A DNA stretch of 64,000 nt, taken from contig NZ_LWHM01000008.1 of assembly GCF_001642735.1 (NCBI RefSeq), positions 1 to 64,000 on the forward strand. The letters are read 5' to 3'. Below, piece after piece: positions 1-64,000 of the stretch; the stretch's first letter is position 1, and each line of letters begins with the position of its first letter. A program made the position numbers and the translations under genes. The notes under the pieces were generated by a model that saw only the letters and a list, made by a program, of their open reading frames with translations, searched no databases and was not told where the DNA came from. This DNA is from Pseudohongiella nitratireducens (GTDB lineage Bacteria; Pseudomonadota; Gammaproteobacteria; Pseudomonadales; Pseudohongiellaceae).

Positions 1-790
1 GTCCTCGTTTTATCGGGTGCTCAAAGAAAAAGGACAGCTACACCACAGAGGCAAGGCACATGCGCCGCAACGTAAAACGGCACTGAGCACACATATTGCC
101 AGAGCGCCGTGCCAGGTGTGGGTTTGGGATATAACCTATCTCGCCTCCCAGGTCCGTGGTCAGTTTTTCTACTTGTACATGTTCATGGACGTGTACAGCC
201 GGAAAATCGTTGGCTACGAGGTGTATGAGGTGGAATGCGGTGAGCATGCGGCAGCACTATTGCAGCGCTCACTTTTAAGTGAGCAGTGCTTTAACACGCC
301 GCTGGTTCTGCACTCCGACAATGGTTCGCCAATGAAGTCTCAGACACTGAAAATAAAACTGGAAGAGCTAGGCGTGATGCCATCGTACAGCCGGCCGCGA
401 GTGAGCAACGACAATGCTTATGCAGAGTCGGTGTTCCGAACATTGAAATACCGACCACAGTGGCCGTCAAACGGGTTTGTGGATCTGACAGCAGCCAGGC
501 AATGGGTTGAACGGTTTATCTACTGGTACAACCATGAACACAAGCACAGCAAGATCCGGTTTGTGACACCGCAGCAGCGGCACAGTGGTCAGGATCAGAC
601 GATACTGAACAATCGTAAAGAGATCCTGGAGCGAGCAAAACTGAATACGCCGTCACGTTGGGGTAGTCGACCAACCAGGAACTGTACGCCGGTCGGAGCA
701 GTGTGTTTGAATCCGGAAAGAGACGATCAGATTATCAGTGCGGAGAAACAGGCCGCGTGAAGAAAAAGGTGTCAACTATCTTGAAAAACA
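1..790 (+). mobile_element. IS3-family element, 3' part (cut by window start)
   Basis: The window opens inside an IS3-family transposase gene, and the element ends shortly after its stop codon. The terminal stretch at about 769-790 reads, on the opposite strand, TGTTTTTCAAGATAGTTGAC. This resembles the end of the IS at 56009-57653 (TGTTTGTCAGCATAGTTGTC), so the two belong to one group of related but non-identical elements. The left end and any target duplication lie outside the window. Confidence 0.8.
2..760 (+). CDS. IS3-family transposase OrfB, C-terminal part (5' truncated by window)
   Basis: Integrase-core (rve) DDE transposase that cuts and joins the ends of its own IS. The frame is open from base 2 and begins SSFYRVLKEKG, so the true start is upstream. 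The three acidic residues of the DDE triad sit in VWVWDITYL, LHSDNGSPMK and DNAYAESVFRTLKYRP. Its sequence is clearly related to the OrfB at 56039-57091, sharing SYSRPRVSNDNAYAES and WYNHEHKHS. It precedes the defence island and may mark its left border. IS group is not assigned because only the OrfB end is visible. Confidence 0.88.
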   Translation, partial: SSFYRVLKEKGQLHHRGKAHAPQRKTALSTHIARAPCQVWVWDITYLASQVRGQFFYLYMFMDVYSRKIVGYEVYEVECGEHAAALLQRSLLSEQCFNTPLVLHSDNGSPMKSQTLKIKLEELGVMPSYSRPRVSNDNAYAESVFRTLKYRPQWPSNGFVDLTAARQWVERFIYWYNHEHKHSKIRFVTPQQRHSGQDQTILNNRKEILERAKLNTPSRWGSRPTRNCTPVGAVCLNPERDDQIISAEKQAA

Positions 791-793
791 CCG

Positions 794-875
794 CCGCCAG
801 GGCGACCCCGTGAGGGGTGAGGCCCAGGGCAAATTTTTGCTCCTGCAAAATTTGCATTTCCGCCATCCCTGGCGG
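794..875. repeat. Nested palindromic intergenic element
   Basis: The outer arms CCGCCAGGG (794-802) and CCCTGGCGG (867-875) are perfect reverse complements. They enclose two further perfect hairpins: ACCCC (805-809) with GGGGT (814-818), and GCAAATTTT (829-837) with AAAATTTGC (847-855). The whole can fold as a multibranched, cloverleaf-like structure. There is no T-run, so it does not look like a simple intrinsic terminator. It lies just outside the IS end and may be a REP-like or miniature mobile element. No second copy was seen in the window. The remaining stretch to hsdR (876-1146) shows no gene. Confidence 0.6.
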
Positions 876-1146
876 TCAGATGGGCCGAATCATCCCGCGA
901 ATTGAGTTTAAAATATCGATTAAGTTATGGGCTGTGAAAGGCATGGGGTTTTTTGTTTGTCTAATGATCTAGTGGCTGCGAGACAAGACGTCGGCACTTT
1001 CAGGCGGCCTTTAGTGACTGATTTTACAGTATGAGGCCACTAAATAGAGTGTCATGGAAATTGCTGGTATATTGCTCAATCATGCTTAGTGCCAGATTTC
1101 ACCAGGAAAATTGGCTCTGATTTCTAGATTGGCTGGATAGAGCGCC

Positions 1147-3591
1147 ATGGACAAAAAGCAGTTTTCAGAAACGGATATCATCAGCAAGTTTATTCTGCCC
1201 GCCGTGGAAGACGCCGGGTGGGACAAAATGACGCAAATCCGCCAAGAGGTGAAGCTGCGCGATGGCAAGGTGATTGTGCGCGGCCAGATGGGCATGCGCA
1301 AGACTGTTAAGGCCGCTGATATTGCCCTGTACCACAAGCCCAATTTTCCCCTGGCAGTGATTGAGGCAAAGGCCAATAAGCACGAGGTGGGGAAGGGCAT
1401 GCAACAGGGACTGGATTATGCCCGTCTGCTGGACGTTCCCTTTGTGTTTGCCAGCAATGGCGATGGTTTTATCTTTCACGACAAAACCAACCCCGACGCA
1501 CTTGAGATTGAAATCAGCTTGCAAGATTTCCCAAGCCCAGAGACCCTATGGCACAAGTTCTGCGCCTATAAGGGTTATACCGACGCTCAGCTGCCGATTA
1601 TCCAGCAGCCCTACTATGACGACGGCAGTGGCAAATCGCCGCGGTACTATCAATTACAGGCCATTAACAAAACCATTGAGGCCGTCAGCAGCGGACAAGA
1701 TCGTGTGCTGCTGGTGATGGCCACCGGCACCGGTAAAACCTACACCGCCTTTCAAATTATCTGGCGGTTGTGGAAGGCGCGACAGAAAAAGCGCATCCTG
1801 TTCCTGGCCGATCGCAATGTACTGGTGGATCAAACCCGCATTAACGACTTTCAGCCGTTCGGCGAAGCCATGACCAAAATCACCAAGCGCACGGTTGATC
1901 CGGCCTACGAGGTGCATCTGGCCCTCTATCAAGCTTTAACCGGCCCTGAAGAACATCAAAAAGCCTACAAGCAGGTCGATCCGGATTTTTTCGATTTGAT
2001 TGTCATTGACGAGTGCCACCGCGGCTCCGCCGCCGAAGACAGTGCCTGGCGAGAAATACTGGAATACTTCAGCGCTGCTACTCAAATCGGTTTAACGGCC
2101 ACACCCAAAGAAACCGAAGCTGTCTCCAACACCGACTACTTTGGCGATCCGGTATACACATACTCGCTCAAAGAGGGCATTGAAGACGGCTTTCTCGCCC
2201 CCTACAAAGTCGTGCGCGTGGATATAGACATCGACGTAGAAGGCTGGCGCCCCACCAAAGGCCAAACCGACAAACAGGGCGAGGTGATTAAAGACCGCAT
2301 TTACAACCAAAAAGACTTTGATCGCACCATGGTCATCGACGAGCGCACCGAACTGGTAGCCGAAACCATCACCAACTACCTCAAGCGCACCGACCCCATG
2401 GCCAAAACCATTGTCTTTTGTAACGACATTGACCATGCAGAACGCATGCGCCGGGCCCTGGTAAACCTAAGTCCGGAGCAAGTTGCCAAAGACGACAAAT
2501 ACGTGATGAAAATCACCGGTGACGATGCCACCGGCAAGGCCCAGTTGGATAATTTTATCAACCCCAAGAAAGCCTACCCGGTCATCGCCACTACCTCCGA
2601 GCTGATGACCACCGGGGTGGACGCCAAAACCTGCAAACTGGTGGTGCTGGATCAGAACATCCAGTCCATGACGAAATTCAAACAAATTATCGGTCGCGGC
2701 ACCCGCATTGACGACCGATACAACAAGCTCTGGTTTACCATCCTCGACTTTAAAAAAGCCACCGAGCTATTTGCCGACGAACGCTTTGACGGTGTGCCCG
2801 AGAAAATACTGGTCACGAATCCCGACGAAATTAACGACCCGGATAACACCGACATTGAAGATGCCTTAAACGACCCAACCAACCTCAATGAGGACGATTA
2901 CCCGGCAGACGAGACCGGTAATACAGGCGAAATCAGTGAAGGCGAGTGGCCAGACTACGGCGCAGACCAGACTGTTGTAGGTGGCCCCATTGAGGACGGG
3001 GAAGGCAGCGAATATATTAAATACCACGTCTCCGGCGTCACCGTTAAAAAGCTGGATGAACGTGTGCAGTATTACGATGCCGACGGCAAGCTGGTTACCG
3101 AATCGTTCAAAGATTACACCCGTAAAGCCGTGCAGCAGCAGTTTGCCTCGCTGGATGAATTCATCAATAAATGGAACACTGCCGACCGCAAGCAGGCGGT
3201 CATGGATGAATTGGCCGAACAGGGTGTTATTTGGGAGGCGCTGCGCGAGGACGTAGGCCGCGACCTGGATGCCTTTGACCTGATCTGTCACGTCGCATTC
3301 GACCAGCCACCATTAACCCGACAAGAGCGGGCCAATAACGTTAAAAAACGTAACTACTTTGGCCAATACTCTGGCACCGCTCGCGCCGTGCTAGAGGCCC
3401 TGCTGGAAAAATACGCCGATGCCGGTATCCCCGAAATCGAGAGCATGAATGTGCTGAAAGTCCAGCCTATCAACCAATACGGCTCGCCGCTGGAAATCGT
3501 GAAGCAAGGCTTTGGCGGCAAACCCAAATACCAAGAGGCTGTCGCCGACCTGGAGCGCCAGCTCTATCAAGACGACAACAAAAGCGCCTAA
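1147..3591 (+). CDS. hsdR: Type I restriction enzyme, R (restriction/translocase) subunit
   Basis: Motor and nuclease subunit of a type I restriction-modification complex; it translocates DNA with ATP and cuts unmethylated foreign DNA. The N-terminal nuclease motif is visible as Asp58 in AADIALYHK and Glu73-x-Lys75 in VIEAKA. A superfamily 2 helicase follows, with Walker A MATGTGKT (about residue 190), DECHRG (about 288) and LTATP (about 318), then a helicase C domain with IIGRGTRID. The C-terminal part resembles the EcoEI-type R C-terminal domain. At 814 residues it fits the shorter EcoEI-like R subunits rather than the roughly 1,000-residue EcoR124 or EcoKI types. It starts the operon hsdR-hsdM-hsdS-darT-darG, all on one strand. 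No frameshift or missing motif was seen. Confidence 0.93.
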
Positions 3592-3665
3592 TAAACTATT
3601 TGAAATAACTATGAGAGTGACCGTTGCCACAAACGTTGGCATCGACCCCATACTAAGAGAATGTT

Positions 3666-5150
3666 ATGTCCATCAGTACCGTTATCAAATCCATCCAAGA
3701 CATTATGCGTAAAGACGCCGGCGTCGATGGCGACGCCCAGCGCCTGGGCCAGCTTAGCTGGTTGCTGTTTTTAAAAATCTTCGACGCGCAAGAAGAACAG
3801 TTAGAGCTAGAGCAAGATGACTACCGCGAACCCATTCCTACCAAGTACCTCTGGCGCGATTGGGCGGCCGACGAGCAGGGCATTACCGGCGACCGGCTAC
3901 TGGAGTTCGTCAACGACGACTTATTCCCAGCGCTGAAAAATTATTCGGCCAATATTCAAACCAACCCCCGTGGCTTTATCGTGCGCGAAGCCTTTAGCGA
4001 TGCCTACAACTACATGAAAAATGGCACGCTCTTGCGCCAGGTGATCAACAAGCTCAACGAAGTGGATTTTACCAACTCCAACGAGCGCCACCTGTTTGGT
4101 GATATTTACGAGCAAATCCTTAAAGACCTACAAAGCGCGGGCAACGCCGGTGAGTTCTACACCCCGCGCGCCGTTACGCGCTTTATTGTCGAAATGGTCG
4201 ACCCGCAGCTGGGCGAGGCGGTATTTGACCCGGCCTGTGGCACCGGCGGCTTTTTGGCTTGCGCCACCGACCATATTCGCACTCACTACCAAAAAACCAC
4301 GCAAGACTACCAAACCCTGCAAGGCCAAATTGCCGGGGTGGAGAAAAAGCAGCTGCCGCACCTGCTGTGTACCACCAATATGCTCTTGCACGGCATCGAG
4401 GTGCCGTCCAATATTCGCCACGCCAACACCCTCAATCAGCCGCTGTCCAACTGGGATGCCGACAAGGATGTGGTCATCACCAACCCGCCCTTTGGCGGTA
4501 TGGAAGAAGACGGCATCGAGAAAAACTTCCCCGCCGAAATGCAAACCCGCGAAACCGCCGATTTGTTCCTGCAACTGATTATCGAGGTATTAAAGGATGG
4601 TGGCCGCGCCGCCGTGGTACTGCCCGACGGCACCCTGTTTGGCGAGGGCGTAAAAACCAAAATCAAAGAGCAACTGCTTAAAGAGTGCAATCTGCACACC
4701 GTCGTGCGCCTGCCCAACTCGGTATTCGCCCCCTACACCAGCATTAAAACCAACATATTGTTTTTTGATAAAGGTCAGCCTACCGAGCACGTCTGGTACT
4801 ACGAAGTCCCCCTGCCCGAGGGCGTAAAAGCCTTTAACAAAACCAAACCCATGCAGCTGGAGCATTTTAGCGCGTGTCGGCAGTGGTGGGGCAAACGAGC
4901 AGACGGCTTTAAGGCCCGCGAAGAAAACCGCTGGGCCTGGAAAGTCAGCATCGACGAGATCAAACAGCGCAATTACAACCTCGATATTAAAAACCCCCAT
5001 GTCGAGGAACAAATCGTGCACGACCCAGATCAGGTGCTGGCCCAATACGCCGAGCAGCAGCAAGAGATACAAGCCCTGCGCGATCAACTAAAAACCATTC
5101 TGGCCGACGCCCTTACCGGTGCGGGCAGCACGGGGGCCAACAACGTATGA
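3666..5150 (+). CDS. hsdM: Type I restriction-modification DNA methyltransferase, M subunit
   Basis: N6-adenine methyltransferase subunit that, with HsdS, modifies host DNA and forms the core of the restriction complex. It has an N-terminal helical HsdM domain, the AdoMet-binding motif FDPACGTGGF (about residues 187-196) and the catalytic NPPF motif (about 273-276) typical of N6-adenine enzymes. Its 494 residues are normal for the family. It follows hsdR by 74 bp with an AAGAGA ribosome-binding sequence, and its last bases overlap the hsdS start (ATGA), indicating translational coupling. All key motifs are present, so it looks functional. Confidence 0.95.
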   Translation: MSISTVIKSIQDIMRKDAGVDGDAQRLGQLSWLLFLKIFDAQEEQLELEQDDYREPIPTKYLWRDWAADEQGITGDRLLEFVNDDLFPALKNYSANIQTNPRGFIVREAFSDAYNYMKNGTLLRQVINKLNEVDFTNSNERHLFGDIYEQILKDLQSAGNAGEFYTPRAVTRFIVEMVDPQLGEAVFDPACGTGGFLACATDHIRTHYQKTTQDYQTLQGQIAGVEKKQLPHLLCTTNMLLHGIEVPSNIRHANTLNQPLSNWDADKDVVITNPPFGGMEEDGIEKNFPAEMQTRETADLFLQLIIEVLKDGGRAAVVLPDGTLFGEGVKTKIKEQLLKECNLHTVVRLPNSVFAPYTSIKTNILFFDKGQPTEHVWYYEVPLPEGVKAFNKTKPMQLEHFSACRQWWGKRADGFKAREENRWAWKVSIDEIKQRNYNLDIKNPHVEEQIVHDPDQVLAQYAEQQQEIQALRDQLKTILADALTGAGSTGANNV

Positions 5151-7051
5151 GCAGCAACAATACCGTTCAAGAGGCAAGCGCTGCTTATTTAGCCCAGCAA
5201 AGCGATGAAGTAACAAACACTCATGCGAACAGCGCCCAAACCCTAATCACCCAGCACTTAGACTTATGGAGCAGCGCCATAACTGCCAAACAAACTACTG
5301 GGCGTGGCAGCAGTAAAAAAATTGGGTTATACGGCGTTAAAAAACTGCGAGAGCTGATTTTGGAGTTGGCGGTGCGCGGGAAGTTGGTGCCGCAAGATCC
5401 GAATGATGAGCCGGCGAGTGATTTGTTAAAGCGTATTGCCGCCGAGAAGACGCGGCTAGTTGCTGACAAGAAAATCAAGAAGCCTAAGAAGCTCGCGGAG
5501 ATTACTAATGCGGAAGAGCCGTTTGAATTGCCTTTGGGGTGGGAGTGGGTAAGGCTTCAAGAAATCACTGCTTACATTCAGCGTGGTAAAGGTCCCAAAT
5601 ATTCTGATTTTGGCACTGTAAGAGTGGTGTCTCAAAAATGTGTTCAATGGTCGGGTTTCGACCTTGATCCGGCTCGCTATGTAGATGATGACAGTCTTGA
5701 GCAGTATCAAGAAGAGCGCTTTCTACAAGAGAATGATTTGCTCTGGAACTCTACCGGGACGGGAACTGTTGGGCGCATCACAGACATCAGAGGCTTCAGA
5801 AGAGGCGAGTTAGTTGCAGATTCACATGTAACAGTTATCAGACCACTGTCAATTGCAGGGCAATTTCTAAAGGCATATATATCTGCGCCAGGAATTCAAA
5901 GTCGTATAGAGCCAAGTCATGAAAATGCATTGGTTTCTGGTTCAACAAAGCAGGTCGAATTAAATACAAGCTCAGTAATTCAGTTAGAAATACCAGTGCC
6001 ACCAATTGAGGAACAACACCGCATAGTCGCCAAAGTCGATGAGCTAATGACCCTCTGCGACCAGCTGGAAAACCAAACCGAACAAAGCCTGGACGCACAC
6101 GCCACCTTGGCCGACACATTGCTGGACGCACTCACCCAGGCCCAAAGCCACACCGAGCTAATGGAAAACTGGCAGTGTCTAGAGCAAAACTGGGACATCC
6201 TCTTCCCCAGCACCATCGCAGGCCTCTGCGCCATCGACAAACTCAAACAAACCATCCTGCAACTGGCCGTTATGGGTAAGCTCGTTCCACAAGACCCGAA
6301 TGACGAGCCCGCCAGCGAACTACTAAAACGTATCGCCGCCGAAAAAGCGCAGTTGGTGAAAGATAAAAAAATCAAAAAACAAAAGCCTCTGCCGCCCATC
6401 ACTGACGAAGAAAAGCCTTTTGAACTGCCGGAGGGGTGGTGTACTGTGAGATTTGCGGACTTATGCCAGGAAGTCGCGACAGGTCCTTTTGGTTCGATGA
6501 TCAGTAAAAGTGAGTACGTAGGTGGTGGTGTACCGCTTATCAACCCCTCGCATATGATTGAGGGCAAGGTTGTCGAAGACCTTCAGGTTTCGGTGAGTCA
6601 TATTAAAGCTAAGGAGTTGGCCTCATACAAAGTGTATGAGAATGATGTTGTGATGGCGAGGCGTGGCGAGATGGGACGCTGTGCGGTGATATCAGATCGA
6701 GAAAACGAATGGCTTTGTGGCACAGGGAGCTTTGTTCTGAGATTCAAGGTCGAGGTTTCTAGGCCATATATACTATTGTTGTTTAAAACTCGATATGCAG
6801 TTGAGTATCTTGGCGGTCAATCCATAGGGACTACGATGACCAATCTAAATCATGGAATTCTTAACCGTATGCCAGTACCTCTCCCGCCCCTCGAAACACA
6901 AAAACGCATAGTCACCAAAGTCGAAGAACTCTCCACCCTCTGCGACCAACTCAAACAACGCCTACAAACCGCCCAGCAAACCCAGCAACACTTTACCGAT
7001 GCGGTGGTGGCGGGGGCTTTGGCAAGCAATACGGACGCGAGCGAGGCCTGA
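5147..7051 (+). CDS. hsdS: Type I restriction-modification specificity subunit
   Basis: DNA-recognition subunit that sets the target sequence of the HsdRMS complex. At 634 residues it is longer than most HsdS proteins (about 400-450) because of extra N-terminal and linker sequence. Two target recognition domains are visible, about residues 135-290 and 430-595, each ending in a conserved helical segment (IPVPPIEEQHRIVAKVDEL and PLPPLETQKRIVTKVEEL). Each is preceded by a near-identical segment containing GKLVPQDPNDEPAS and LLKRIAAEK (about residues 78-115 and 375-412). The recognition domains are visibly more AT-rich than the conserved parts, the usual sign of domain shuffling. The start overlaps the hsdM stop. 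Confidence 0.93.
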   Translation: MSSNNTVQEASAAYLAQQSDEVTNTHANSAQTLITQHLDLWSSAITAKQTTGRGSSKKIGLYGVKKLRELILELAVRGKLVPQDPNDEPASDLLKRIAAEKTRLVADKKIKKPKKLAEITNAEEPFELPLGWEWVRLQEITAYIQRGKGPKYSDFGTVRVVSQKCVQWSGFDLDPARYVDDDSLEQYQEERFLQENDLLWNSTGTGTVGRITDIRGFRRGELVADSHVTVIRPLSIAGQFLKAYISAPGIQSRIEPSHENALVSGSTKQVELNTSSVIQLEIPVPPIEEQHRIVAKVDELMTLCDQLENQTEQSLDAHATLADTLLDALTQAQSHTELMENWQCLEQNWDILFPSTIAGLCAIDKLKQTILQLAVMGKLVPQDPNDEPASELLKRIAAEKAQLVKDKKIKKQKPLPPITDEEKPFELPEGWCTVRFADLCQEVATGPFGSMISKSEYVGGGVPLINPSHMIEGKVVEDLQVSVSHIKAKELASYKVYENDVVMARRGEMGRCAVISDRENEWLCGTGSFVLRFKVEVSRPYILLLFKTRYAVEYLGGQSIGTTMTNLNHGILNRMPVPLPPLETQKRIVTKVEELSTLCDQLKQRLQTAQQTQQHFTDAVVAGALASNTDASEA

Positions 7052-7054
7052 TTT

Positions 7055-7741
7055 ATGTGCGCGATGCCAATACCTGTGCGTTTGTTTCATATCACATCCA
7101 TTGATAATTTGGCAGCGATTTTTCAGCAGGGTGAATTGGTGTCGAAAACGCGTGGTGAGGCTTTACACCTTGGCTACCACAATATCGCCCATGCCGGGGC
7201 GCAGAGTAAACGCGCGGCCCGCGCAGTTATTGATCCGCCGGGCGGCACCATTCACGACTATGTGCCGTTTTACTTTGCCCCGCGCTCGCCCATGTTAAGT
7301 GCTATACACCACGGGCAGGTGGCAGGTTGCAATTACGGCCAGTCAGATATTGTGCACTTTGAGCTGCTTGTACGGCGGGTGATCGATGAAAATGCCGAGA
7401 TCGTATTTTATGATCGCAATGCGACCAAGGCTTATAGTGTCCCTTATACCGACCCGTATCAGCTAAAAAACGCCATAGCTTGGGACTTACTAACAGAGCC
7501 GCCAACCCTTGACGGCTTTTGCCGGTATTTTCATGACCGCCACGAGCCGGCGAAGTACATGGATCGTTGTGAAAAGCGGCAGGCGGAGTTTTTGGTCAAG
7601 AAAGCCGTGCCTATCGACTGGTTTACACGCATTGGGGTAATGAATGACCATGCTGCCCAGCTAGTGCTGGGCTTAGCTGAAGCGGCTGGGGTGAACGTGA
7701 GCGTCCAGATAATGCCCGAGTGGTACTTTCAAGAACGATAA
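7055..7741 (+). CDS. darT: DarT DNA ADP-ribosyltransferase toxin (DUF4433)
   Basis: Toxin of a DarTG toxin-antitoxin/anti-phage system. Family members attach ADP-ribose from NAD+ to single-stranded DNA bases and block replication. Family signatures are visible: FHIT with His12 near the N terminus, FYFAPRSPML with the NAD-contacting Arg77, and RQAEFLVKKAVPIDW with Glu178 matching the catalytic glutamate described for DarT. Length (228 residues) is typical. The gene begins only 3 bp after the hsdS stop, so it is probably on the restriction operon transcript, and the antitoxin gene follows after 83 bp. A second ATG three codons in (7064) is an alternative start. Whether it belongs to subtype 1 or 2 was not decided. 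Confidence 0.9.
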   Translation: MCAMPIPVRLFHITSIDNLAAIFQQGELVSKTRGEALHLGYHNIAHAGAQSKRAARAVIDPPGGTIHDYVPFYFAPRSPMLSAIHHGQVAGCNYGQSDIVHFELLVRRVIDENAEIVFYDRNATKAYSVPYTDPYQLKNAIAWDLLTEPPTLDGFCRYFHDRHEPAKYMDRCEKRQAEFLVKKAVPIDWFTRIGVMNDHAAQLVLGLAEAAGVNVSVQIMPEWYFQER

Positions 7742-7824
7742 ACGGTACTCAAAATCACGGCGTTTTCAAGGTACAATGCCTCCCAGGTACCCGCAGGGGG
7801 CTCAATCAAACGTAAAGGTGAATC

Positions 7825-8871
7825 ATGGCAATAGTGACAACCAGTGGAGATCTGCTTAAACAGCACGATGTCGATGCCATTGTTAACACCGTTAACTGCG
7901 TGGGAGTGATGGGTAAAGGCATTGCTCTGCAGTTTAAAAAGAAATGGCCGCAAAATTTCAAGGCCTATGCCGCCGCCTGCAAGGCCGGGCAAGTGAAACC
8001 TGGCAGCATGTTTGTCTATGACTTGGGCGGCTTGGCAACACCGCGGTTTATTATCAACTTTCCCACCAAAGCCCATTGGCGAAATCCGTCAAAACTGGCC
8101 GATATTGAGTCAGGTCTGGCCGATTTGCTCGAGGTGATGCGCGAGCGGGAGATACGTTCCATTGTTATGCCGCCCCTGGGGTGCGGTAATGGCGGGCTGG
8201 ACTGGCGCGACGTTCGCCCACTGATTGAGCGTTACTTTGCCAAGGGCGATATTGAGGTACGACTATTTGAGCCCCAGGAGGGGGCCGCACCGGTAGAACT
8301 TGAGGTGAATACCCCAGCCCCCAAAATGACCCCGGGGCGAGCGGCTATTCTGTCTTTGCTCAAAACCTACCAAGCCCTTGACTATGGGTTATCAAAAATT
8401 GAGGTGCAGAAGTTAGCCTATTTTCTGCAGGAAGCAGGTGAGAACCTGAAATTGAACTTCGTAAAAGACAAGTTCGGCCCCTACGCCGACAACCTGCGCC
8501 ATGCCCTCGATCGCATGGATGGGCATTATATCCACGGTGTGGGGGATGGCGTTGTTGAATCCCAAATAACTCCTGACGATAGCGCCTTAGCCGAGGCCGA
8601 GCGTTACCTACAGACATCAGACTCTGATGTTTTAAGGTATGTCGATCAGGTGGCTGAGTTGATTGATGGTTACGAGTCCCCCTTTGGTATGGAGCTGCTG
8701 GCCAGTGTTCATTGGGTGTCAACACGCGAGGGGGCCGCTAATGCCGATGAGGCGCTTGACAAGGTGCAAGCCTGGAATCCGCGTAAAAAGAAGATAATGC
8801 TGCAGCCCCATGTCAACGCCGCATGGCAGCAGCTAGAAACATTGGGCTGGATTACCGGTCAGCGAACCTAA
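7825..8871 (+). CDS. darG: DarG macrodomain DNA ADP-ribosylglycohydrolase antitoxin
   Basis: Antitoxin partner of DarT. The N-terminal macrodomain (about residues 1-150) removes ADP-ribose from DNA, and the C-terminal half of DarG proteins can also bind the toxin directly. Macrodomain motifs are clear: DAIVNTVNCVGVMGKGIAL with Asn21/Asn24, FIINFPTK with Lys82 in the position of the catalytic lysine reported for DarG, and PPLGCGNGGLDW. The C-terminal region (about 165-348) has IEVQKLAYFLQE and KFGPYADNLRHAL, which recalls DUF4065/SocA-like folds; that likeness is my inference. A good ribosome-binding site (AAAGGTG) precedes the ATG. It ends the defence operon. Confidence 0.9.
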   Translation: MAIVTTSGDLLKQHDVDAIVNTVNCVGVMGKGIALQFKKKWPQNFKAYAAACKAGQVKPGSMFVYDLGGLATPRFIINFPTKAHWRNPSKLADIESGLADLLEVMREREIRSIVMPPLGCGNGGLDWRDVRPLIERYFAKGDIEVRLFEPQEGAAPVELEVNTPAPKMTPGRAAILSLLKTYQALDYGLSKIEVQKLAYFLQEAGENLKLNFVKDKFGPYADNLRHALDRMDGHYIHGVGDGVVESQITPDDSALAEAERYLQTSDSDVLRYVDQVAELIDGYESPFGMELLASVHWVSTREGAANADEALDKVQAWNPRKKKIMLQPHVNAAWQQLETLGWITGQRT

Positions 8872-8959
8872 AAGCCCCTTCCAACTGGTCCAGAAAGCGA
8901 AAAAACTGATGATTCTTCCTGGCTGTAATCATCATCCATCAAATCCTGGAAAGTGTCTA

Positions 8960-9472
8960 ATGCCCAAAACACCAACACCCCAAACCATCCCAGGCCTCCA
9001 GCACCTCCTGGACACTCTGCCCCAAACCGGCCAAATCGACTGGATCGGCCTCCGTCCCGCCCGTGAAGCCCCTATGCAGGTCGTCAATAACGTTCTCGCG
9101 CAACCCGGTACTGGTCTGGTCGGCGACCGTTACGCAGGCAGAAGCCGTGGCAAGCGACAGGTGACATTGATTCAAGCGGAGCATATTCCTGTGATTGCTT
9201 CCTGCGCGCATCTTTCTGAGCTAACACCAGAGATGTTGCGGAGAAATATCGTCGTGTCAGGTATCAACTTACTGGCACTGAAAAACAGGCAGTTCTATGC
9301 CGGTCATGCCTTGCTGGAATACACCGGACCTTGTGACCCATGCAGCAAGATGGAGCGAGACCTTGGGCCGGGAGCTTACAATGCCATGCGAGGCCATGGT
9401 GGGATTACTGCAAGGGTGTTGGCAGAGGGAGAGATTGCGGTAGGTGGGGAAGTAAAGCTGGCGATCAGTTGA
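8960..9472 (+). CDS. MOSC-domain protein
   Basis: MOSC domains bind molybdenum cofactor or carry sulfur on a conserved cysteine. Here the signatures are GDRYAGRSRGKRQVTLIQ, LRRNIVVSGINLLAL and CDPCSKMERDLG, the last holding the conserved cysteines, plus MRGHGGITARVL. The protein is of the short, single-domain type (170 residues). The start at 8960 (MPKTPTP) is preferred for its GGAAAG at suitable spacing; an upstream ATG at 8909 would add 17 residues with a poor ribosome-binding site. The gene is convergent with gltA. Its substrate cannot be told from sequence. Confidence 0.85.
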   Translation: MPKTPTPQTIPGLQHLLDTLPQTGQIDWIGLRPAREAPMQVVNNVLAQPGTGLVGDRYAGRSRGKRQVTLIQAEHIPVIASCAHLSELTPEMLRRNIVVSGINLLALKNRQFYAGHALLEYTGPCDPCSKMERDLGPGAYNAMRGHGGITARVLAEGEIAVGGEVKLAIS

Positions 9473-9491
9473 GTTAACTTTGATCGCCAGC
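9457..9491. terminator. Hairpin between convergent MOSC gene and gltA
   Basis: GCTGGCGATCA (9457-9467) pairs perfectly with TGATCGCCAGC (9481-9491), an 11-bp stem whose left arm includes the last codons of the MOSC gene. A T-rich stretch follows only some bases later, so intrinsic termination is likely but not certain. The position between convergent genes suits a bidirectional terminator. Confidence 0.6.
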
Positions 9492-9508
9492 ATTGCATCT
9501 TTTGGCGA

Positions 9509-10786
9509 TCAGGCCGGGTAGTCGCGTTTGACAGAGCCCGTATAGAGCTGGCGAGGACGGCCGATTTTGTAAGGGTTGCTTAGCATTTCGTTCCAGTGGG
9601 CAATCCAGCCTGGTGTTCGACCCAGTGCAAAAATCACGGTGAACATGCTGGTTGGAATGCCAATGGCCTTGAGGATAATGCCGGAGTAAAAATCAACGTT
9701 TGGATAAAGTTTGCGATCAATGAAGTACTGGTCTTCCAGGGCAATCTTTTCCAGACGGCGGGCAATCTTGAACAGTGGATCGTTCTCAACGCCCAGATCT
9801 GCCAGCACTTCGTCACAAATCTTGCGCATCACGCGCGAGCGTGGGTCGAAATTCTTGTAAACGCGGTGACCAAAGCCCATCAGACGGAACGGATCGTTCT
9901 TGTCCTTGGCTTTTGCGATGAACTCTTCGATGCGGGATTCGTCACCGATCTCGTTCAGCATGGTCAGTACGGCTTCGTTGGCACCACCGTGAGCTGGGCC
10001 CCAGAGGGCAGAAATGCCAGAAGCGATACAGGCGTATGGGTTGGCACCCGTCGAACCTGCCAGACGTACTGTTGAGGTGGAAGCATTCTGCTCGTGGTCA
10101 GCGTGCAGCAGGAAGATCACGTCCATGGCCTTGGCCAGTACCGGGTTGACCTTGGGTGCTTCGCCGGCTGTGCCGTACATCATGTGCAGGAAGTTCTCGG
10201 CGTAGCTCAGGCCAGGCTCTGGCTTCACGTACGCTTCGCCAACACTGTGCTTGTAAGTCATGGCAGACAGAGTCGGGATCTTGGCGATGACGCGGATAGC
10301 CGCTTTGTAACGGTCAGCTTCGTCTTCAATGTTAGTGCTTTCGTGGAATTCGGCAGCCAGCGTGCCCAACAGTGAAACCATCACGGCCATGGGATGAGAA
10401 TCAGCAGGGAAGCCATCCAGCACGGCGGCTGAGCTGTCTGAAACAGCTATTTCAGCTTTAATGTCTTCAACGAACGCGGCTTTCTGCTCGTCAGTTGGCA
10501 GTTCACCATTCAGCAGCAGGTAGCAGGTTTCCAGGTGGTCAGAATGCTCTGCCAACTGGTCGATAGGGTAGCCACGATGCAGCAGCATGCCGGCGCCGCC
10601 ATCAATATAAGTGATAGCAGATTCGGTAGATGCTGTGGACATGAATCCGGGGTCAAAGGTGAATACACCTTTCGCAACCAGTTTTCTGACATCGACGACA
10701 TCCGGACCGATCGTGCCTTCCAACACAGGAAGTTCAATCGCTTCCTGGTTGTCGGCCAGGTTTAAGCGGGCTTTCTTTTCACTCAT
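9509..10786 (-). CDS. gltA: Citrate synthase (type II)
   Basis: Condenses oxaloacetate and acetyl-CoA to citrate, the entry step of the TCA cycle. The 425-residue length and the N-terminal extension match the hexameric, NADH-regulated type II enzymes of Gram-negative bacteria. Active-site elements are visible: [11 protein letters not shown] and [12 protein letters not shown] with the catalytic histidines, and NVDFYSG with the catalytic aspartate. AGGAG lies six bases before the ATG. It is transcribed away from the sdh-suc cluster, so the intergenic region controls both arms of the cycle. Confidence 0.97.
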
Positions 10787-10980
10787 GTTGTACTCCTGAC
10801 TGATAATCTTCCAACTGCCGGCACAAACCCTCCAGAACCCCGGACAAGGCCAGACGAGGGCCTGGTCCAGTGAGTTTGGACCCGGTCTCGGATAAAAATT
10901 GGAGCAGGGGGCCAGCGGTAAAAGGCTTACTGTACCATAAACGCAACTTTTTTGACCCCCTTTGCAATCGATAAATAATG

Positions 10981-11010
10981 AAAATATTGATGTTGACAGA
11001 ATGTTGTCAA
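10981..11010 (-). promoter_or_regulatory. Candidate gltA promoter with overlapping palindrome
   Basis: On the minus strand TTGACA is followed after 18 bases by TATTTT, a reasonable sigma-70 promoter about 195-200 bp upstream of gltA. The -35 box is one arm of a small inverted repeat (TTGACA 10993-10998, TTGTCAA 11004-11010), which may be a regulator site. Motif-based only. Confidence 0.4.
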
Positions 11011-11376
11011 TTGTAACGGCAAAACGAAGGCTATTCGGGTGCGATTTATTGTATTCCTGTCATGATGAGTCTATACTCATTGACCAAATTTCCTTTGCCG
11101 ATGGTAAGTTGGAAGGGAAATGGCAAGAGATAAGAAGTACCAGATAAAGATAGATAAAAACAATAAAAGGCATCATCTAACGCCTTTAAAAGAGATAAAC
11201 GAAGCGCCTGAACAAGCTCATCACGTGTGTGTCTTGTCCAGACTCTCCGGAGGTTGATCAGAGCAGCATCGTATATGCAGGCACTGATCTTAAAGCAACC
11301 ACGCCCTTTGATAGCTTCAGATATAGAGCACAAGTAGCGTCTATATAATAGGAATAGCTTGGCAAAAGGGCCTAAC
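11011..11376. promoter_or_regulatory. Leader and promoter region of the sdh-suc cluster
   Basis: No convincing gene lies here. AAAAGGC (11165-11171) and GCCTTT (11182-11187) can form a short hairpin. A TATAAT at about 11344-11349 could be a -10 box; if so, transcription would begin near 11356 and favour the GTG start at 11377 for sdhC over the TTG at 11359. No clear regulator operator was recognised. Confidence 0.35.
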
Positions 11377-11769
11377 GTGAATTGGCTACCAGTGAAAGAC
11401 GACAACAGACCTGTAAATCTCGACCTGACCAAGTTCCATTTTCCGCTACCAGCGATCACTTCCATATTGCACCGTATTTCGGGCGTGCTGATTTTTGTCG
11501 GCACGGCAGTATTGATGTGGCTGCTGGCTGAATCCCTGTCTTCTGAAGAAGGCTTTCAGCGTGTTGGTGAGTGGCTTCAATCACCCATCGTCAAGTTTAT
11601 CGTATGGGGCATTTTATCCGGGTTGCTGTACCACCTGATTGCCGGCTTGCGCCACCTGTTGATGGATGCGGGTATTGGCGAAACGCTGGAAGGCGGGCGT
11701 CGCGGCGCCGTGCTGATTATTGTGTTCTCCGTTATAAGCATTCTGATCGCAGGAGTTTGGGTATGGTAA
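11377..11769 (+). CDS. sdhC: Succinate dehydrogenase cytochrome b556 subunit
   Basis: Membrane anchor of respiratory complex II; with SdhD it binds haem b and ubiquinone. The signature RPVNLDLTKFHFPLPA is followed by SILHRISGV and three membrane segments. His-containing LLYHLIAGLRHLLMD provides the expected haem-ligand region. A TTG at 11359 would add six residues; the GTG at 11377 is chosen because AAGGG precedes it at good spacing and known SdhC proteins start close to the RPVNLDL motif. The gene overlaps sdhD by 7 bp and opens a ten-gene TCA cluster. Confidence 0.9.
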   Translation: MNWLPVKDDNRPVNLDLTKFHFPLPAITSILHRISGVLIFVGTAVLMWLLAESLSSEEGFQRVGEWLQSPIVKFIVWGILSGLLYHLIAGLRHLLMDAGIGETLEGGRRGAVLIIVFSVISILIAGVWVW

Positions 11770-12140
11770 GCCGAGTAAGTGGAGCAACTAACCTGGGCCG
11801 TAATGGTCTGCATGACTGGGTGCTGCAACGTTTCAGTGCCATTGTTCTGGCCATTTATACATTAGGCCTGCTGGGCTGGTTTGCAGTGAATCCGGATTTC
11901 AGCTATGGCGCGTGGCGTGGATTGTTTGATGCCACCTGGATGAAAATTGCAACCCTGGCAGCCATCATTGCCCTGTGCGCGCACGCATGGATTGGCATGT
12001 GGACAATTGCGACAGACTATCTGACATCACTGGCACTGGGTAAGGCGGCAACTTTTGTGCGCCTGTTATTCCAGGCTGGCTGTGTGATCCTGATATTCAC
12101 CTACCTCGTCTGGGGTGTACAGATTTTGTGGGGACTATAA
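11763..12140 (+). CDS. sdhD: Succinate dehydrogenase hydrophobic membrane anchor subunit
   Basis: Second membrane anchor of succinate dehydrogenase. The 125-residue protein has an N-terminal GLHDWVLQRFSAIVLAIYT motif, typical of SdhD, and three membrane spans. HAWIGMWTIATDYL holds the conserved histidine and the DY near the quinone site. It overlaps the end of sdhC, and its stop codon directly abuts the sdhA start, so translation of the three genes is probably coupled. Confidence 0.92.
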   Translation: MVSRVSGATNLGRNGLHDWVLQRFSAIVLAIYTLGLLGWFAVNPDFSYGAWRGLFDATWMKIATLAAIIALCAHAWIGMWTIATDYLTSLALGKAATFVRLLFQAGCVILIFTYLVWGVQILWGL

Positions 12141-13913
12141 ATGAGCGGAATGCGAACGATTGAATTTGATGCTGTTATCGTCGGTGGTGGCGGTGCAGGT
12201 ATGCGAGCTGCCTTGCAGCTGTCTCAGTCTGGATACAAGACGGCGGTAATCTCCAAGGTTTTCCCCACGCGCTCTCACACAGTTTCCGCCCAGGGTGGTA
12301 TTACCTGCGCAATTGCCAGTTCTGACCCGAATGATGACTGGCGCTGGCACATGTATGACACGGTCAAGGGTTCTGATTATATCGGTGACCAGGACGCGAT
12401 TGAGTACATGTGTAGTGAAGGTCCGCAGACAGTTTTCGAACTGGAGCACATGGGTTTGCCGTTCTCACGTACAGAAAATGGCCGTATCTACCAGCGACCG
12501 TTTGGCGGGCAGTCCAAAGATTACGGCAAAGGTGGCCAGGCGGCCCGTACTTGTGCCGCTGCTGACCGTACTGGTCACGCACTGCTGCACGCACTGTATC
12601 AGGGCAACCTGAAAAACAAGACCGAATTCTTTAATGAGTGGTATGCCGTGGACCTGGTCCGAAACCAGGACGGCGTTGTGGTCGGTGTTATTGCCATTTG
12701 CATGGAAACCGGTGAGACCGTTTATCTGGCATCCAAGGCAACGGTACTGGCGACTGGCGGTGCAGGGCGTATTTACTCGTCTACCACCAACGCACTGATC
12801 AACACTGGCGATGGTGTGGGCATGGCACTGCGCGCGGGTTATCCGGTTCAGGATATCGAAATGTGGCAGTTCCACCCAACCGGTATTCACGGCGCAGGCG
12901 TTCTGGTGACAGAAGGCTGTCGTGGTGAAGGTGGTTACCTGATCAATAAAGACGGTGAGCGTTTCATGGAACGCTATGCGCCGAACGCCAAAGACCTGGC
13001 GGGTCGTGATGTTGTCGCACGTTCCATGGTACAAGAGATTCTGGCTGGTAAAGGTTGTGGTCCGGATGGCGATCACGTATTACTGAAGCTGGACCACCTG
13101 GGCGAGAAGGTGCTGAACGAGAAACTGCCAGGCATTCTGGAATTGTCGCGCACTTTTGCTCACGTGGATCCGGTCAAAGAGCCGATTCCAGTGATCCCAA
13201 CCTGTCACTATATGATGGGTGGTATTGCCACGAATATTCACGGTCAGGCGATCGAGCAGACTGCAGAAGGTGAAGACAAGCCAATTCCGGGCCTGTTCGC
13301 AGTCGGTGAAGTGGCTTGTGTGTCGGTTCACGGCGCCAACCGTCTGGGTGGCAACTCATTGCTGGACCTGGTGGTGTTTGGCCGTGCAGCAGGCAAGCAC
13401 ATTGAATCCATGCTGACGCAGGGTATTGAATACCGTCGTGCGTCCGAGACAGATATTGGTCAGGCCATGGCGCGCCTTGACCGCCTGAACAACAGCGAAG
13501 GCGGCGAGAACGTTGCCGCACTGCGCGGTGAATTGCAGGCAGTCATGCAGAATCACTTTGGTGTGTTCCGTACCGGTGACTTCATGCAGGAAGGCATCAA
13601 GAAACTGGCAGCACTGCGTTCGCGCATTGCCAACCTGGAACTGACAGATAAGAGTAACGCCTTCAATACTGCCCGCATTGAAGCGCTGGAGCTTGAAAAC
13701 CTGTTCGAAGTGGCTGAGGCGACAGCGATTGCCGCTGAGGCACGTACCGAAAGCCGGGGTGCACACGCCCGTGAAGACTACCAGGATCGTGATGACGAAA
13801 ACTGGTTGTGTCACAGCATGTACCACCCGACGGAGAAGAAAATTACCAAACGAGCGGTGAATTTCGCGCCTAAAACGGTCGACAAATTCGAGCCCAAGGT
13901 CCGTACTTACTAA
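12141..13913 (+). CDS. sdhA: Succinate dehydrogenase flavoprotein subunit
   Basis: Catalytic subunit oxidising succinate to fumarate with covalently bound FAD. The dinucleotide-binding motif [12 protein letters not shown] lies near the N terminus. His46 in [13 protein letters not shown] is the expected covalent FAD attachment site, HPTGIHGAG and RGEGGYL line the active site, and [11 protein letters not shown] is also conserved. Its 590 residues are typical. It is the third gene of sdhCDAB, and sdhB follows by 18 bp. Confidence 0.97.
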
Positions 13914-13931
13914 GATTAAAGGTGAATTAAC

Positions 13932-14636
13932 GTGTTAGTCAGTGTTTATCGCTATAACCCGGAAGTCGACGACAAGCCGCACATGCAGGACTACAACATT
14001 GAGCTGCCGGAAGGTCGTGACCTGATGGTGCTTGATGTGCTGCAGCTGATCAAGGATCAGGATCCGACATTAGGTTATCGTCGCTCCTGCCGCGAAGGTG
14101 TGTGTGGCTCAGACGGTATGAACATGAACGGCGTCAACGGCCTGGCCTGTATCACGCCGGTTTCTGCTGCAGCCAAAAACGGCAAGCTGATTCTTCGTCC
14201 TCTACCGGGTCTGCCTGTTGTGCGTGACCTGGTCGTTGATATGACCATGTTCTACCAGCAGTTTGAGAAAGTAGAGCCTTACCTGCTCAACAACACGCCA
14301 GCACCAGCCATTGAACGGCTGCAGTCGCCGGAAGACCGTGCCAAACTGGATGGTCTGTACGAGTGTATCCTTTGTGCCTGCTGTACAACCAGTTGCCCAT
14401 CCTTTTGGTGGAACCCCGATAAATTTATCGGGCCGGCTGGTCTACTTCAGGCTTACCGCTTCCTGGCCGATAGCCGTGATACGGCAACCGAGGAACGACT
14501 GGCAGGGCTGGAAGATCCCTTTAGCGTTTTCCGCTGCCGGGGAATTATGAATTGTGTGGCCGTCTGCCCGAAAGGTTTGAACCCGACCAAGGCGATAGGA
14601 CACATTCGTCAGATGTTGTTGCAGCGCGGTAGCTGA
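13932..14636 (+). CDS. sdhB: Succinate dehydrogenase iron-sulfur subunit
   Basis: Carries electrons from SdhA to quinone through three Fe-S clusters. Cysteines for the [2Fe-2S] cluster are in CREGVCGSDGMNMNG; those for [4Fe-4S] and [3Fe-4S] are in CILCACCTTSCPSFWWN and CRGIMNCVAVCPKGLNP. It starts at a GTG preceded by AAGGTGAA. Its 234 residues are normal. A gap of 88 bp with a possible weak hairpin separates it from sucA. Confidence 0.97.
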   Translation: MLVSVYRYNPEVDDKPHMQDYNIELPEGRDLMVLDVLQLIKDQDPTLGYRRSCREGVCGSDGMNMNGVNGLACITPVSAAAKNGKLILRPLPGLPVVRDLVVDMTMFYQQFEKVEPYLLNNTPAPAIERLQSPEDRAKLDGLYECILCACCTTSCPSFWWNPDKFIGPAGLLQAYRFLADSRDTATEERLAGLEDPFSVFRCRGIMNCVAVCPKGLNPTKAIGHIRQMLLQRGS

Positions 14637-14724
14637 GCCAACTGAATTTTGATGAGAGATGCCGACGGCTCTGCTCACAAGGCACTAGCCGGTCGGTATT
14701 TCCGGAAACCGGGAATATTAAAAT

Positions 14725-17571
14725 ATGCATGACAGCATAATGGAGCTTATGTGGCGTACCGGCCATCTTTCGGGAGGCAATGCAGAGTACGTAGAACAGC
14801 TTTACGACCAGTATCTTAATGATGCTGACGAAGTGCCTGAAGAGTGGCGGGAGTATTTTGACAGTCTGCCCAGCATTGCCAAGCAAAATGGCGGCGATGT
14901 GTCTCACCTGGAAATCCAGGAATACTTCCGCAAACTGGGTAAGACCAGTCGCTTCATGCCGGTGTTGAGCAACGATGTTGTTGTTAACTCCGAACATGAA
15001 AACAAACAGGTTCAGGTACTGCACCTGATAAGCTCCTACCGCGTCCGCGGCCATCAGAAAGCCGCACTCGACCCCTTGTCCCTGATGCATCGAGAAAGTG
15101 TTCCAGACCTGGAACTGGGTTTTCACGATCTGTCTCCCGCTGATAACTCCACCGTTTTTCAGACCGGCTCATTACACATTAATCGTGACACTGCCTCGTT
15201 GCGTGAAATTGTTGAAGCGCTGGAAAACATCTATTGCGGCTCTATCGGCTATGAATTCATGCACATGGTTGATCTCAAACAGAAGCAATGGATTCAAAAG
15301 CGTATTGAGCCGAAGCTGGGTAACCCAGGCTATGACTCGGAAGTACGTCGTCACCTGCTGGAGCGGCTCAGTGCAGCTGAAGGCCTGGAAAAACACCTGG
15401 ATTCCAAATACCCCGGTACCAAGCGCTTTGGTCTGGAAGGTGGCGAAAGCCTGATCCCGCTGGTCGACGAATTGATTCAGCGTGCTGGCAGCTATGGTGT
15501 TAAAGAAGTGGTTATCGGCATGGCTCACCGTGGTCGTCTGAATATGCTGGTCAACATTCTGGGTAAAAACCCGGCTGACCTGTTCAGTGAGTTTGAAGGC
15601 CGTGCCAAGTACAAGAGCTCCGGTGATGTGAAGTACCACCAGGGTTTCTCTTCTAATATCATGACTCCAGGCGGTGAGGTTCACCTGGCCATGGCGTTTA
15701 ACCCTTCACACCTGGAAATTGTTTCTCCAGTGGTTGAGGGCTCAGTTCGTGCCCGCCAGGATCGTCGCCAGGACCCCATGGGCCATGCCGTGCTGCCCAT
15801 CAGCCTGCATGGTGATGCCGCCTTTGCCGGCCAGGGTGTGGTCATGGAAACCTTCCAGATGTCCAAGACGCGAGCCTATGGCACCGGTGGTACGGTTCAC
15901 ATCATCGTCAATAACCAGGTGGGTTTCACCACCAGCCGTCAGGACGATGCGCGTTCCACTGAGTACTGCACAGACGTTGCCAAGATGGTTCAGGCCCCGA
16001 TTTTCCACGTGAACGCGGATGATCCGGAAGCTGTTCTGTTTGTCACGCAGCTGGCACTGGATTTCCGGTATGAATTCAAGAAAGACGTGGTGATTGACCT
16101 GGTTTGTTATCGTCGTCGAGGCCATAACGAAACTGATGAACCTTCATCCACGCAGCCACTGATGTATCAGAAAATCCGCAAGCACCTGACCACTCGTGGG
16201 CTGTATGCCAAAGAACTGATCAGCGATGGTGTGGTAGAAGAGTCAGAAGTCGACGAGATGAACTCTTCTTACCGTAATGCCCTGGATACCGGTGAACATG
16301 TTGTAAAAAGCCTGGTGAAAGAGCCCAATGTTGAGATGTTTGTCGACTGGAACCCTTACCTGGGTCATACCTGGTCGCCGAATTACAACACCAGTCTGCG
16401 ACTGGAAACACTTGAGGCACTGGCCAGGAAAGTCACCACATTGCCGGAAGATCTGAAGCTGCATCGTCAGGTTCAGAAAATTGCCGATGAACGCAAAAAA
16501 ATGGCCAATGGCGAATCCCTGATCGACTGGGGTTTTGCGGAAACACTGGCTTACGCCAGTATTCTGACCACGGGTAACCGGGTACGGATCACTGGTCAGG
16601 ACGTAGGGCGCGGCACGTTCTCGCATCGACATGCTGTCTTGCGTGACCAGAACAACGAAAACGAGTATGTGCCACTCAGCAACCTGGTTGCTGATCCTAA
16701 AATGTTTGGCATTTTCGATTCTCTGCTATCAGAAGAAGCTGTGCTCGCTTTCGAATATGGCTATGCCACAACTACGCCGAATGCCCTGGTGGTCTGGGAA
16801 GCGCAGTTTGGTGATTTTGCCAACTCGGCACAGGTTGTTATTGACCAGTTCATCACCAGTGGTGAGCACAAGTGGCAACGCTTGTGTGGATTGACCATGC
16901 TGTTGCCGCACGGTTATGAAGGGCAGGGGCCTGAGCACTCATCAGCCCGTCTGGAGCGTTTCCTGCAGATGTGTGCAGAACAGAATATCCAGGTCTGTCT
17001 GCCGACTACCTCCAAGCAGGTTTTCCACATGCTGCGTCGCCAGGTACTTTGCCCACTGCGCAAGCCCCTGATTGTGATGTCTCCGAAGAGTCTGCTGCGT
17101 CATAAAGAGACGACTGCGACATTGGAAGAGCTCGCTAACGGTTCATTTGAAGTGGTCATCGGAGAAACAGATGACAATATCAAACCGGATCAGGTTGAAC
17201 GCGTAATCCTCTGTTCAGGCAAGGTTTATTACGATCTGCGTGCTGAGCGTCGCAAGCGTGAAATTGACAATATTGCGATCATACGCCTGGAACAGCTTTA
17301 TCCCTTCCCGTTGGAAAACCTGGAAGAAGAGATGAAGCAGTACAGCAATGTCAGCGATGTCGTCTGGTGTCAGGAAGAGCCGATGAACCAGGGTGCCTGG
17401 TATTCCAGTCAGCACAACATGCGATTCGTGATGAAGAAACTGGGGCTGGATATGGAGTTGCGCTATGCCGGACGTGAAGCGTCAGCGGCAGCAGCAGCGG
17501 GTTATCCGGAACTGCATTTACAGCAACTCAATGCCTTCCTGGAACAGGCCCTGGGCCCGAAAGAAGATTGA
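14725..17571 (+). CDS. sucA: 2-oxoglutarate dehydrogenase E1 component
   Basis: Thiamine-diphosphate enzyme that decarboxylates 2-oxoglutarate and passes the succinyl group to the lipoyl arm of SucB. The N-terminal E2-binding helix (LSGGNAEYVEQLYDQYL), the ThDP/Mg region GDAAFAGQGV with NNQVGFTT, and the transketolase-like C-terminal half with GYEGQGPEHSSARLERFL are all present. Its 948 residues are the usual size. The ATG at 14725 is chosen; an in-frame ATG at 14740 would also fit the family's start, since the ribosome-binding sequence (GGGAA) is distant. Confidence 0.96.
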   Translation: MHDSIMELMWRTGHLSGGNAEYVEQLYDQYLNDADEVPEEWREYFDSLPSIAKQNGGDVSHLEIQEYFRKLGKTSRFMPVLSNDVVVNSEHENKQVQVLHLISSYRVRGHQKAALDPLSLMHRESVPDLELGFHDLSPADNSTVFQTGSLHINRDTASLREIVEALENIYCGSIGYEFMHMVDLKQKQWIQKRIEPKLGNPGYDSEVRRHLLERLSAAEGLEKHLDSKYPGTKRFGLEGGESLIPLVDELIQRAGSYGVKEVVIGMAHRGRLNMLVNILGKNPADLFSEFEGRAKYKSSGDVKYHQGFSSNIMTPGGEVHLAMAFNPSHLEIVSPVVEGSVRARQDRRQDPMGHAVLPISLHGDAAFAGQGVVMETFQMSKTRAYGTGGTVHIIVNNQVGFTTSRQDDARSTEYCTDVAKMVQAPIFHVNADDPEAVLFVTQLALDFRYEFKKDVVIDLVCYRRRGHNETDEPSSTQPLMYQKIRKHLTTRGLYAKELISDGVVEESEVDEMNSSYRNALDTGEHVVKSLVKEPNVEMFVDWNPYLGHTWSPNYNTSLRLETLEALARKVTTLPEDLKLHRQVQKIADERKKMANGESLIDWGFAETLAYASILTTGNRVRITGQDVGRGTFSHRHAVLRDQNNENEYVPLSNLVADPKMFGIFDSLLSEEAVLAFEYGYATTTPNALVVWEAQFGDFANSAQVVIDQFITSGEHKWQRLCGLTMLLPHGYEGQGPEHSSARLERFLQMCAEQNIQVCLPTTSKQVFHMLRRQVLCPLRKPLIVMSPKSLLRHKETTATLEELANGSFEVVIGETDDNIKPDQVERVILCSGKVYYDLRAERRKREIDNIAIIRLEQLYPFPLENLEEEMKQYSNVSDVVWCQEEPMNQGAWYSSQHNMRFVMKKLGLDMELRYAGREASAAAAAGYPELHLQQLNAFLEQALGPKED

Positions 17572-17640
17572 GTTTAGTCAACATTCATATTGTTTAGATA
17601 TTTTTACGATTTAATCACCATTACGTGGTAAGGAACAAAG

Positions 17641-18906
17641 ATGGCTATTGAGATTAAAGCTCCACAACTGCCAGAGTCAGTGCCAGACGGCACCATCGCC
17701 AGCTGGCACAAGCAGGAAGGTGACGCAGTTAAACGTGATGAGCTGCTGGTGGATATCGAGACTGACAAGGTCGTGATCGAAGTGGTAGCGCCAGCCGATG
17801 GCGTGCTGGAAAAAATCGTCAAAGATGCCGGTGACACCATTGTCAGCAACGAAGTGGTAGCAACTTTGAAAGAAGGTGCTGCTGGCGAGAGCAAGTCAGC
17901 TTCATCAGGTTCTTCTGACAAGAAAGATGACAAAGAAGAGAAAAAAGCAGCTTCTTCATCCGCAGACAACGACAAAAAGTCAGAAAAGGCTGGTGGCGAC
18001 AGCGCCCCGCTGAGCCCGGCTGCCAAAAAACTGGCTGAAGAAAACAACATTGACCCGTCTTCTATTGATGGTAGCGGCAAAGATGGTCGTATCACCAAAG
18101 AAGATGTGATGAAAGCCATCGAAGGTGGCAGCAAATCAGAAGCAAAAACTGAGAGCAAAACCGAAAGCAAGCCACAAGGCGTTTCCGGTGATGTATCTTC
18201 GGGCCGCGTAGAAGAGCGGGTACCGATGAGCCGCCTGCGTGCCAAGGTAGCCGAGCGTCTGCTTGAAGCCTCCCAGTCTACAGCCATGCTGACAACGTTT
18301 AACGAAGTGAATATGCAGCCAGTGATGGAATTGCGTAACCGTTACAAGGACCTGTTTGAAAAGGCGCATGACGGCACACGTCTGGGCTTCATGTCCTTCT
18401 TCGTCCGCGCCAGCGTGGAAGCGCTGAAGCGCTTCCCGGCTGTTAACGCATCTATCGATGGTAGCGACATTGTTTATCACGGTTACCAGGATATTGGTGT
18501 GGCTGTGTCTTCGCCACGCGGCCTGGTTGTGCCGGTACTGCGTAATTCGGACCACATGAGCCTGGCTCAGGTTGAGTCCAAGATTCGCGAGTATGGCCTG
18601 AAAGCCCGCGACGGCAAGCTGTCTATCGATGAAATGACAGGCGGCACGTTCACTATCTCCAATGGCGGCGTGTTTGGCTCACTGCTTTCAACGCCAATTC
18701 TGAATCCGCCACAAACCGCTATTCTGGGTATGCACAAAATCCAGGAGCGTCCGATGGCAGTTAACGGAAAGGTAGAGATTCTGCCAATGATGTACCTCGC
18801 ACTGTCATATGACCATCGTATGATTGACGGCAAAGAAGCTGTGCAGTTCCTGGTAACGATTAAGGAACTGCTGGAAGATCCGGCAAGAATTCTGCTGGAG
18901 ATTTAA
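17641..18906 (+). CDS. sucB: Dihydrolipoyllysine succinyltransferase (E2 of 2-oxoglutarate dehydrogenase)
   Basis: Core of the 2-oxoglutarate dehydrogenase complex; transfers succinyl groups to CoA. There is one lipoyl domain with the lipoylation lysine (Lys43) in [11 protein letters not shown], then a Ser/Lys/Glu/Asp-rich flexible linker. A peripheral-subunit-binding domain follows ([22 protein letters not shown]), then the catalytic domain ending in [14 protein letters not shown] with the active-site histidine. At 421 residues with a single lipoyl domain it matches SucB rather than pyruvate dehydrogenase AceF. Aggaa-type ribosome-binding sequence precedes the ATG. Confidence 0.96.
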
Positions 18907-18922
18907 GCATCACTCACATTAA

Positions 18923-20471
<1,549 letters not shown>

Positions 20472-20509
20472 GCCGCCAGGTTCAGGATTTTTTACAGAGG
20501 AAACTAGGT

Positions 20510-21676
20510 ATGAATTTACACGAATATCAAGGAAAGCAGCTGTTTGCTGAGTACGGTTTGCCCGTATCAAAAGGCTTTGCTGTTGATACACCCGAGGAGG
20601 CTGCTGAAGCCTGCGACAAAATCGGCGGTGACATGTGGGTGGTTAAGGCCCAGGTACATGCCGGTGGTCGTGGTAAAGCTGGTGGTGTAAAACTGATCAA
20701 GAGCCGTGATGACGCAAAAGCCTTTGCTGAACAGTGGCTGGGCAAGCGTCTGGTAACCTACCAGACAGATGCCAATGGTCAGCCTGTCAGCAAGATTCTG
20801 GTTGAGTCATGCACAGATATCGACCAGGAATTGTACCTGGGTGCAGTCGTTGACCGCGCTACTCGCCGTATCGTTTTCATGGCCTCTACCGAGGGTGGCG
20901 TTGAAATTGAGAAAGTGGCTGAAGAGACGCCTGAGAAAATCATCAAGGCAACCATTGATCCATTGGTTGGTGCGCAGCCTTATCAAGGCCGTGACCTGGC
21001 ATTCAAACTGGGTTTGAAAGGCGATCAGATCAAACAGTTCACCAAGATTTTCCTGGGTCTGGCTCAGCTGTTTAAAGACTACGACCTGGCATTGCTGGAG
21101 ATTAACCCGCTGGTGATCAAGGAAGACGGTGATCTTCACTGCCTCGACGCCAAGATCAATCTGGACGGTAACGCACTGTATCGTCACAAGAAGCTGCAGG
21201 AAATGCATGATCCTTCACAGGACGATCCACGCGAAGCGCATGCTGCCAGCTTTGAGCTGAACTACGTCGCTCTGGATGGCAACATCGGCTGCATGGTCAA
21301 TGGAGCCGGTCTGGCCATGGGTACCATGGATATCGTCAACCTGCACGGTGGCAAGCCAGCCAACTTCCTGGATGTGGGCGGCGGCGCGACCAAAGAGCGT
21401 GTTTCGGAAGCATTCAAGATCATTCTGTCAGACGACAATGTCAAAGCCGTTCTGGTTAATATTTTCGGCGGTATTGTACGTTGTGACATGATCGCAGAAG
21501 GCATCATCGGTGCGGTTAAAGAAGTGGGCGTAAAAGTGCCTGTGGTTGTGCGTCTTGAAGGTAACAATGCAGATGTTGGCGCCAAGGTGCTGGCAGATAG
21601 CGGACTGAACATTATCGCGGCGAGCAGCCTGACGGATGCGGCGCAGCAAGTGGTAAAAGCCGCGGAGGGTAAATAA
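20510..21676 (+). CDS. sucC: Succinyl-CoA synthetase beta subunit
   Basis: ADP/GDP-forming succinyl-CoA ligase subunit with an ATP-grasp fold; makes ATP or GTP from succinyl-CoA. Recognisable are the start [19 protein letters not shown], the nucleotide region [18 protein letters not shown], the Mg-binding EINPLV and the C-terminal [11 protein letters not shown]. Its 388 residues are the usual size. GAGGAAA precedes the ATG. The stop codon overlaps the ATG of sucD by one base, a translationally coupled pair. Confidence 0.97.
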
Positions 21677-22548
21677 TGAGTATTCTGATCAATAAAGACA
21701 CGAAAGTAATCTGTCAGGGCTTCACTGGTTCTCAGGGTACTTTCCATTCTGAGCAGGCGATCGCCTACGGTACTAAAATGGTTGGCGGTGTGACGCCAGG
21801 TAAAGGTGGCACGACTCATCTGGATCTGCCGGTATTTAACACAGTGGCTGAAGCCGTAGCTGAAACTGGCGCTGAAGCCAGCGTCATCTACGTTCCTGCG
21901 CCGTTTTGTAAAGATTCGATCCTGGAAGCCGCTAATGCAGGTATCAAGCTGATCGTTTGTATTACTGAGGGTATCCCTACACTGGATATGCTGGATGCCA
22001 AGGTAAAATGCGATGAGCTGGGTGTTCGCCTGATTGGCCCTAACTGTCCGGGTGTGATCACGCCTGATCAGTGCAAGATCGGCATTATGCCTGGCCATAT
22101 TCATAAACCAGGTAAGGTTGGCATCGTATCCCGTTCTGGTACCTTGACTTATGAAGCCGTCAAGCAGACAACAGATTTTGGTTTCGGTCAGTCTTCCTGC
22201 GTGGGTATCGGTGGTGACCCGATTCCAGGTTCCAACTTTATCGACATCCTGGAGATGTTCGAAAAAGATCCGGAAACCGAGGCTATCGTCATGATCGGTG
22301 AGATTGGTGGTAGTGCAGAGGAAGAAGCCGCTGCCTACATTAAAGCGAATGTCACTAAACCTGTAGTAAGCTACATTGCAGGTGTTACAGCGCCTCCCGG
22401 TAAACGTATGGGCCATGCCGGTGCAATCATTTCCGGTGGTAAAGGTACGGCGGACGAAAAGTTTGCTGCCTTGCAGGATGCTGGCGTGAAAACCGTTCGC
22501 AGTCTGGCGGACATTGGTCAGGCACTGAAAGAAGTGACTGGCTGGTAA
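21676..22548 (+). CDS. sucD: Succinyl-CoA synthetase alpha subunit
   Basis: Partner of SucC; binds CoA and is phosphorylated on a histidine during the reaction. The CoA-binding start [19 protein letters not shown], the motif [11 protein letters not shown] and the phosphohistidine loop [13 protein letters not shown] are present. Its 290 residues are typical. This is the last gene of the TCA cluster. A long frame on the opposite strand of sucCD is a by-product of codon bias and was not taken as a gene. Confidence 0.97.
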
Positions 22549-22997
22549 TATCGGGTTAAACCCGGCCGGTGCTGCCGCACATTTACAGTGCGAAAACACT
22601 GACCGGGTTCAACCTTGGTGCGCAGAGTCGGCGCTAACTGCCGCTTTGCACAAAAAATTCTCATTTGAGAGGTTCAAAAATTCAAACGGGTTGTGTTAGT
22701 CTTGACTGCATAATTCGGCAGGGAGCATTGAATTTACGGCAGATAGCAGCAAGATCGGTGTTTTTGTTACTTGACACCTCAACATGTGGTATGTGCGTGT
22801 AGAAAAGTAACTTTTATTGGCTCGATCATTGCTGTGTATCTGAACTTGATGGATCGTACTTTGTAATAGGCTGCTAAAAAGTGGCCGGGCCGGGCGCCAG
22901 AAATGATGTTCGGTTTAGGTTGTTAAAAGCACGATAGATAAAAGAAGTCACATCCGGTGTAACTATCGGGATGTTTAATACAATAACAGGATGGCAC
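22549..22997. other. Intergenic region between sucD and the TonB2-type operon
   Basis: About 450 bp with no credible gene. Just after sucD, AACCCGG and CCGGGTT arms (about 22556-22615) can fold over a GC-rich loop, possibly ending the TCA transcript although no T-run follows. The rest is presumably the promoter region of the following operon. I could not point to a Fur box or a strong -35/-10 pair. Confidence 0.4.
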
Positions 22998-23780
22998 ATG
23001 AAAAACCGTCGATTATATTCCAAGGTTCTGTTACCGCTGGCCTCGTTGCTGGTGATCGGAACAGCTCAGGCTCAGGACGTTGATACCAGCGTTATTGACC
23101 GGGCCCAGAGTGTTATAGGTGAGACCAACGAGGCGGCCGCCGCGTCGCAAGAAGAAATAACCCGTCTGTCGAACTCCTCAAGTTCGCTATTCGAAGAATT
23201 CAAAGTCGAGAGTGATAACCTGGAAGCATTGCTGGTTCTGAATGCCAACTGGCGTCGACAGATCGCTGCCCAGGAAAACGATCTGGAAACGATTGCCGAG
23301 TCCATCGCTGAAGTTCGAAACGTAACCCAGGAACTGCCCCTGTTGATGAACCGCATGCTGGTAAGTATGGATCAGTTTGTCGACCTGGACATGCCTTTCC
23401 ACCTGGAAGAGCGCAGAAATCGTATCGAGTTTGCACGTAATGCAATCGATAACCCGAATGTTTCCACTGCCGAACGCTTCCGTCAGATCCTGGTACTTTA
23501 CCAGACTGAAAATGCGTACGGTCGTACTCGTGAAACTTACCCGGCAACAATTACCATCGACGGTGTCGAAAGAGACGTGGATATGTTGCGTGTAGGTCGG
23601 GTTGCTCTGGTATACCAGACAAAAGACCGCTCTCAAACGGGTGCCTGGGATCCAGAAGCTCGCCAGTGGGTTCAGCTGGATGCCGCTGAGTATCGAACCG
23701 CAATCAGAGATGCTATTAGTGTAGCCAGTGGTTTGATTGCACCAGAAATCATTGAAGTACCAATCGTTGCGCCGGAGTAA
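22998..23780 (+). CDS. DUF3450 periplasmic protein of the TonB2-type operon
   Basis: The predicted product has a signal peptide (MKNRRLYSKVLLPLASLLVI, cleavage after AQA) and a helical, coiled-coil-prone region (about residues 35-110) followed by a globular part. It matches DUF3450, a family found next to ExbB/TolQ-like energisers; its molecular role is unknown to me. It opens a compact operon and ends 5 bp before the next gene. The ATG at 22998 is chosen for its AGGA and because it gives a clean signal peptide; a longer frame begins at 22971. Confidence 0.82.
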   Translation: MKNRRLYSKVLLPLASLLVIGTAQAQDVDTSVIDRAQSVIGETNEAAAASQEEITRLSNSSSSLFEEFKVESDNLEALLVLNANWRRQIAAQENDLETIAESIAEVRNVTQELPLLMNRMLVSMDQFVDLDMPFHLEERRNRIEFARNAIDNPNVSTAERFRQILVLYQTENAYGRTRETYPATITIDGVERDVDMLRVGRVALVYQTKDRSQTGAWDPEARQWVQLDAAEYRTAIRDAISVASGLIAPEIIEVPIVAPE

Positions 23781-23785
23781 GCACA

Positions 23786-25189
23786 GTGAAGAAGAATATA
23801 ATTAAATTAGCAGGAATTTCCGTTACGGGCTTGTTTCTAGCCGTATCTACACAGGCATATGCGCAGCAGCCGGCCAGCAGCCTGAGCGAACTGCTTCGCA
23901 ATGTCGAAGAAAACCAAGTTGTTGAATCAGATGCCGCGCAAGAACGCGAGCAGCGTTTCCAGCAACAAGTTGACCAGCAAGAGCAGATTCTGGCGGAAGT
24001 GCGTGAGCAGATCGCCGCAGAAGAAGCTGAAAACGCCCGTCTTGAAGGTGTTTTTGACGAGAATCGTCAGATGCTGACTGAGCGCCGCGCACAACTGCGT
24101 GATGTTCGAGCCAACCTGAACGAGCTTCTTGGTACAATTCAAGGTGTTGCGGGTGACTTCCGTAGCATTTTCGAAGACTCTCTGGTCAGTGCCCAATATC
24201 CAGGTCGTGAAGAATTCCTGGATTCTTTCATTGATCGTGTTGCCAGTGATACCGAACAGGTTCGTGTCGATGAGATCGAACAGTTCTGGTTCTACATGCA
24301 GCAGGAACTGGTTGAGTCTGGTCGTGTAGTTCAGTACGAAGATGTTGTTGGTCTGCCTTCAGGCGAACAGGAAAACCGTACTATTACACGTATCGGTAAC
24401 TTCAATGCCATCGGTGGTGGTGATTACCTGTCATACAGCGGCGACGTTGGTCACCTGCAGGTACTGCCTCGCCAGCCTGGTTCAGCCATTATCTCTCAGG
24501 CTGAAACACTGGAAAGCGCCGACAGCGGCATGCACAAAGTGGGCATCGACCCAACGGGTGCACTGGGTGGTAGCCTGATGGCTAACCTGATCAACTTCCC
24601 AACACCAACTGAGCAGGTTCGTCAGAACGCCGGTGTTATCGGTTTCACCATTCTGGGTATTGGTGCTATCGGTGTCCTGGTTGCACTGATTCGTTCCTTC
24701 ATGCTGACACTGGTTGCAGCCAAGGTTAACTCTCAGGTTAAGAATGCTGACAAACCAAGCAAGAACAACCCACTGGGTCGTATCCTGCTGGTTGCAGACT
24801 CCAACCCGAATGTTGACACAGAAACGCTGGAGCTGAAGCTGGGTGAAGCTATCCTGCAGGAAACTCCCGCACTTGAGCGCTTCCTGACGATGATCAAAAT
24901 CATCTCAGCCGTTGCACCTCTGATGGGTCTGTTGGGTACGGTAACCGGTATGATTAACGTGTTCCAGCAAATCACTGTTTACGGTGCTGGTGACCCGACT
25001 ATCATGGCTGGCGGTATCTCCATGGCTCTGATGACCACGGTACTGGGTATTGTTGTAGCTATCCCGACAATCCTGATGCATACCTGGGTTAAGTCGAAGA
25101 GTGATCGCATCATCCACATCCTGGAAGAGCAGGCGACTGGTATTATTGCCCGTAAAGCCGAGTCTACTTCCGGTGGTGCTCAGGCCTAA
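23786..25189 (+). CDS. ttpC: TtpC-like MotA/TolQ/ExbB proton-channel family protein
   Basis: Large ExbB-like energiser subunit. It has a signal peptide, a long periplasmic coiled coil rich in Gln/Glu/Arg (about residues 30-120), a periplasmic domain, and a MotA/TolQ/ExbB channel domain with membrane spans in the C-terminal third (FTILGIGAIGVLVALIRSF; APLMGLLGTVTGMINVF; GGISMALMTTVLGIVVAIP). This architecture matches TtpC of Vibrio TonB2 systems, where it is needed for TonB2-dependent uptake. The conserved GLLGTVTGM and ISMAL..TT..G signatures are intact. The name is assigned from architecture and gene order. Confidence 0.82.
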   Translation: MKKNIIKLAGISVTGLFLAVSTQAYAQQPASSLSELLRNVEENQVVESDAAQEREQRFQQQVDQQEQILAEVREQIAAEEAENARLEGVFDENRQMLTERRAQLRDVRANLNELLGTIQGVAGDFRSIFEDSLVSAQYPGREEFLDSFIDRVASDTEQVRVDEIEQFWFYMQQELVESGRVVQYEDVVGLPSGEQENRTITRIGNFNAIGGGDYLSYSGDVGHLQVLPRQPGSAIISQAETLESADSGMHKVGIDPTGALGGSLMANLINFPTPTEQVRQNAGVIGFTILGIGAIGVLVALIRSFMLTLVAAKVNSQVKNADKPSKNNPLGRILLVADSNPNVDTETLELKLGEAILQETPALERFLTMIKIISAVAPLMGLLGTVTGMINVFQQITVYGAGDPTIMAGGISMALMTTVLGIVVAIPTILMHTWVKSKSDRIIHILEEQATGIIARKAESTSGGAQA

Positions 25190-25204
25190 TCCTAAGGGGG
25201 CACT

Positions 25205-25726
25205 ATGTATTTTGCGTTGCTCGATCTTATAGATGCGATCAACGACTTCATGTCTCGAGGCGGCGGTGTTCTTTGGATCATCGCTGGCCTCCTGCTCCTG
25301 AAGTGGTCGCTGATTTTCGAGCGGGTATGGTTCCTGCACTCCACACATGCCAAACGTGTTAAACAAACACTGTCGGCCTGGAATGCACGTTCCGATACTC
25401 GTTCCTGGCGAGCTCAGCAGATCAGAAACATGATGATCTCTGAAATTTCGCTGGATCTTAAATCTACAATGCCGATGATCGAAACCCTGGTTGTGGTTTG
25501 TCCGCTGCTTGGGCTGTTAGGTACCGTGACAGGTATGATCGAGGTGTTCTATGTCATGGCATTGACCGGTGGTGGTGACGCCAAGTCAATGGCAGGCGGT
25601 GTATCCAAAGCGACGATTCCTACCATGGCTGGTATGGTTGGTGCGCTTTCCGGAATCTTTGCCAGTAACTGGCTGAAGATTCGCATCGACCGGGACCTGG
25701 AACTTCTCGAAGATCACATGGCCTAA
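25205..25726 (+). CDS. exbB: ExbB2-type biopolymer transport protein
   Basis: Short ExbB (173 residues) of the proton-motive-force motor that energises TonB. It has an N-terminal membrane segment (GVLWIIAGLLLLKWSLIF) and two further spans around VVCPLLGLLGTVTGMIEVF and GGVSKATIPTMAGMVGAL, the MotA/TolQ/ExbB signature. It resembles the short ExbB2 form of TonB2 systems. AAGGGGG precedes the ATG. It sits between ttpC and exbD with small gaps. Confidence 0.88.
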   Translation: MYFALLDLIDAINDFMSRGGGVLWIIAGLLLLKWSLIFERVWFLHSTHAKRVKQTLSAWNARSDTRSWRAQQIRNMMISEISLDLKSTMPMIETLVVVCPLLGLLGTVTGMIEVFYVMALTGGGDAKSMAGGVSKATIPTMAGMVGALSGIFASNWLKIRIDRDLELLEDHMA

Positions 25727-25757
25727 TTCATAAGAACAGTATTATAAAGGCATAATA

Positions 25758-26168
25758 ATGAAATCAGGTTTGATGAAGAAACGGGGTGGTGACGAGAACA
25801 CCGGGGAAATTGATTTAACCCCGATGCTCGACGTCGTATTCATCCTTCTGATCTTCTTTATCGTGACATCGGTGTTTGTGACCGAGGCTGGTATTGAAGT
25901 TCTGAAACCCGAAGCATCGACCGCGGAGCCTCGCTCGAAGGACCTGATCCTGATCGCCGTCAGCGGTGACGGCGAAATATGGATTGATGGTGAGCAAATA
26001 GATTCGCGTTTTATCCGGTCTCGTTTTGAGAGAAGGTTAGCGGAAACTCCGAATGCCTCTGTGGTGATTCAGGGTGACCGTGAAGCTCAGAATGAGCATG
26101 TCATGACCATTATGGCCGCGGCACGGGAAGCCAATATCTCGTCTGTGTCCATTTCGACGGAGAACTAA
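25758..26168 (+). CDS. exbD: ExbD2-type biopolymer transport protein
   Basis: ExbD family subunit, 136 residues, with a single N-terminal membrane helix. The proton-conducting aspartate (Asp25) lies in LTPMLDVVFILLIFF, and the periplasmic domain ends in TIMAAAREANISSVSISTE. It forms the ion channel with ExbB and TtpC and contacts TonB in the periplasm. The next gene begins 3 bp after the stop. Confidence 0.92.
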   Translation: MKSGLMKKRGGDENTGEIDLTPMLDVVFILLIFFIVTSVFVTEAGIEVLKPEASTAEPRSKDLILIAVSGDGEIWIDGEQIDSRFIRSRFERRLAETPNASVVIQGDREAQNEHVMTIMAAAREANISSVSISTEN

Positions 26169-26170
26169 AC

Positions 26171-26779
26171 ATGATAGCTATTAGATGGTTGATTTCTCTG
26201 TGTTTGGCACTGGTGGTTACACTGGGGTTGTTCTATTTCATGCAGGCGCTGATCTCCAGCGGCAGTGAACTGCAAACTCAGAACAATGTGGTTCGTATCG
26301 TAGATGCGACCATGCCAGAGATTGTCATGGAAGTGATTCAGGAAGTGGAGCGTCCAGAGCAAATTGAACAAGTGCAGGACACACCTCCGCCACCAGATAG
26401 TCGTGATGTTGATATGGATCCCACAGCAGGTATCTCTTACAGCCGTGATGGTGCTTCAGCAGATATCGAGATCAATATTGACAGCGCTGGCCTGGGTATC
26501 TCTGACGGTGAAATGTTGCCACTGGTAAACATTCAGCCTCAGTATCCGACTCGTGCAGCCCAACGTGGCATCGAAGGCTGGTGCCAGGTTTCCTTTACGG
26601 TAACAGCCGAAGGCGGCGTCCGTGATGTAGTGGTAGTCGATGCAGAGCCTCAGGGCATGTTTGACCGCTCCTCCATTCGTGCTGCTGAACGTTTCCGCTT
26701 CCAGCCTCGAGTTGTGAACGGTGAAGCCGTTGAAGTACCAAACGTCCAGTACGTTTTCCGTTATCAGTTGGAGGAATAA
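26171..26779 (+). CDS. tonB: TonB family energy-transducing protein (TonB2 type)
   Basis: Spans the periplasm and passes energy to outer-membrane receptors. It has an N-terminal signal anchor (IRWLISLCLALVVTLGLFYF), a short linker with a proline stretch (DTPPPPDS, about residues 75-82) and a C-terminal TonB domain (NIQPQYPTRAAQRGIEGW through YVFRYQLEE). At 202 residues it is shorter than E. coli TonB and fits the TonB2 group with a short proline region. No receptor gene is adjacent, so the substrate is not indicated. Confidence 0.9.
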   Translation: MIAIRWLISLCLALVVTLGLFYFMQALISSGSELQTQNNVVRIVDATMPEIVMEVIQEVERPEQIEQVQDTPPPPDSRDVDMDPTAGISYSRDGASADIEINIDSAGLGISDGEMLPLVNIQPQYPTRAAQRGIEGWCQVSFTVTAEGGVRDVVVVDAEPQGMFDRSSIRAAERFRFQPRVVNGEAVEVPNVQYVFRYQLEE

Positions 26780-26782
26780 GCA

Positions 26783-28141
26783 ATGATGTTAGCAAAAAAT
26801 GTGCTTAGATCCGCCATTGTTGCAGCCATGCTGGCGACAACACTGACTGCGGGAGAGGTCATTCTTTCTACGCCTGCCTACGCGCAGGATGAAGATGACG
26901 GTCCTCGTGAACCGCCACCCACGCGTCGTTCTGACACGCTGAGTGAGCGCGTTTATCGTGTGATCGCAGAAATCCAGGAAATGCTTAGCCCGTCAGAAGA
27001 GGGTGTTGAACCCGATTTGCCCGGTGCAAAAGAAGAACTGGATGAACTTAACGAGCGTTACGACAGCCTGAATGATTTTGAGAAATCAACGCTGTTGAAC
27101 TTCTATACCAACTACTACCTGGCAGTCGAAGACATTCAGAGTGCACTCGATACTTTCGAGCGGATTCTTCAGATTGAAGATCTGCGCGTTGATTCACGAT
27201 TACGTGCTCTGCAGTCTTCAGGTCAGTTGTATGCTGCAGAAGAACGGTTTGAAGAGGCTATTGGCCGCTTGAACGCATGGCGGGACTTGTCAGATGAAGA
27301 AAGCGCGACGGTCTTTCAGATTCTGGCACTGGCTCACTACAACCTGCAGGAATACGACGTAGCGATTCCTCACCTGCTCAGCTATATGGACTTGTTGCGC
27401 ACAGAAGGCCGTGAGATTCCCAAGAATATCTACAGCCTGCTGAACGTCATGTACATTGAGCAAGAGAACTATGACGCTGCCCTGGAAGTGACCAAAACCA
27501 TGGTCGCCCTGTTCGATGAAGCATCAGACTGGCGCAACCTGGCGGCTATCTACGGCTACCTTGATGATGAAGCCAGGCGCATCCAGTCTCTGGAACTGGC
27601 TTATCATAAAGGTTACCTGGAAAATGAAGGCGAGTTCCTGAACCTGGCGCAGTCACTGGCTGGTCTGGATGCTCCTTACCGCGGCTTGCAGATCATGCAG
27701 GACGGTATGGAACAGGGAATCGTTGAAAACAATGGTGATAACCTGCGCCGTCTGACTCAGATGTACATCATGGCATCCGAGTTTGAAGCAGCAGTCGAGC
27801 CGGCAGAGCAGTTAGTGGAAGTGGTTGACGATGCTGAGGCCTGGGATTATCTGGGCTATATCTATCTGATGAACCGTGACTACGAAAGTGCCGCTGATGC
27901 AATGCAAACAGCACTGGATCGTGGTGGTCTGGAAAATGCTGGTGAAGTTCAACTATCTCTGGCAAGGGCTCTGGTAGAGCTGGATCGCTTTGACGAGGCG
28001 CTGGAAGCTGCTCAGGCGGCCGTGCGTAATGATGTTAACAACGCCAGTCAGTATGTGACATTTGTTGAAACAGCCAAGCGTCGTCATGAAGCACTGCAGA
28101 ACCAGAAAGAAATGGCCATAGATTATTATCGCCCGGTCTGA
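26783..28141 (+). CDS. Tetratricopeptide-repeat protein of the TonB2-type operon
   Basis: The 452-residue protein has a signal peptide ending near AYAQ (about residue 33), then helical TPR-like repeats through most of its length (for example EERFEEAIGRLNAW, YDVAIPHLLSYMD, YESAADAMQTALDRGG, FDEALEAAQAAV). Genes for such TPR proteins commonly close TonB2/TtpC operons; a periplasmic scaffolding role is inferred. GGAGGAA precedes the ATG, 3 bp after tonB. A terminator follows about 35 bp downstream. Confidence 0.85.
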   Translation: MMLAKNVLRSAIVAAMLATTLTAGEVILSTPAYAQDEDDGPREPPPTRRSDTLSERVYRVIAEIQEMLSPSEEGVEPDLPGAKEELDELNERYDSLNDFEKSTLLNFYTNYYLAVEDIQSALDTFERILQIEDLRVDSRLRALQSSGQLYAAEERFEEAIGRLNAWRDLSDEESATVFQILALAHYNLQEYDVAIPHLLSYMDLLRTEGREIPKNIYSLLNVMYIEQENYDAALEVTKTMVALFDEASDWRNLAAIYGYLDDEARRIQSLELAYHKGYLENEGEFLNLAQSLAGLDAPYRGLQIMQDGMEQGIVENNGDNLRRLTQMYIMASEFEAAVEPAEQLVEVVDDAEAWDYLGYIYLMNRDYESAADAMQTALDRGGLENAGEVQLSLARALVELDRFDEALEAAQAAVRNDVNNASQYVTFVETAKRRHEALQNQKEMAIDYYRPV

Positions 28142-28176
28142 TTTCTGGCCTTGAAATAGCGGGACAACGTCCCCAT

Positions 28177-28210
28177 AAAAACCCGAAGCCTGCAGAGGTT
28201 TCGGGTTTTT
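28177..28210 (+). terminator. Intrinsic terminator after the TonB2-type operon
   Basis: AAAAACCCGAA (28177-28187) pairs with TTCGGGTTTTT (28200-28210), followed by more T. This is a classical stem with a U-run in the transcript, separating the operon from htpG. Confidence 0.85.
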
Positions 28211-28255
28211 TTATGCCCAAGATAACTATCTTGAAAATGTTATAGAGGAAAGGAC

Positions 28256-30175
28256 ATGACAGCGGAGACAGATTTACAGCAGGAAACACGTGGCTTTGAA
28301 ACGGAAGCCAAACAGTTGCTGAAACTGATGATTCATTCACTTTACAGTAACAAGGAAGTCTTTCTGCGTGAGTTGATATCCAACGCATCCGATGCGGCCG
28401 ATAAACTGCGTTTTGAGGCATTGTCGAATGCTGATCTTCTTGAGGATGGCAGTGAGCCCAAAGTGATTGTCGATTTTGACAAAGACGCGGGAACAGTCAT
28501 TATCAGTGATAATGGCATCGGTATGTCTCGTGACGATGTCATCAGCAACCTGGGTACCATCGCCCGTTCAGGCACGGCGCAGTTCCTTGAGTCTTTAAGT
28601 GGTGATCAGAAAAAAGACTCGCAACTGATCGGCCAGTTTGGTGTGGGTTTCTATTCAGCTTTTATTGTGGCTGACAAAGTAGAAGTGTTAACCCGCAAGG
28701 CAGGGAGTAACACTAATGAGGCAACCCTTTGGACTTCTACCGGTGAGTCAGACTACACACTGGCGACATCAGAAAAAGCCGAACGTGGTACTACGATTAC
28801 ACTGCATTTGCGCGAAGACTGTAACGAATTTGCAGATGGCTTCCGACTCAAGCAGATTGTTAAAAAGTATGCTGATCATATTGCCATTCCGGTACTGATG
28901 CCAAAAGCACCAGAACTGGACGAAGAGGGCAATGAAAAAGAGGCTGAGAAGGAGTTCGAACCGGTAAACGATGCCAAAGCGCTGTGGACCCGCCCTCGTA
29001 CTGACGTTTCTGAAGAAGAGTATCAGGAATTCTATAAACATATTGCTCACGATTTTGAGAAGCCGCTGTCATGGAGCCACAACAAGGTAGAAGGCAAACT
29101 GGAATATACTTCATTATTATATCTTCCAGCCAAAGCGCCTTATGACCTGTGGAATCGTGACGGTGCCCGTGGCCTGAAGCTCTATGTTCAGCGCGTTTTT
29201 ATCATGGATCAGGCAGAGCAGTTCCTGCCATTGTATCTGCGCTTCATCAAGGGTGTTGTTGATTCCAATGATATTTCATTGAATGTTTCTCGTGAAATCC
29301 TGCAGAAAGATCCAGCAGTCGACTCCATGCGCAGTGCGCTAACCAAGCGTGCCCTGGACATGCTGTCCAAGCTGAAAAGCAAAGATGCCGAGGCTTATGC
29401 CGGTTTCTGGAAAGAGTTTGGCCAGGTATTGAAAGAAGGCCCGGGTGAGGATTTCTCCAACCGGGAAGCCATTGCCAAGTTGCTGATGTTTAACAGCACC
29501 CACGCTGACAGCACAGGCCAGGACCAGTCACTGGAAGACTATGTGACTCGCATGAAACCTGAGCAGGAAAAGATTTACTATCTGGTAGCTGAGTCTGAGA
29601 AAGCGGCGAAAAACAGCCCGCACCTGGAAATTTTCCGCAAGAAAGGTATTGAGGTGCTGCTCCTTTCCGATCGGATTGATGACTGGTTGATGAGCCATCT
29701 GCACGAATTTGATGGCAAGAGCCTTCAGGACATTACACGCGGTGAACTGGACTTAGGCAAACTGGATGATACCGAAGAAGACAAGGCTGAGCAGGAAGAG
29801 CGCGAGAAAGCACTTCAACCCTTGCTTGAGCGTGTCAGTAAAAGCCTGGGCGATCGCATCAAAGAAACACGCATCAGTCATCGCCTGACCGATTCGCCAG
29901 CCTGCCTGGCGCTTTCAGAGGATGATATGGGGGCACAAATGCGCCGTATCATGGAAGCTTCTGGTCAGCCGGTACCGGAGACCAAACCGGTATTTGAGTT
30001 AAACGGAGAGCATCCATTAATCGAAAAACTGGATAAAGAAGCCGACGAAGAGCGCTTTGACGACCTGATATCTCTGCTATTTGACCAGGCCAGCCTGGCA
30101 GATGGAAATGAGCTGGAAGATCCAGCCCGGTTCAGCCGCCAATTGAACAAGCTGTTGCTTGAACTGGCTCAGTAG
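28256..30175 (+). CDS. htpG: Molecular chaperone HtpG (Hsp90)
   Basis: ATP-dependent cytosolic Hsp90 chaperone. GHKL ATPase motifs are visible: [29 protein letters not shown], and [17 protein letters not shown]. The middle domain has [10 protein letters not shown] and LNVSREILQ. At 639 residues it has the full three-domain length. A strong GGAAAGGA ribosome-binding site precedes the ATG. No classical sigma-32 promoter was clearly seen. It is a single-gene unit bounded by terminators on both sides. Confidence 0.97.
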
Positions 30176-30190
30176 ACAATCAAAGTCGTC

Positions 30191-30239
30191 ACATAAAAAA
30201 CGGGGCAGCTTTCATAGAAGGCCGCCCCGTTTTTTATGT
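30191..30239. terminator. Bidirectional terminator between htpG and argS
   Basis: ACATAAAAAACGGGGC (30191-30206) and GCCCCGTTTTTTATGT (30224-30239) are perfect 16-base reverse complements. On either strand the GC-stem is followed by six T, serving both convergent genes. Confidence 0.92.
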
Positions 30240-30262
30240 GCAGTGTTTACTACGAAAATGCG

Positions 30263-31999
30263 CTACATTTTGTGCAGAGGCTCAATGCCCAGCAGGTTCA
30301 GACCCTGTTTAAGCACTTCTGCGGTCAGTGCCGCTACACCCAGACGACTTGCCTGCTGTGCCGGTTCCGCTTTGAGAATAGGGCAGCTCTCATAGAACTT
30401 CATAAACGTACCTGATAACTCATACAGGTACTGGCAAAGCTGATTGGGATAACAGTCTTTGCCCATTTGCTGAAGCACTTCTGAGAACTGGCTGATTTTC
30501 AGAACCAGTCGACGTTCAGCGTCAGCAGTCACCGTGATGTCATTACCCGGTTCAACACCTTCTTGTGCCAGTCGACGGATGACACTTTGGATCCTTGCAA
30601 ACGCATAAAGCAGGTAAGGAGCCGTATTGCCATCAAAGGACAACATCGTACGCCAGTCGAAAATGTAATCACTGGTCCGGTTCTTGGACAGATCAGAATA
30701 TTTAACGGCGGCAATGCCGACAGTTTTGGCGATCTTGTGTCGCTCTTCTTCTGCCAGGTCGGGATTTTTCTCTGTGACCAGGTCAAAAGCACGCCTGACC
30801 GACTCATCCAGCAAATCGCGCAACTTGACGGTATCACCACTACGGGTTTTAAACGGCTTGCCGTCCTCACCCATCATGGTGCCGTAGGCAATATGCGTCA
30901 GCTCACAATTGTCACTGACAAAGCCGGCCTTGTGTGCCACGGCAAAGACTTGCTGGAAGTGAAGACTTTGTCGTGCATCCACAACATAAAGAATCCGGTC
31001 AGCTTTTAATTCTTTGCCGCGGAAGCGAATGGCTGCCAGGTCTGTGGTTGCATACAGGTAACCACCATCACGCTTCTGTACGATAACGGGCAGGGGTGAG
31101 CCATCTTTGCCCTTGAATTCATCCAGGAACACACAGTTGGCGCCATCGTCTTCGGTCAGTAATTTTTCTTTACGCAGGTCTTCAATTATCACAGGTAAGT
31201 CGCTGTTATAGAAGCTTTCTGCGCGAATATCGTCTTGCGTCAATGCAACGCCTAACTGGTCATATACCGCCTGACAATGTCCCAGGGACTCATCAATAAA
31301 CCGCTGCCAGGCCTCCAGGCAAGCCGGATCGCCTTGCTGCAATTTAACCACGTAGCTGCGTGCGGTTTCGGCGAATTCAGGCTCACTGTCAAAACGCTGC
31401 TTGGCTTCCCGGTAGAACACTTCCAGGTCAGCCAGTGACCTGCTGGCTTCCTGGTTGCCAAGGCTCTCCAGGTGGGCTATCAGCATACCGAACTGAGTTC
31501 CCCAGTCACCAACGTGATTCTGGCGGATGACATTGTTGCCCAGGGCACTTTGGATGCGGACAATGGCATCACCGATAATCGTGCCTCGCAGATGCCCGAC
31601 ATGCATTTCCTTGGCCAGGTTGGGGCTGGAGTAGTCAACTACAATGGTTTGTGGCGAATCCAGGCGAGCAATCAGGTTCGATGGGGCAATACGATATTCT
31701 GAGGCTTGCTTGTTAAGCCACTCATCGGCCAGCGTGATATTGATAAAGCCTGGGCCGGCAATTTCCAGTTTGGCGATCAAATCATTGCCCGGTATTGCAT
31801 CCACCACTTCCTGTGCCAGGTCGCGTGGTTTTTTGCCTAGGCGTTTGGCGATGGCCATCACACCGTTGGCCTGGTAATCACCAAATTCAGGGCGTGTGGC
31901 GTAAATGACCTGCGCATTGATTTCCTCTGCGGCCATGCCACTTGCCTGACTCATTGCCTCGCTGACAATCACGTCCAGTCGGCTTTTTATCGTATGCAT
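30263..31999 (-). CDS. argS: Arginyl-tRNA synthetase
   Basis: Class I synthetase that charges tRNA-Arg. It has an N-terminal Arg-tRNA-synthetase domain, the HIGH-like signature within SSPNLAKEMHVGHLRGTII, a central catalytic region with YLYATTDLAAIRFR, and a DALR anticodon-binding domain ending in NLLGIEPLHKM. The 578-residue length is normal. The usual KMSKS is degenerate, as is common in ArgS (here around MMGEDGKPFKTRSGD). AGGA precedes the ATG. Convergent with htpG and divergent from rluC. Confidence 0.96.
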   Translation of the reverse strand: MHTIKSRLDVIVSEAMSQASGMAAEEINAQVIYATRPEFGDYQANGVMAIAKRLGKKPRDLAQEVVDAIPGNDLIAKLEIAGPGFINITLADEWLNKQASEYRIAPSNLIARLDSPQTIVVDYSSPNLAKEMHVGHLRGTIIGDAIVRIQSALGNNVIRQNHVGDWGTQFGMLIAHLESLGNQEASRSLADLEVFYREAKQRFDSEPEFAETARSYVVKLQQGDPACLEAWQRFIDESLGHCQAVYDQLGVALTQDDIRAESFYNSDLPVIIEDLRKEKLLTEDDGANCVFLDEFKGKDGSPLPVIVQKRDGGYLYATTDLAAIRFRGKELKADRILYVVDARQSLHFQQVFAVAHKAGFVSDNCELTHIAYGTMMGEDGKPFKTRSGDTVKLRDLLDESVRRAFDLVTEKNPDLAEEERHKIAKTVGIAAVKYSDLSKNRTSDYIFDWRTMLSFDGNTAPYLLYAFARIQSVIRRLAQEGVEPGNDITVTADAERRLVLKISQFSEVLQQMGKDCYPNQLCQYLYELSGTFMKFYESCPILKAEPAQQASRLGVAALTAEVLKQGLNLLGIEPLHKM

Positions 32000-32167
32000 C
32001 TTGTTTTCCTGTCATCCATCCTGCGAAATCAGCGTGAATTCTACACTAAATGCCTGCCAGGCGCTGATTCTGTGCACAGGCACAGCCCTGCAATCTGCTA
32101 TCATGTGTGGATTTCCTGGTATTGGCAGGATAATGACGGCTAAACAAGGCTAATTTAATGAGTTGCA

Positions 32168-33154
32168 ATGAATCATACTGATAACAAGACAGGCATGGAG
32201 AAAGTGCAACCGGGCGCCGACGGCGAAAACCGACCTCGTGTGCGTTTTTTTGACGTGGACGAAAATTCTCACGGTCAGCGGCTGGATAATTTTCTTGCCA
32301 GTCGTTTAAAAGGTGTGCCCAAGTCTTTGATTTATCGTTATATCCGTAAAGATGAGATCCGCATCAACAAGAAGCGCTGTAAACAGGATACCCGCCTGAC
32401 AGCGGGTGATCAGGTGCGCGTTGCACCAATCCGGATATCCACTCAGCAGGCGACGGCGGCTCCTGGCGCGGAGTTGCAGGCAGCTCTGCGCTCGGCCATT
32501 GTTTATGAAGATGAGTGCCTGATCGCTATTAACAAGCCGGCTGGTCTGGCCGTTCACGCCGGCACGGGCTCTCCTCGCGGACTGATTGAAAGTCTTCGTC
32601 ATATGGGGGGAGAGGGGAGCTACCGGGAACTCGTACACCGTTTAGACAAGGAAACCTCTGGTTTGATGCTGATCGCCAAGCAGGCGAAAGCATTAAAAAA
32701 ACTTCAGGATGACTTTCGTGCCAGACGTGTAACCAAAGTCTACCAGGCCCTGGTCCATGGTCATTGGCCGGCTACGCTGAACAGAATAGATAAGCCCTTA
32801 AGTCGCAGGCAGCCAACTGAAGGCGAGCGTATTGTTGTTGTTGATAAAGCAGGCAAGCCTGCCGAGACAGCATTTCGGTTACTGAAACTGGCAGGGCGGA
32901 ACAGCCTGATTGAAGCGCGCCCTAAGACAGGCAGAACACACCAGATTCGGGTTCACTGTCAGCAGGCTGGGCACGCTATAATCGGTGATAGCAAATATAC
33001 GCCGGCAGGGCAGTCACAGGCCGAAGGTAAAGAGCTGTTTTTACACGCGGCATCGTTGCAGTTCACCCACCCGCTTTCCAGTGAGCAGATGACCCTCAAT
33101 GCTGAACTTCGGCCCAGTATGTCACGATTTATCCAGCGCTATTGCCGAACTTGA
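32168..33154 (+). CDS. rluC: 23S rRNA pseudouridine synthase, RluC type
   Basis: Isomerises specific uridines of 23S rRNA. An N-terminal S4 RNA-binding domain (QRLDNFLASRLKGVPKSLIY) is followed by the RsuA/RluA catalytic domain with the active-site aspartate in HRLDKETSGLMLIAK and the conserved RTHQIRVH. It is closest by layout to RluC, which often precedes plsX-fab clusters. The ribosome-binding sequence is weak, so the exact start is uncertain. It lies 157 bp before yceD but a separate promoter is likely there. Confidence 0.9.
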   Translation: MNHTDNKTGMEKVQPGADGENRPRVRFFDVDENSHGQRLDNFLASRLKGVPKSLIYRYIRKDEIRINKKRCKQDTRLTAGDQVRVAPIRISTQQATAAPGAELQAALRSAIVYEDECLIAINKPAGLAVHAGTGSPRGLIESLRHMGGEGSYRELVHRLDKETSGLMLIAKQAKALKKLQDDFRARRVTKVYQALVHGHWPATLNRIDKPLSRRQPTEGERIVVVDKAGKPAETAFRLLKLAGRNSLIEARPKTGRTHQIRVHCQQAGHAIIGDSKYTPAGQSQAEGKELFLHAASLQFTHPLSSEQMTLNAELRPSMSRFIQRYCRT

Positions 33155-33273
33155 TAGACAGGCAATAGCGCCACGCACAACCCACTAATTATGATAAAAT
33201 GGTCGAATTAGTTGGCCGAGCCTGCTCTTTTGATGTAGTTCGGCCCTAATGCATTAAAAATCAGCATTTTTTT

Positions 33274-33302
33274 TTGACAGATGCCTTGCTTGTCCCTATC
33301 AT
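33274..33302 (+). promoter_or_regulatory. Strong candidate promoter for yceD-rpmF-fab operon
   Basis: TTGACA (33274-33279) and TATCAT (33297-33302) are separated by exactly 17 bases and sit behind a run of T. Transcription would be expected to start near 33309, only about three bases before the yceD ATG, implying an almost leaderless message. Confidence 0.6.
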
Positions 33303-33311
33303 TGCGCGCCT

Positions 33312-33869
33312 ATGGCTGACACCCTCGATTTTTCCACTCCTGTCCCCCAGATTCTGGATGCCCGGAAAGTATTCCGGCAAGGACTGGCAATTGAAGGCTG
33401 TATTGCCATCAGGGAACTGAAACGGCTTGCAGATTGTCTGATTGACCCTGCAGGTGATGTCAGTGCAGCGCTGTCGTTTGGTTTTGATGAGCAGCGCAGA
33501 CAGGTGATTAGTGGTGAAGTGACCACCAACGTCAATGTGCAGTGTCAACGCTGCCTGGAGCCAGTTGCTGTTGAACTGGTTGAGTCGGTTAATCTGGCAC
33601 TGGTCCGGACGGAAGAAATGGCGAAGTCATTGCCAGCTTCACTGGACCCCTGGATATCTGAGGACGAACAGATTCGACCGGCAGATATTATAGAAGAACA
33701 GTTGATTCTGGGTTTACCCATTGCCGCCACACATGATGATTGTGAGTCGGCGATGCCTGTAGCCGGGGATCTTGAAGAAACGGGTGAGAGCGGGGCCGAG
33801 GCCCAGCCATCCAAACCAAATCCATTTGCGGTTCTGGCGAGCCTGAAGGATAAGAAGCCAGATTCGTAA
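33312..33869 (+). CDS. yceD: YceD family protein (DUF177), 23S rRNA accumulation protein
   Basis: Conserved protein encoded just upstream of rpmF in many bacteria and linked to 23S rRNA accumulation in E. coli. The family features are VNVQCQRCLEPV, and the C-terminal KPNPFAVLASLKDKK, which closely matches the end of E. coli YceD (EKPNPFAVLASLK type). The start is kept although no ribosome-binding site is seen, because the N-terminal length agrees with the family and a near-leaderless transcript is plausible. Its 185 residues are normal. rpmF follows after 36 bp. Confidence 0.88.
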   Translation: MADTLDFSTPVPQILDARKVFRQGLAIEGCIAIRELKRLADCLIDPAGDVSAALSFGFDEQRRQVISGEVTTNVNVQCQRCLEPVAVELVESVNLALVRTEEMAKSLPASLDPWISEDEQIRPADIIEEQLILGLPIAATHDDCESAMPVAGDLEETGESGAEAQPSKPNPFAVLASLKDKKPDS

Positions 33870-33905
33870 GTTGGTGAATTTTGCATACTGACAGGAGCAA
33901 TCCGA

Positions 33906-34085
33906 ATGGCCGTTCAAAAGAGTAAGAAGTCTCGTTCACGTCGTAACATGCGTCGCAGCCATGACGCACTGGGTGGACCTACGCTGACTATCGACAAAAC
34001 AACTGGTGAAGTACATCGTCGTCACCACGTGACTGCTGATGGCTTTTACAAGGGCAAAAAAGTCCTGAACATCGGCGACGAGTAA
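33906..34085 (+). CDS. rpmF: 50S ribosomal protein L32
   Basis: Small basic ribosomal protein of 59 residues. It begins [20 protein letters not shown], followed by [14 protein letters not shown] and [18 protein letters not shown], all characteristic of the cysteine-free L32 of Gammaproteobacteria. AGGAG lies eight bases before the ATG. It sits in the conserved order yceD-rpmF-plsX; the plsX TTG start lies two bases after the stop. Confidence 0.96.
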
Positions 34086-34087
34086 GT

Positions 34088-35113
34088 TTGACTCAAAACC
34101 GGCGCATTGCTGTTGATGTAATGGGAGGTGATTTCGGGCCTTCCATTACTGTTCCGGCTGCCCTGGATGTGATGTCTCGTCACCCCCGGCTTGAGCTTGT
34201 ATTAGCCGGGGATGCCAGCAAAATCGAACCGTTACTGGAGGCCAATAAGGCAGACAGGCAGCGGATCGAGGTTTTGCACTGCAAGCAGACGATCAGTAGT
34301 GATGACAAACCAGAAGGTATCCTGCGAAGCGGCAGGGGATCTTCTATGTTTCTTGCCATCGAACAGGTGCAAAAGCAACTGGCCGGTGCTTGTGTCAGCG
34401 CAGGTAATACAGGTGCATTGCTGTTGGCTGGACGTCATCTGCTCAAGACGATACCGGGCATCGAAAAGCCCGCCATCATGGCCACAATTCCAGTGACCCG
34501 CTCCGGAGGATATAGTTACCTGCTGGATGTGGGAGCCAACTTGCATAATACCCATACGGAATTGTTCGGTTTTGCCCGTATGGGCGCTCTTGTTGCCACT
34601 TCCTTGTCTGGACGCAGCCCTTGTCGGGTCGCACTCCTCAATAACGGGGAAGAAAGCTCAAAAGGAACGGCAGTTATTCAGGATGCCGCCAGGCTGCTTT
34701 CAGCATGCCAGGACTTCGAATACATCGGTTTTATCGAAGGCAACCAGATATTTAGTGGCCGTGCTGATGTCATTGTCTGTGATGGTTTTACAGGAAATAT
34801 TACCATCAAGGTCAGCGCCGGCGCCGTAACAGCTATGAAGCGCCAGATACAGAGAAGTATTAGCAAACACTGGTACTACCGGATGTTTTCGTGGATATTA
34901 TCTCCGCTATTCAGTGACTTGCGAAAAGAAGTTGAACCTACAAGATACAATGGTGCGACGTTGATCGGATTGCAGGGCATTGTGGTAAAAAGTCACGGTC
35001 ATGCGGACCGGACCGGATTCAGTCGTGCGATAGAGCATGCAATCAAACAAATAAACGATAATGTGCCGGCGTTAATTGCCAGTCGAATGGCTGCAGACCC
35101 GGTGTCACATTGA
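34088..35113 (+). CDS. plsX: Phosphate acyltransferase PlsX
   Basis: Converts acyl-ACP to acyl-phosphate for phospholipid synthesis. It begins at a TTG and reads RIAVDVMGGDFGPSITVPAA, the PlsX signature; SAGNTGALLLAGR and DGFTGNITIKVSAGAV are also conserved. Its 341 residues are normal. In E. coli fabH lies between plsX and fabD, but here fabD follows directly after about 18 bp. Confidence 0.95.
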   Translation: MTQNRRIAVDVMGGDFGPSITVPAALDVMSRHPRLELVLAGDASKIEPLLEANKADRQRIEVLHCKQTISSDDKPEGILRSGRGSSMFLAIEQVQKQLAGACVSAGNTGALLLAGRHLLKTIPGIEKPAIMATIPVTRSGGYSYLLDVGANLHNTHTELFGFARMGALVATSLSGRSPCRVALLNNGEESSKGTAVIQDAARLLSACQDFEYIGFIEGNQIFSGRADVIVCDGFTGNITIKVSAGAVTAMKRQIQRSISKHWYYRMFSWILSPLFSDLRKEVEPTRYNGATLIGLQGIVVKSHGHADRTGFSRAIEHAIKQINDNVPALIASRMAADPVSH

Positions 35114-35131
35114 TGAAATAGAGTGGCGGAC

Positions 35132-36070
35132 ATGCAGAAGATTGCTTTCGTATTCCCAGGTCAGGGCTCCCAGCAAAAAGGCATGCTGGCTGAATTGTAT
35201 GCTGACAAGCCAATCGTTGCCGATACCTTTGCAGAGGCCTCAGAAGTACTGGGGACAGACCTCTGGCAGATTGTCAGCGAAAACCCCGATGGACTCCTTG
35301 ACCAGACTGCCTATACACAGCCAGCCTTGCTGACAGCCTCATACGCCATTTGGCGTGCCTGGATGCAGGAAAAAGGCCCGTTGCCTGACATGCTGGCCGG
35401 TCACAGCCTCGGTGAGTACTCAGCGCTGGTTTGTGCTGGCGTGCTTACGTTTGCCGACGCTGTCAAACTGGTCAATTTGCGCGGCTCATTCATGCAGGAA
35501 GCTGTTCCCGCCGGTGTCGGTGGTATGGCTGCCATTATCGGTATGGATGACAGTCGCATTGATGGTATCTGTCGCGACGTTGCTGACGGTCAAAGTGTCT
35601 CTGCAGCCAACTATAATTCGCCTGGCCAGACTGTTATTGCCGGCGACAAGGCTGCTGTTGAGCGCGCCATGGAAGCCTGCAAAGAAGCCGGTGCCAAGCG
35701 TGCATTGCCGTTGAATGTATCCGTTCCTTCTCATTGCGCACTGATGAAACCAGCCGCTGACAGGTTAGCTGAAGCCATGCAGGACGTGTCCTTCAAGGCG
35801 CCTTCCTTGCCGGTTGTTCAGAACATTAATGGCCGCGCTTGCCGTGAACCGAGCGAAATACGCGAGAATCTGCTTAAACAACTATATATGCCAGTGCAAT
35901 GGGTCGATACGATTTACTGCATGCAGGATTTCGGCATAGGTACGATTGTAGAGTGTGGACCTGGTAAGGTACTGGCCGGCCTGATCAAGCGAATTAACAA
36001 AGATATACAAAGCTACAGCACGGATAGCAGTGACGTACTGAGCACAACGCTTCAGACGGTTTCACAGTAA
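35132..36070 (+). CDS. fabD: Malonyl-CoA:ACP transacylase
   Basis: Loads malonyl groups onto acyl carrier protein. The sequence IAFVFPGQGSQ and the nucleophile elbow GHSLGEYSAL are diagnostic. With the ATG at 35132 the active-site serine becomes Ser92, the same number as in E. coli FabD, which supports this start over a GTG three codons upstream (35123). His in VPSHCALM completes the dyad. The 312-residue protein is followed by fabG after 50 bp. Confidence 0.96.
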   Translation: MQKIAFVFPGQGSQQKGMLAELYADKPIVADTFAEASEVLGTDLWQIVSENPDGLLDQTAYTQPALLTASYAIWRAWMQEKGPLPDMLAGHSLGEYSALVCAGVLTFADAVKLVNLRGSFMQEAVPAGVGGMAAIIGMDDSRIDGICRDVADGQSVSAANYNSPGQTVIAGDKAAVERAMEACKEAGAKRALPLNVSVPSHCALMKPAADRLAEAMQDVSFKAPSLPVVQNINGRACREPSEIRENLLKQLYMPVQWVDTIYCMQDFGIGTIVECGPGKVLAGLIKRINKDIQSYSTDSSDVLSTTLQTVSQ

Positions 36071-36120
36071 TCGATTAGCAGCCGCGCTACATAGCCGGAA
36101 ATACAATAGGGAGTCTGCAA

Positions 36121-36867
36121 ATGAGTCTGACTGATAAAGTCGCACTAGTCACAGGTGCCAGCAGAGGTATCGGTCGTGCCATCGCTCAGGAATTGGGTGC
36201 ACAGGGCGCTACTGTTGCGGGTACAGCAACGACTGAGTCTGGTGCTGCATCCATTACGGAATTTTTTAAGGAAAATGGCATCAAAGGTTCAGGCTTCTGT
36301 GTTGATGTTTCTTCCACCGAAGCAGTGGACGGCCTGATGGCAGAAATCACCGAACAGCTGGGTGCCGCCCCATTGATCCTGGTCAATAATGCCGGGATCA
36401 CGCGTGATAACCTGCTAATGCGCATGAAGGAAGATGAATGGCACAGTGTCATTAATACCAACCTGAACTCTATGTACCGCGTTTGTAAAGCAGCGCTGAA
36501 GTCCATGACCCGAGCTCGTTGGGGCCGCATCATCAACATTTCATCCGTTGTTGCATCCAGCGGCAACCCGGGACAAAGCAATTACGCAGCCAGTAAAGCA
36601 GCGGTAGAAGGATTTAGCCGCTCCCTGGCACGAGAGATTGGGTCGCGGGGCATTACCGTCAACGCCGTTGCGCCAGGTTTCATTGATACCGACATGACGC
36701 GTGCACTGAATGAAAAACAGATAGAAGCACTGTTATCCCAGATACCACTGGCGCGCTTCGGAAAACCAGAGGAAATCGCCAAAGTGGCTGGTTTCCTGGC
36801 TTCCGATGCTGGCGGCTATATCACGGGTGAAACCATTCAGGTTAATGGTGGAATGTACATGGCCTGA
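36121..36867 (+). CDS. fabG: 3-oxoacyl-[ACP] reductase
   Basis: NADPH-dependent short-chain dehydrogenase reducing beta-ketoacyl-ACP in fatty acid elongation. It has the Rossmann motif VTGASRGIGRA, NNAG at about residue 89, and the catalytic triad Ser142, Tyr155 and Lys159 (ISSVVASSG, SNYAASKA). It ends in ETIQVNGGMYMA as is usual for FabG. Its 248 residues are typical, and a good AGGGAG ribosome-binding site precedes the ATG. Confidence 0.96.
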   Translation: MSLTDKVALVTGASRGIGRAIAQELGAQGATVAGTATTESGAASITEFFKENGIKGSGFCVDVSSTEAVDGLMAEITEQLGAAPLILVNNAGITRDNLLMRMKEDEWHSVINTNLNSMYRVCKAALKSMTRARWGRIINISSVVASSGNPGQSNYAASKAAVEGFSRSLAREIGSRGITVNAVAPGFIDTDMTRALNEKQIEALLSQIPLARFGKPEEIAKVAGFLASDAGGYITGETIQVNGGMYMA

Positions 36868-36935
36868 TTAAGACGACGAGGGTATTTTATCGAATAAAAA
36901 CAGCATCTCAAAGAAGGTGCAAGCCATTAAAAAAC

Positions 36936-36956
36936 AAGAGAAAAGTCTCTTTTTTG
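36936..36956 (+). terminator. Weak hairpin with T-run between fabG and acpP
   Basis: AAGAGA (36936-36941) and TCTCTT (36946-36951) form a six-bp stem followed by T. It could give partial termination or attenuation, leaving the abundant acpP to its own promoter within the 233-bp gap. No -35/-10 pair could be fixed with confidence. Confidence 0.5.
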
Positions 36957-37100
36957 CAAGAAAATTGGAAGATTGAGATTACAAGCACTGTAAAATCCAT
37001 GTAAACTTGCGTTTCAGATTAATTCAGTTGGTCAGAACATAACCAATTTAATCATCGGAATGCATGACTAAACTTTAGGTACTAGGAGCTAATAAGAGTT

Positions 37101-37334
37101 ATGAGCAGCATCGAAGAACGTGTGAAAAAAATTGTCTGCGAGCAGCTTGGCGTCAAAGAAGACGACGTTAAACCGTCTTCATCATTCGTCGAAGATCTGG
37201 GTGCAGATTCTTTGGACACCGTAGAATTGGTTATGGCGCTGGAAGAAGAGTTTGAAACTGAGATTCCGGACGAAGAAGCAGAAAAAATTACGACTGTACA
37301 GCTGGCGATTGATTACATCAACGAGCACCTGTAA
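37101..37334 (+). CDS. acpP: Acyl carrier protein
   Basis: Carries growing acyl chains on a 4'-phosphopantetheine arm. The small acidic protein (77 residues) has the DSL motif in [19 protein letters not shown], with Ser37 as the attachment site, and the usual C-terminal [20 protein letters not shown] precedes the ATG. A stable hairpin with a T-run follows, so acpP may be transcribed in excess of fabF. Confidence 0.97.
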
Positions 37335-37365
37335 GCACGTATTCGGTTTCATCAGGAAACCCTGA

Positions 37366-37401
37366 AAAAGCTACTCCGGGCCAGTCCTTGGGGTAGCTTT
37401 T
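37366..37401 (+). terminator. Intrinsic terminator or attenuator after acpP
   Basis: AAAAGCTAC (37366-37374) pairs with GTAGCTTTT (37393-37401). It lies between acpP and fabF in the same direction, so it probably reduces rather than abolishes read-through into fabF. A smaller GGTTTC/GAAACC hairpin precedes it. Confidence 0.65.
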
Positions 37402-37453
37402 GTCTATCTGCGTATTTATTCTGTATTAGAATACCAACAAGGAGATTTGCGCT

Positions 37454-38698
37454 TTGAAGGGCAGGCGAATTGTAGTTACTGGACTCGGCATGGTGACGCC
37501 GCTTGGCAACGATGTTGATACCACCTGGCAGGGACTGCTTGAAGGAAAAAGCGGCATTAATGCGCTTGAGCATTTTGATGTGTCATCCTTCACCACACGC
37601 TTTGGCGGTTCTATCAAAGATTTTGATACCGATCCTTATATGTCGGCCAAAGAAGCCAAGCGGATGGACGTTTTCCTGCGTTACGGCATCGCTGCTGGGG
37701 TCCAGGCAATGCAGGATGCCGGGCTGGATGATAAGGAAGGATTCAATCCGTTAAAATTCGGTGCGGCGATCGGCTCTGGTATTGGCGGCATTACTGCGAT
37801 TGAACAAAATGCAGAGACTATCCGCACCAGTGGCCCGCGTAAGATTTCCCCATTTTTTGTGCCAGGCTCCATCATCAACATGATTGGCGGCACGCTTTCC
37901 ATTCGCTACAACCTGCAAGGCCCCAATATCGCCGTGACAACGGCCTGTACCACAGGTACGCACAATATTGGCCTGGCGGCGCAGATGATCGCCACCGGCC
38001 AGGCTGACCTGATGCTTGCCGGTGGGGCCGAAATGGCGACGTCTCCGGTAGGTCTGGGAGGCTTTTGCGCAGCTCGGGCACTCTCTACTCGCAATGATGA
38101 TCCACAGGCAGCCAGTCGCCCCTGGGACAGGGATCGTGACGGTTTCGTGCTGAGCGACGGTGCCGGCATTCTGGTGCTTGAAGAGTATGAACATGCCAAG
38201 AAACGCGGCGCACAGATTTATGCCGAACTGACCGGATTCGGCATGAGTGCTGACGCCTTTCACATGACGTCACCTTCCGAGAACGGTATCGGTGCTGCCA
38301 ACTGCATGCGTAATGCACTGGAGGACGCCGGGCTGAATCCTGAAGATATCGGCTATATCAACGCTCATGGCACCTCGACCCAGGCAGGTGATATTGCAGA
38401 AACACAGGCTGTACGTAGCGTGTTTGGAGATGCAGCCGACAAGCTCGTGGTTAGCTCCAGCAAATCGATGCTTGGACATCTGCTGGGTGCCGCCGGAGCG
38501 GTAGAGGCGATTATCAGTATCCTGTCTCTGTACGAGCAGGTGGTAACGCCGACCATCAACCTGGAAAACCCTGATGAAGGCTGCGACCTGGACTATGTGC
38601 CTGGTGTTGCCCGCCCGGTCAGTATTAATGCTGCGCTGAGCAATTCCTTCGGGTTTGGTGGTACCAACGGTTCATTGATCTTCCGTCGCATGAATTAA
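37454..38698 (+). CDS. fabF: 3-oxoacyl-[ACP] synthase II
   Basis: Condensing enzyme that elongates acyl-ACP. The start [16 protein letters not shown] is diagnostic. The nucleophile Cys165 lies in [11 protein letters not shown], and the two active-site histidines are in [11 protein letters not shown] and [13 protein letters not shown]. Initiation is at a TTG with AAGGAG nine bases upstream. Its 414 residues are normal. pabC begins 8 bp after the stop. Confidence 0.96.
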
Positions 38699-38706
38699 TT
38701 TTAGTC

Positions 38707-39678
38707 GTGACTAGACGAGGCTGGCAGTCCCTGACATTTATTGATGGTGAGCAGTCTGACAGCCTGCCTGTCACTGACCGTGCGACGCAATATGGCGATG
38801 GTCTGTTTGAGACGATGCGCTGGAATGGCAGTGAGCTTCTGCTACTCGATGCGCATCTGCAACGCCTTGAACGTGGATGTCAGCGACTCAAGCTACCACT
38901 GAGCCTGAGCCACCTGTGCAAGCAGGTGGATCTTTTTACCACTGAGCTAAAGAAACAAGGCTGCCCGGCGGCGGTCGTTAAACTTATCGTTAGCCGAGGT
39001 AGCGGTGGCCGAGGGTACTTGCCACCGGAGCCCGCGATCCCCCGCTTGATACTCCAGTCTCACCCGCTACCGGATGCCCTGGAGCGCCTTAGCCTGGATG
39101 GTATCGCAGCCCTGCAAAGCACAATCCCAATCACAGAAAATCCCTTGCTGGCTGGTATCAAGCATCTCAACAGACTGGATTCAGTACTGGCCAGCCAGGA
39201 ACTCTCTGCTCTGCGTCATTCACACCCTCAGTACGCTGACTTAAGTGAAGCACTGCTCTGTGATGCCGGTGGTGCCTTTGTAGAAGGGAGTCGCAGCAAT
39301 ATATTTGCTGTGGTTGATGGCATATTGATGACTCCCGAACTGTCCCGTAGTGGTGTCGCTGGCATTATGCGGGATGCATTACTGGCTAAATGCCAGCAGA
39401 CTGGTATCGCTTTTAGTATTGGCACGTTGCCACTGGATAAAATCATTGCAGCGAGCGAGCTGTTTATCTGTAATAGTGTCATTGGGATTCAGCCTGTGCA
39501 TACGCTTTACCTGCAACGGACAGGTGTAGCTGAGGCTTGCGAGGCCCATGATATCGTTGCTGAGGCAGCCCCCGGGTCAGTAACCACTCAACTAACACGT
39601 CAGTTAACATTTACCGAGCGGTCAGTAACGGCACGCTGTCAGGCTTTGATCGGAGAGTTCTGTGGCAATTCCAGCTAG
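38707..39678 (+). CDS. pabC: Aminodeoxychorismate lyase
   Basis: PLP-dependent class IV aminotransferase-fold enzyme that makes 4-aminobenzoate for folate. Recognisable are RATQYGDGLFETMRW near the N terminus, the PLP-lysine region LAGIKHLNRLDSVLA, and the conserved FVEGSRSNIFAV. At 323 residues it is longer than E. coli PabC (269), with extra C-terminal sequence. It begins at a GTG and its end overlaps mltG by 17 bp. Confidence 0.9.
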   Translation: MTRRGWQSLTFIDGEQSDSLPVTDRATQYGDGLFETMRWNGSELLLLDAHLQRLERGCQRLKLPLSLSHLCKQVDLFTTELKKQGCPAAVVKLIVSRGSGGRGYLPPEPAIPRLILQSHPLPDALERLSLDGIAALQSTIPITENPLLAGIKHLNRLDSVLASQELSALRHSHPQYADLSEALLCDAGGAFVEGSRSNIFAVVDGILMTPELSRSGVAGIMRDALLAKCQQTGIAFSIGTLPLDKIIAASELFICNSVIGIQPVHTLYLQRTGVAEACEAHDIVAEAAPGSVTTQLTRQLTFTERSVTARCQALIGEFCGNSS

Positions 39679-40711
39679 TGTATACCGTAAAGGGGTGATC
39701 ATCGCTGCAGTTTCTATGCTAACACTTTGCATGGCAGCCATTGCCATCATTGTCTGGTTTAACCGTTACCTGGAGACACCTGTGATCGCGTCGTCTGAGC
39801 AGGCAGCGGGTGACATCGTTTTTACTATTGAACCGGGTTCTGGCATGAACCAGATCGCAGCAGAGCTCACGGTTGAGTCAGGCTTGAAGTGGCCTGGACT
39901 GTATTCATTATGGGTCCGCTACCTTGGTCTGGATCGCCAGATTCAGGCCGGAGAATACCGCATTGAACAGAACATGACTCCCCGGGAAATTGTTGATCTG
40001 TTTATATCAGGCAAGCACATCCAGTATCCTGTGCAATTTATCGAAGGCTGGACTGTTGATCAGGCGCTGGCAGCGCTCTGGGCCACAGATACTGTCGAAG
40101 CAACACTTCAGGGGCTTTCCCATGACGAAATCAAAGAACGTCTGGGCATCACGTTTCCTGCGCTGGAAGGCAGTTTTTTTCCAGACACCTATTTCCATAC
40201 GCGCGGTACCACTGACCAGCAAATTCTCCGTCAAGCCAGTAACCGCCTGACTACGTTATTGAATGAGGCCTGGCAGGAGAGGGCAGAGAACCTGCCTCTG
40301 AATTCGCCATGGGACGCCATGATTCTGGCATCGGTTATTGAACGCGAAGCTGGCAATCATGCGGAGAAGGCGGATATCGCTGGTGTTTTCGTCCGCCGCC
40401 TCCAGCAAGGTATGCGTCTGCAGTCAGACCCCACCGTCATATATGGTATGGGAGAGCGGTATCAAGGTAATATTCGCCGTCAGGATTTGCGTGAGGAAAC
40501 GCCCTGGAATACATATAGAATCAATGGTTTACCGCCAACACCTATTGCTTTGGCCGGTTATGAGTCCATTGTGGCCGCATTGCATCCAGCGGATGGTGAC
40601 TCACTGTACTTTGTCTCACGTGGTGATGGCAGCCATCAGTTCTCAGCAACACTGGAAGCGCATAATAAAGCAGTTAACCAGTACATACGGAATCAAAATG
40701 ACAGTCAGTAA
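39662..40711 (+). CDS. mltG: Endolytic murein transglycosylase MltG (YceG)
   Basis: Inner-membrane lytic transglycosylase thought to terminate nascent glycan strands. It has one N-terminal membrane helix (ISMLTLCMAAIAIIVW type, about residues 12-32), a LysM-like region, and the YceG catalytic domain with the glutamate in ASVIEREAGNHAEK (about residue 226) and LQSDPTVIYGMG, NTYRINGLPPTPIA. Initiation is at a GTG inside pabC. The gene is placed as in E. coli, before tmk, which it overlaps by 14 bp. Confidence 0.94.
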   Translation: MAIPASVYRKGVIIAAVSMLTLCMAAIAIIVWFNRYLETPVIASSEQAAGDIVFTIEPGSGMNQIAAELTVESGLKWPGLYSLWVRYLGLDRQIQAGEYRIEQNMTPREIVDLFISGKHIQYPVQFIEGWTVDQALAALWATDTVEATLQGLSHDEIKERLGITFPALEGSFFPDTYFHTRGTTDQQILRQASNRLTTLLNEAWQERAENLPLNSPWDAMILASVIEREAGNHAEKADIAGVFVRRLQQGMRLQSDPTVIYGMGERYQGNIRRQDLREETPWNTYRINGLPPTPIALAGYESIVAALHPADGDSLYFVSRGDGSHQFSATLEAHNKAVNQYIRNQNDSQ

Positions 40712-41357
40712 TAACACACCCGTCAGTGGCCGCTTTCTTACCCTGGAAGGCGGCGAGGGCGTGGGTAAATCGACCAATATCCAGTTTATTACGCAACTGC
40801 TTAAGAAGCAGGGTATTGATTGCCTGGTAACGCGAGAGCCGGGTGGGACTGAGCTGGCAGAGAAAATACGGGAATTACTGCTCAGTGATCACAGCGAGCC
40901 AGTGGGTGAATTAACTGAATTATTATTGGTTTTTGCGGCCCGGGCTCAACACTTACAGCAAAAAATCAAACCGGCACTGGCTGCTGGCAAGTGGGTATTG
41001 TGTGACCGCTTCACAGATGCCACTTTTGCCTACCAAGGCGCGGGCAGGGGATTAAACCGTGATGTCATCGCTGCACTGGAAGCGCTGGTGCAAGGAGAGT
41101 TACGGCCAGATTTGACCGTGCTGCTGGATATTGATCCCGCTATCGGACTTGCCCGGGCTGGCCAGTGCGGCACGCCGGATCGTTTTGAGAAGGAAAAACT
41201 GACTTTTTTTGAGCGTGTTCGAAAGGGGTACCAGGAGCGGGCCGACGCTGAACCTGGGCGCTTCTTAGTCATCGATGCCTCTGCACCTCTATCAGAAGTC
41301 CAGGAAGAAATAGAGCGCCGCCTGTTGCTGTCATTAAACTTGAGTGATCAACCATGA
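40698..41357 (+). CDS. tmk: Thymidylate kinase
   Basis: Phosphorylates dTMP to dTDP. It has the P-loop EGGEGVGKST (residues 18-26), TREPGGTELAEKIRELLL with the DRY-like/substrate region, and CDRFTDATFAYQGAGRG. The ATG at 40698 is chosen because translation upstream of it lacks similarity and lies over mltG. Its 219 residues are typical. The stop overlaps the holB start (ATGA). Confidence 0.95.
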   Translation: MTVSNNTPVSGRFLTLEGGEGVGKSTNIQFITQLLKKQGIDCLVTREPGGTELAEKIRELLLSDHSEPVGELTELLLVFAARAQHLQQKIKPALAAGKWVLCDRFTDATFAYQGAGRGLNRDVIAALEALVQGELRPDLTVLLDIDPAIGLARAGQCGTPDRFEKEKLTFFERVRKGYQERADAEPGRFLVIDASAPLSEVQEEIERRLLLSLNLSDQP

Positions 41358-42334
41358 CTTCGACAAGCTATTTCTCCTGGCAGCGCGAATCCTGGTCATC
41401 TCTGATCGAGCAGGTGGGCCGTAACCGTCTGGCGCATGCTTATTTGCTGATTGGGCCTCAGGGAACCGGCCGCTTGGAGTTTGCCCGGTATTTCGCGCAA
41501 TGGCTGTTGTGTGAAAATCAGGATAAAACACAGCACAAAGAAGCCTGCCAGCAATGCCGGTCCTGTCAGCTGTGGCTCAGCAGCAACCATCCGGATTTTT
41601 TCGAAGTTACCCCGGAATTACCGAGTAAGATCATAAAAGTAGATGCCATCAGAGCATTGAGCTCACGTATCAACCAGACCAGCAACCAGGCCGGATCAAA
41701 GCGGATCATCATTATTCGTCCGGCTGAGGCGATGGCGGCTGCAGCAGCAAACGCACTATTAAAAAGTCTGGAAGAACCGCCTGAGGGAGTTGTTTTTCTG
41801 CTCGTTGCCAATGCGGATGCCAGTTTGCTGGCTACGGTTCGCAGCCGCTGCCAGCCAGTAAACCTGCCTCTGCCCGGTGTTGATGAGGCGATGACTTATT
41901 TGAAAACAGTTAGCCCCGCCGAAACACCAGAGCAGATGCAAGAAGCTTTGAGGTTGGCTACAAACAGACCAATGCGTGCCGTTGAAATGACGGAAGCTGG
42001 AGTACCAGCCTGGTTTTCCGAGATGCAGCAGATGATCAAAAAAATGGAAACAGGTCACCTGCTATCAATGGAAGTGGCAAAACAATGTGAGCAACAGCCC
42101 AGTCAATACGCTATACCATTGTTGCAGCAACTTGTATTGGAAAAGGTTCGCAGCAGTGCGCTTGATTCAGACAATGAACAGTACCAGGCCACATCAATGG
42201 TCTGGCAAAAGGTGTATCAGGCATTGACTGCTGCCCAGCAGGAGTTGGCTGCCACAGCAAATATCAATCCGTTAATGACCTATGAGTACCTCTTTACGCT
42301 ATGGCAGAGAGCGGCAATAAAAAGCGACAGTTAA
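41354..42334 (+). CDS. holB: DNA polymerase III delta' subunit
   Basis: Clamp-loader subunit. The N-terminal AAA+ fold shows a degenerate P-loop, GPQGTGRLEF, in which the nucleotide-binding lysine is replaced by arginine, as expected for the non-hydrolysing delta' subunit. A zinc-binding cluster CENQ...CQQCRSC and HPDFFEV follow, then ALLKSLEEPP and TVRSRCQ. At 326 residues it is normal. It lies between tmk and a PilZ-like gene, a widely conserved order. Confidence 0.92.
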   Translation: MTSTSYFSWQRESWSSLIEQVGRNRLAHAYLLIGPQGTGRLEFARYFAQWLLCENQDKTQHKEACQQCRSCQLWLSSNHPDFFEVTPELPSKIIKVDAIRALSSRINQTSNQAGSKRIIIIRPAEAMAAAAANALLKSLEEPPEGVVFLLVANADASLLATVRSRCQPVNLPLPGVDEAMTYLKTVSPAETPEQMQEALRLATNRPMRAVEMTEAGVPAWFSEMQQMIKKMETGHLLSMEVAKQCEQQPSQYAIPLLQQLVLEKVRSSALDSDNEQYQATSMVWQKVYQALTAAQQELAATANINPLMTYEYLFTLWQRAAIKSDS

Positions 42335-42732
42335 AGCACCCCTTTCATCTTGCTCGTTATCTTGACGGCGCGGCTCTCGCTCAATGCTGGTTGCCCTTCA
42401 TTGGTGAAGGGGCTGTGTTCGTTCCAGCTCAACCAGTCCGGGCATCTTTGCCGCCACAGGTACCTGTTGGGCAAATCCTGCTGCTTCAGTTACCTGAAGG
42501 CAATCAATACTGCCTTCAGGCCAAGACCCTCATGATCCTGCCCGCCGGTACAGGCCCGCAAAACAAGGGCGGATATCTAATGCTATTACTAAAACCACCA
42601 AGAGACTTTGTTGACGCGGTGGAACACTGGATTCATACCGACAACAACCGTGCTGATTGGCCTGTGATGAAAAGTATTCCACAATGGCTGCTCAGTTGTG
42701 CAGGCAAACAATCAGACAACGCGATACAATAA
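42301..42732 (+). CDS. PilZ-like protein downstream of holB
   Basis: The 143-residue product occupies the position of the PilZ gene that follows holB in many Gammaproteobacteria. A short beta-rich core is suggested by GEGAVFVPAQPV, GQILLLQLPEG and YLMLLLKPP. The c-di-GMP-binding RxxxR and (D/N)xSxxG motifs of true PilZ receptors are not seen, so it likely does not bind c-di-GMP, similar to type IV pilus PilZ proteins. Assignment rests mainly on context. It overlaps holB by 34 bp. Confidence 0.6.
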   Translation: MAESGNKKRQLKHPFHLARYLDGAALAQCWLPFIGEGAVFVPAQPVRASLPPQVPVGQILLLQLPEGNQYCLQAKTLMILPAGTGPQNKGGYLMLLLKPPRDFVDAVEHWIHTDNNRADWPVMKSIPQWLLSCAGKQSDNAIQ

Positions 42733-42766
42733 GTCTGTCTGTTGAATTCAAAATGGAGTCTCTGCC

Positions 42767-43273
42767 ATGATCCGGTTTTTTGCGTTGACCTTTCTCTCCG
42801 TATTGTTGTTGTCCTGTTCACAGGAACAAGAGGGTAGCCAAGCCGTTGCAGCCAGCGCTAACGGTACAATTGCCATGGAACTGTACAAAAGCCCGACTTG
42901 CGGCTGCTGCGGGTTCTGGCAGCAACATGCAGAGGAGAGGGGATTCGCCTTTACGGTAATGAACCGTGATAATGGAGAGCTGACACAAGAGAAGCTCAGA
43001 CGTGGTATTAACCTGCGTTATCACTCCTGCCATACGGCAGTGGCTGAAAGCGGCGCTGTATTTGAAGGCCACGTTCCTGCTTACCTGGTCCACCAGTACC
43101 TGGCTAACCCTCCTGCAGACACGATTGGCCTGGCAGTACCTGGCATGCCAATCGGTAGCCCGGGAATGGAAGTGGGTGAGCAACTGGCGCCCTACGATGT
43201 CATGCTCCTCAATGCCGATGGTAGCGCTGAGGTTTACGCACATATTTCAGATATGCAGTCGCAATATCAGTGA
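42767..43273 (+). CDS. DUF411 metal-binding lipoprotein
   Basis: Predicted lipoprotein with lipobox VLLLSC (Cys17). The DUF411 core has the thioredoxin-like start MELYKSPTCGCCGFW and the partner region RYHSCHTAVAESGAVFEGHVPA. Members are often linked to copper handling; here that role is inferred only from family habit. The protein of 168 residues appears complete. Its end overlaps by 7 bp the convergent oxidoreductase gene. Confidence 0.85.
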   Translation: MIRFFALTFLSVLLLSCSQEQEGSQAVAASANGTIAMELYKSPTCGCCGFWQQHAEERGFAFTVMNRDNGELTQEKLRRGINLRYHSCHTAVAESGAVFEGHVPAYLVHQYLANPPADTIGLAVPGMPIGSPGMEVGEQLAPYDVMLLNADGSAEVYAHISDMQSQYQ

Positions 43274-44469
43274 AACAGTCCACTCAGCCTGATCCGCTGC
43301 ACGGCATCTTCAGCCAGTGACAGACTTGAGGTCAGGCCGGGTGAGTCAATGCCCAGGTATTGCAGCAACCCGACACCTGATGCCAGCTGGTCATCAATCT
43401 GAAAGTCAGTATATCCAGCAGGACTTTTCCATTGGCAGCGTATTCCGCTGTAATCCGGTTGCAGCCTTGAAGGGTCCAGAGACGGATAGTACCTGGAGAT
43501 CTGCTGAATAAAGTGATCTAACCGTGCTGAATCCACCTCATAGATGGTTGCAGCGCTAAGATTGGCGCCTTTAATAGCTTCAGAATCCAGCTGCAGCCGT
43601 TCGACATCCGGGCCAAATCGGCACTGACCTGCTAAATCCAGAGTCGCATGGACACCCAGACCACGCCCGTCCCTGGCTGGCACAGGGTAAACCAGGCTGG
43701 AAAATGGCGACTGGCCGCTGTATCCAAAATAGTTTCCTTTACTGTACTCAAAGTGACCTCGTAACCAGTCAGGGCGTCGCATCTGTTCGCCACATTTTTG
43801 ATACAGCTCATTAGCCAGAAGAGGTGCAGTCAATCCTGCAGCGTTGATCAGCAGTTGTGAGGAAACAGTAAATTCACTGAATGTGTTGTGATCCCTGAAT
43901 ACCAGTGAAAATGCCGTGTGGCCTTTATAGGAATATGGGCTGATGGCGATCAGCTCGGTTGCAAGCGCAATGGTTGTAGCCGGGATATCTGCCTGAAGTG
44001 CCAGCATTAACTGGTGAGAATCGATGATTGCGGTAGCAGGGGAGAATAGCGCCTGGTCAGCCTTAATATTAGGCTCAAGTTGTTTTAATGCTTTCCGTGT
44101 CACATGCTCTAGCGAAGTCACACCACAAGCGCTGGCATTGCGCTCAATGCCCAATAACGTAGCTTCTTCACCTTCATTGGCAACAATATATTTCCCTGAA
44201 TTGTGACAGGGAACGTGACGCTCCTCACAAAACTTCATCAGTTTCTGATGACCTCTAATACAGTGCTTCGCTTTTAGCGAATGCGGCGGATAATATAATC
44301 CGGCATGCAGAACTTCGCTGTTCCGTGCGCTAGTCACCATGCCAGGATTTTGATTTTGCTCGATAAGCATGATGGTGAGGTCAGGGTAGGCCAGATTAAC
44401 CTGCCTGGTGATTGACGTACCGATAACGCCTGCGCCAATGATACAAATATCGATATCAGGTGAACTCAA
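43267..44469 (-). CDS. FAD-dependent oxidoreductase, L-2-hydroxyglutarate oxidase-like
   Basis: DAO-family flavoprotein. The FAD-binding motif IIGAGVIGTSI is followed by SARNSEVLHAGLYYPPHSLKA, a signature typical of L-2-hydroxyglutarate dehydrogenase/oxidase (LhgO-like), and NAAGLTAPLLA and GLGVHATLDLAG. Such enzymes oxidise L-2-hydroxyglutarate to 2-oxoglutarate. The substrate remains an inference. The frame starts at a TTG; no in-frame ATG lies nearby upstream. At 400 residues it is full length. Confidence 0.8.
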   Translation of the reverse strand: MSSPDIDICIIGAGVIGTSITRQVNLAYPDLTIMLIEQNQNPGMVTSARNSEVLHAGLYYPPHSLKAKHCIRGHQKLMKFCEERHVPCHNSGKYIVANEGEEATLLGIERNASACGVTSLEHVTRKALKQLEPNIKADQALFSPATAIIDSHQLMLALQADIPATTIALATELIAISPYSYKGHTAFSLVFRDHNTFSEFTVSSQLLINAAGLTAPLLANELYQKCGEQMRRPDWLRGHFEYSKGNYFGYSGQSPFSSLVYPVPARDGRGLGVHATLDLAGQCRFGPDVERLQLDSEAIKGANLSAATIYEVDSARLDHFIQQISRYYPSLDPSRLQPDYSGIRCQWKSPAGYTDFQIDDQLASGVGLLQYLGIDSPGLTSSLSLAEDAVQRIRLSGLFH

Positions 44470-44610
44470 ATGAATGTCCAGATTGCGTTGGAAATGATAA
44501 TTGTTATTTAAATCATTCTATCGTATTCAGGCTGAGTTGCAGCAGGGCTGTTTTGTTCATAAATAACACGCAATAATGTCCACGCTAAATTCTCAACCTG
44601 GAATTGTCTG

Positions 44611-45978
44611 ATGATAGATACTAAGAAACCTGAATATGATTTTTTTGTGATTGGTGCCGGATCTGGCGGCGTTCGAGCGGCAAGGACAGCTGCTTCGCTG
44701 GGTGCCAAAACGGCTATCGCTGAATCCAGGTTCCTGGGTGGCACCTGTGTCAATGTAGGCTGCATACCCAAAAAGCTTTACAGTTATGCTGCTCATGCAT
44801 CACTGCAGACCCAGGTAAGTGAATCTTACGGTTGGTCAGGCTCGAGCCGCTCTTTCGACTGGTCTGTATTAAAAAAGAACAAAGACACAGAAATTCAAAG
44901 ACTTAATGGTATTTATCAAAATCTGCTGGTAAATGCCGGTGTCGAAATTCATCACGGCAAAGCAACAATCACAGAACCGGGCCTTATTGAGGTAGCGGGG
45001 CAGTCAATCCGTGCACGGCATATCCTTATTGCTACCGGAGGAGAACCTTTTATTCCAGCAATCCCGGGCTCTGAACTCGCGCTCGATTCTGATGGATTTT
45101 TCGCCCTGGAAAAGCAGCCAGAAGATGTCATCGTGGTCGGTGGTGGCTTTATTGCCTGTGAACTTGCAGGTGTTTTCCACGGTTTGGGAACACAAGTCAC
45201 CTTAGTGCATCGTAGAGACAAGCTTTTAACTGAATTCGATCAAGATATCAGTGATTTTTATAGCAATCGAGCGATCGATCAGTATAATACGCGCCTGAAA
45301 ACTGAAGTAGTCCGGATTGAAGCAGTCCCGTCATCAGAGAAAAAACACGTTTATTACTCTGATGGGACCGAGCAACAGGTTGACCAGGTCATTTTTGCCA
45401 CTGGAAGACGCCCCAATACTGCGGGCCTTAACCTGGCAGAAATTGGTGTTGAACTGACTGCCAAGGGTGCTGTGAAAGTCGATGATTCATTCCAGACGAA
45501 ACTCTCCGGCGTATACGCCGTTGGTGATGTGATTGATCGTGTAGCCTTGACACCTGTGGCTTTAGCTGAGGGGCAGGCGCTGGCACATCACTTGTTCGGA
45601 CAACAAAAAAACAAATCAACAGTTTCCTATGAGTTAATCCCCTCTGCGGTGTTTTCACACCCGCAGATTGCAACAGTGGGCCTGACAGAACAGGAAGCCA
45701 AAGCCAAAGGAATTGAGTTTGATCGGTATTTAAGCCGTTTTCGCCCGTTACTTTACACCATGGGTAAAGAGGATGAATTCAGCTTGATGAAGTTACTGGT
45801 TGAGAAGGGAAGCGACAAGGTCATCGGCATACACATGGCCGGTGATGACGCAGCAGAGATCATGCAAGGCATGGCTGTTGCGTTGCAAGCAGGCGCGACC
45901 AAAGCAGACTTTGACAGAACAATCGGTATCCATCCGACAGCTGCTGAAGAGTTTGTGACAATGAGAACACCTGCTTGA
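44611..45978 (+). CDS. gor: Glutathione reductase
   Basis: NADPH-dependent FAD disulfide reductase that keeps glutathione reduced. It has FVIGAGSGGVRAAR, the redox disulfide Cys46/Cys51 in GGTCVNVGCIPKK, VVGGGFIACELAGVF, the NADPH-selecting arginines in VHRRDKLL, and the C-terminal GIHPTAAEEFVT. The 455 residues and the RR motif favour Gor over Lpd or mercuric reductase. An ATG at 44611 is used. It is transcribed divergently from the FAD oxidoreductase. Confidence 0.93.
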   Translation: MIDTKKPEYDFFVIGAGSGGVRAARTAASLGAKTAIAESRFLGGTCVNVGCIPKKLYSYAAHASLQTQVSESYGWSGSSRSFDWSVLKKNKDTEIQRLNGIYQNLLVNAGVEIHHGKATITEPGLIEVAGQSIRARHILIATGGEPFIPAIPGSELALDSDGFFALEKQPEDVIVVGGGFIACELAGVFHGLGTQVTLVHRRDKLLTEFDQDISDFYSNRAIDQYNTRLKTEVVRIEAVPSSEKKHVYYSDGTEQQVDQVIFATGRRPNTAGLNLAEIGVELTAKGAVKVDDSFQTKLSGVYAVGDVIDRVALTPVALAEGQALAHHLFGQQKNKSTVSYELIPSAVFSHPQIATVGLTEQEAKAKGIEFDRYLSRFRPLLYTMGKEDEFSLMKLLVEKGSDKVIGIHMAGDDAAEIMQGMAVALQAGATKADFDRTIGIHPTAAEEFVTMRTPA

Positions 45979-46055
45979 GAATTAATGTCACGATAAAGCG
46001 AAGTTGTATAAGGCTTTATTACAATTTGCTCATTCTCTACAAGTAGACTTTATAG

Positions 46056-47186
46056 ATGACTCAACCAGAAATTTCCCAGCAAGTCGCTGAACAGTTGCGT
46101 GCAGCGACCCAACATACCAGCAGAATTTCACGTTTCTATGCGAAATTTGCAAGAATTGTCAGTATAGCTTCTGTTTCTGTCGCTATCCCTTTTTCCATCT
46201 ATCACATGGTTTTCGGCAATATCCAGGTGGCTCTATTTTTAGCTCCTGTCATCATGTTGCAAACCTACCTGGCTTACCATTTTATCTGCAAAGGCTATAA
46301 CCGGAATCTTGCCATCATTTTGGTTGTCATGCAGATGGTCTGCACCGTCGCATTGGTGGCAATGTTCGGCCCATCAGCGATAGTGTGGTTGTTTGTCACC
46401 GGGGTGACGAGTTTCTTCCTGCTCTCTGTCAGAATTGCCGTTTTCTGTAATATCGCAGCGGCTGTTGCAGTAAGTTCGCTGGCCGTACTGGAGCCTGCCT
46501 TTTTGGTGAGATTTCTGGCTGCATTTGCGCTTTTTAACGTTTGCTTATATGCCTTTAGCCAACAATTAGTCGCCAGAACCAATGAGTTGGAATTGATGTT
46601 AACCATAGACCCATTGACCAGAGCAGGAAATCGAACTTCACTGGAGCTCGCACTTGCCCGTATTAAGAGCCAGGCGGAACGGCACGGTCATGCAGCGACC
46701 CTGATGGTGATCGATATCGATAACTTCAAACGCTACAACACGGATTTAGGCCCGCGTGAAGCAGATGAATTACTAAGGAAAATCGCCGATGTGATTAAAC
46801 ACCGGCTGCGACCGACAGATAGTTTTTACCGTTACCATGGCGAAGAATTCGTTCTGATAGCTGAGAATACGCCGATGAGCCAGGCTACCTATCTGGCGGA
46901 AGATTTGCGCAAACGTGTTGAGAAGCGCATTCAGTGCGCTACGGTCTCAATTGGCGTCACTGATGTACGTCCTGGTATCGATGTATATGAAGCGTTAAAA
47001 CGGGCACAGAAAGCCTTGGTTAATGCCAAAACCATTGGTCCTAACTGGGTCTGTTTTGATACTAATGAATCAGAACCTGACATCAAGCAGAACGATTTCT
47101 GGCAAGATCTCGTGGACTCTGAAACTTCAGAATATGCTGAATCCACTGTACCTGTAGCGCCAGTTAAGAGGGTCGTTGGCGCCTGA
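46056..47186 (+). CDS. Membrane-bound GGDEF protein (probable diguanylate cyclase)
   Basis: Five or six N-terminal membrane helices (about residues 30-170) are followed by a GGDEF domain from about residue 185 (TIDPLTRAGNR, LMVIDIDNFKRYNTDLG). The active-site motif reads RYHGEEF where RYGGEEF is usual, so the first glycine is replaced by histidine. The metal-binding aspartate in DIDNFK and the GEEF remainder are intact, so c-di-GMP synthesis is possible but not assured. The sensor part resembles no periplasmic domain I can name. It is a single gene. Confidence 0.83.
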   Translation: MTQPEISQQVAEQLRAATQHTSRISRFYAKFARIVSIASVSVAIPFSIYHMVFGNIQVALFLAPVIMLQTYLAYHFICKGYNRNLAIILVVMQMVCTVALVAMFGPSAIVWLFVTGVTSFFLLSVRIAVFCNIAAAVAVSSLAVLEPAFLVRFLAAFALFNVCLYAFSQQLVARTNELELMLTIDPLTRAGNRTSLELALARIKSQAERHGHAATLMVIDIDNFKRYNTDLGPREADELLRKIADVIKHRLRPTDSFYRYHGEEFVLIAENTPMSQATYLAEDLRKRVEKRIQCATVSIGVTDVRPGIDVYEALKRAQKALVNAKTIGPNWVCFDTNESEPDIKQNDFWQDLVDSETSEYAESTVPVAPVKRVVGA

Positions 47187-47279
47187 GAGCGCCTATGATT
47201 GCTGTCTGCTAGTTGTCTGTCAGCAAAGCCTTTCTTTGTATTCAGGCGGCAGCGAAGCCTAATTCCCCAGTATTCCGCT

Positions 47280-47307
47280 ATTTCCGGTAATAAAGATTAC
47301 CGGAAAT
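47280..47307. repeat. Perfect 12-bp hairpin, four-base loop
   Basis: ATTTCCGGTAAT (47280-47291) and ATTACCGGAAAT (47296-47307) are perfect reverse complements around AAAG. It lies between the convergent diguanylate cyclase gene and the unknown gene. There is no T-run, so it is either an unusual terminator or a palindromic element marking the border of the mobile region. Confidence 0.6.
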
Positions 47308-47315
47308 AACGTAAG

Positions 47316-48020
47316 TCATCCGTTCGTTATGGATCTCTCTTTCTCCATCATAACCTCTTCCCACAATCCGAAATAAATTGGCATAAGATTGTCATGGCAC
47401 CTGGCTAAATACTCCATAACATTCACTTCGCTGGAAGTTTTTTGTGATCTACAGAATCCACCCTGCGCATCAAGCGTGACGTGATCGTAGTCTATTTTTT
47501 CAAATTCAAGGTATGTACATTTATTCCGCACACGAAGTATATTTTTATGCTTGGTTTTATTCGTGTAGCCCCGCAATAGCTGAAAATCTTCATTTACACA
47601 CAAGTCTTTGAGCGCAAGATTAAATGGGTAATCACGATATTTCCCAATAAACTCTTTGCTCCAGCCTAGCTTCGGAGTGTCTAGGTCTTCAAAAACGCGA
47701 AAGTACAAGTTCAGTGCGTAAGGAAAAGAATCTATCAGGGCATGCAAGTTCTGTAGAAATGCGAAGATATTTGCTTCATAAGCGAAACGGATCTCAACAG
47801 TATCTCCTGGCCTTCGATATGTAGTAGAAAACCAATCCAAAACGAGATCAAATTTTGAAGCAATCTCTTCAAGCTGGGAATAGTGATACTCAGAAATCTG
47901 CGTTCGGTGATAAATTGACTGAGTGCTGGATATTAGACGCTCAAGGACATGTTCTTCTTTGCCAGCTAATTCCTGCCGCTTTAATGAGACGATTTTTTCT
48001 ATATCTAAGCTTTTAGGCAT
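47316..48020 (-). CDS. Hypothetical protein at the border of the mobile region
   Basis: A 234-residue, mostly helical soluble protein that I do not recognise. No signal peptide or membrane segment is apparent. Features that stand out are FAYEANIFAFLQNLHALIDS and LLRGYTNKTKHKNILRVRN; an Asn-x-x-Lys-His turn after a helix is reminiscent of HEPN-like proteins, but this is weak. The codon use is more AT-rich than that of the conserved genes to its left, consistent with acquisition. Its promoter side faces an intact IS3-family element 92 bp away. A defence or toxin role would be speculation. Confidence 0.6.
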   Translation of the reverse strand: MPKSLDIEKIVSLKRQELAGKEEHVLERLISSTQSIYHRTQISEYHYSQLEEIASKFDLVLDWFSTTYRRPGDTVEIRFAYEANIFAFLQNLHALIDSFPYALNLYFRVFEDLDTPKLGWSKEFIGKYRDYPFNLALKDLCVNEDFQLLRGYTNKTKHKNILRVRNKCTYLEFEKIDYDHVTLDAQGGFCRSQKTSSEVNVMEYLARCHDNLMPIYFGLWEEVMMEKERSITNG

Positions 48021-48179
48021 CTATCGTGATCCTTATTCACTGAATGATACGTGATTCTCCTATTTCGTTCCATAGAGAGACCTTCCCTATCGGGGTCACT
48101 ATCTGAGGTGTTTGTAGTGGTCTAATGAAACCGGACACCATTTAAGGTGGTAATATTACCACATTGAAAGAGGTGTTCG

Positions 48180-49342
<1,163 letters not shown>

Positions 49343-49363
49343 CCGCTACAAAGGGAGTAGTAC

Positions 49364-49903
49364 ATGATTGAAGTTTTTATTTTAGCAGTCGCGCTTAGCA
49401 TGGATGCTTTTGCGGTATCAATTGGCCTAGGTTCGAAACATGTGGAAAAAACAAAATCACTTGCAGTCATGGCTGCAATATACTTCGGTATCTTTCAGGG
49501 TTTGATGCCTTTGATTGGATTCCTGGGTGGCAAAGGTGTGCTGGGTTGGGTTGAAGAGTATGCTCATTGGGTTGCTTTTTTTCTGCTCGTATTGATCGGT
49601 GGAAAAATGGTTTATGAATCTTTTTCTGCTGGAATAGAAGAAGATATCGCAAAAGTTACGCAAAAAATATTGCTTATTCTAGCGTTGGCTACAAGCATTG
49701 ATGCAATGGCCGCTGGCTTCACGTTAACACTTATTGAAGTGAACCCGTTCCTGGCTTGTGCAATAATTGGAGTCACCACATTTGCCTTCAGCTGGTTTGG
49801 TGTATTTATCGGGGCAAAAAGTGGTACGTGGCTGGAAAGTAAAGCTGAACTTTTAGGTGGGGTAATACTGATTCTAATAGGTTTCAAAATTTTGTTATTT
49901 TGA
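49364..49903 (+). CDS. mntP: Putative manganese efflux pump MntP
   Basis: Six-helix membrane exporter of the MntP (YebN) family, which protects against manganese. Conserved membrane aspartates appear in [14 protein letters not shown] and [13 protein letters not shown], the paired repeats of the family. The 179 residues are complete. AGGGAG precedes the ATG. The IS ends 13 bp upstream, so any native promoter or Mn riboswitch has been removed and expression must come from within the IS or through it. Confidence 0.9.
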
Positions 49904-50110
49904 GTCTTTGTTATGAATAAGGCAATCATAACGGGGCGCTGTTATCCCTCCGTTTTTTTGCCATGAATCATAAAAGTAACTGCATCAGCAAGTTCTCTGA
50001 TAGCCAAACGAAAAATCTAATAATTGGATGCATGAGTTGGATCAACATCATCGGACGCGATATCATGCACGCTATCAGAATTGGGCACACCGTTGCACAG
50101 GAGAAATGTA

Positions 50111-51188
<1,078 letters not shown>

Positions 51189-51204
<16 letters not shown>

Positions 51205-51800
51205 GTTTGTATTCTGGGTTTTAACAGCTCCTCAAACTCAGCCACATCCTGGGAACATGGATTTAGCCACTGTCTTCTGACATCTCCAGAGCCAGGCAGC
51301 ATTAGTGGAAAGGATTTAGGATGGATTTTTTCCCACTGAGGTAGTGACGGCAACGTGATAATGCTGGCAGATCTAATAATCTCGCCAGTTTCTTTTGATA
51401 CCCATTCTTTATACAAACCACCAAAAGCAACAGCTTCCTTCTCAAATTCGATTTTGTGATAGGTTTTTCGGTCCCCTAACCCCTCAATGAAAGCTGACGC
51501 TGGAATTATGCAGCGAGAGGTACGAAAAGACTTATAACCAATGGATCTCGGTTGATGTAGCTTGTCGCTCCGGGTATTGAAAGTGGCATATTTCCTATGC
51601 GGTTTTAATGTATCAGTGTCCAGTAACAGCGACCAAATGGCATCTGAAATAAGGAAATCTGACTTAACCTGGTAGATGATGCTGATGATCGCTCCAGGAG
51701 CGATATCGCCTGAATAACGCAGTGCATCGCTATCAATACCAAAACTTAGGCAAAGGTTGTCCACTGCAGGACTCTCAGCCAGGTTGAAACGCCCACACAT
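51189..51800 (-). CDS. yedK: SOS response-associated peptidase (YedK/HMCES), 3' end altered by IS
   Basis: HMCES-family protein that crosslinks to abasic sites in single-stranded DNA and shields them. The active residues Cys2 (MCGRF), Asn75 (FNTRSDK), Glu106 (SAFIEG) and His160 (KIHPKSFP) are all present and two share E. coli numbering. At 203 residues it lacks about 20 C-terminal residues of the family; the last four codons (VVVN) and the stop come from the end repeat of the IS remnant. It is divergent from umuD in the arrangement before the transposon entered. Confidence 0.88.
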
Positions 51801-51850
51801 TTTACACTCCCACGTTGTTCACTGATCCTGATAATACTCCTACCCTTTTA

Positions 51851-51888
51851 GGGGTCGTTTGCGGGAGAGGGCGAAATGACACCCGAAG
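51851..51888 (+). repeat. Left terminal inverted repeat of the copper transposon
   Basis: 38 bp starting GGGG, matching the right end at 35 of 38 positions. It is preceded by the target duplicate TTTTA. Confidence 0.95.
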
Positions 51889-52146
51889 GGTAGCGTCTAT
51901 TGCAGAAATTCAATTAAAAAGGATGCCCTCAGTAGTTATCTTTTTTAGACATCCAAATGGAATCGGCCATAGGACATAAATGTAAGCCAAATTGATATTC
52001 AGCCCCCTCTCTCAATGGTCAACACAGCTCACAAGTATTGTCTGTGAGAAAGGACTCGCCCTCTTAGGTGACTAACAGGTTCCGCATATCAGTGAACGCG
52101 GACAATAAAGTCCAACCATTTAGACTCATGCCCCAACCAAAACAGT
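51889..52146. other. Non-coding left end of the transposon
   Basis: About 260 bp without a credible gene. A short CTCACA/TGTGAG hairpin lies near 52030-52050. It holds the region downstream of the copper operon; no T-rich terminator was recognised. Confidence 0.4.
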
Positions 52147-52614
52147 CTAAAGTCCCGACGGCAACGAAACACCGACGCCGAATTCATAGACGAGTTGACC
52201 ACCAAAATAAGCAGTTGTGACGATCAGTCCTGCAATCGCCAGCTCGAATACCACTGCACCCCAGCAGAGGCGCCTCGATAGAACGGTGCCTCGCCACCAA
52301 ATAACTGCGCGTAGCAGCCCCCAAGCAACTAAGACACCTGCTGCAATGTGTCCGAACTCCTCATGCGTTTCTAATATCGCAAGGGACGTACCGTTGGCCA
52401 GCGCGACATCGAGCGCAAGGTCACCAAAAACAAAAGCTACTGCGGCGGCCAGCCCCGCGCCTAGCCCGAGTCCAGCCGAGATATTAGCAATAGCGCCACG
52501 ACCATCGAGGGACAACCCTCGAAAAACAACGACCAAATCGAACATTGCGAGCAATAGTGCAAAGACGATTGGGAAATGCACGACCAATGGGTGGATTTGT
52601 TCAATCGGTAACAT
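52147..52614 (-). CDS. DUF2231 membrane protein of the copper module
   Basis: Four predicted membrane helices and the DUF2231 start LPIEQIHPLVVHFPIVFALL, with a conserved histidine pair in the first helix that could bind metal or haem. Such proteins occur beside copper and cytochrome genes; the function is not established. The ATG at 52614 is used, with GGGAG upstream, giving 155 residues. It follows copB by 46 bp as the last gene of the copper operon. Confidence 0.78.
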   Translation of the reverse strand: MLPIEQIHPLVVHFPIVFALLLAMFDLVVVFRGLSLDGRGAIANISAGLGLGAGLAAAVAFVFGDLALDVALANGTSLAILETHEEFGHIAAGVLVAWGLLRAVIWWRGTVLSRRLCWGAVVFELAIAGLIVTTAYFGGQLVYEFGVGVSLPSGL

Positions 52615-52660
52615 TGGGTACAACTCCCATCAAATAATTAGAATGTTCGGTATGCACGAG

Positions 52661-53425
52661 TTAGAACCACACTCTAAAGCCGGCAACCAATGCCAGATTA
52701 TCAACGTCTCCGCCTTCAGCGCGTGTCAGATCAGCCGTGTCGCCATATTGGCGCTTCCAGCTGACGCCAATATATGGAGCGAATTCTCGACGAACTTCGT
52801 AACGCAATCGCAGACCTAGTTGCACATCATTCAACCCGCTACCGACGCCAAATCTAGGTACTGAACTGGCTGCAATATTGGTTTCAAATCGAGGTTGCAG
52901 TATGAGGCGTTGCGAGAACAACAGGTCGTAAGTGCCTACTAATCTAGCCGAGACGTCGCCATCCTCGCTGATAAAGAGGGCGGGCTCGACTTCGAATCGA
53001 TAAGGCGCTAAACCTTGGACGCCCAGCACCGCAAAACTGCGATCCTGATCGGGGCCAGAGCCATACTGTCGGTCATAGCGCAGGCCGACCTGCAAATCCC
53101 AAAACGGCGCGATCATTCGGCTATAGAGCGCTTGAAGTTCCAACTCGCCGCCGTTTGCTGATGTTTGGTCGTCACCTTCAAATTTCATCCACAGTTTGTT
53201 GGTGTCGGTGCCATACCAGCCCTGCATATCCCAGCGAAGCGTATCGGCGCCGTCGTTGTCGCGATACTCGAACTGGTCTACGATGATCATACCGAACGAT
53301 AAGTTGTCTTCAACGGGTTCCGGCCAACCGGATTCCTCAGCGAAAGCAAAGCTATTGATAATTATCAAAAAGCTGCCTAGCACAATTCGAATCGAGGGGG
53401 ATGTGGTGAGCAATTGATTATCCAT
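52661..53425 (-). CDS. copB: CopB family outer-membrane copper resistance protein
   Basis: Beta-barrel protein of the CopB/PcoB family. It has a signal peptide (IRIVLGSFLIIINSFAFA), then directly the barrel region with NLSFGMIIVDQFEYR, DLQVGLRYDRQYG, RLILQPRFETNIAA and LGLRLRYEVRREFAPYIGV. The Met/His-rich N-terminal segment present in many CopB proteins is missing. The start at 53425 overlaps the copA stop by 8 bp (ATGGATAA), showing tight coupling. With this start the protein has 254 residues. Confidence 0.9.
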   Translation of the reverse strand: MDNQLLTTSPSIRIVLGSFLIIINSFAFAEESGWPEPVEDNLSFGMIIVDQFEYRDNDGADTLRWDMQGWYGTDTNKLWMKFEGDDQTSANGGELELQALYSRMIAPFWDLQVGLRYDRQYGSGPDQDRSFAVLGVQGLAPYRFEVEPALFISEDGDVSARLVGTYDLLFSQRLILQPRFETNIAASSVPRFGVGSGLNDVQLGLRLRYEVRREFAPYIGVSWKRQYGDTADLTRAEGGDVDNLALVAGFRVWF

Positions 53426-55196
53426 TGCGGTTCTCCGATGACACTGCATCATTGGTCACCGACACCACTCGAAACATACCCATGTCCATGTGATACAACA
53501 GGTGGCAGTGGAAGGCCCAGTTGCCGGGGGCATCTGCACTGATCAGCGCGGTCAGCCGCTCACCAGGCTTCACGTTGAGGGTGTGTTTGCGCGGCCGGTA
53601 TTCACCGGCGCCATTCTCGAGTTCCATCCACATACCGTGCAGGTGAATCGGATGTTCCATCATGGTGTCGTTGACCAGCACCAAGCGCAGGCGTTCGCCA
53701 TACTTAAAGTGGACAGGACCATCCACTTCAGAAAACTTTTTACCATCGAACGACCACATGTACCGATCCATCACGCCGGTCAGGTGCAATTCTACTTCGC
53801 GTTCCGGAGGCCGTTGATCGGGATACGGCGACAGGCTGCGTAAATCGGTGTACACCAACACGCGACGGCCATTGTTCTCCAGTCCGTTGCCCGGTTCGCT
53901 CAGGCGATTACTCGGAAATTCCGCGACCATCGTATTGCCTTTACCGTGACGGTCCGGGCCATGCTTTACTGGCGATGATGCTGTTGACATGCCAGTGCCA
54001 TTGCGTGACATGTCCATACTGCCCATCGTCTGTTTCTTAGCAGACATTTCACCTGGCATCGCCATCGCACCCATGCCCATATCCTTCATTGTGCGCACAG
54101 GACGATTGCCTAGCGGCGGTATTGCTGCCTCGAGCCCTGCTTTGGATGCCAGGGTTCCGCGCGCAAAACCGCTGCGGTCCATGGAGGCTGCGAAAATCGT
54201 GTATGCCGCCTCGTCGACAGGCTCGACAATGACGTCATAGGTTTCCGCCACGCCAATTCGAAATTCATCAACAGCGACCGGCTGAACATTCTGCCCGTCT
54301 GCTTGTACCACGGTCATTTTCAGTCCCGGGATGCGGACATCAAAGTAACTCATCGATGCGCCGTTGATAAACCGCAGGCGTATGCGCTCTCCCGGCCGAA
54401 ACAAGCCTGTCCAATTGGAATCTGGCGCCATTCCGTTCATTAAATAGGTATAGGTAGCACCGCTAATGTCGGCGATGTCTGTCGGCGCCATCCGCGATCG
54501 CGCCCAGACCATGCGTTCTCGAACCGTTTTACCCCAACCGTTCTCTTCAGCATCGTTAAACAACTCAGGTACCGTGCGCCGTTGATAGTTGTAGTAATCG
54601 CTTTGCTTCTTCAGTTTCTTCAGAACGCTCATTGGGTTCTCAAACGTCCAGTCAGAAAGCATGACCACGTATTCCCTGTCATAAGCAAACGGCTCCGGGT
54701 CAATCGGATCAATAATTAGCGGCCCATAGTGACCTTGCTGTTCCTGCAACCCAGAATGGCTGTGATACCAGTACGTGCCGCTTTGTTTGACAGGGAATGC
54801 ATAGCGAAACGTCTCGCCCGGTTTGATGCCTGCATAGCTAACACCGGGGACACCATCCATTTCATAGGGGACCAGTAAGCCATGCCAGTGAATGGAGGTG
54901 TCTTCATCCAGTTGATTCGTGACCCGCATAACCGCGTCCTGCCCTTCTTTTAGGCGGACAAGCGGACCTGGAATGGAGCCACTGATCGTCACCGTATCGC
55001 CCAACCGCCCGCCAATATCAAGGGGCTGACGGGTAATATTGAGATCAATCGGGCGGGTTGCTTGTTCGGGACTTAAGCCTAAGGTTTCTACGGCAAAAGC
55101 CGGGACCAAAGAATTGAGCCCAAGGATTGCACCTGTAGCACCCGCTTGCGTTATAAAGCGGCGTCTTGATTTCGAATACATCGTTTGGTTGTTCAT
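53418..55196 (-). CDS. copA: CopA family multicopper oxidase (copper resistance)
   Basis: Periplasmic copper-tolerance oxidase. It has a twin-arginine signal peptide (KSRRRFITQAGATGAILG). The copper sites are visible: HWHGLLVPYEMDG, YWYHSHSG, HPIHLHGMWME and HCHLLYHMDMGMF, together giving the type 1, 2 and 3 ligands. A Met-rich stretch (MKDMGMGAMAMPGEM, then MGSMDMS) probably binds extra copper. The ATG at 55196 follows GGAG and is preferred to a TTG 15 bases upstream. The 592 residues are normal for CopA/PcoA. It is separated from the small upstream gene by 100 bp. Confidence 0.95.
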   Translation of the reverse strand: MNNQTMYSKSRRRFITQAGATGAILGLNSLVPAFAVETLGLSPEQATRPIDLNITRQPLDIGGRLGDTVTISGSIPGPLVRLKEGQDAVMRVTNQLDEDTSIHWHGLLVPYEMDGVPGVSYAGIKPGETFRYAFPVKQSGTYWYHSHSGLQEQQGHYGPLIIDPIDPEPFAYDREYVVMLSDWTFENPMSVLKKLKKQSDYYNYQRRTVPELFNDAEENGWGKTVRERMVWARSRMAPTDIADISGATYTYLMNGMAPDSNWTGLFRPGERIRLRFINGASMSYFDVRIPGLKMTVVQADGQNVQPVAVDEFRIGVAETYDVIVEPVDEAAYTIFAASMDRSGFARGTLASKAGLEAAIPPLGNRPVRTMKDMGMGAMAMPGEMSAKKQTMGSMDMSRNGTGMSTASSPVKHGPDRHGKGNTMVAEFPSNRLSEPGNGLENNGRRVLVYTDLRSLSPYPDQRPPEREVELHLTGVMDRYMWSFDGKKFSEVDGPVHFKYGERLRLVLVNDTMMEHPIHLHGMWMELENGAGEYRPRKHTLNVKPGERLTALISADAPGNWAFHCHLLYHMDMGMFRVVSVTNDAVSSENRNG

Positions 55197-55296
55197 TGTT
55201 CGCTCCAACAAATAATCTTGGTTGCTTGCGCGCTATCCCGGCGTAAAAAGCACGCCCTGGCGGAATAACTTAGTTTTGGAAATTGGCACTATCCAG

Positions 55297-55725
55297 TCAA
55301 TGACGACGATAGGCCACTGACATCAAAAAGTTGGCAGGCAAATTCAGCAGGCGATCATAACGATGAACTGGCGAATCGACTGTTCTCTGAGGCGGAACAT
55401 GCTCGCGTGCCGAGTTCGAAGTGACCTGCGCTTGAGGCCATATGGATTCACTGAATTTGAATACAGCGACAAGATTGTCGTCGAGGTCATCGATGCGCGT
55501 CGTCGGTTGGAGGGCATCCTGTTGGAGATGCTCTGTGGCATTAACCGCACAATGGGTAAAGCAATGGTCATAAGAACACTCACCATCGCACGGTCCACCA
55601 TCGACTGAATGATGCGCATGTTCGTCTATCCCTGTGCTTGCATTTGCATAGCACACCCCGACACCCGCGCCTAAGACCAAGGGGAGGACCAGAAACGAAG
55701 ATATAAAAAGGCGGAGGATCGACAT
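55297..55725 (-). CDS. Small secreted Cys/His-containing protein, first gene of the copper operon
   Basis: A 142-residue protein with a signal peptide (MSILRLFISSFLVLPLVLGA) and a mature part carrying clustered potential metal ligands: DEHAHHS, then GECSYDHCFTHCAV. I do not recognise the family with certainty; CopL-like or DUF2946-like accessory proteins are possible. A periplasmic copper-binding role is inferred from the ligands and the place at the head of copA-copB. The ATG at 55725 lies about one base after the start point predicted from the promoter below, so the message may be leaderless. Confidence 0.65.
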   Translation of the reverse strand: MSILRLFISSFLVLPLVLGAGVGVCYANASTGIDEHAHHSVDGGPCDGECSYDHCFTHCAVNATEHLQQDALQPTTRIDDLDDNLVAVFKFSESIWPQAQVTSNSAREHVPPQRTVDSPVHRYDRLLNLPANFLMSVAYRRH

Positions 55726-55732
55726 GCTTGCC

Positions 55733-55761
55733 ACTATATACTCCCCGGTAGTATTTAACAA
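55733..55761 (-). promoter_or_regulatory. Promoter of the copper operon with operator in the spacer
   Basis: On the minus strand TTGTTA (-35, 55761-55756) and TATAGT (-10, 55738-55733) are separated by exactly 17 bases. The imperfect palindrome at 55738-55754 fills this spacer, so a bound repressor would cover the promoter. Confidence 0.65.
55738..55754. promoter_or_regulatory. Candidate CsoR operator (copper operon side)
   Basis: ATACTCCCCGGTAGTAT is a 17-bp palindrome with one mismatched pair. It shares spacing and arms with the perfect palindrome at 55855-55871. GC-centred palindromes with AT ends are typical of CsoR operators. Confidence 0.65.
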
Positions 55762-55854
55762 GACCAAGCGATTAGGGTTAAAATCATTCAATCTTGGCTG
55801 CGCATCAACGGTCACGTGAGAACTCGAGACTGATATCAAGCTGATGGTCGTTGT

Positions 55855-55871
55855 ATACTCCTAAGGAGTAT
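55855..55871. promoter_or_regulatory. Candidate CsoR operator (csoR side)
   Basis: ATACTCCTAAGGAGTAT is a perfect 17-bp palindrome (7-bp arms, 3-bp centre) located 20 bp before the csoR ATG, suited to autoregulation. No good -35/-10 pair could be fixed around it. Confidence 0.65.
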
Positions 55872-56038
55872 GTCGACCGAGTGATAACACCATGTCCAAC
55901 CTTGAAAAATCAGATTTGCCCGCCTCTCGAAAAGCGATTTCGAGGCGCCTTAAGCGAATCGAAGGTCAAGTCCGCGGCGTAGATCGAATGCTGGAACAAG
56001 GTCGCTACCGCTGTTTGTCAGCATAGTTGTCGTGTTTT

Positions 56039-57091
56039 TTACGCAGCGGCCTCTAAGCTGCGACTCTCCTTCTCAGGATTCAACCAGACCTCTTCTGGCA
56101 AATCCCAATTCCGAGTTCTCCCCGACCAGCGCTTCGGATTGGCTGCTTTCGCGGCCTCGTAAACGGCCTTTCGCTGTTGTATGACTTCTGTCGTCTGGCC
56201 ACTATGCCGTTGCGCCGGAGTGATGAACTTCAACCCGCTGTGCTTGTGTTCCTGGTTATACCAGGTCGCAAATTGGAGTACCCAGGCCCGGGCATCGCCC
56301 AGTGTTGCAAAGCCTTTGTAAGGGTAATCAGGGCGGTACTTGCACGTTCGGAAGATCGACTCAGCATAGGCATTATCGTTACTGACCCGAGGGCGGCTAT
56401 AGGACGACATGATACCCAGTCGGTACAGGGTTTCCATCAGTGACGCGCCTTTCATCGGGCTGCCGTTGTCCGAGTGCAGAACCAGGTGTACACCGGCAAT
56501 ACCCTCACGTAAATACGCCTTGGTTACCAGTTCTGACGCCAGTTCACTGGACTCTCCCTCATGGATTTCCCAGCCCACAATCTTGCGGCTGTACAGGTCG
56601 AGGATGAGGTACAGGTAGAAGAAGATTCCTTTGGCAGGACCGGGCAACCAGGTCACGTCCCAACACCACACCTGATTCGGGCCGGTGGCACAGTGCGTGT
56701 TGAGTGGCTTGGCGGTCGGTGCCTTACTGCGGCCCCGGTGCTGCTGTTGGCTCTGTTCACGAAGCACACGATAGAACGTGGACTCAGAGGCGATAAAGCA
56801 CCCTTCATCCGCCAGGGCCGGTACAATCTGGCTGGGTGGCAGGCTTCTGTGTACTGGGCTATTCACGGCGACCAGCACGGCCTCGCGCTCTTGCTGTGTC
56901 AGTTTGTGAACCGGTGGCGGACGGGTCGCACCAGGGCGACCATCTGCCTTAACATCCCCCTCCCGGGTCCAGCGCTGATAGGTGCGCATGGCTATGCCCA
57001 TTTCTGCGCACGCCCTGAAGGTCCGGGCACCAGCATCGGTTGTTTCCTTGATCAGCCTGACGGCTCGCTCGCGATCTGGGGTGCTAATCAT
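56039..57091 (-). CDS. IS3-family transposase OrfB
   Basis: DDE transposase of 350 residues with an N-terminal helix-turn-helix (RTFRACAEMGIAMRTYQRW) and the integrase core. Catalytic positions are in VWCWDVTWL, LHSDNGSPMKG and DNAYAESIFRTCKYRP. Its ATG overlaps the orfA stop (ATGA). No internal stop was seen, so it is probably intact. It shares many motifs with the truncated OrfB at the left edge of the window. Confidence 0.93.
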   Translation of the reverse strand: MISTPDRERAVRLIKETTDAGARTFRACAEMGIAMRTYQRWTREGDVKADGRPGATRPPPVHKLTQQEREAVLVAVNSPVHRSLPPSQIVPALADEGCFIASESTFYRVLREQSQQQHRGRSKAPTAKPLNTHCATGPNQVWCWDVTWLPGPAKGIFFYLYLILDLYSRKIVGWEIHEGESSELASELVTKAYLREGIAGVHLVLHSDNGSPMKGASLMETLYRLGIMSSYSRPRVSNDNAYAESIFRTCKYRPDYPYKGFATLGDARAWVLQFATWYNQEHKHSGLKFITPAQRHSGQTTEVIQQRKAVYEAAKAANPKRWSGRTRNWDLPEEVWLNPEKESRSLEAAA

Positions 57092-57585
57092 TCGTCCTCT
57101 CCCTCGCCCCAGATCGCATGCATCTTTTTTCGAAGCACCAGTAACGCAGCGGTTTCCGCCAGCGCCTTCTCTTTATGACGCAGATCGCGCTTCAGCTCCT
57201 TGATCTCTTTCTTCGCCGATCGAGCCTGATCCCGCGCTGACCTGGCCTGTTCTACTGCCGTGGCATTGGCGTGCATGCAAACCTCTTTCCACGCCAGTAT
57301 CTGCTCCGCATACAGCCCCTTCTTGCGGCAGTACTCGGCCACCTCCGCCTCGTTCAGAGCGGCGGTCTCCAGCACGACTGCAAACTTGTCTTCGGGCGAC
57401 CAACCTTCCGGATTCCTTCCATCCCCTGGCACTACCATCCCTCCTGATCGGGCTTGTTTGCGCCAATGATACAGGGTCACGTCGGAGATTCCCGTCTCTT
57501 CTGATAGCACGCGTACCGGGGTGTTTTCTGGCGGCATCATTCTTCTAAGCACCGCCTGCTTGCGTTCTTCTGGGTATTGTTTCAT
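57088..57585 (-). CDS. IS3-family transposase OrfA
   Basis: DNA-binding component of 165 residues, longer than most IS3 OrfA proteins. It starts QYPEERKQAVLRRMMPPEN with a helix-turn-helix (VRVLSEETGISDVTLYHWRK) and ends in a long charged coiled coil (QARSAKKEIKELKRDLRHKE). It overlaps orfB by 4 bp, allowing coupled expression. Confidence 0.9.
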   Translation of the reverse strand: MKQYPEERKQAVLRRMMPPENTPVRVLSEETGISDVTLYHWRKQARSGGMVVPGDGRNPEGWSPEDKFAVVLETAALNEAEVAEYCRKKGLYAEQILAWKEVCMHANATAVEQARSARDQARSAKKEIKELKRDLRHKEKALAETAALLVLRKKMHAIWGEGEDE

Positions 57586-57865
57586 TGCTCATTCCTGAGC
57601 GCCCCCCGAGTATTAATTGAAAATTGGACACGACAACTATCCTGACAGAGGGGGCTACTGTGTCGACATCTTGCAACAAATTCAGGCCACGAAAGCCGCG
57701 TTGAAAAAAGTTGAAACCGAACTTCTACGTGATCATGCAAATTCCTGTATTGAAGGTGCACTTAGAGAAGGCTCTTTGGATGAGCAAAGAGATAAGATCG
57801 TTGAACTCGTCGATCTGTTTGAACGAGGTCGCTGAGGGTCTGGTACCGAGAAAAAGTGCCTGCGT

Positions 57866-58471
57866 CTAGGCCGCCTCGCGTGAGCGTTTTACAATCTCAG
57901 AGACCGTGTTCTTGCTAATACCGAGATCCCGTGCAATCCATCGATAGCTCTTACCTTGTTCAATGAGGTGAAGCACTTTAGGTGAAAGTTTGTCGGATTT
58001 TGGGCGGAAGCCCTTCTTTCGGCCCAGCTTTTTGCCGCGAGCTTTTGCTGCAGCAAGACCGGATTTTACGCGTTCACTAATTAAATCACGTTCAAATTCT
58101 GCGATGCCGGATAGAAAGGTTGCCATCATCCGACCATGGGATGTCGATAGATCAAAGGTCATGCCGCTTATGGCGACCACCGAGACTTTCCAGTTTTCCA
58201 GGTCGCGGAGCGTGTTGAGCAGGTCGATGGTTGATCGACCCCATCGAGACAATTCTGTCACGACTACCGCATCGATTTCCCGGCGTTGCGCCAAGGCCAT
58301 AATTTTCTTTCGTTCTGTGCGATCCAATTTCGCACCTGACCCCGTTTCCTTGAAAACTCCAATGACGTCGTAGTTCGCTCGTTTAGCGAATGCTCGAAGA
58401 TCGCGTGCCTGCCGCGCACACGATTGATCAGCTGTCGACACTCGACAATAAATGGCTACCCGGTGTCCCAA
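57866..58471 (-). CDS. tnpR: Tn3-family serine resolvase TnpR
   Basis: Serine recombinase that resolves transposition cointegrates at res. The nucleophile Ser12 lies in IYCRVSTADQ, followed by VVVTELSRWGRS and FLSGIAEFERDLISERVK, then a C-terminal helix-turn-helix (SYRWIARDLGISKNTVSEIV) for res binding. Initiation is at a TTG with AGGTAGG upstream. Its 201 residues are normal. It is divergent from tnpA with 94 bp between, where res is expected. Confidence 0.93.
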   Translation of the reverse strand: MGHRVAIYCRVSTADQSCARQARDLRAFAKRANYDVIGVFKETGSGAKLDRTERKKIMALAQRREIDAVVVTELSRWGRSTIDLLNTLRDLENWKVSVVAISGMTFDLSTSHGRMMATFLSGIAEFERDLISERVKSGLAAAKARGKKLGRKKGFRPKSDKLSPKVLHLIEQGKSYRWIARDLGISKNTVSEIVKRSREAA

Positions 58472-58557
58472 TTAAACCTACCTCTCTTCATGGCTTGCAA
58501 AGCCGCATGTTTACTGGCTGGATTGGTGTCCTGTTTAGCCTTTAGTTTAACTGGGAC
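58465..58557. promoter_or_regulatory. Probable res site between tnpR and tnpA
   Basis: GTCCCAATTAAAC (58465-58477) and GTTTAACTGGGAC (58545-58557) are inverted copies with one mismatch, bracketing the divergent start region. Their position is where Tn3-type resolvases bind. The sub-site structure could not be resolved further by eye. Confidence 0.55.
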
Positions 58558-58565
58558 AGTATCGC

Positions 58566-61454
58566 ATGCCAAGACGCACCATTCTGACCGAACGACAACG
58601 GGAAGCACTGTTCGGATTGCCAGCGGATGAAGACTCGATGCTCCGCCACTACGTGTTGAGTGACGAGGACATGCAGCATGTCAAAACAAGGCGACGCCCC
58701 GGCAACCGATTGGGTTTCGCATTGCAGCTATGTGCCTTGCGGTATCCCGGTCGACTACTCCAACCAGGCGAATTCATCCCAGACCCAATTATCAAATTTA
58801 TTGGGGCGCAACTGGGTTTGTCGAAAAGCGACCTTGCCGACTATGCGGAGAGACGGCAGACACGCTATCAGCATTCGGTGTCGCTCCAGAATCTATACGG
58901 CTATCGAACTTATCAGGCTTCTGACCTAGATTTCGCCCAGTGGCTGGCATCAGCCGCTGAACAGGCCCACTCTAACGAAGGGTTGGCACGCGAAGTGGTC
59001 GCCCAAATGCGCCTTCGGCGCATTGTTGTACCGGCACCTTCAACGGTTGAACGATTGTGTGCAGATGCTCTGGTCGCCGCCGACAATCGTATCTCTAGGC
59101 GCATCGCGGATCGTCTCGACAACACCACAGTGGACAGACTCACCGCATTGCTCAGCGAAACAACGGTGACAGGCGTCACCCGATTCGTCTGGTTGCGCCA
59201 ACACGAACCGGGCAGCAACTCACGGGTGGTCAATGGGTTGCTCGATCGGCTGGAACGGATCGTTGATTTGGAACTCAGCCCTTCTTTGCTTCAGGGTGTG
59301 CCCTCGCACAGAGTAGCCCGCCTTCGTCGCCAGGGTGAACGCTACTATGCCGATGGCATGCGTGATCTACCTACGCATAGAAAACTGGCGATACTAGTCG
59401 TCTGTGGTGTTGAATGGCATGGCGCAATCGGTGACGCCATCGTCGAAACCCATGATCGAATTGTGGGTCGGCTGTACCGTGCTTCTGAGCGTGTTAGAGA
59501 TGATCAAATTAACGATCAACGTGCGCTCATCCAACAAACACTCAAAACTTTTTCCGAAGTAGGCGCATCGATCATCGCGGCGCGAGAAGCCGGCGAGCCC
59601 GTCGACACAGCCATTGAACAGGATTGCGGCTGGGAGGTATTCAATCGCCTGGTCGAAGATGCCACCGCTGTGAATGCCAAAGTTGGAGCCGATCCTCTGG
59701 ATTTTGTGAACAGTGGCTACGCTAGATTTCGTCGCTATGCACCACGGTTTCTGAACACACTCGCGATCGAAGGTGCGCAGTCAGCAGGACCGATACTCAA
59801 AGCAATTAACGCACTCCAACAACTGAACCGATCGAATAATCGGGGGTTACCAAACAATCTACCGATAGCCTTCGCTAGACCCAAATGGCGAAAGAGGTTG
59901 CAGCGCACAGACCGTCGAACTTGGGAAACTGCGATTCTTTTCGCTATTCGCGATGCATTTAGGGCAGGCGACATCTGGTTAAAAAATAGCCGTCGATATG
60001 CAGAGCCATCGAAAGAGTTGATACCGGTTAACGCCGTTGCAACGTCATCAGCACTGGCAGTACCGTTGGACCCTCTCGACTGGTTAACGCAACGGAAACA
60101 GGTGCTGGCTCAAGCATTTGAAGCCACAGGCGAAGCCGCACGCCGTGACCGGCTACCAAACGGGCTAATTCAAGACGGCGTACTCAAACTCTCCAAATTG
60201 GAGAAACAGGCGCCCGACAATGCCCATCAGCTAGTCATGGATTTGTACCGGCGTGTACCGCAAACACCGGTCACTGACATTCTGTTGTCGGTAGACCGTG
60301 AAATCGGGTTTACAGAAGCTTTCACAGATTTGCGAACAGGAGCGCCGTGTCGTGACCAAATCGGGCTCCTAACCGTACTACTCAGTGACGGCGTCAATTT
60401 GGGCCTTCGCAAGATGGGTGCCGTATCTACCACGCATTCTTTCTGGGAGTTGCTTAGGATTTCTCGGTGGCACGTACAAGACGATGGCTATCGGCAAGCA
60501 CTTGCGATGATCGTAGACGCGCAAAGTCGACTGCCTATGTCCAAAGTCTGGGGGCCCGGAGAGTCCGCGTCGGCCGATGGTCAATTCTTCCGAGCCTCAG
60601 GGCCTGGCGAAGCCATGAATGTGGTGAACAGACGCTATGGCATAGACCCAGGGATAAAGGGGTATACCCATGTCTCCGATCAGTATGCTCCGTTCTCGAC
60701 GCAAGCGATTCCGGCAACAGCACACGAAGCGCCTTATATTCTCGACGGACTGTTGTCGAATGACGCCGGACGGCGAGTGAAGGAACAATATGCAGATACC
60801 GGTGGGTTTACCGATCATGTGTTCGCCATGTGCTCACTGCTGGGCTACCGTTTTGCACCTCGTATTCGCGATCTACCGGCGAAACGCCTGTATGCATTTA
60901 ATCCAAGCGAGGTACACAAGACACTGAGGCCGTTGGTTGCGGCCAAGATCAACGAAGACCTTATCGTACGCAATTGGCCCGACATCCTCCGGTTATCAGC
61001 AAGTGCAGCGGCAAACACAGTGAAACCCAGTCAGCTCTTAAAACGACTATCTGCTTACCCGCGACAGAATGAACTGGCTGTCGCCCTACGTGAGATCGGT
61101 CGAGTTGAACGATCGTTGTTTATGATGCAGTGGATGTTGGACGCTGAGTTGCAACAGCGCGTACAGATGGGGCTCAACAAAGGTGAGTCACACCACGCCC
61201 TAAAGCGCGCAATCAGTTTTCATCGTCGAGGTGAGATTCGTGATCGATCCTCTGAGGGACAACACTATCGAATTGCTGGGATGAATCTCATTGCGGCAAT
61301 CATTATCTATTGGAACACCAAAAAGCTGGGGGAAATTGTCGAGACACTCACCAATGCCGGTGAGGCACCAAATCCCGATCTACTGCCCCATGTATCCCCT
61401 CTGGGGTGGGAGCATATCAATCTAACTGGTGAATACCATTGGCCCGATGCTTAG
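58566..61454 (+). CDS. tnpA: Tn3-family transposase TnpA
   Basis: Large replicative DDE transposase (962 residues) with an N-terminal DUF4158 region (PRRTILTERQREALFGLPAD) and the Tn3 catalytic domain. Candidate catalytic residues are Asp in SASADGQFF, Asp in QYADTGGFTDHVFAMCSLLG and Glu in NKGESHHALKRAIS. The gene is uninterrupted. Its stop codon lies inside the right terminal repeat, showing that the element ends exactly behind its transposase. Confidence 0.96.
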   Translation: MPRRTILTERQREALFGLPADEDSMLRHYVLSDEDMQHVKTRRRPGNRLGFALQLCALRYPGRLLQPGEFIPDPIIKFIGAQLGLSKSDLADYAERRQTRYQHSVSLQNLYGYRTYQASDLDFAQWLASAAEQAHSNEGLAREVVAQMRLRRIVVPAPSTVERLCADALVAADNRISRRIADRLDNTTVDRLTALLSETTVTGVTRFVWLRQHEPGSNSRVVNGLLDRLERIVDLELSPSLLQGVPSHRVARLRRQGERYYADGMRDLPTHRKLAILVVCGVEWHGAIGDAIVETHDRIVGRLYRASERVRDDQINDQRALIQQTLKTFSEVGASIIAAREAGEPVDTAIEQDCGWEVFNRLVEDATAVNAKVGADPLDFVNSGYARFRRYAPRFLNTLAIEGAQSAGPILKAINALQQLNRSNNRGLPNNLPIAFARPKWRKRLQRTDRRTWETAILFAIRDAFRAGDIWLKNSRRYAEPSKELIPVNAVATSSALAVPLDPLDWLTQRKQVLAQAFEATGEAARRDRLPNGLIQDGVLKLSKLEKQAPDNAHQLVMDLYRRVPQTPVTDILLSVDREIGFTEAFTDLRTGAPCRDQIGLLTVLLSDGVNLGLRKMGAVSTTHSFWELLRISRWHVQDDGYRQALAMIVDAQSRLPMSKVWGPGESASADGQFFRASGPGEAMNVVNRRYGIDPGIKGYTHVSDQYAPFSTQAIPATAHEAPYILDGLLSNDAGRRVKEQYADTGGFTDHVFAMCSLLGYRFAPRIRDLPAKRLYAFNPSEVHKTLRPLVAAKINEDLIVRNWPDILRLSASAAANTVKPSQLLKRLSAYPRQNELAVALREIGRVERSLFMMQWMLDAELQQRVQMGLNKGESHHALKRAISFHRRGEIRDRSSEGQHYRIAGMNLIAAIIIYWNTKKLGEIVETLTNAGEAPNPDLLPHVSPLGWEHINLTGEYHWPDA

Positions 61455-61487
61455 GGTGTCATTTCGCCCCCTCCCGCAAACAACCCC
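61450..61487 (-). repeat. Right terminal inverted repeat of the copper transposon
   Basis: 38 bp ending CCCC, reverse-complementary to the left end except for three positions, followed directly by the target duplicate TTTTA. Confidence 0.95.
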
Positions 61488-61529
61488 TTTTATATCTTGA
61501 TCATACGTGTATCTCAGCGTCATAATATA

Positions 61530-61545
61530 CTGTACATATATACAG
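61530..61545. promoter_or_regulatory. LexA box upstream of umuD
   Basis: CTGTACATATATACAG fits the CTGT-N8-ACAG LexA consensus perfectly, with the preferred AT alternation. It lies 16 bp before the umuD ATG. Without the transposon it would sit about 90 bp upstream of divergent yedK, so it may have controlled both. Confidence 0.92.
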
Positions 61546-61561
61546 TTTTATAGACCATACT

Positions 61562-61969
61562 ATGATCAAATTCATTCCTATTGCCGCCCAAGCCGGGATT
61601 ACTGGCTTTGAGTCCCCAGCAGCTGAATACACGCAGCTGGACTTGTCATTGGATAAAATTCTCATTGACCACCCTTCAGCCACGTATCTTGGCTTTGTAG
61701 AAGGTGAATCAATGACAGGCGTGGGTATATTCCCCAATGACCTGTTGATCGTCTCAAGGGCTGAGACGGTCAATACAGGGGATGTGATAGTTGCGACTCT
61801 CAACGGTGTGTTTGTCTGTAAGATCGCGGACACCAAGAATAAGCAACTGATTTCATACTCAAAACGGCATAAAAAGTACCAGCTTACAGATGGTGATGAG
61901 TTTATTGTTGAGGGTGTAGTGACACGCTCTATCCGGCTTCACAGGCCGCTTAAAAAGGGTTTCACCTGA
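61562..61969 (+). CDS. umuD: UmuD, SOS mutagenesis protein
   Basis: LexA-like serine protease homologue that self-cleaves to UmuD' and then forms DNA polymerase V with UmuC. The catalytic dyad is Ser50 (VEGESMTG) and Lys87 (FVCKIAD), spaced 37 residues as in E. coli. The cleavage site is probably Ala11-Gly12 in AAQAGITGFE. At 135 residues it is complete. The stop overlaps the umuC ATG (TGATG). It is controlled by the LexA box just upstream. Confidence 0.95.
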   Translation: MIKFIPIAAQAGITGFESPAAEYTQLDLSLDKILIDHPSATYLGFVEGESMTGVGIFPNDLLIVSRAETVNTGDVIVATLNGVFVCKIADTKNKQLISYSKRHKKYQLTDGDEFIVEGVVTRSIRLHRPLKKGFT

Positions 61970-62655
61970 TGTACGCACTTTGCGACGTCAACTCTATGTA
62001 CGCCAGTTGTGAGAAGGTCTTTGATCCCAGCATACGGAATAAGCCAGTTGTAGTGCTGACCAACAACGATGGCTGCATCTGCGCTGCCTGTCATATCGCT
62101 AAACGTGCAGGTATAGATAAGAAGTTCGTCCCCTACTTCCAGGTCAAACCAGAGCTAGAAAAAGCAGGCGCTGTCATCAAAAGCTCGAATTACGAGCTGT
62201 ACGCAGACTTATCCCAGCGCATGATGGAGACCTGTACCCGGTTTGCTCCTTACAGTCATATCTACTCAATAGACGAGTGTTTTCTGTATTACGGCAAAGG
62301 GGCTTATCAGCCACCTGAGGGCTGGTTTGAACACGCCAGGTCAATCCGGCGTAGCGTGTGGAAAGAAGTGAGACTACCTATTGGTGTAGGCATGGGGCTA
62401 ACACCAACGCTTGCTAAGGCAGCAAACCATGCCGCTAAACGTCTCGATGGCTTTCGTGGTGTGGCAGTTATTGAAACAGAACAAGACCGAAAATCGATAC
62501 TCAGACAAATGGCAGTTTCAGATGTCTGGGGTATTGGCAGAAGAATCACAAAGCGACTTAACGACATTGGCATTCACACAGCACTAGACCTGGCAAACGC
62601 CAGAGCTGACAGTATGAGAGGTCCGGCCGGTAAAACTGTAAAATTCAGCCACTAG
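61969..62655 (+). pseudogene. umuC: umuC, truncated by a Tn3-family element
   Basis: Catalytic subunit of translesion polymerase V, normally about 420 residues. The palm and fingers are present with ALCDVNSMYASCEKVFDP and the catalytic SIDECF, then SDVWGIGRRITKRL. Around residue 218-222 (LANARADSMRG) similarity stops, and about seven foreign residues lead to a stop. The little-finger and beta-clamp-binding parts are gone, so the polymerase is surely inactive. The change coincides with the expected end of the adjacent transposon. Confidence 0.9.
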
Positions 62656-62689
62656 CCTCGTAAGCGATTGATCCAAAACCATTTTCCCG

Positions 62690-64000
62690 TTATTCGATCT
62701 CCAGCTCGAAAGCCATTGGTTTAAATTTCTTGGACAAATCAATTTCGAAGCTGCCCAGTCTACCAAGGTGCTCTGCGTGGTATGGCGAGAAGCTGGCCAT
62801 GTGCTCTCGGGTAATGCTGTGCCCTTCTGCCTTCAATTGGTTAAAGACCTCCGTCATTGCATTCACGTTGTAAAGAATCGCAACATTGGCAAGTAAGTGA
62901 TTGTATTTCACGATCTTGCTCTGCTCATGCCTGAGGTTTGCGCTGATCTTCCCACCGTTGGCAAAAAACAACCAGCGCGCAAATTCGTTGAACTCTTCAC
63001 TCTTACATGTGGCGGCCTGAATCGTCCTCCGCAGGTCAAGGTCGGTAACATAGTCCAGCAAAAACATGGTTCTGACGACCCTTCCCAGTTCCCGAAATGC
63101 AAAGTACAGCTTATTCTTGCGGTTTTTGGTGCCAAATCGCCTGAGAATGGTCGACGCGGTGATCTTGCCCGTTTTTACCGACATGGCGGTCCTCATCATA
63201 TCGGGGTAATGCGTCTGAATGAGCTCCCACCGAATGGGATCGCTGAATAGCGATTGGATATGCTGTAACACCAGTCCCCTGTCTGACTTGTAGAACGTTA
63301 GGTCTTTGATGTTGCGGATGCGAGGCATCAGTTTAATGCCCAGCAGGGAGGCCAACCCGAACACCGGCGTTGACTGCGCCTGAGTGTCGCCGTGCACGGT
63401 ATCCGGATTGAAGTCGGATTTGTCGTTCAAGAGACCATCGAGAATGTAGATGGCCTCGTAAACACCGCACGGAATGAACCGGCTGAACAATGCAATATAG
63501 GTATCGGAGACATGGTAGTAAGCGATACCCCCGTAACTGCCGTATCGCAGATGGTATTCAGACAGCAGATTGTCCTCGTACAGGTCCCAAAGCTTGCCAT
63601 CAGCAGAAACGCTGTTGCCTGAGCCCCAACACTCAATTAGGCCGTACTTCTTGTAAGCGTTGTTGACCTTGGCGATGGCCTTATCAAGGCGCTCTTCGGT
63701 CGTCCTTTTGAGACTGATCCAGGCGATCTGTTTGCGGGATATGCCTTTCACTGACCGGGCCGTTTCTGTCGGTCCGATGTTGGTTCCGTAGCAGAACAAC
63801 GTCAGTACAAAGCGTAGAAAAGGGTCGTCGATACGTGAATCAAAGCCGGATAGCGGTCCGAATTGGTGATTCAAATTAAGCCATTTCTCCACGGTGATGG
63901 CCAGATCAAGCAGGTTAATCTTCTCCAGGCGATCTTTAAGCAAGGCAGAAATGGCTTCAATTTCGGGCGGCGGATCATCGGTTTTGGCTTTACCAATAAC
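62690..64000 (-). CDS. Second Tn3-family transposase, C-terminal part (cut by window end)
   Basis: The frame is open to the last base of the window, so the N-terminal half of the protein lies outside. The Tn3 catalytic domain is present: VSADGKLWDL, a conserved GDTQAQSTPVFGLASLLG with PRIRNIKDL, and KSEEFNEFARWLFFANGGK with the final glutamate. It is quite different in sequence from the transposase of the copper element, so it is a separate transposon. Its outer end, beyond the stop codon, should lie near 62620-62640 where umuC breaks off; I could not fix the repeat without the other end. Confidence 0.92.
   Translation of the reverse strand, partial: VIGKAKTDDPPPEIEAISALLKDRLEKINLLDLAITVEKWLNLNHQFGPLSGFDSRIDDPFLRFVLTLFCYGTNIGPTETARSVKGISRKQIAWISLKRTTEERLDKAIAKVNNAYKKYGLIECWGSGNSVSADGKLWDLYEDNLLSEYHLRYGSYGGIAYYHVSDTYIALFSRFIPCGVYEAIYILDGLLNDKSDFNPDTVHGDTQAQSTPVFGLASLLGIKLMPRIRNIKDLTFYKSDRGLVLQHIQSLFSDPIRWELIQTHYPDMMRTAMSVKTGKITASTILRRFGTKNRKNKLYFAFRELGRVVRTMFLLDYVTDLDLRRTIQAATCKSEEFNEFARWLFFANGGKISANLRHEQSKIVKYNHLLANVAILYNVNAMTEVFNQLKAEGHSITREHMASFSPYHAEHLGRLGSFEIDLSKKFKPMAFELEIE

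Follow-up and report, generated by a model that had tools for sequence, protein, structure and literature searches.

The window, by which we mean the whole 64-kb stretch of DNA analysed here, contains a Tn3-family transposon in which a set of copper-resistance genes stands divergent from a csoR gene that is split by an IS3-family insertion sequence (Table 1). The transposon ends in inverted repeats identical at 35 of 38 positions (51851-51888 and 61450-61487), and TTTTA is repeated on its two flanks (51846-51850 and 61488-61492); inverted repeats of about 38 bp starting GGGG and a 5-bp target repeat are typical of the Tn3 family. From these ends and the gene content, we conclude that the copper genes and csoR are cargo of the transposon, and that the insertion sequence (IS) is a second, nested insertion; csoR most likely came in with the transposon. 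The enclosing transposon, like the two putative operator palindromes discussed below, goes beyond the original prediction made for this DNA, which had called one gene of the operon copA. That gene is indeed a copper-resistance gene, but its product is a periplasmic multicopper oxidase of the TIGR01480 type and not a P-type ATPase.

Table 1. Features of the transposon, its copper module and the nested insertion sequence
Feature	Position	Strand	Remarks
Tn3-family transposon with copper module	51851..61487		9,637 bp including the IS; ends, target repeat, transposase
DUF2231 membrane protein	52147..52623	-	PF09990
CopB	52661..53452	-	PF05275, positions 2-208 of 208
Multicopper oxidase, copper-resistance type (PcoA/CopA)	53418..55211	-	TIGR01480, 844.6 bits against 478.95
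Small Cys/His-rich ORF	55297..55725	-	142 aa; first gene 3' of the leftward promoter-like site
Putative CsoR box 1, ATACTCCCCGGTAGTAT	55738..55754		within the leftward promoter-like site, hexamers 55761-55756 and 55738-55733
Putative CsoR box 2, palindrome ATACTCCTAAGGAGTAT	55855..55871		8-base arms fully complementary; overlaps the -10-like hexamer 55854-55859 before csoR
csoR, 5' part	55892..56008	+	39 codons
Target repeat GCTAC, left copy	56004..56008		
IS3-family insertion sequence	56009..57653	-	1,645 bp; ends, target repeat, transposase match
IS orfB	56039..57091	-	rve domain; NF033516, 189.7 bits against cut-off 160
IS orfA	57088..57585	-	HTH_Tnp_1; 4-base overlap with orfB
Target repeat GCTAC, right copy	57654..57658		
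csoR, 3' part	57659..57835	+	58 codons plus stop
Serine resolvase of the transposon	57866..58471	-	PF00239
Tn3-family transposase	58566..61454	+	NF033527, 956.1 bits against 500; PF01526

The small ORF has no match in NCBIfam, and the longer form of its frame (55297-55839) has none in Pfam. Its N-terminus gives it the look of a secreted protein, and it is possibly a new periplasmic copper-binding protein.

By eye, we observed an IS3-like two-ORF element and a partial second transposase copy to the left of the transposon (48180-49342 and 50632-51018), and beside it on the other side a second Tn3-type transposase-like ORF, which lies on the minus strand and runs off the window (62690-64000). Further along the contig (L163) there is a CadR/PbrR regulator that scores over its cut-off, together with CDF-like and RND-like genes that score below theirs. 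Given these genes and the second Tn3-type ORF, the region looks like a metal-resistance island.

The interrupted csoR gene and its insertion sequence

The interruption of csoR consists of exactly the IS and one copy of GCTAC; it follows codon 39 and falls directly before the first copper ligand. The 5' part reads on into the IS and meets a stop after 44 residues, as had been noted from the sequence. Each half matches PF02583 above the Pfam cut-off of 22.8 bits (37.7 and 47.1 bits), and together they cover positions 2-28 and 29-77 of the 78 in the profile, with neither gap nor overlap. Since the halves pass singly and occupy adjoining profile positions, nothing was lost or duplicated at the joint. 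The original prediction that the halves rejoin in one frame once the IS and one GCTAC copy are removed is borne out by these adjoining matches and by the exact repeat.

The read-through protein has 97 residues and retains all 18 of the residues that are invariant in 14 intact relatives, with which it shares 31-53% pairwise identity. It also has the predicted pattern C-x24-H-x3-C, at residues 40, 65 and 69; the pattern recurs in all 14 relatives, and the copper ligands of Staphylococcus aureus CsoR are Cys41, His66 and Cys70 (PMC6191537). Its best match in the PDB is a CsoR (4m1p, E 9.8e-22); InrS and other CsoR structures come next. No NCBIfam model was over its cut-off: RicR came nearest (73.4 bits against 175), and FrmR (37.1 against 133) and RcnR (33.3 against 138) were also under, so that we do not class the protein as RicR, FrmR or RcnR. 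Because no NCBIfam equivalog matched, we call it CsoR-type by its ligand pattern and context. That CsoR function has been lost in this genome is strongly supported.

The terminal inverted repeats of the IS are identical at 19 of 20 aligned bases. Its orfA alone scores 40.1 bits against NF033516, under the cut-off of 160; fusion of the two frames into OrfAB by a -1 frameshift is usual in the IS3 family. Given a perfect target repeat, open IS reading frames, csoR halves undecayed at the invariant sites and intact boxes, the insertion fits a recent event, and the suggestion to that effect in the original prediction agrees with what we see. The IS in csoR is the sole copy found in the 3.4-Mb assembly, which contains six further matches (65% over 429 bp). 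We also observed that one IS fragment, which resembles the IS in csoR at 65%, recurs at six contig ends (the starts of contigs C29-C33 and the end of C8), so that breaks in the assembly coincide with a repeated IS.

CsoR boxes and other copper regulators

Palindromes of the form ATAC-N9-GTAT occur twice in the window, both times in the intergenic stretch that separates csoR from the small ORF. Three promoter-like sites were found in the stretch 55600-56100, where shuffled sequence gave 0.7 on average. Box 1 sits in the spacer of the leftward site, which measures 17 nt, and box 2 overlaps the -10-like hexamer of a rightward site, so that each box touches a promoter-like hexamer; the best-scoring site, TTAACA-18-TAAAAT on the plus strand (55755-55784, 10/12), overlaps neither box. 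The boxes are similar to the published CsoR box of Bradyrhizobium, TATACCCCTACCGGGTATA (PMC5057107).

Of the 14 intact csoR genes, 13 have a palindrome of this form in the 200 nt before them, against 5 of 3000 shuffled upstream sequences, and in a control set it precedes 1 of 71 oxidase loci that have no csoR match (L094). Seven of the csoR loci counted (L010-L016) come from the 18 PF02583 loci outside our own genome; L017-L019 and L021-L027, in which the csoR 3' half was unmatched, were excluded, as was L020 despite a 38% match. Eight of the best 80 of 371 oxidase loci have a csoR match, and one of these, a 49-aa piece (L068), was left out of the count; the other 72 formed the control, less one with under 300 nt of upstream sequence. 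Intact csoR without a box was found at L012. At L073, L080 and L084 the box lies immediately before the csoR start codon, nearer than in the window. From this conservation, we infer that CsoR binds these boxes.

A scan of the whole genome for the box returned 6 sites at up to two mismatches, against 3 for a reversed control, and a looser form of the box returned 4 sites at up to one mismatch, against none. Five near-box sites lie outside the transposon, two with one mismatch (C1 and C24) and three with two (C10, C13 and C28). We rejected all five as likely CsoR targets since each is inside a reading frame, and control by CsoR thus seems limited to the transposon. The site on C10 may stand just before what seems the more probable start codon of a small frame unrelated to copper; with two mismatches and this location, it could still represent a target outside the transposon.

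A second intact csoR acting on the same operators would count against derepression, as the original prediction had pointed out, and none was found: in the assembly (34 contigs, estimated 100% complete, a missing replicon being possible) the csoR halves are the sole PF02583 matches. None of 14 congeners has a match, and CsoR was found in 6 of 137 genomes of the family, our own included. The genome encodes three heavy-metal P-type ATPases over the TIGR01525 cut-off. Of the two inspected, one lies beside CueR (152.1 bits against a cut-off of 147.4) and the other beside a MerR-type regulator that is under all NCBIfam cut-offs. A second copAB-type oxidase (TIGR01480; contig C23, L162:2049-7059), accompanied by an ORF that is CopB-like by position, is divergent from a CopRS-type pair. 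As the chromosomal copper genes examined adjoin MerR/CueR-type or CopRS-type regulators, only the transposon's operon should be affected; the same is expected from the transposon-borne nature of csoR and the lack of a back-up CsoR in the assembly.

Relatives of the transposon and its module

A copy of the transposon with uninterrupted csoR, which had been put forward as a check, was not found in the collections searched, and the intact state was seen in csoR homologues only. Megablast of 52000-61600 against the 'plasmids' collection gave 2 records, whose matches extended over 2% and 1% of the query. When the transposon was compared with 95 genomes, our own included and up to three candidates per genome scored, the best match outside our genome was 74% over positions 322-3196. 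The transposase protein reached 59.3% identity over its whole length in the 15 plasmid matches listed; at least 5000 plasmid records matched, and of the 5000 counted, 370 were 60-80% identical over an unspecified part and none was higher. Among 369 genomes of the class, 6 (including our own) had the transposase at E<=1e-100, the best of the others at 59%. The csoR read-through protein matched 788 plasmid records, all below 60% identity, and an exact 30-base probe for the empty site had no match in 'viral_contigs'.

A scan of 'genome_contigs' for the oxidase, by exact short peptides and then tblastn, gave 371 loci, and among the best 80 the nearest were 79% and then 65% identical. The former belongs to the closest oxidase-CopB-DUF2231 module in that set, in a metagenome-assembled genome of the same family (L031). 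Nothing in the 8-kb flank upstream of this module matches csoR, and the first 500 nt upstream contain no box. The pairing of csoR with the module is therefore not universal, and an oxidase-CopB-DUF2231 module can exist without an adjoining CsoR; constitutive expression of the module may cost little. A csoR-like piece in another genome (L025 in G056, positions 1-34) looked like a second interrupted csoR, but its contig is 5 kb long and its frame enters an unrelated gene there; we set it aside as probably a fragment, a misassembly or foreign sequence.

Proposed derepression and comparison with known systems

We consider it probable that a CsoR-regulated module borne on the Tn3-family transposon has had its repressor destroyed by the later IS, leaving a constitutive copper operon, with the effect limited to the transposon. 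The transposon would have imported a self-regulated module into the genome, in which csoR faced an operon of the small ORF, multicopper oxidase, CopB and DUF2231 genes and each promoter had one CsoR box; the IS would then have inserted into csoR. With CsoR absent, both boxes would be unoccupied, so that the operon would be expressed with or without copper. This reading is based on the intact boxes at two promoter-like sites and on a published csoR deletion in Bradyrhizobium, after which transcription was high and uncontrolled in the absence of copper and the strain tolerated 2.4 mM copper in place of 2.0 mM (PMC5057107). To this extent the expectation that csoR loss derepresses the copper genes is supported; the accompanying statement that copper resistance is probably locked on was too wide, since it should hold for the transposon's operon only. 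Weighing against the main reading are the best-scoring promoter-like site, which lies off both boxes, the module of L031 with neither csoR nor box upstream, the csoR of L012 that has no box, and the near-box site on C10.

Insertion may also have altered transcription directly. The ORFs of the IS run leftwards, towards the copper operon and on the strand that it uses. A search of 55600-57900 for terminator-like sites found none, where 1.9 would be expected from shuffled sequence, so read-through from the IS may add to expression of the operon. One leftward promoter-like site lies within the IS (56436-56409) and none was found spanning its left end; any input from the IS would therefore be read-through. 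Were transposase read-through the main effect, with loss of CsoR secondary, the shared strand, the lack of a terminator and the internal promoter-like site would all be accounted for, but the missing site at the left end and the usual weakness of native IS3-family transposase promoters tell against such an explanation, which we regard as quite improbable. A combined version, in which the IS made an inducible, Tn3-borne, CsoR-controlled oxidase/CopB cargo constitutive through CsoR loss together with read-through, and was favoured under chronic copper exposure, strikes us as rather doubtful; these genes are usually known under CopRS.

The operon might instead still be regulated in spite of csoR loss, if the resident CueR, or the CopRS-type pair divergent from the second copAB, also controlled its promoter. 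Both regulators are encoded in the genome; however, the transposon spacer and the chromosomal copA-copR spacer have no 16-mer in common at 13 or more matching positions, the transposon spacer has no TGACA-type palindrome, and the leftward promoter-like site lacks the long spacer of MerR-type promoters. We judge this kind of control unlikely. Still less credible is a role for a fragment of CsoR: an open frame from a TTG in the IS end (57617) would give the 3' half as a product of 72 aa with the three copper ligands, which might repress or interfere, but it would be without the N-terminal stretch, where 7 of the 18 invariant residues lie (residues 19-33), and no plus-strand promoter-like site was found between 55860 and 57617. 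We give this last explanation hardly any weight.

The locus is a natural csoR knock-out in which both boxes, the promoter-like sites, the effector genes and the transposon ends look intact; the repressor-loss hypothesis is thus directly testable. The locus also documents, on a transposon, a CsoR-box divergon before oxidase and CopB copper genes. In the open-licence literature, as covered by titles and the openings of abstracts, we recognised neither a csoR interrupted by an IS nor a pcoA/copA-type oxidase under CsoR control on a Tn3 element. Five of the comparison loci (L010, L011, L013, L014 and L016) resemble the window in having csoR, a divergent oxidase gene and a box between them, but their csoR is uninterrupted and its product 42-53% identical; in larger stretches of three such divergons (L164-L166), an ORF of CopB size follows the oxidase, as judged by position and length. 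The copAB and pcoAB systems regulated by CopRS, of which the host chromosome has a copy, share the effector oxidase type (TIGR01480) and differ in that they are activated by a two-component system, whereas the window has a CsoR repressor.

CueA, the target in the Bradyrhizobium csoR-cueA divergon, we take to be a P-type ATPase. In B. liaoningense, as in the window, csoR is divergent from its copper target and a box of the TATACCC...GGGTATA type lies over the promoters, and deletion of csoR derepresses both genes (PMC5057107). There, however, csoR was deleted by the experimenters and the target is CueA, and the portions of that report drawn on here do not mention an IS in csoR (PMC5057107). An IS inside the repressor gene of a tolerance operon is known from Pseudomonas putida S12, where disruption of srpS by ISS12 or ISPpu21 makes the operon constitutive; srpS is a different repressor, it controls a solvent efflux pump, and in that case the effect on expression was reported (PMC5658596). 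The breaking of a repressor by an IS, with a constitutive tolerance operon as the outcome, is thus a familiar route, and the event that we propose for the transposon's csoR is of an already known kind.
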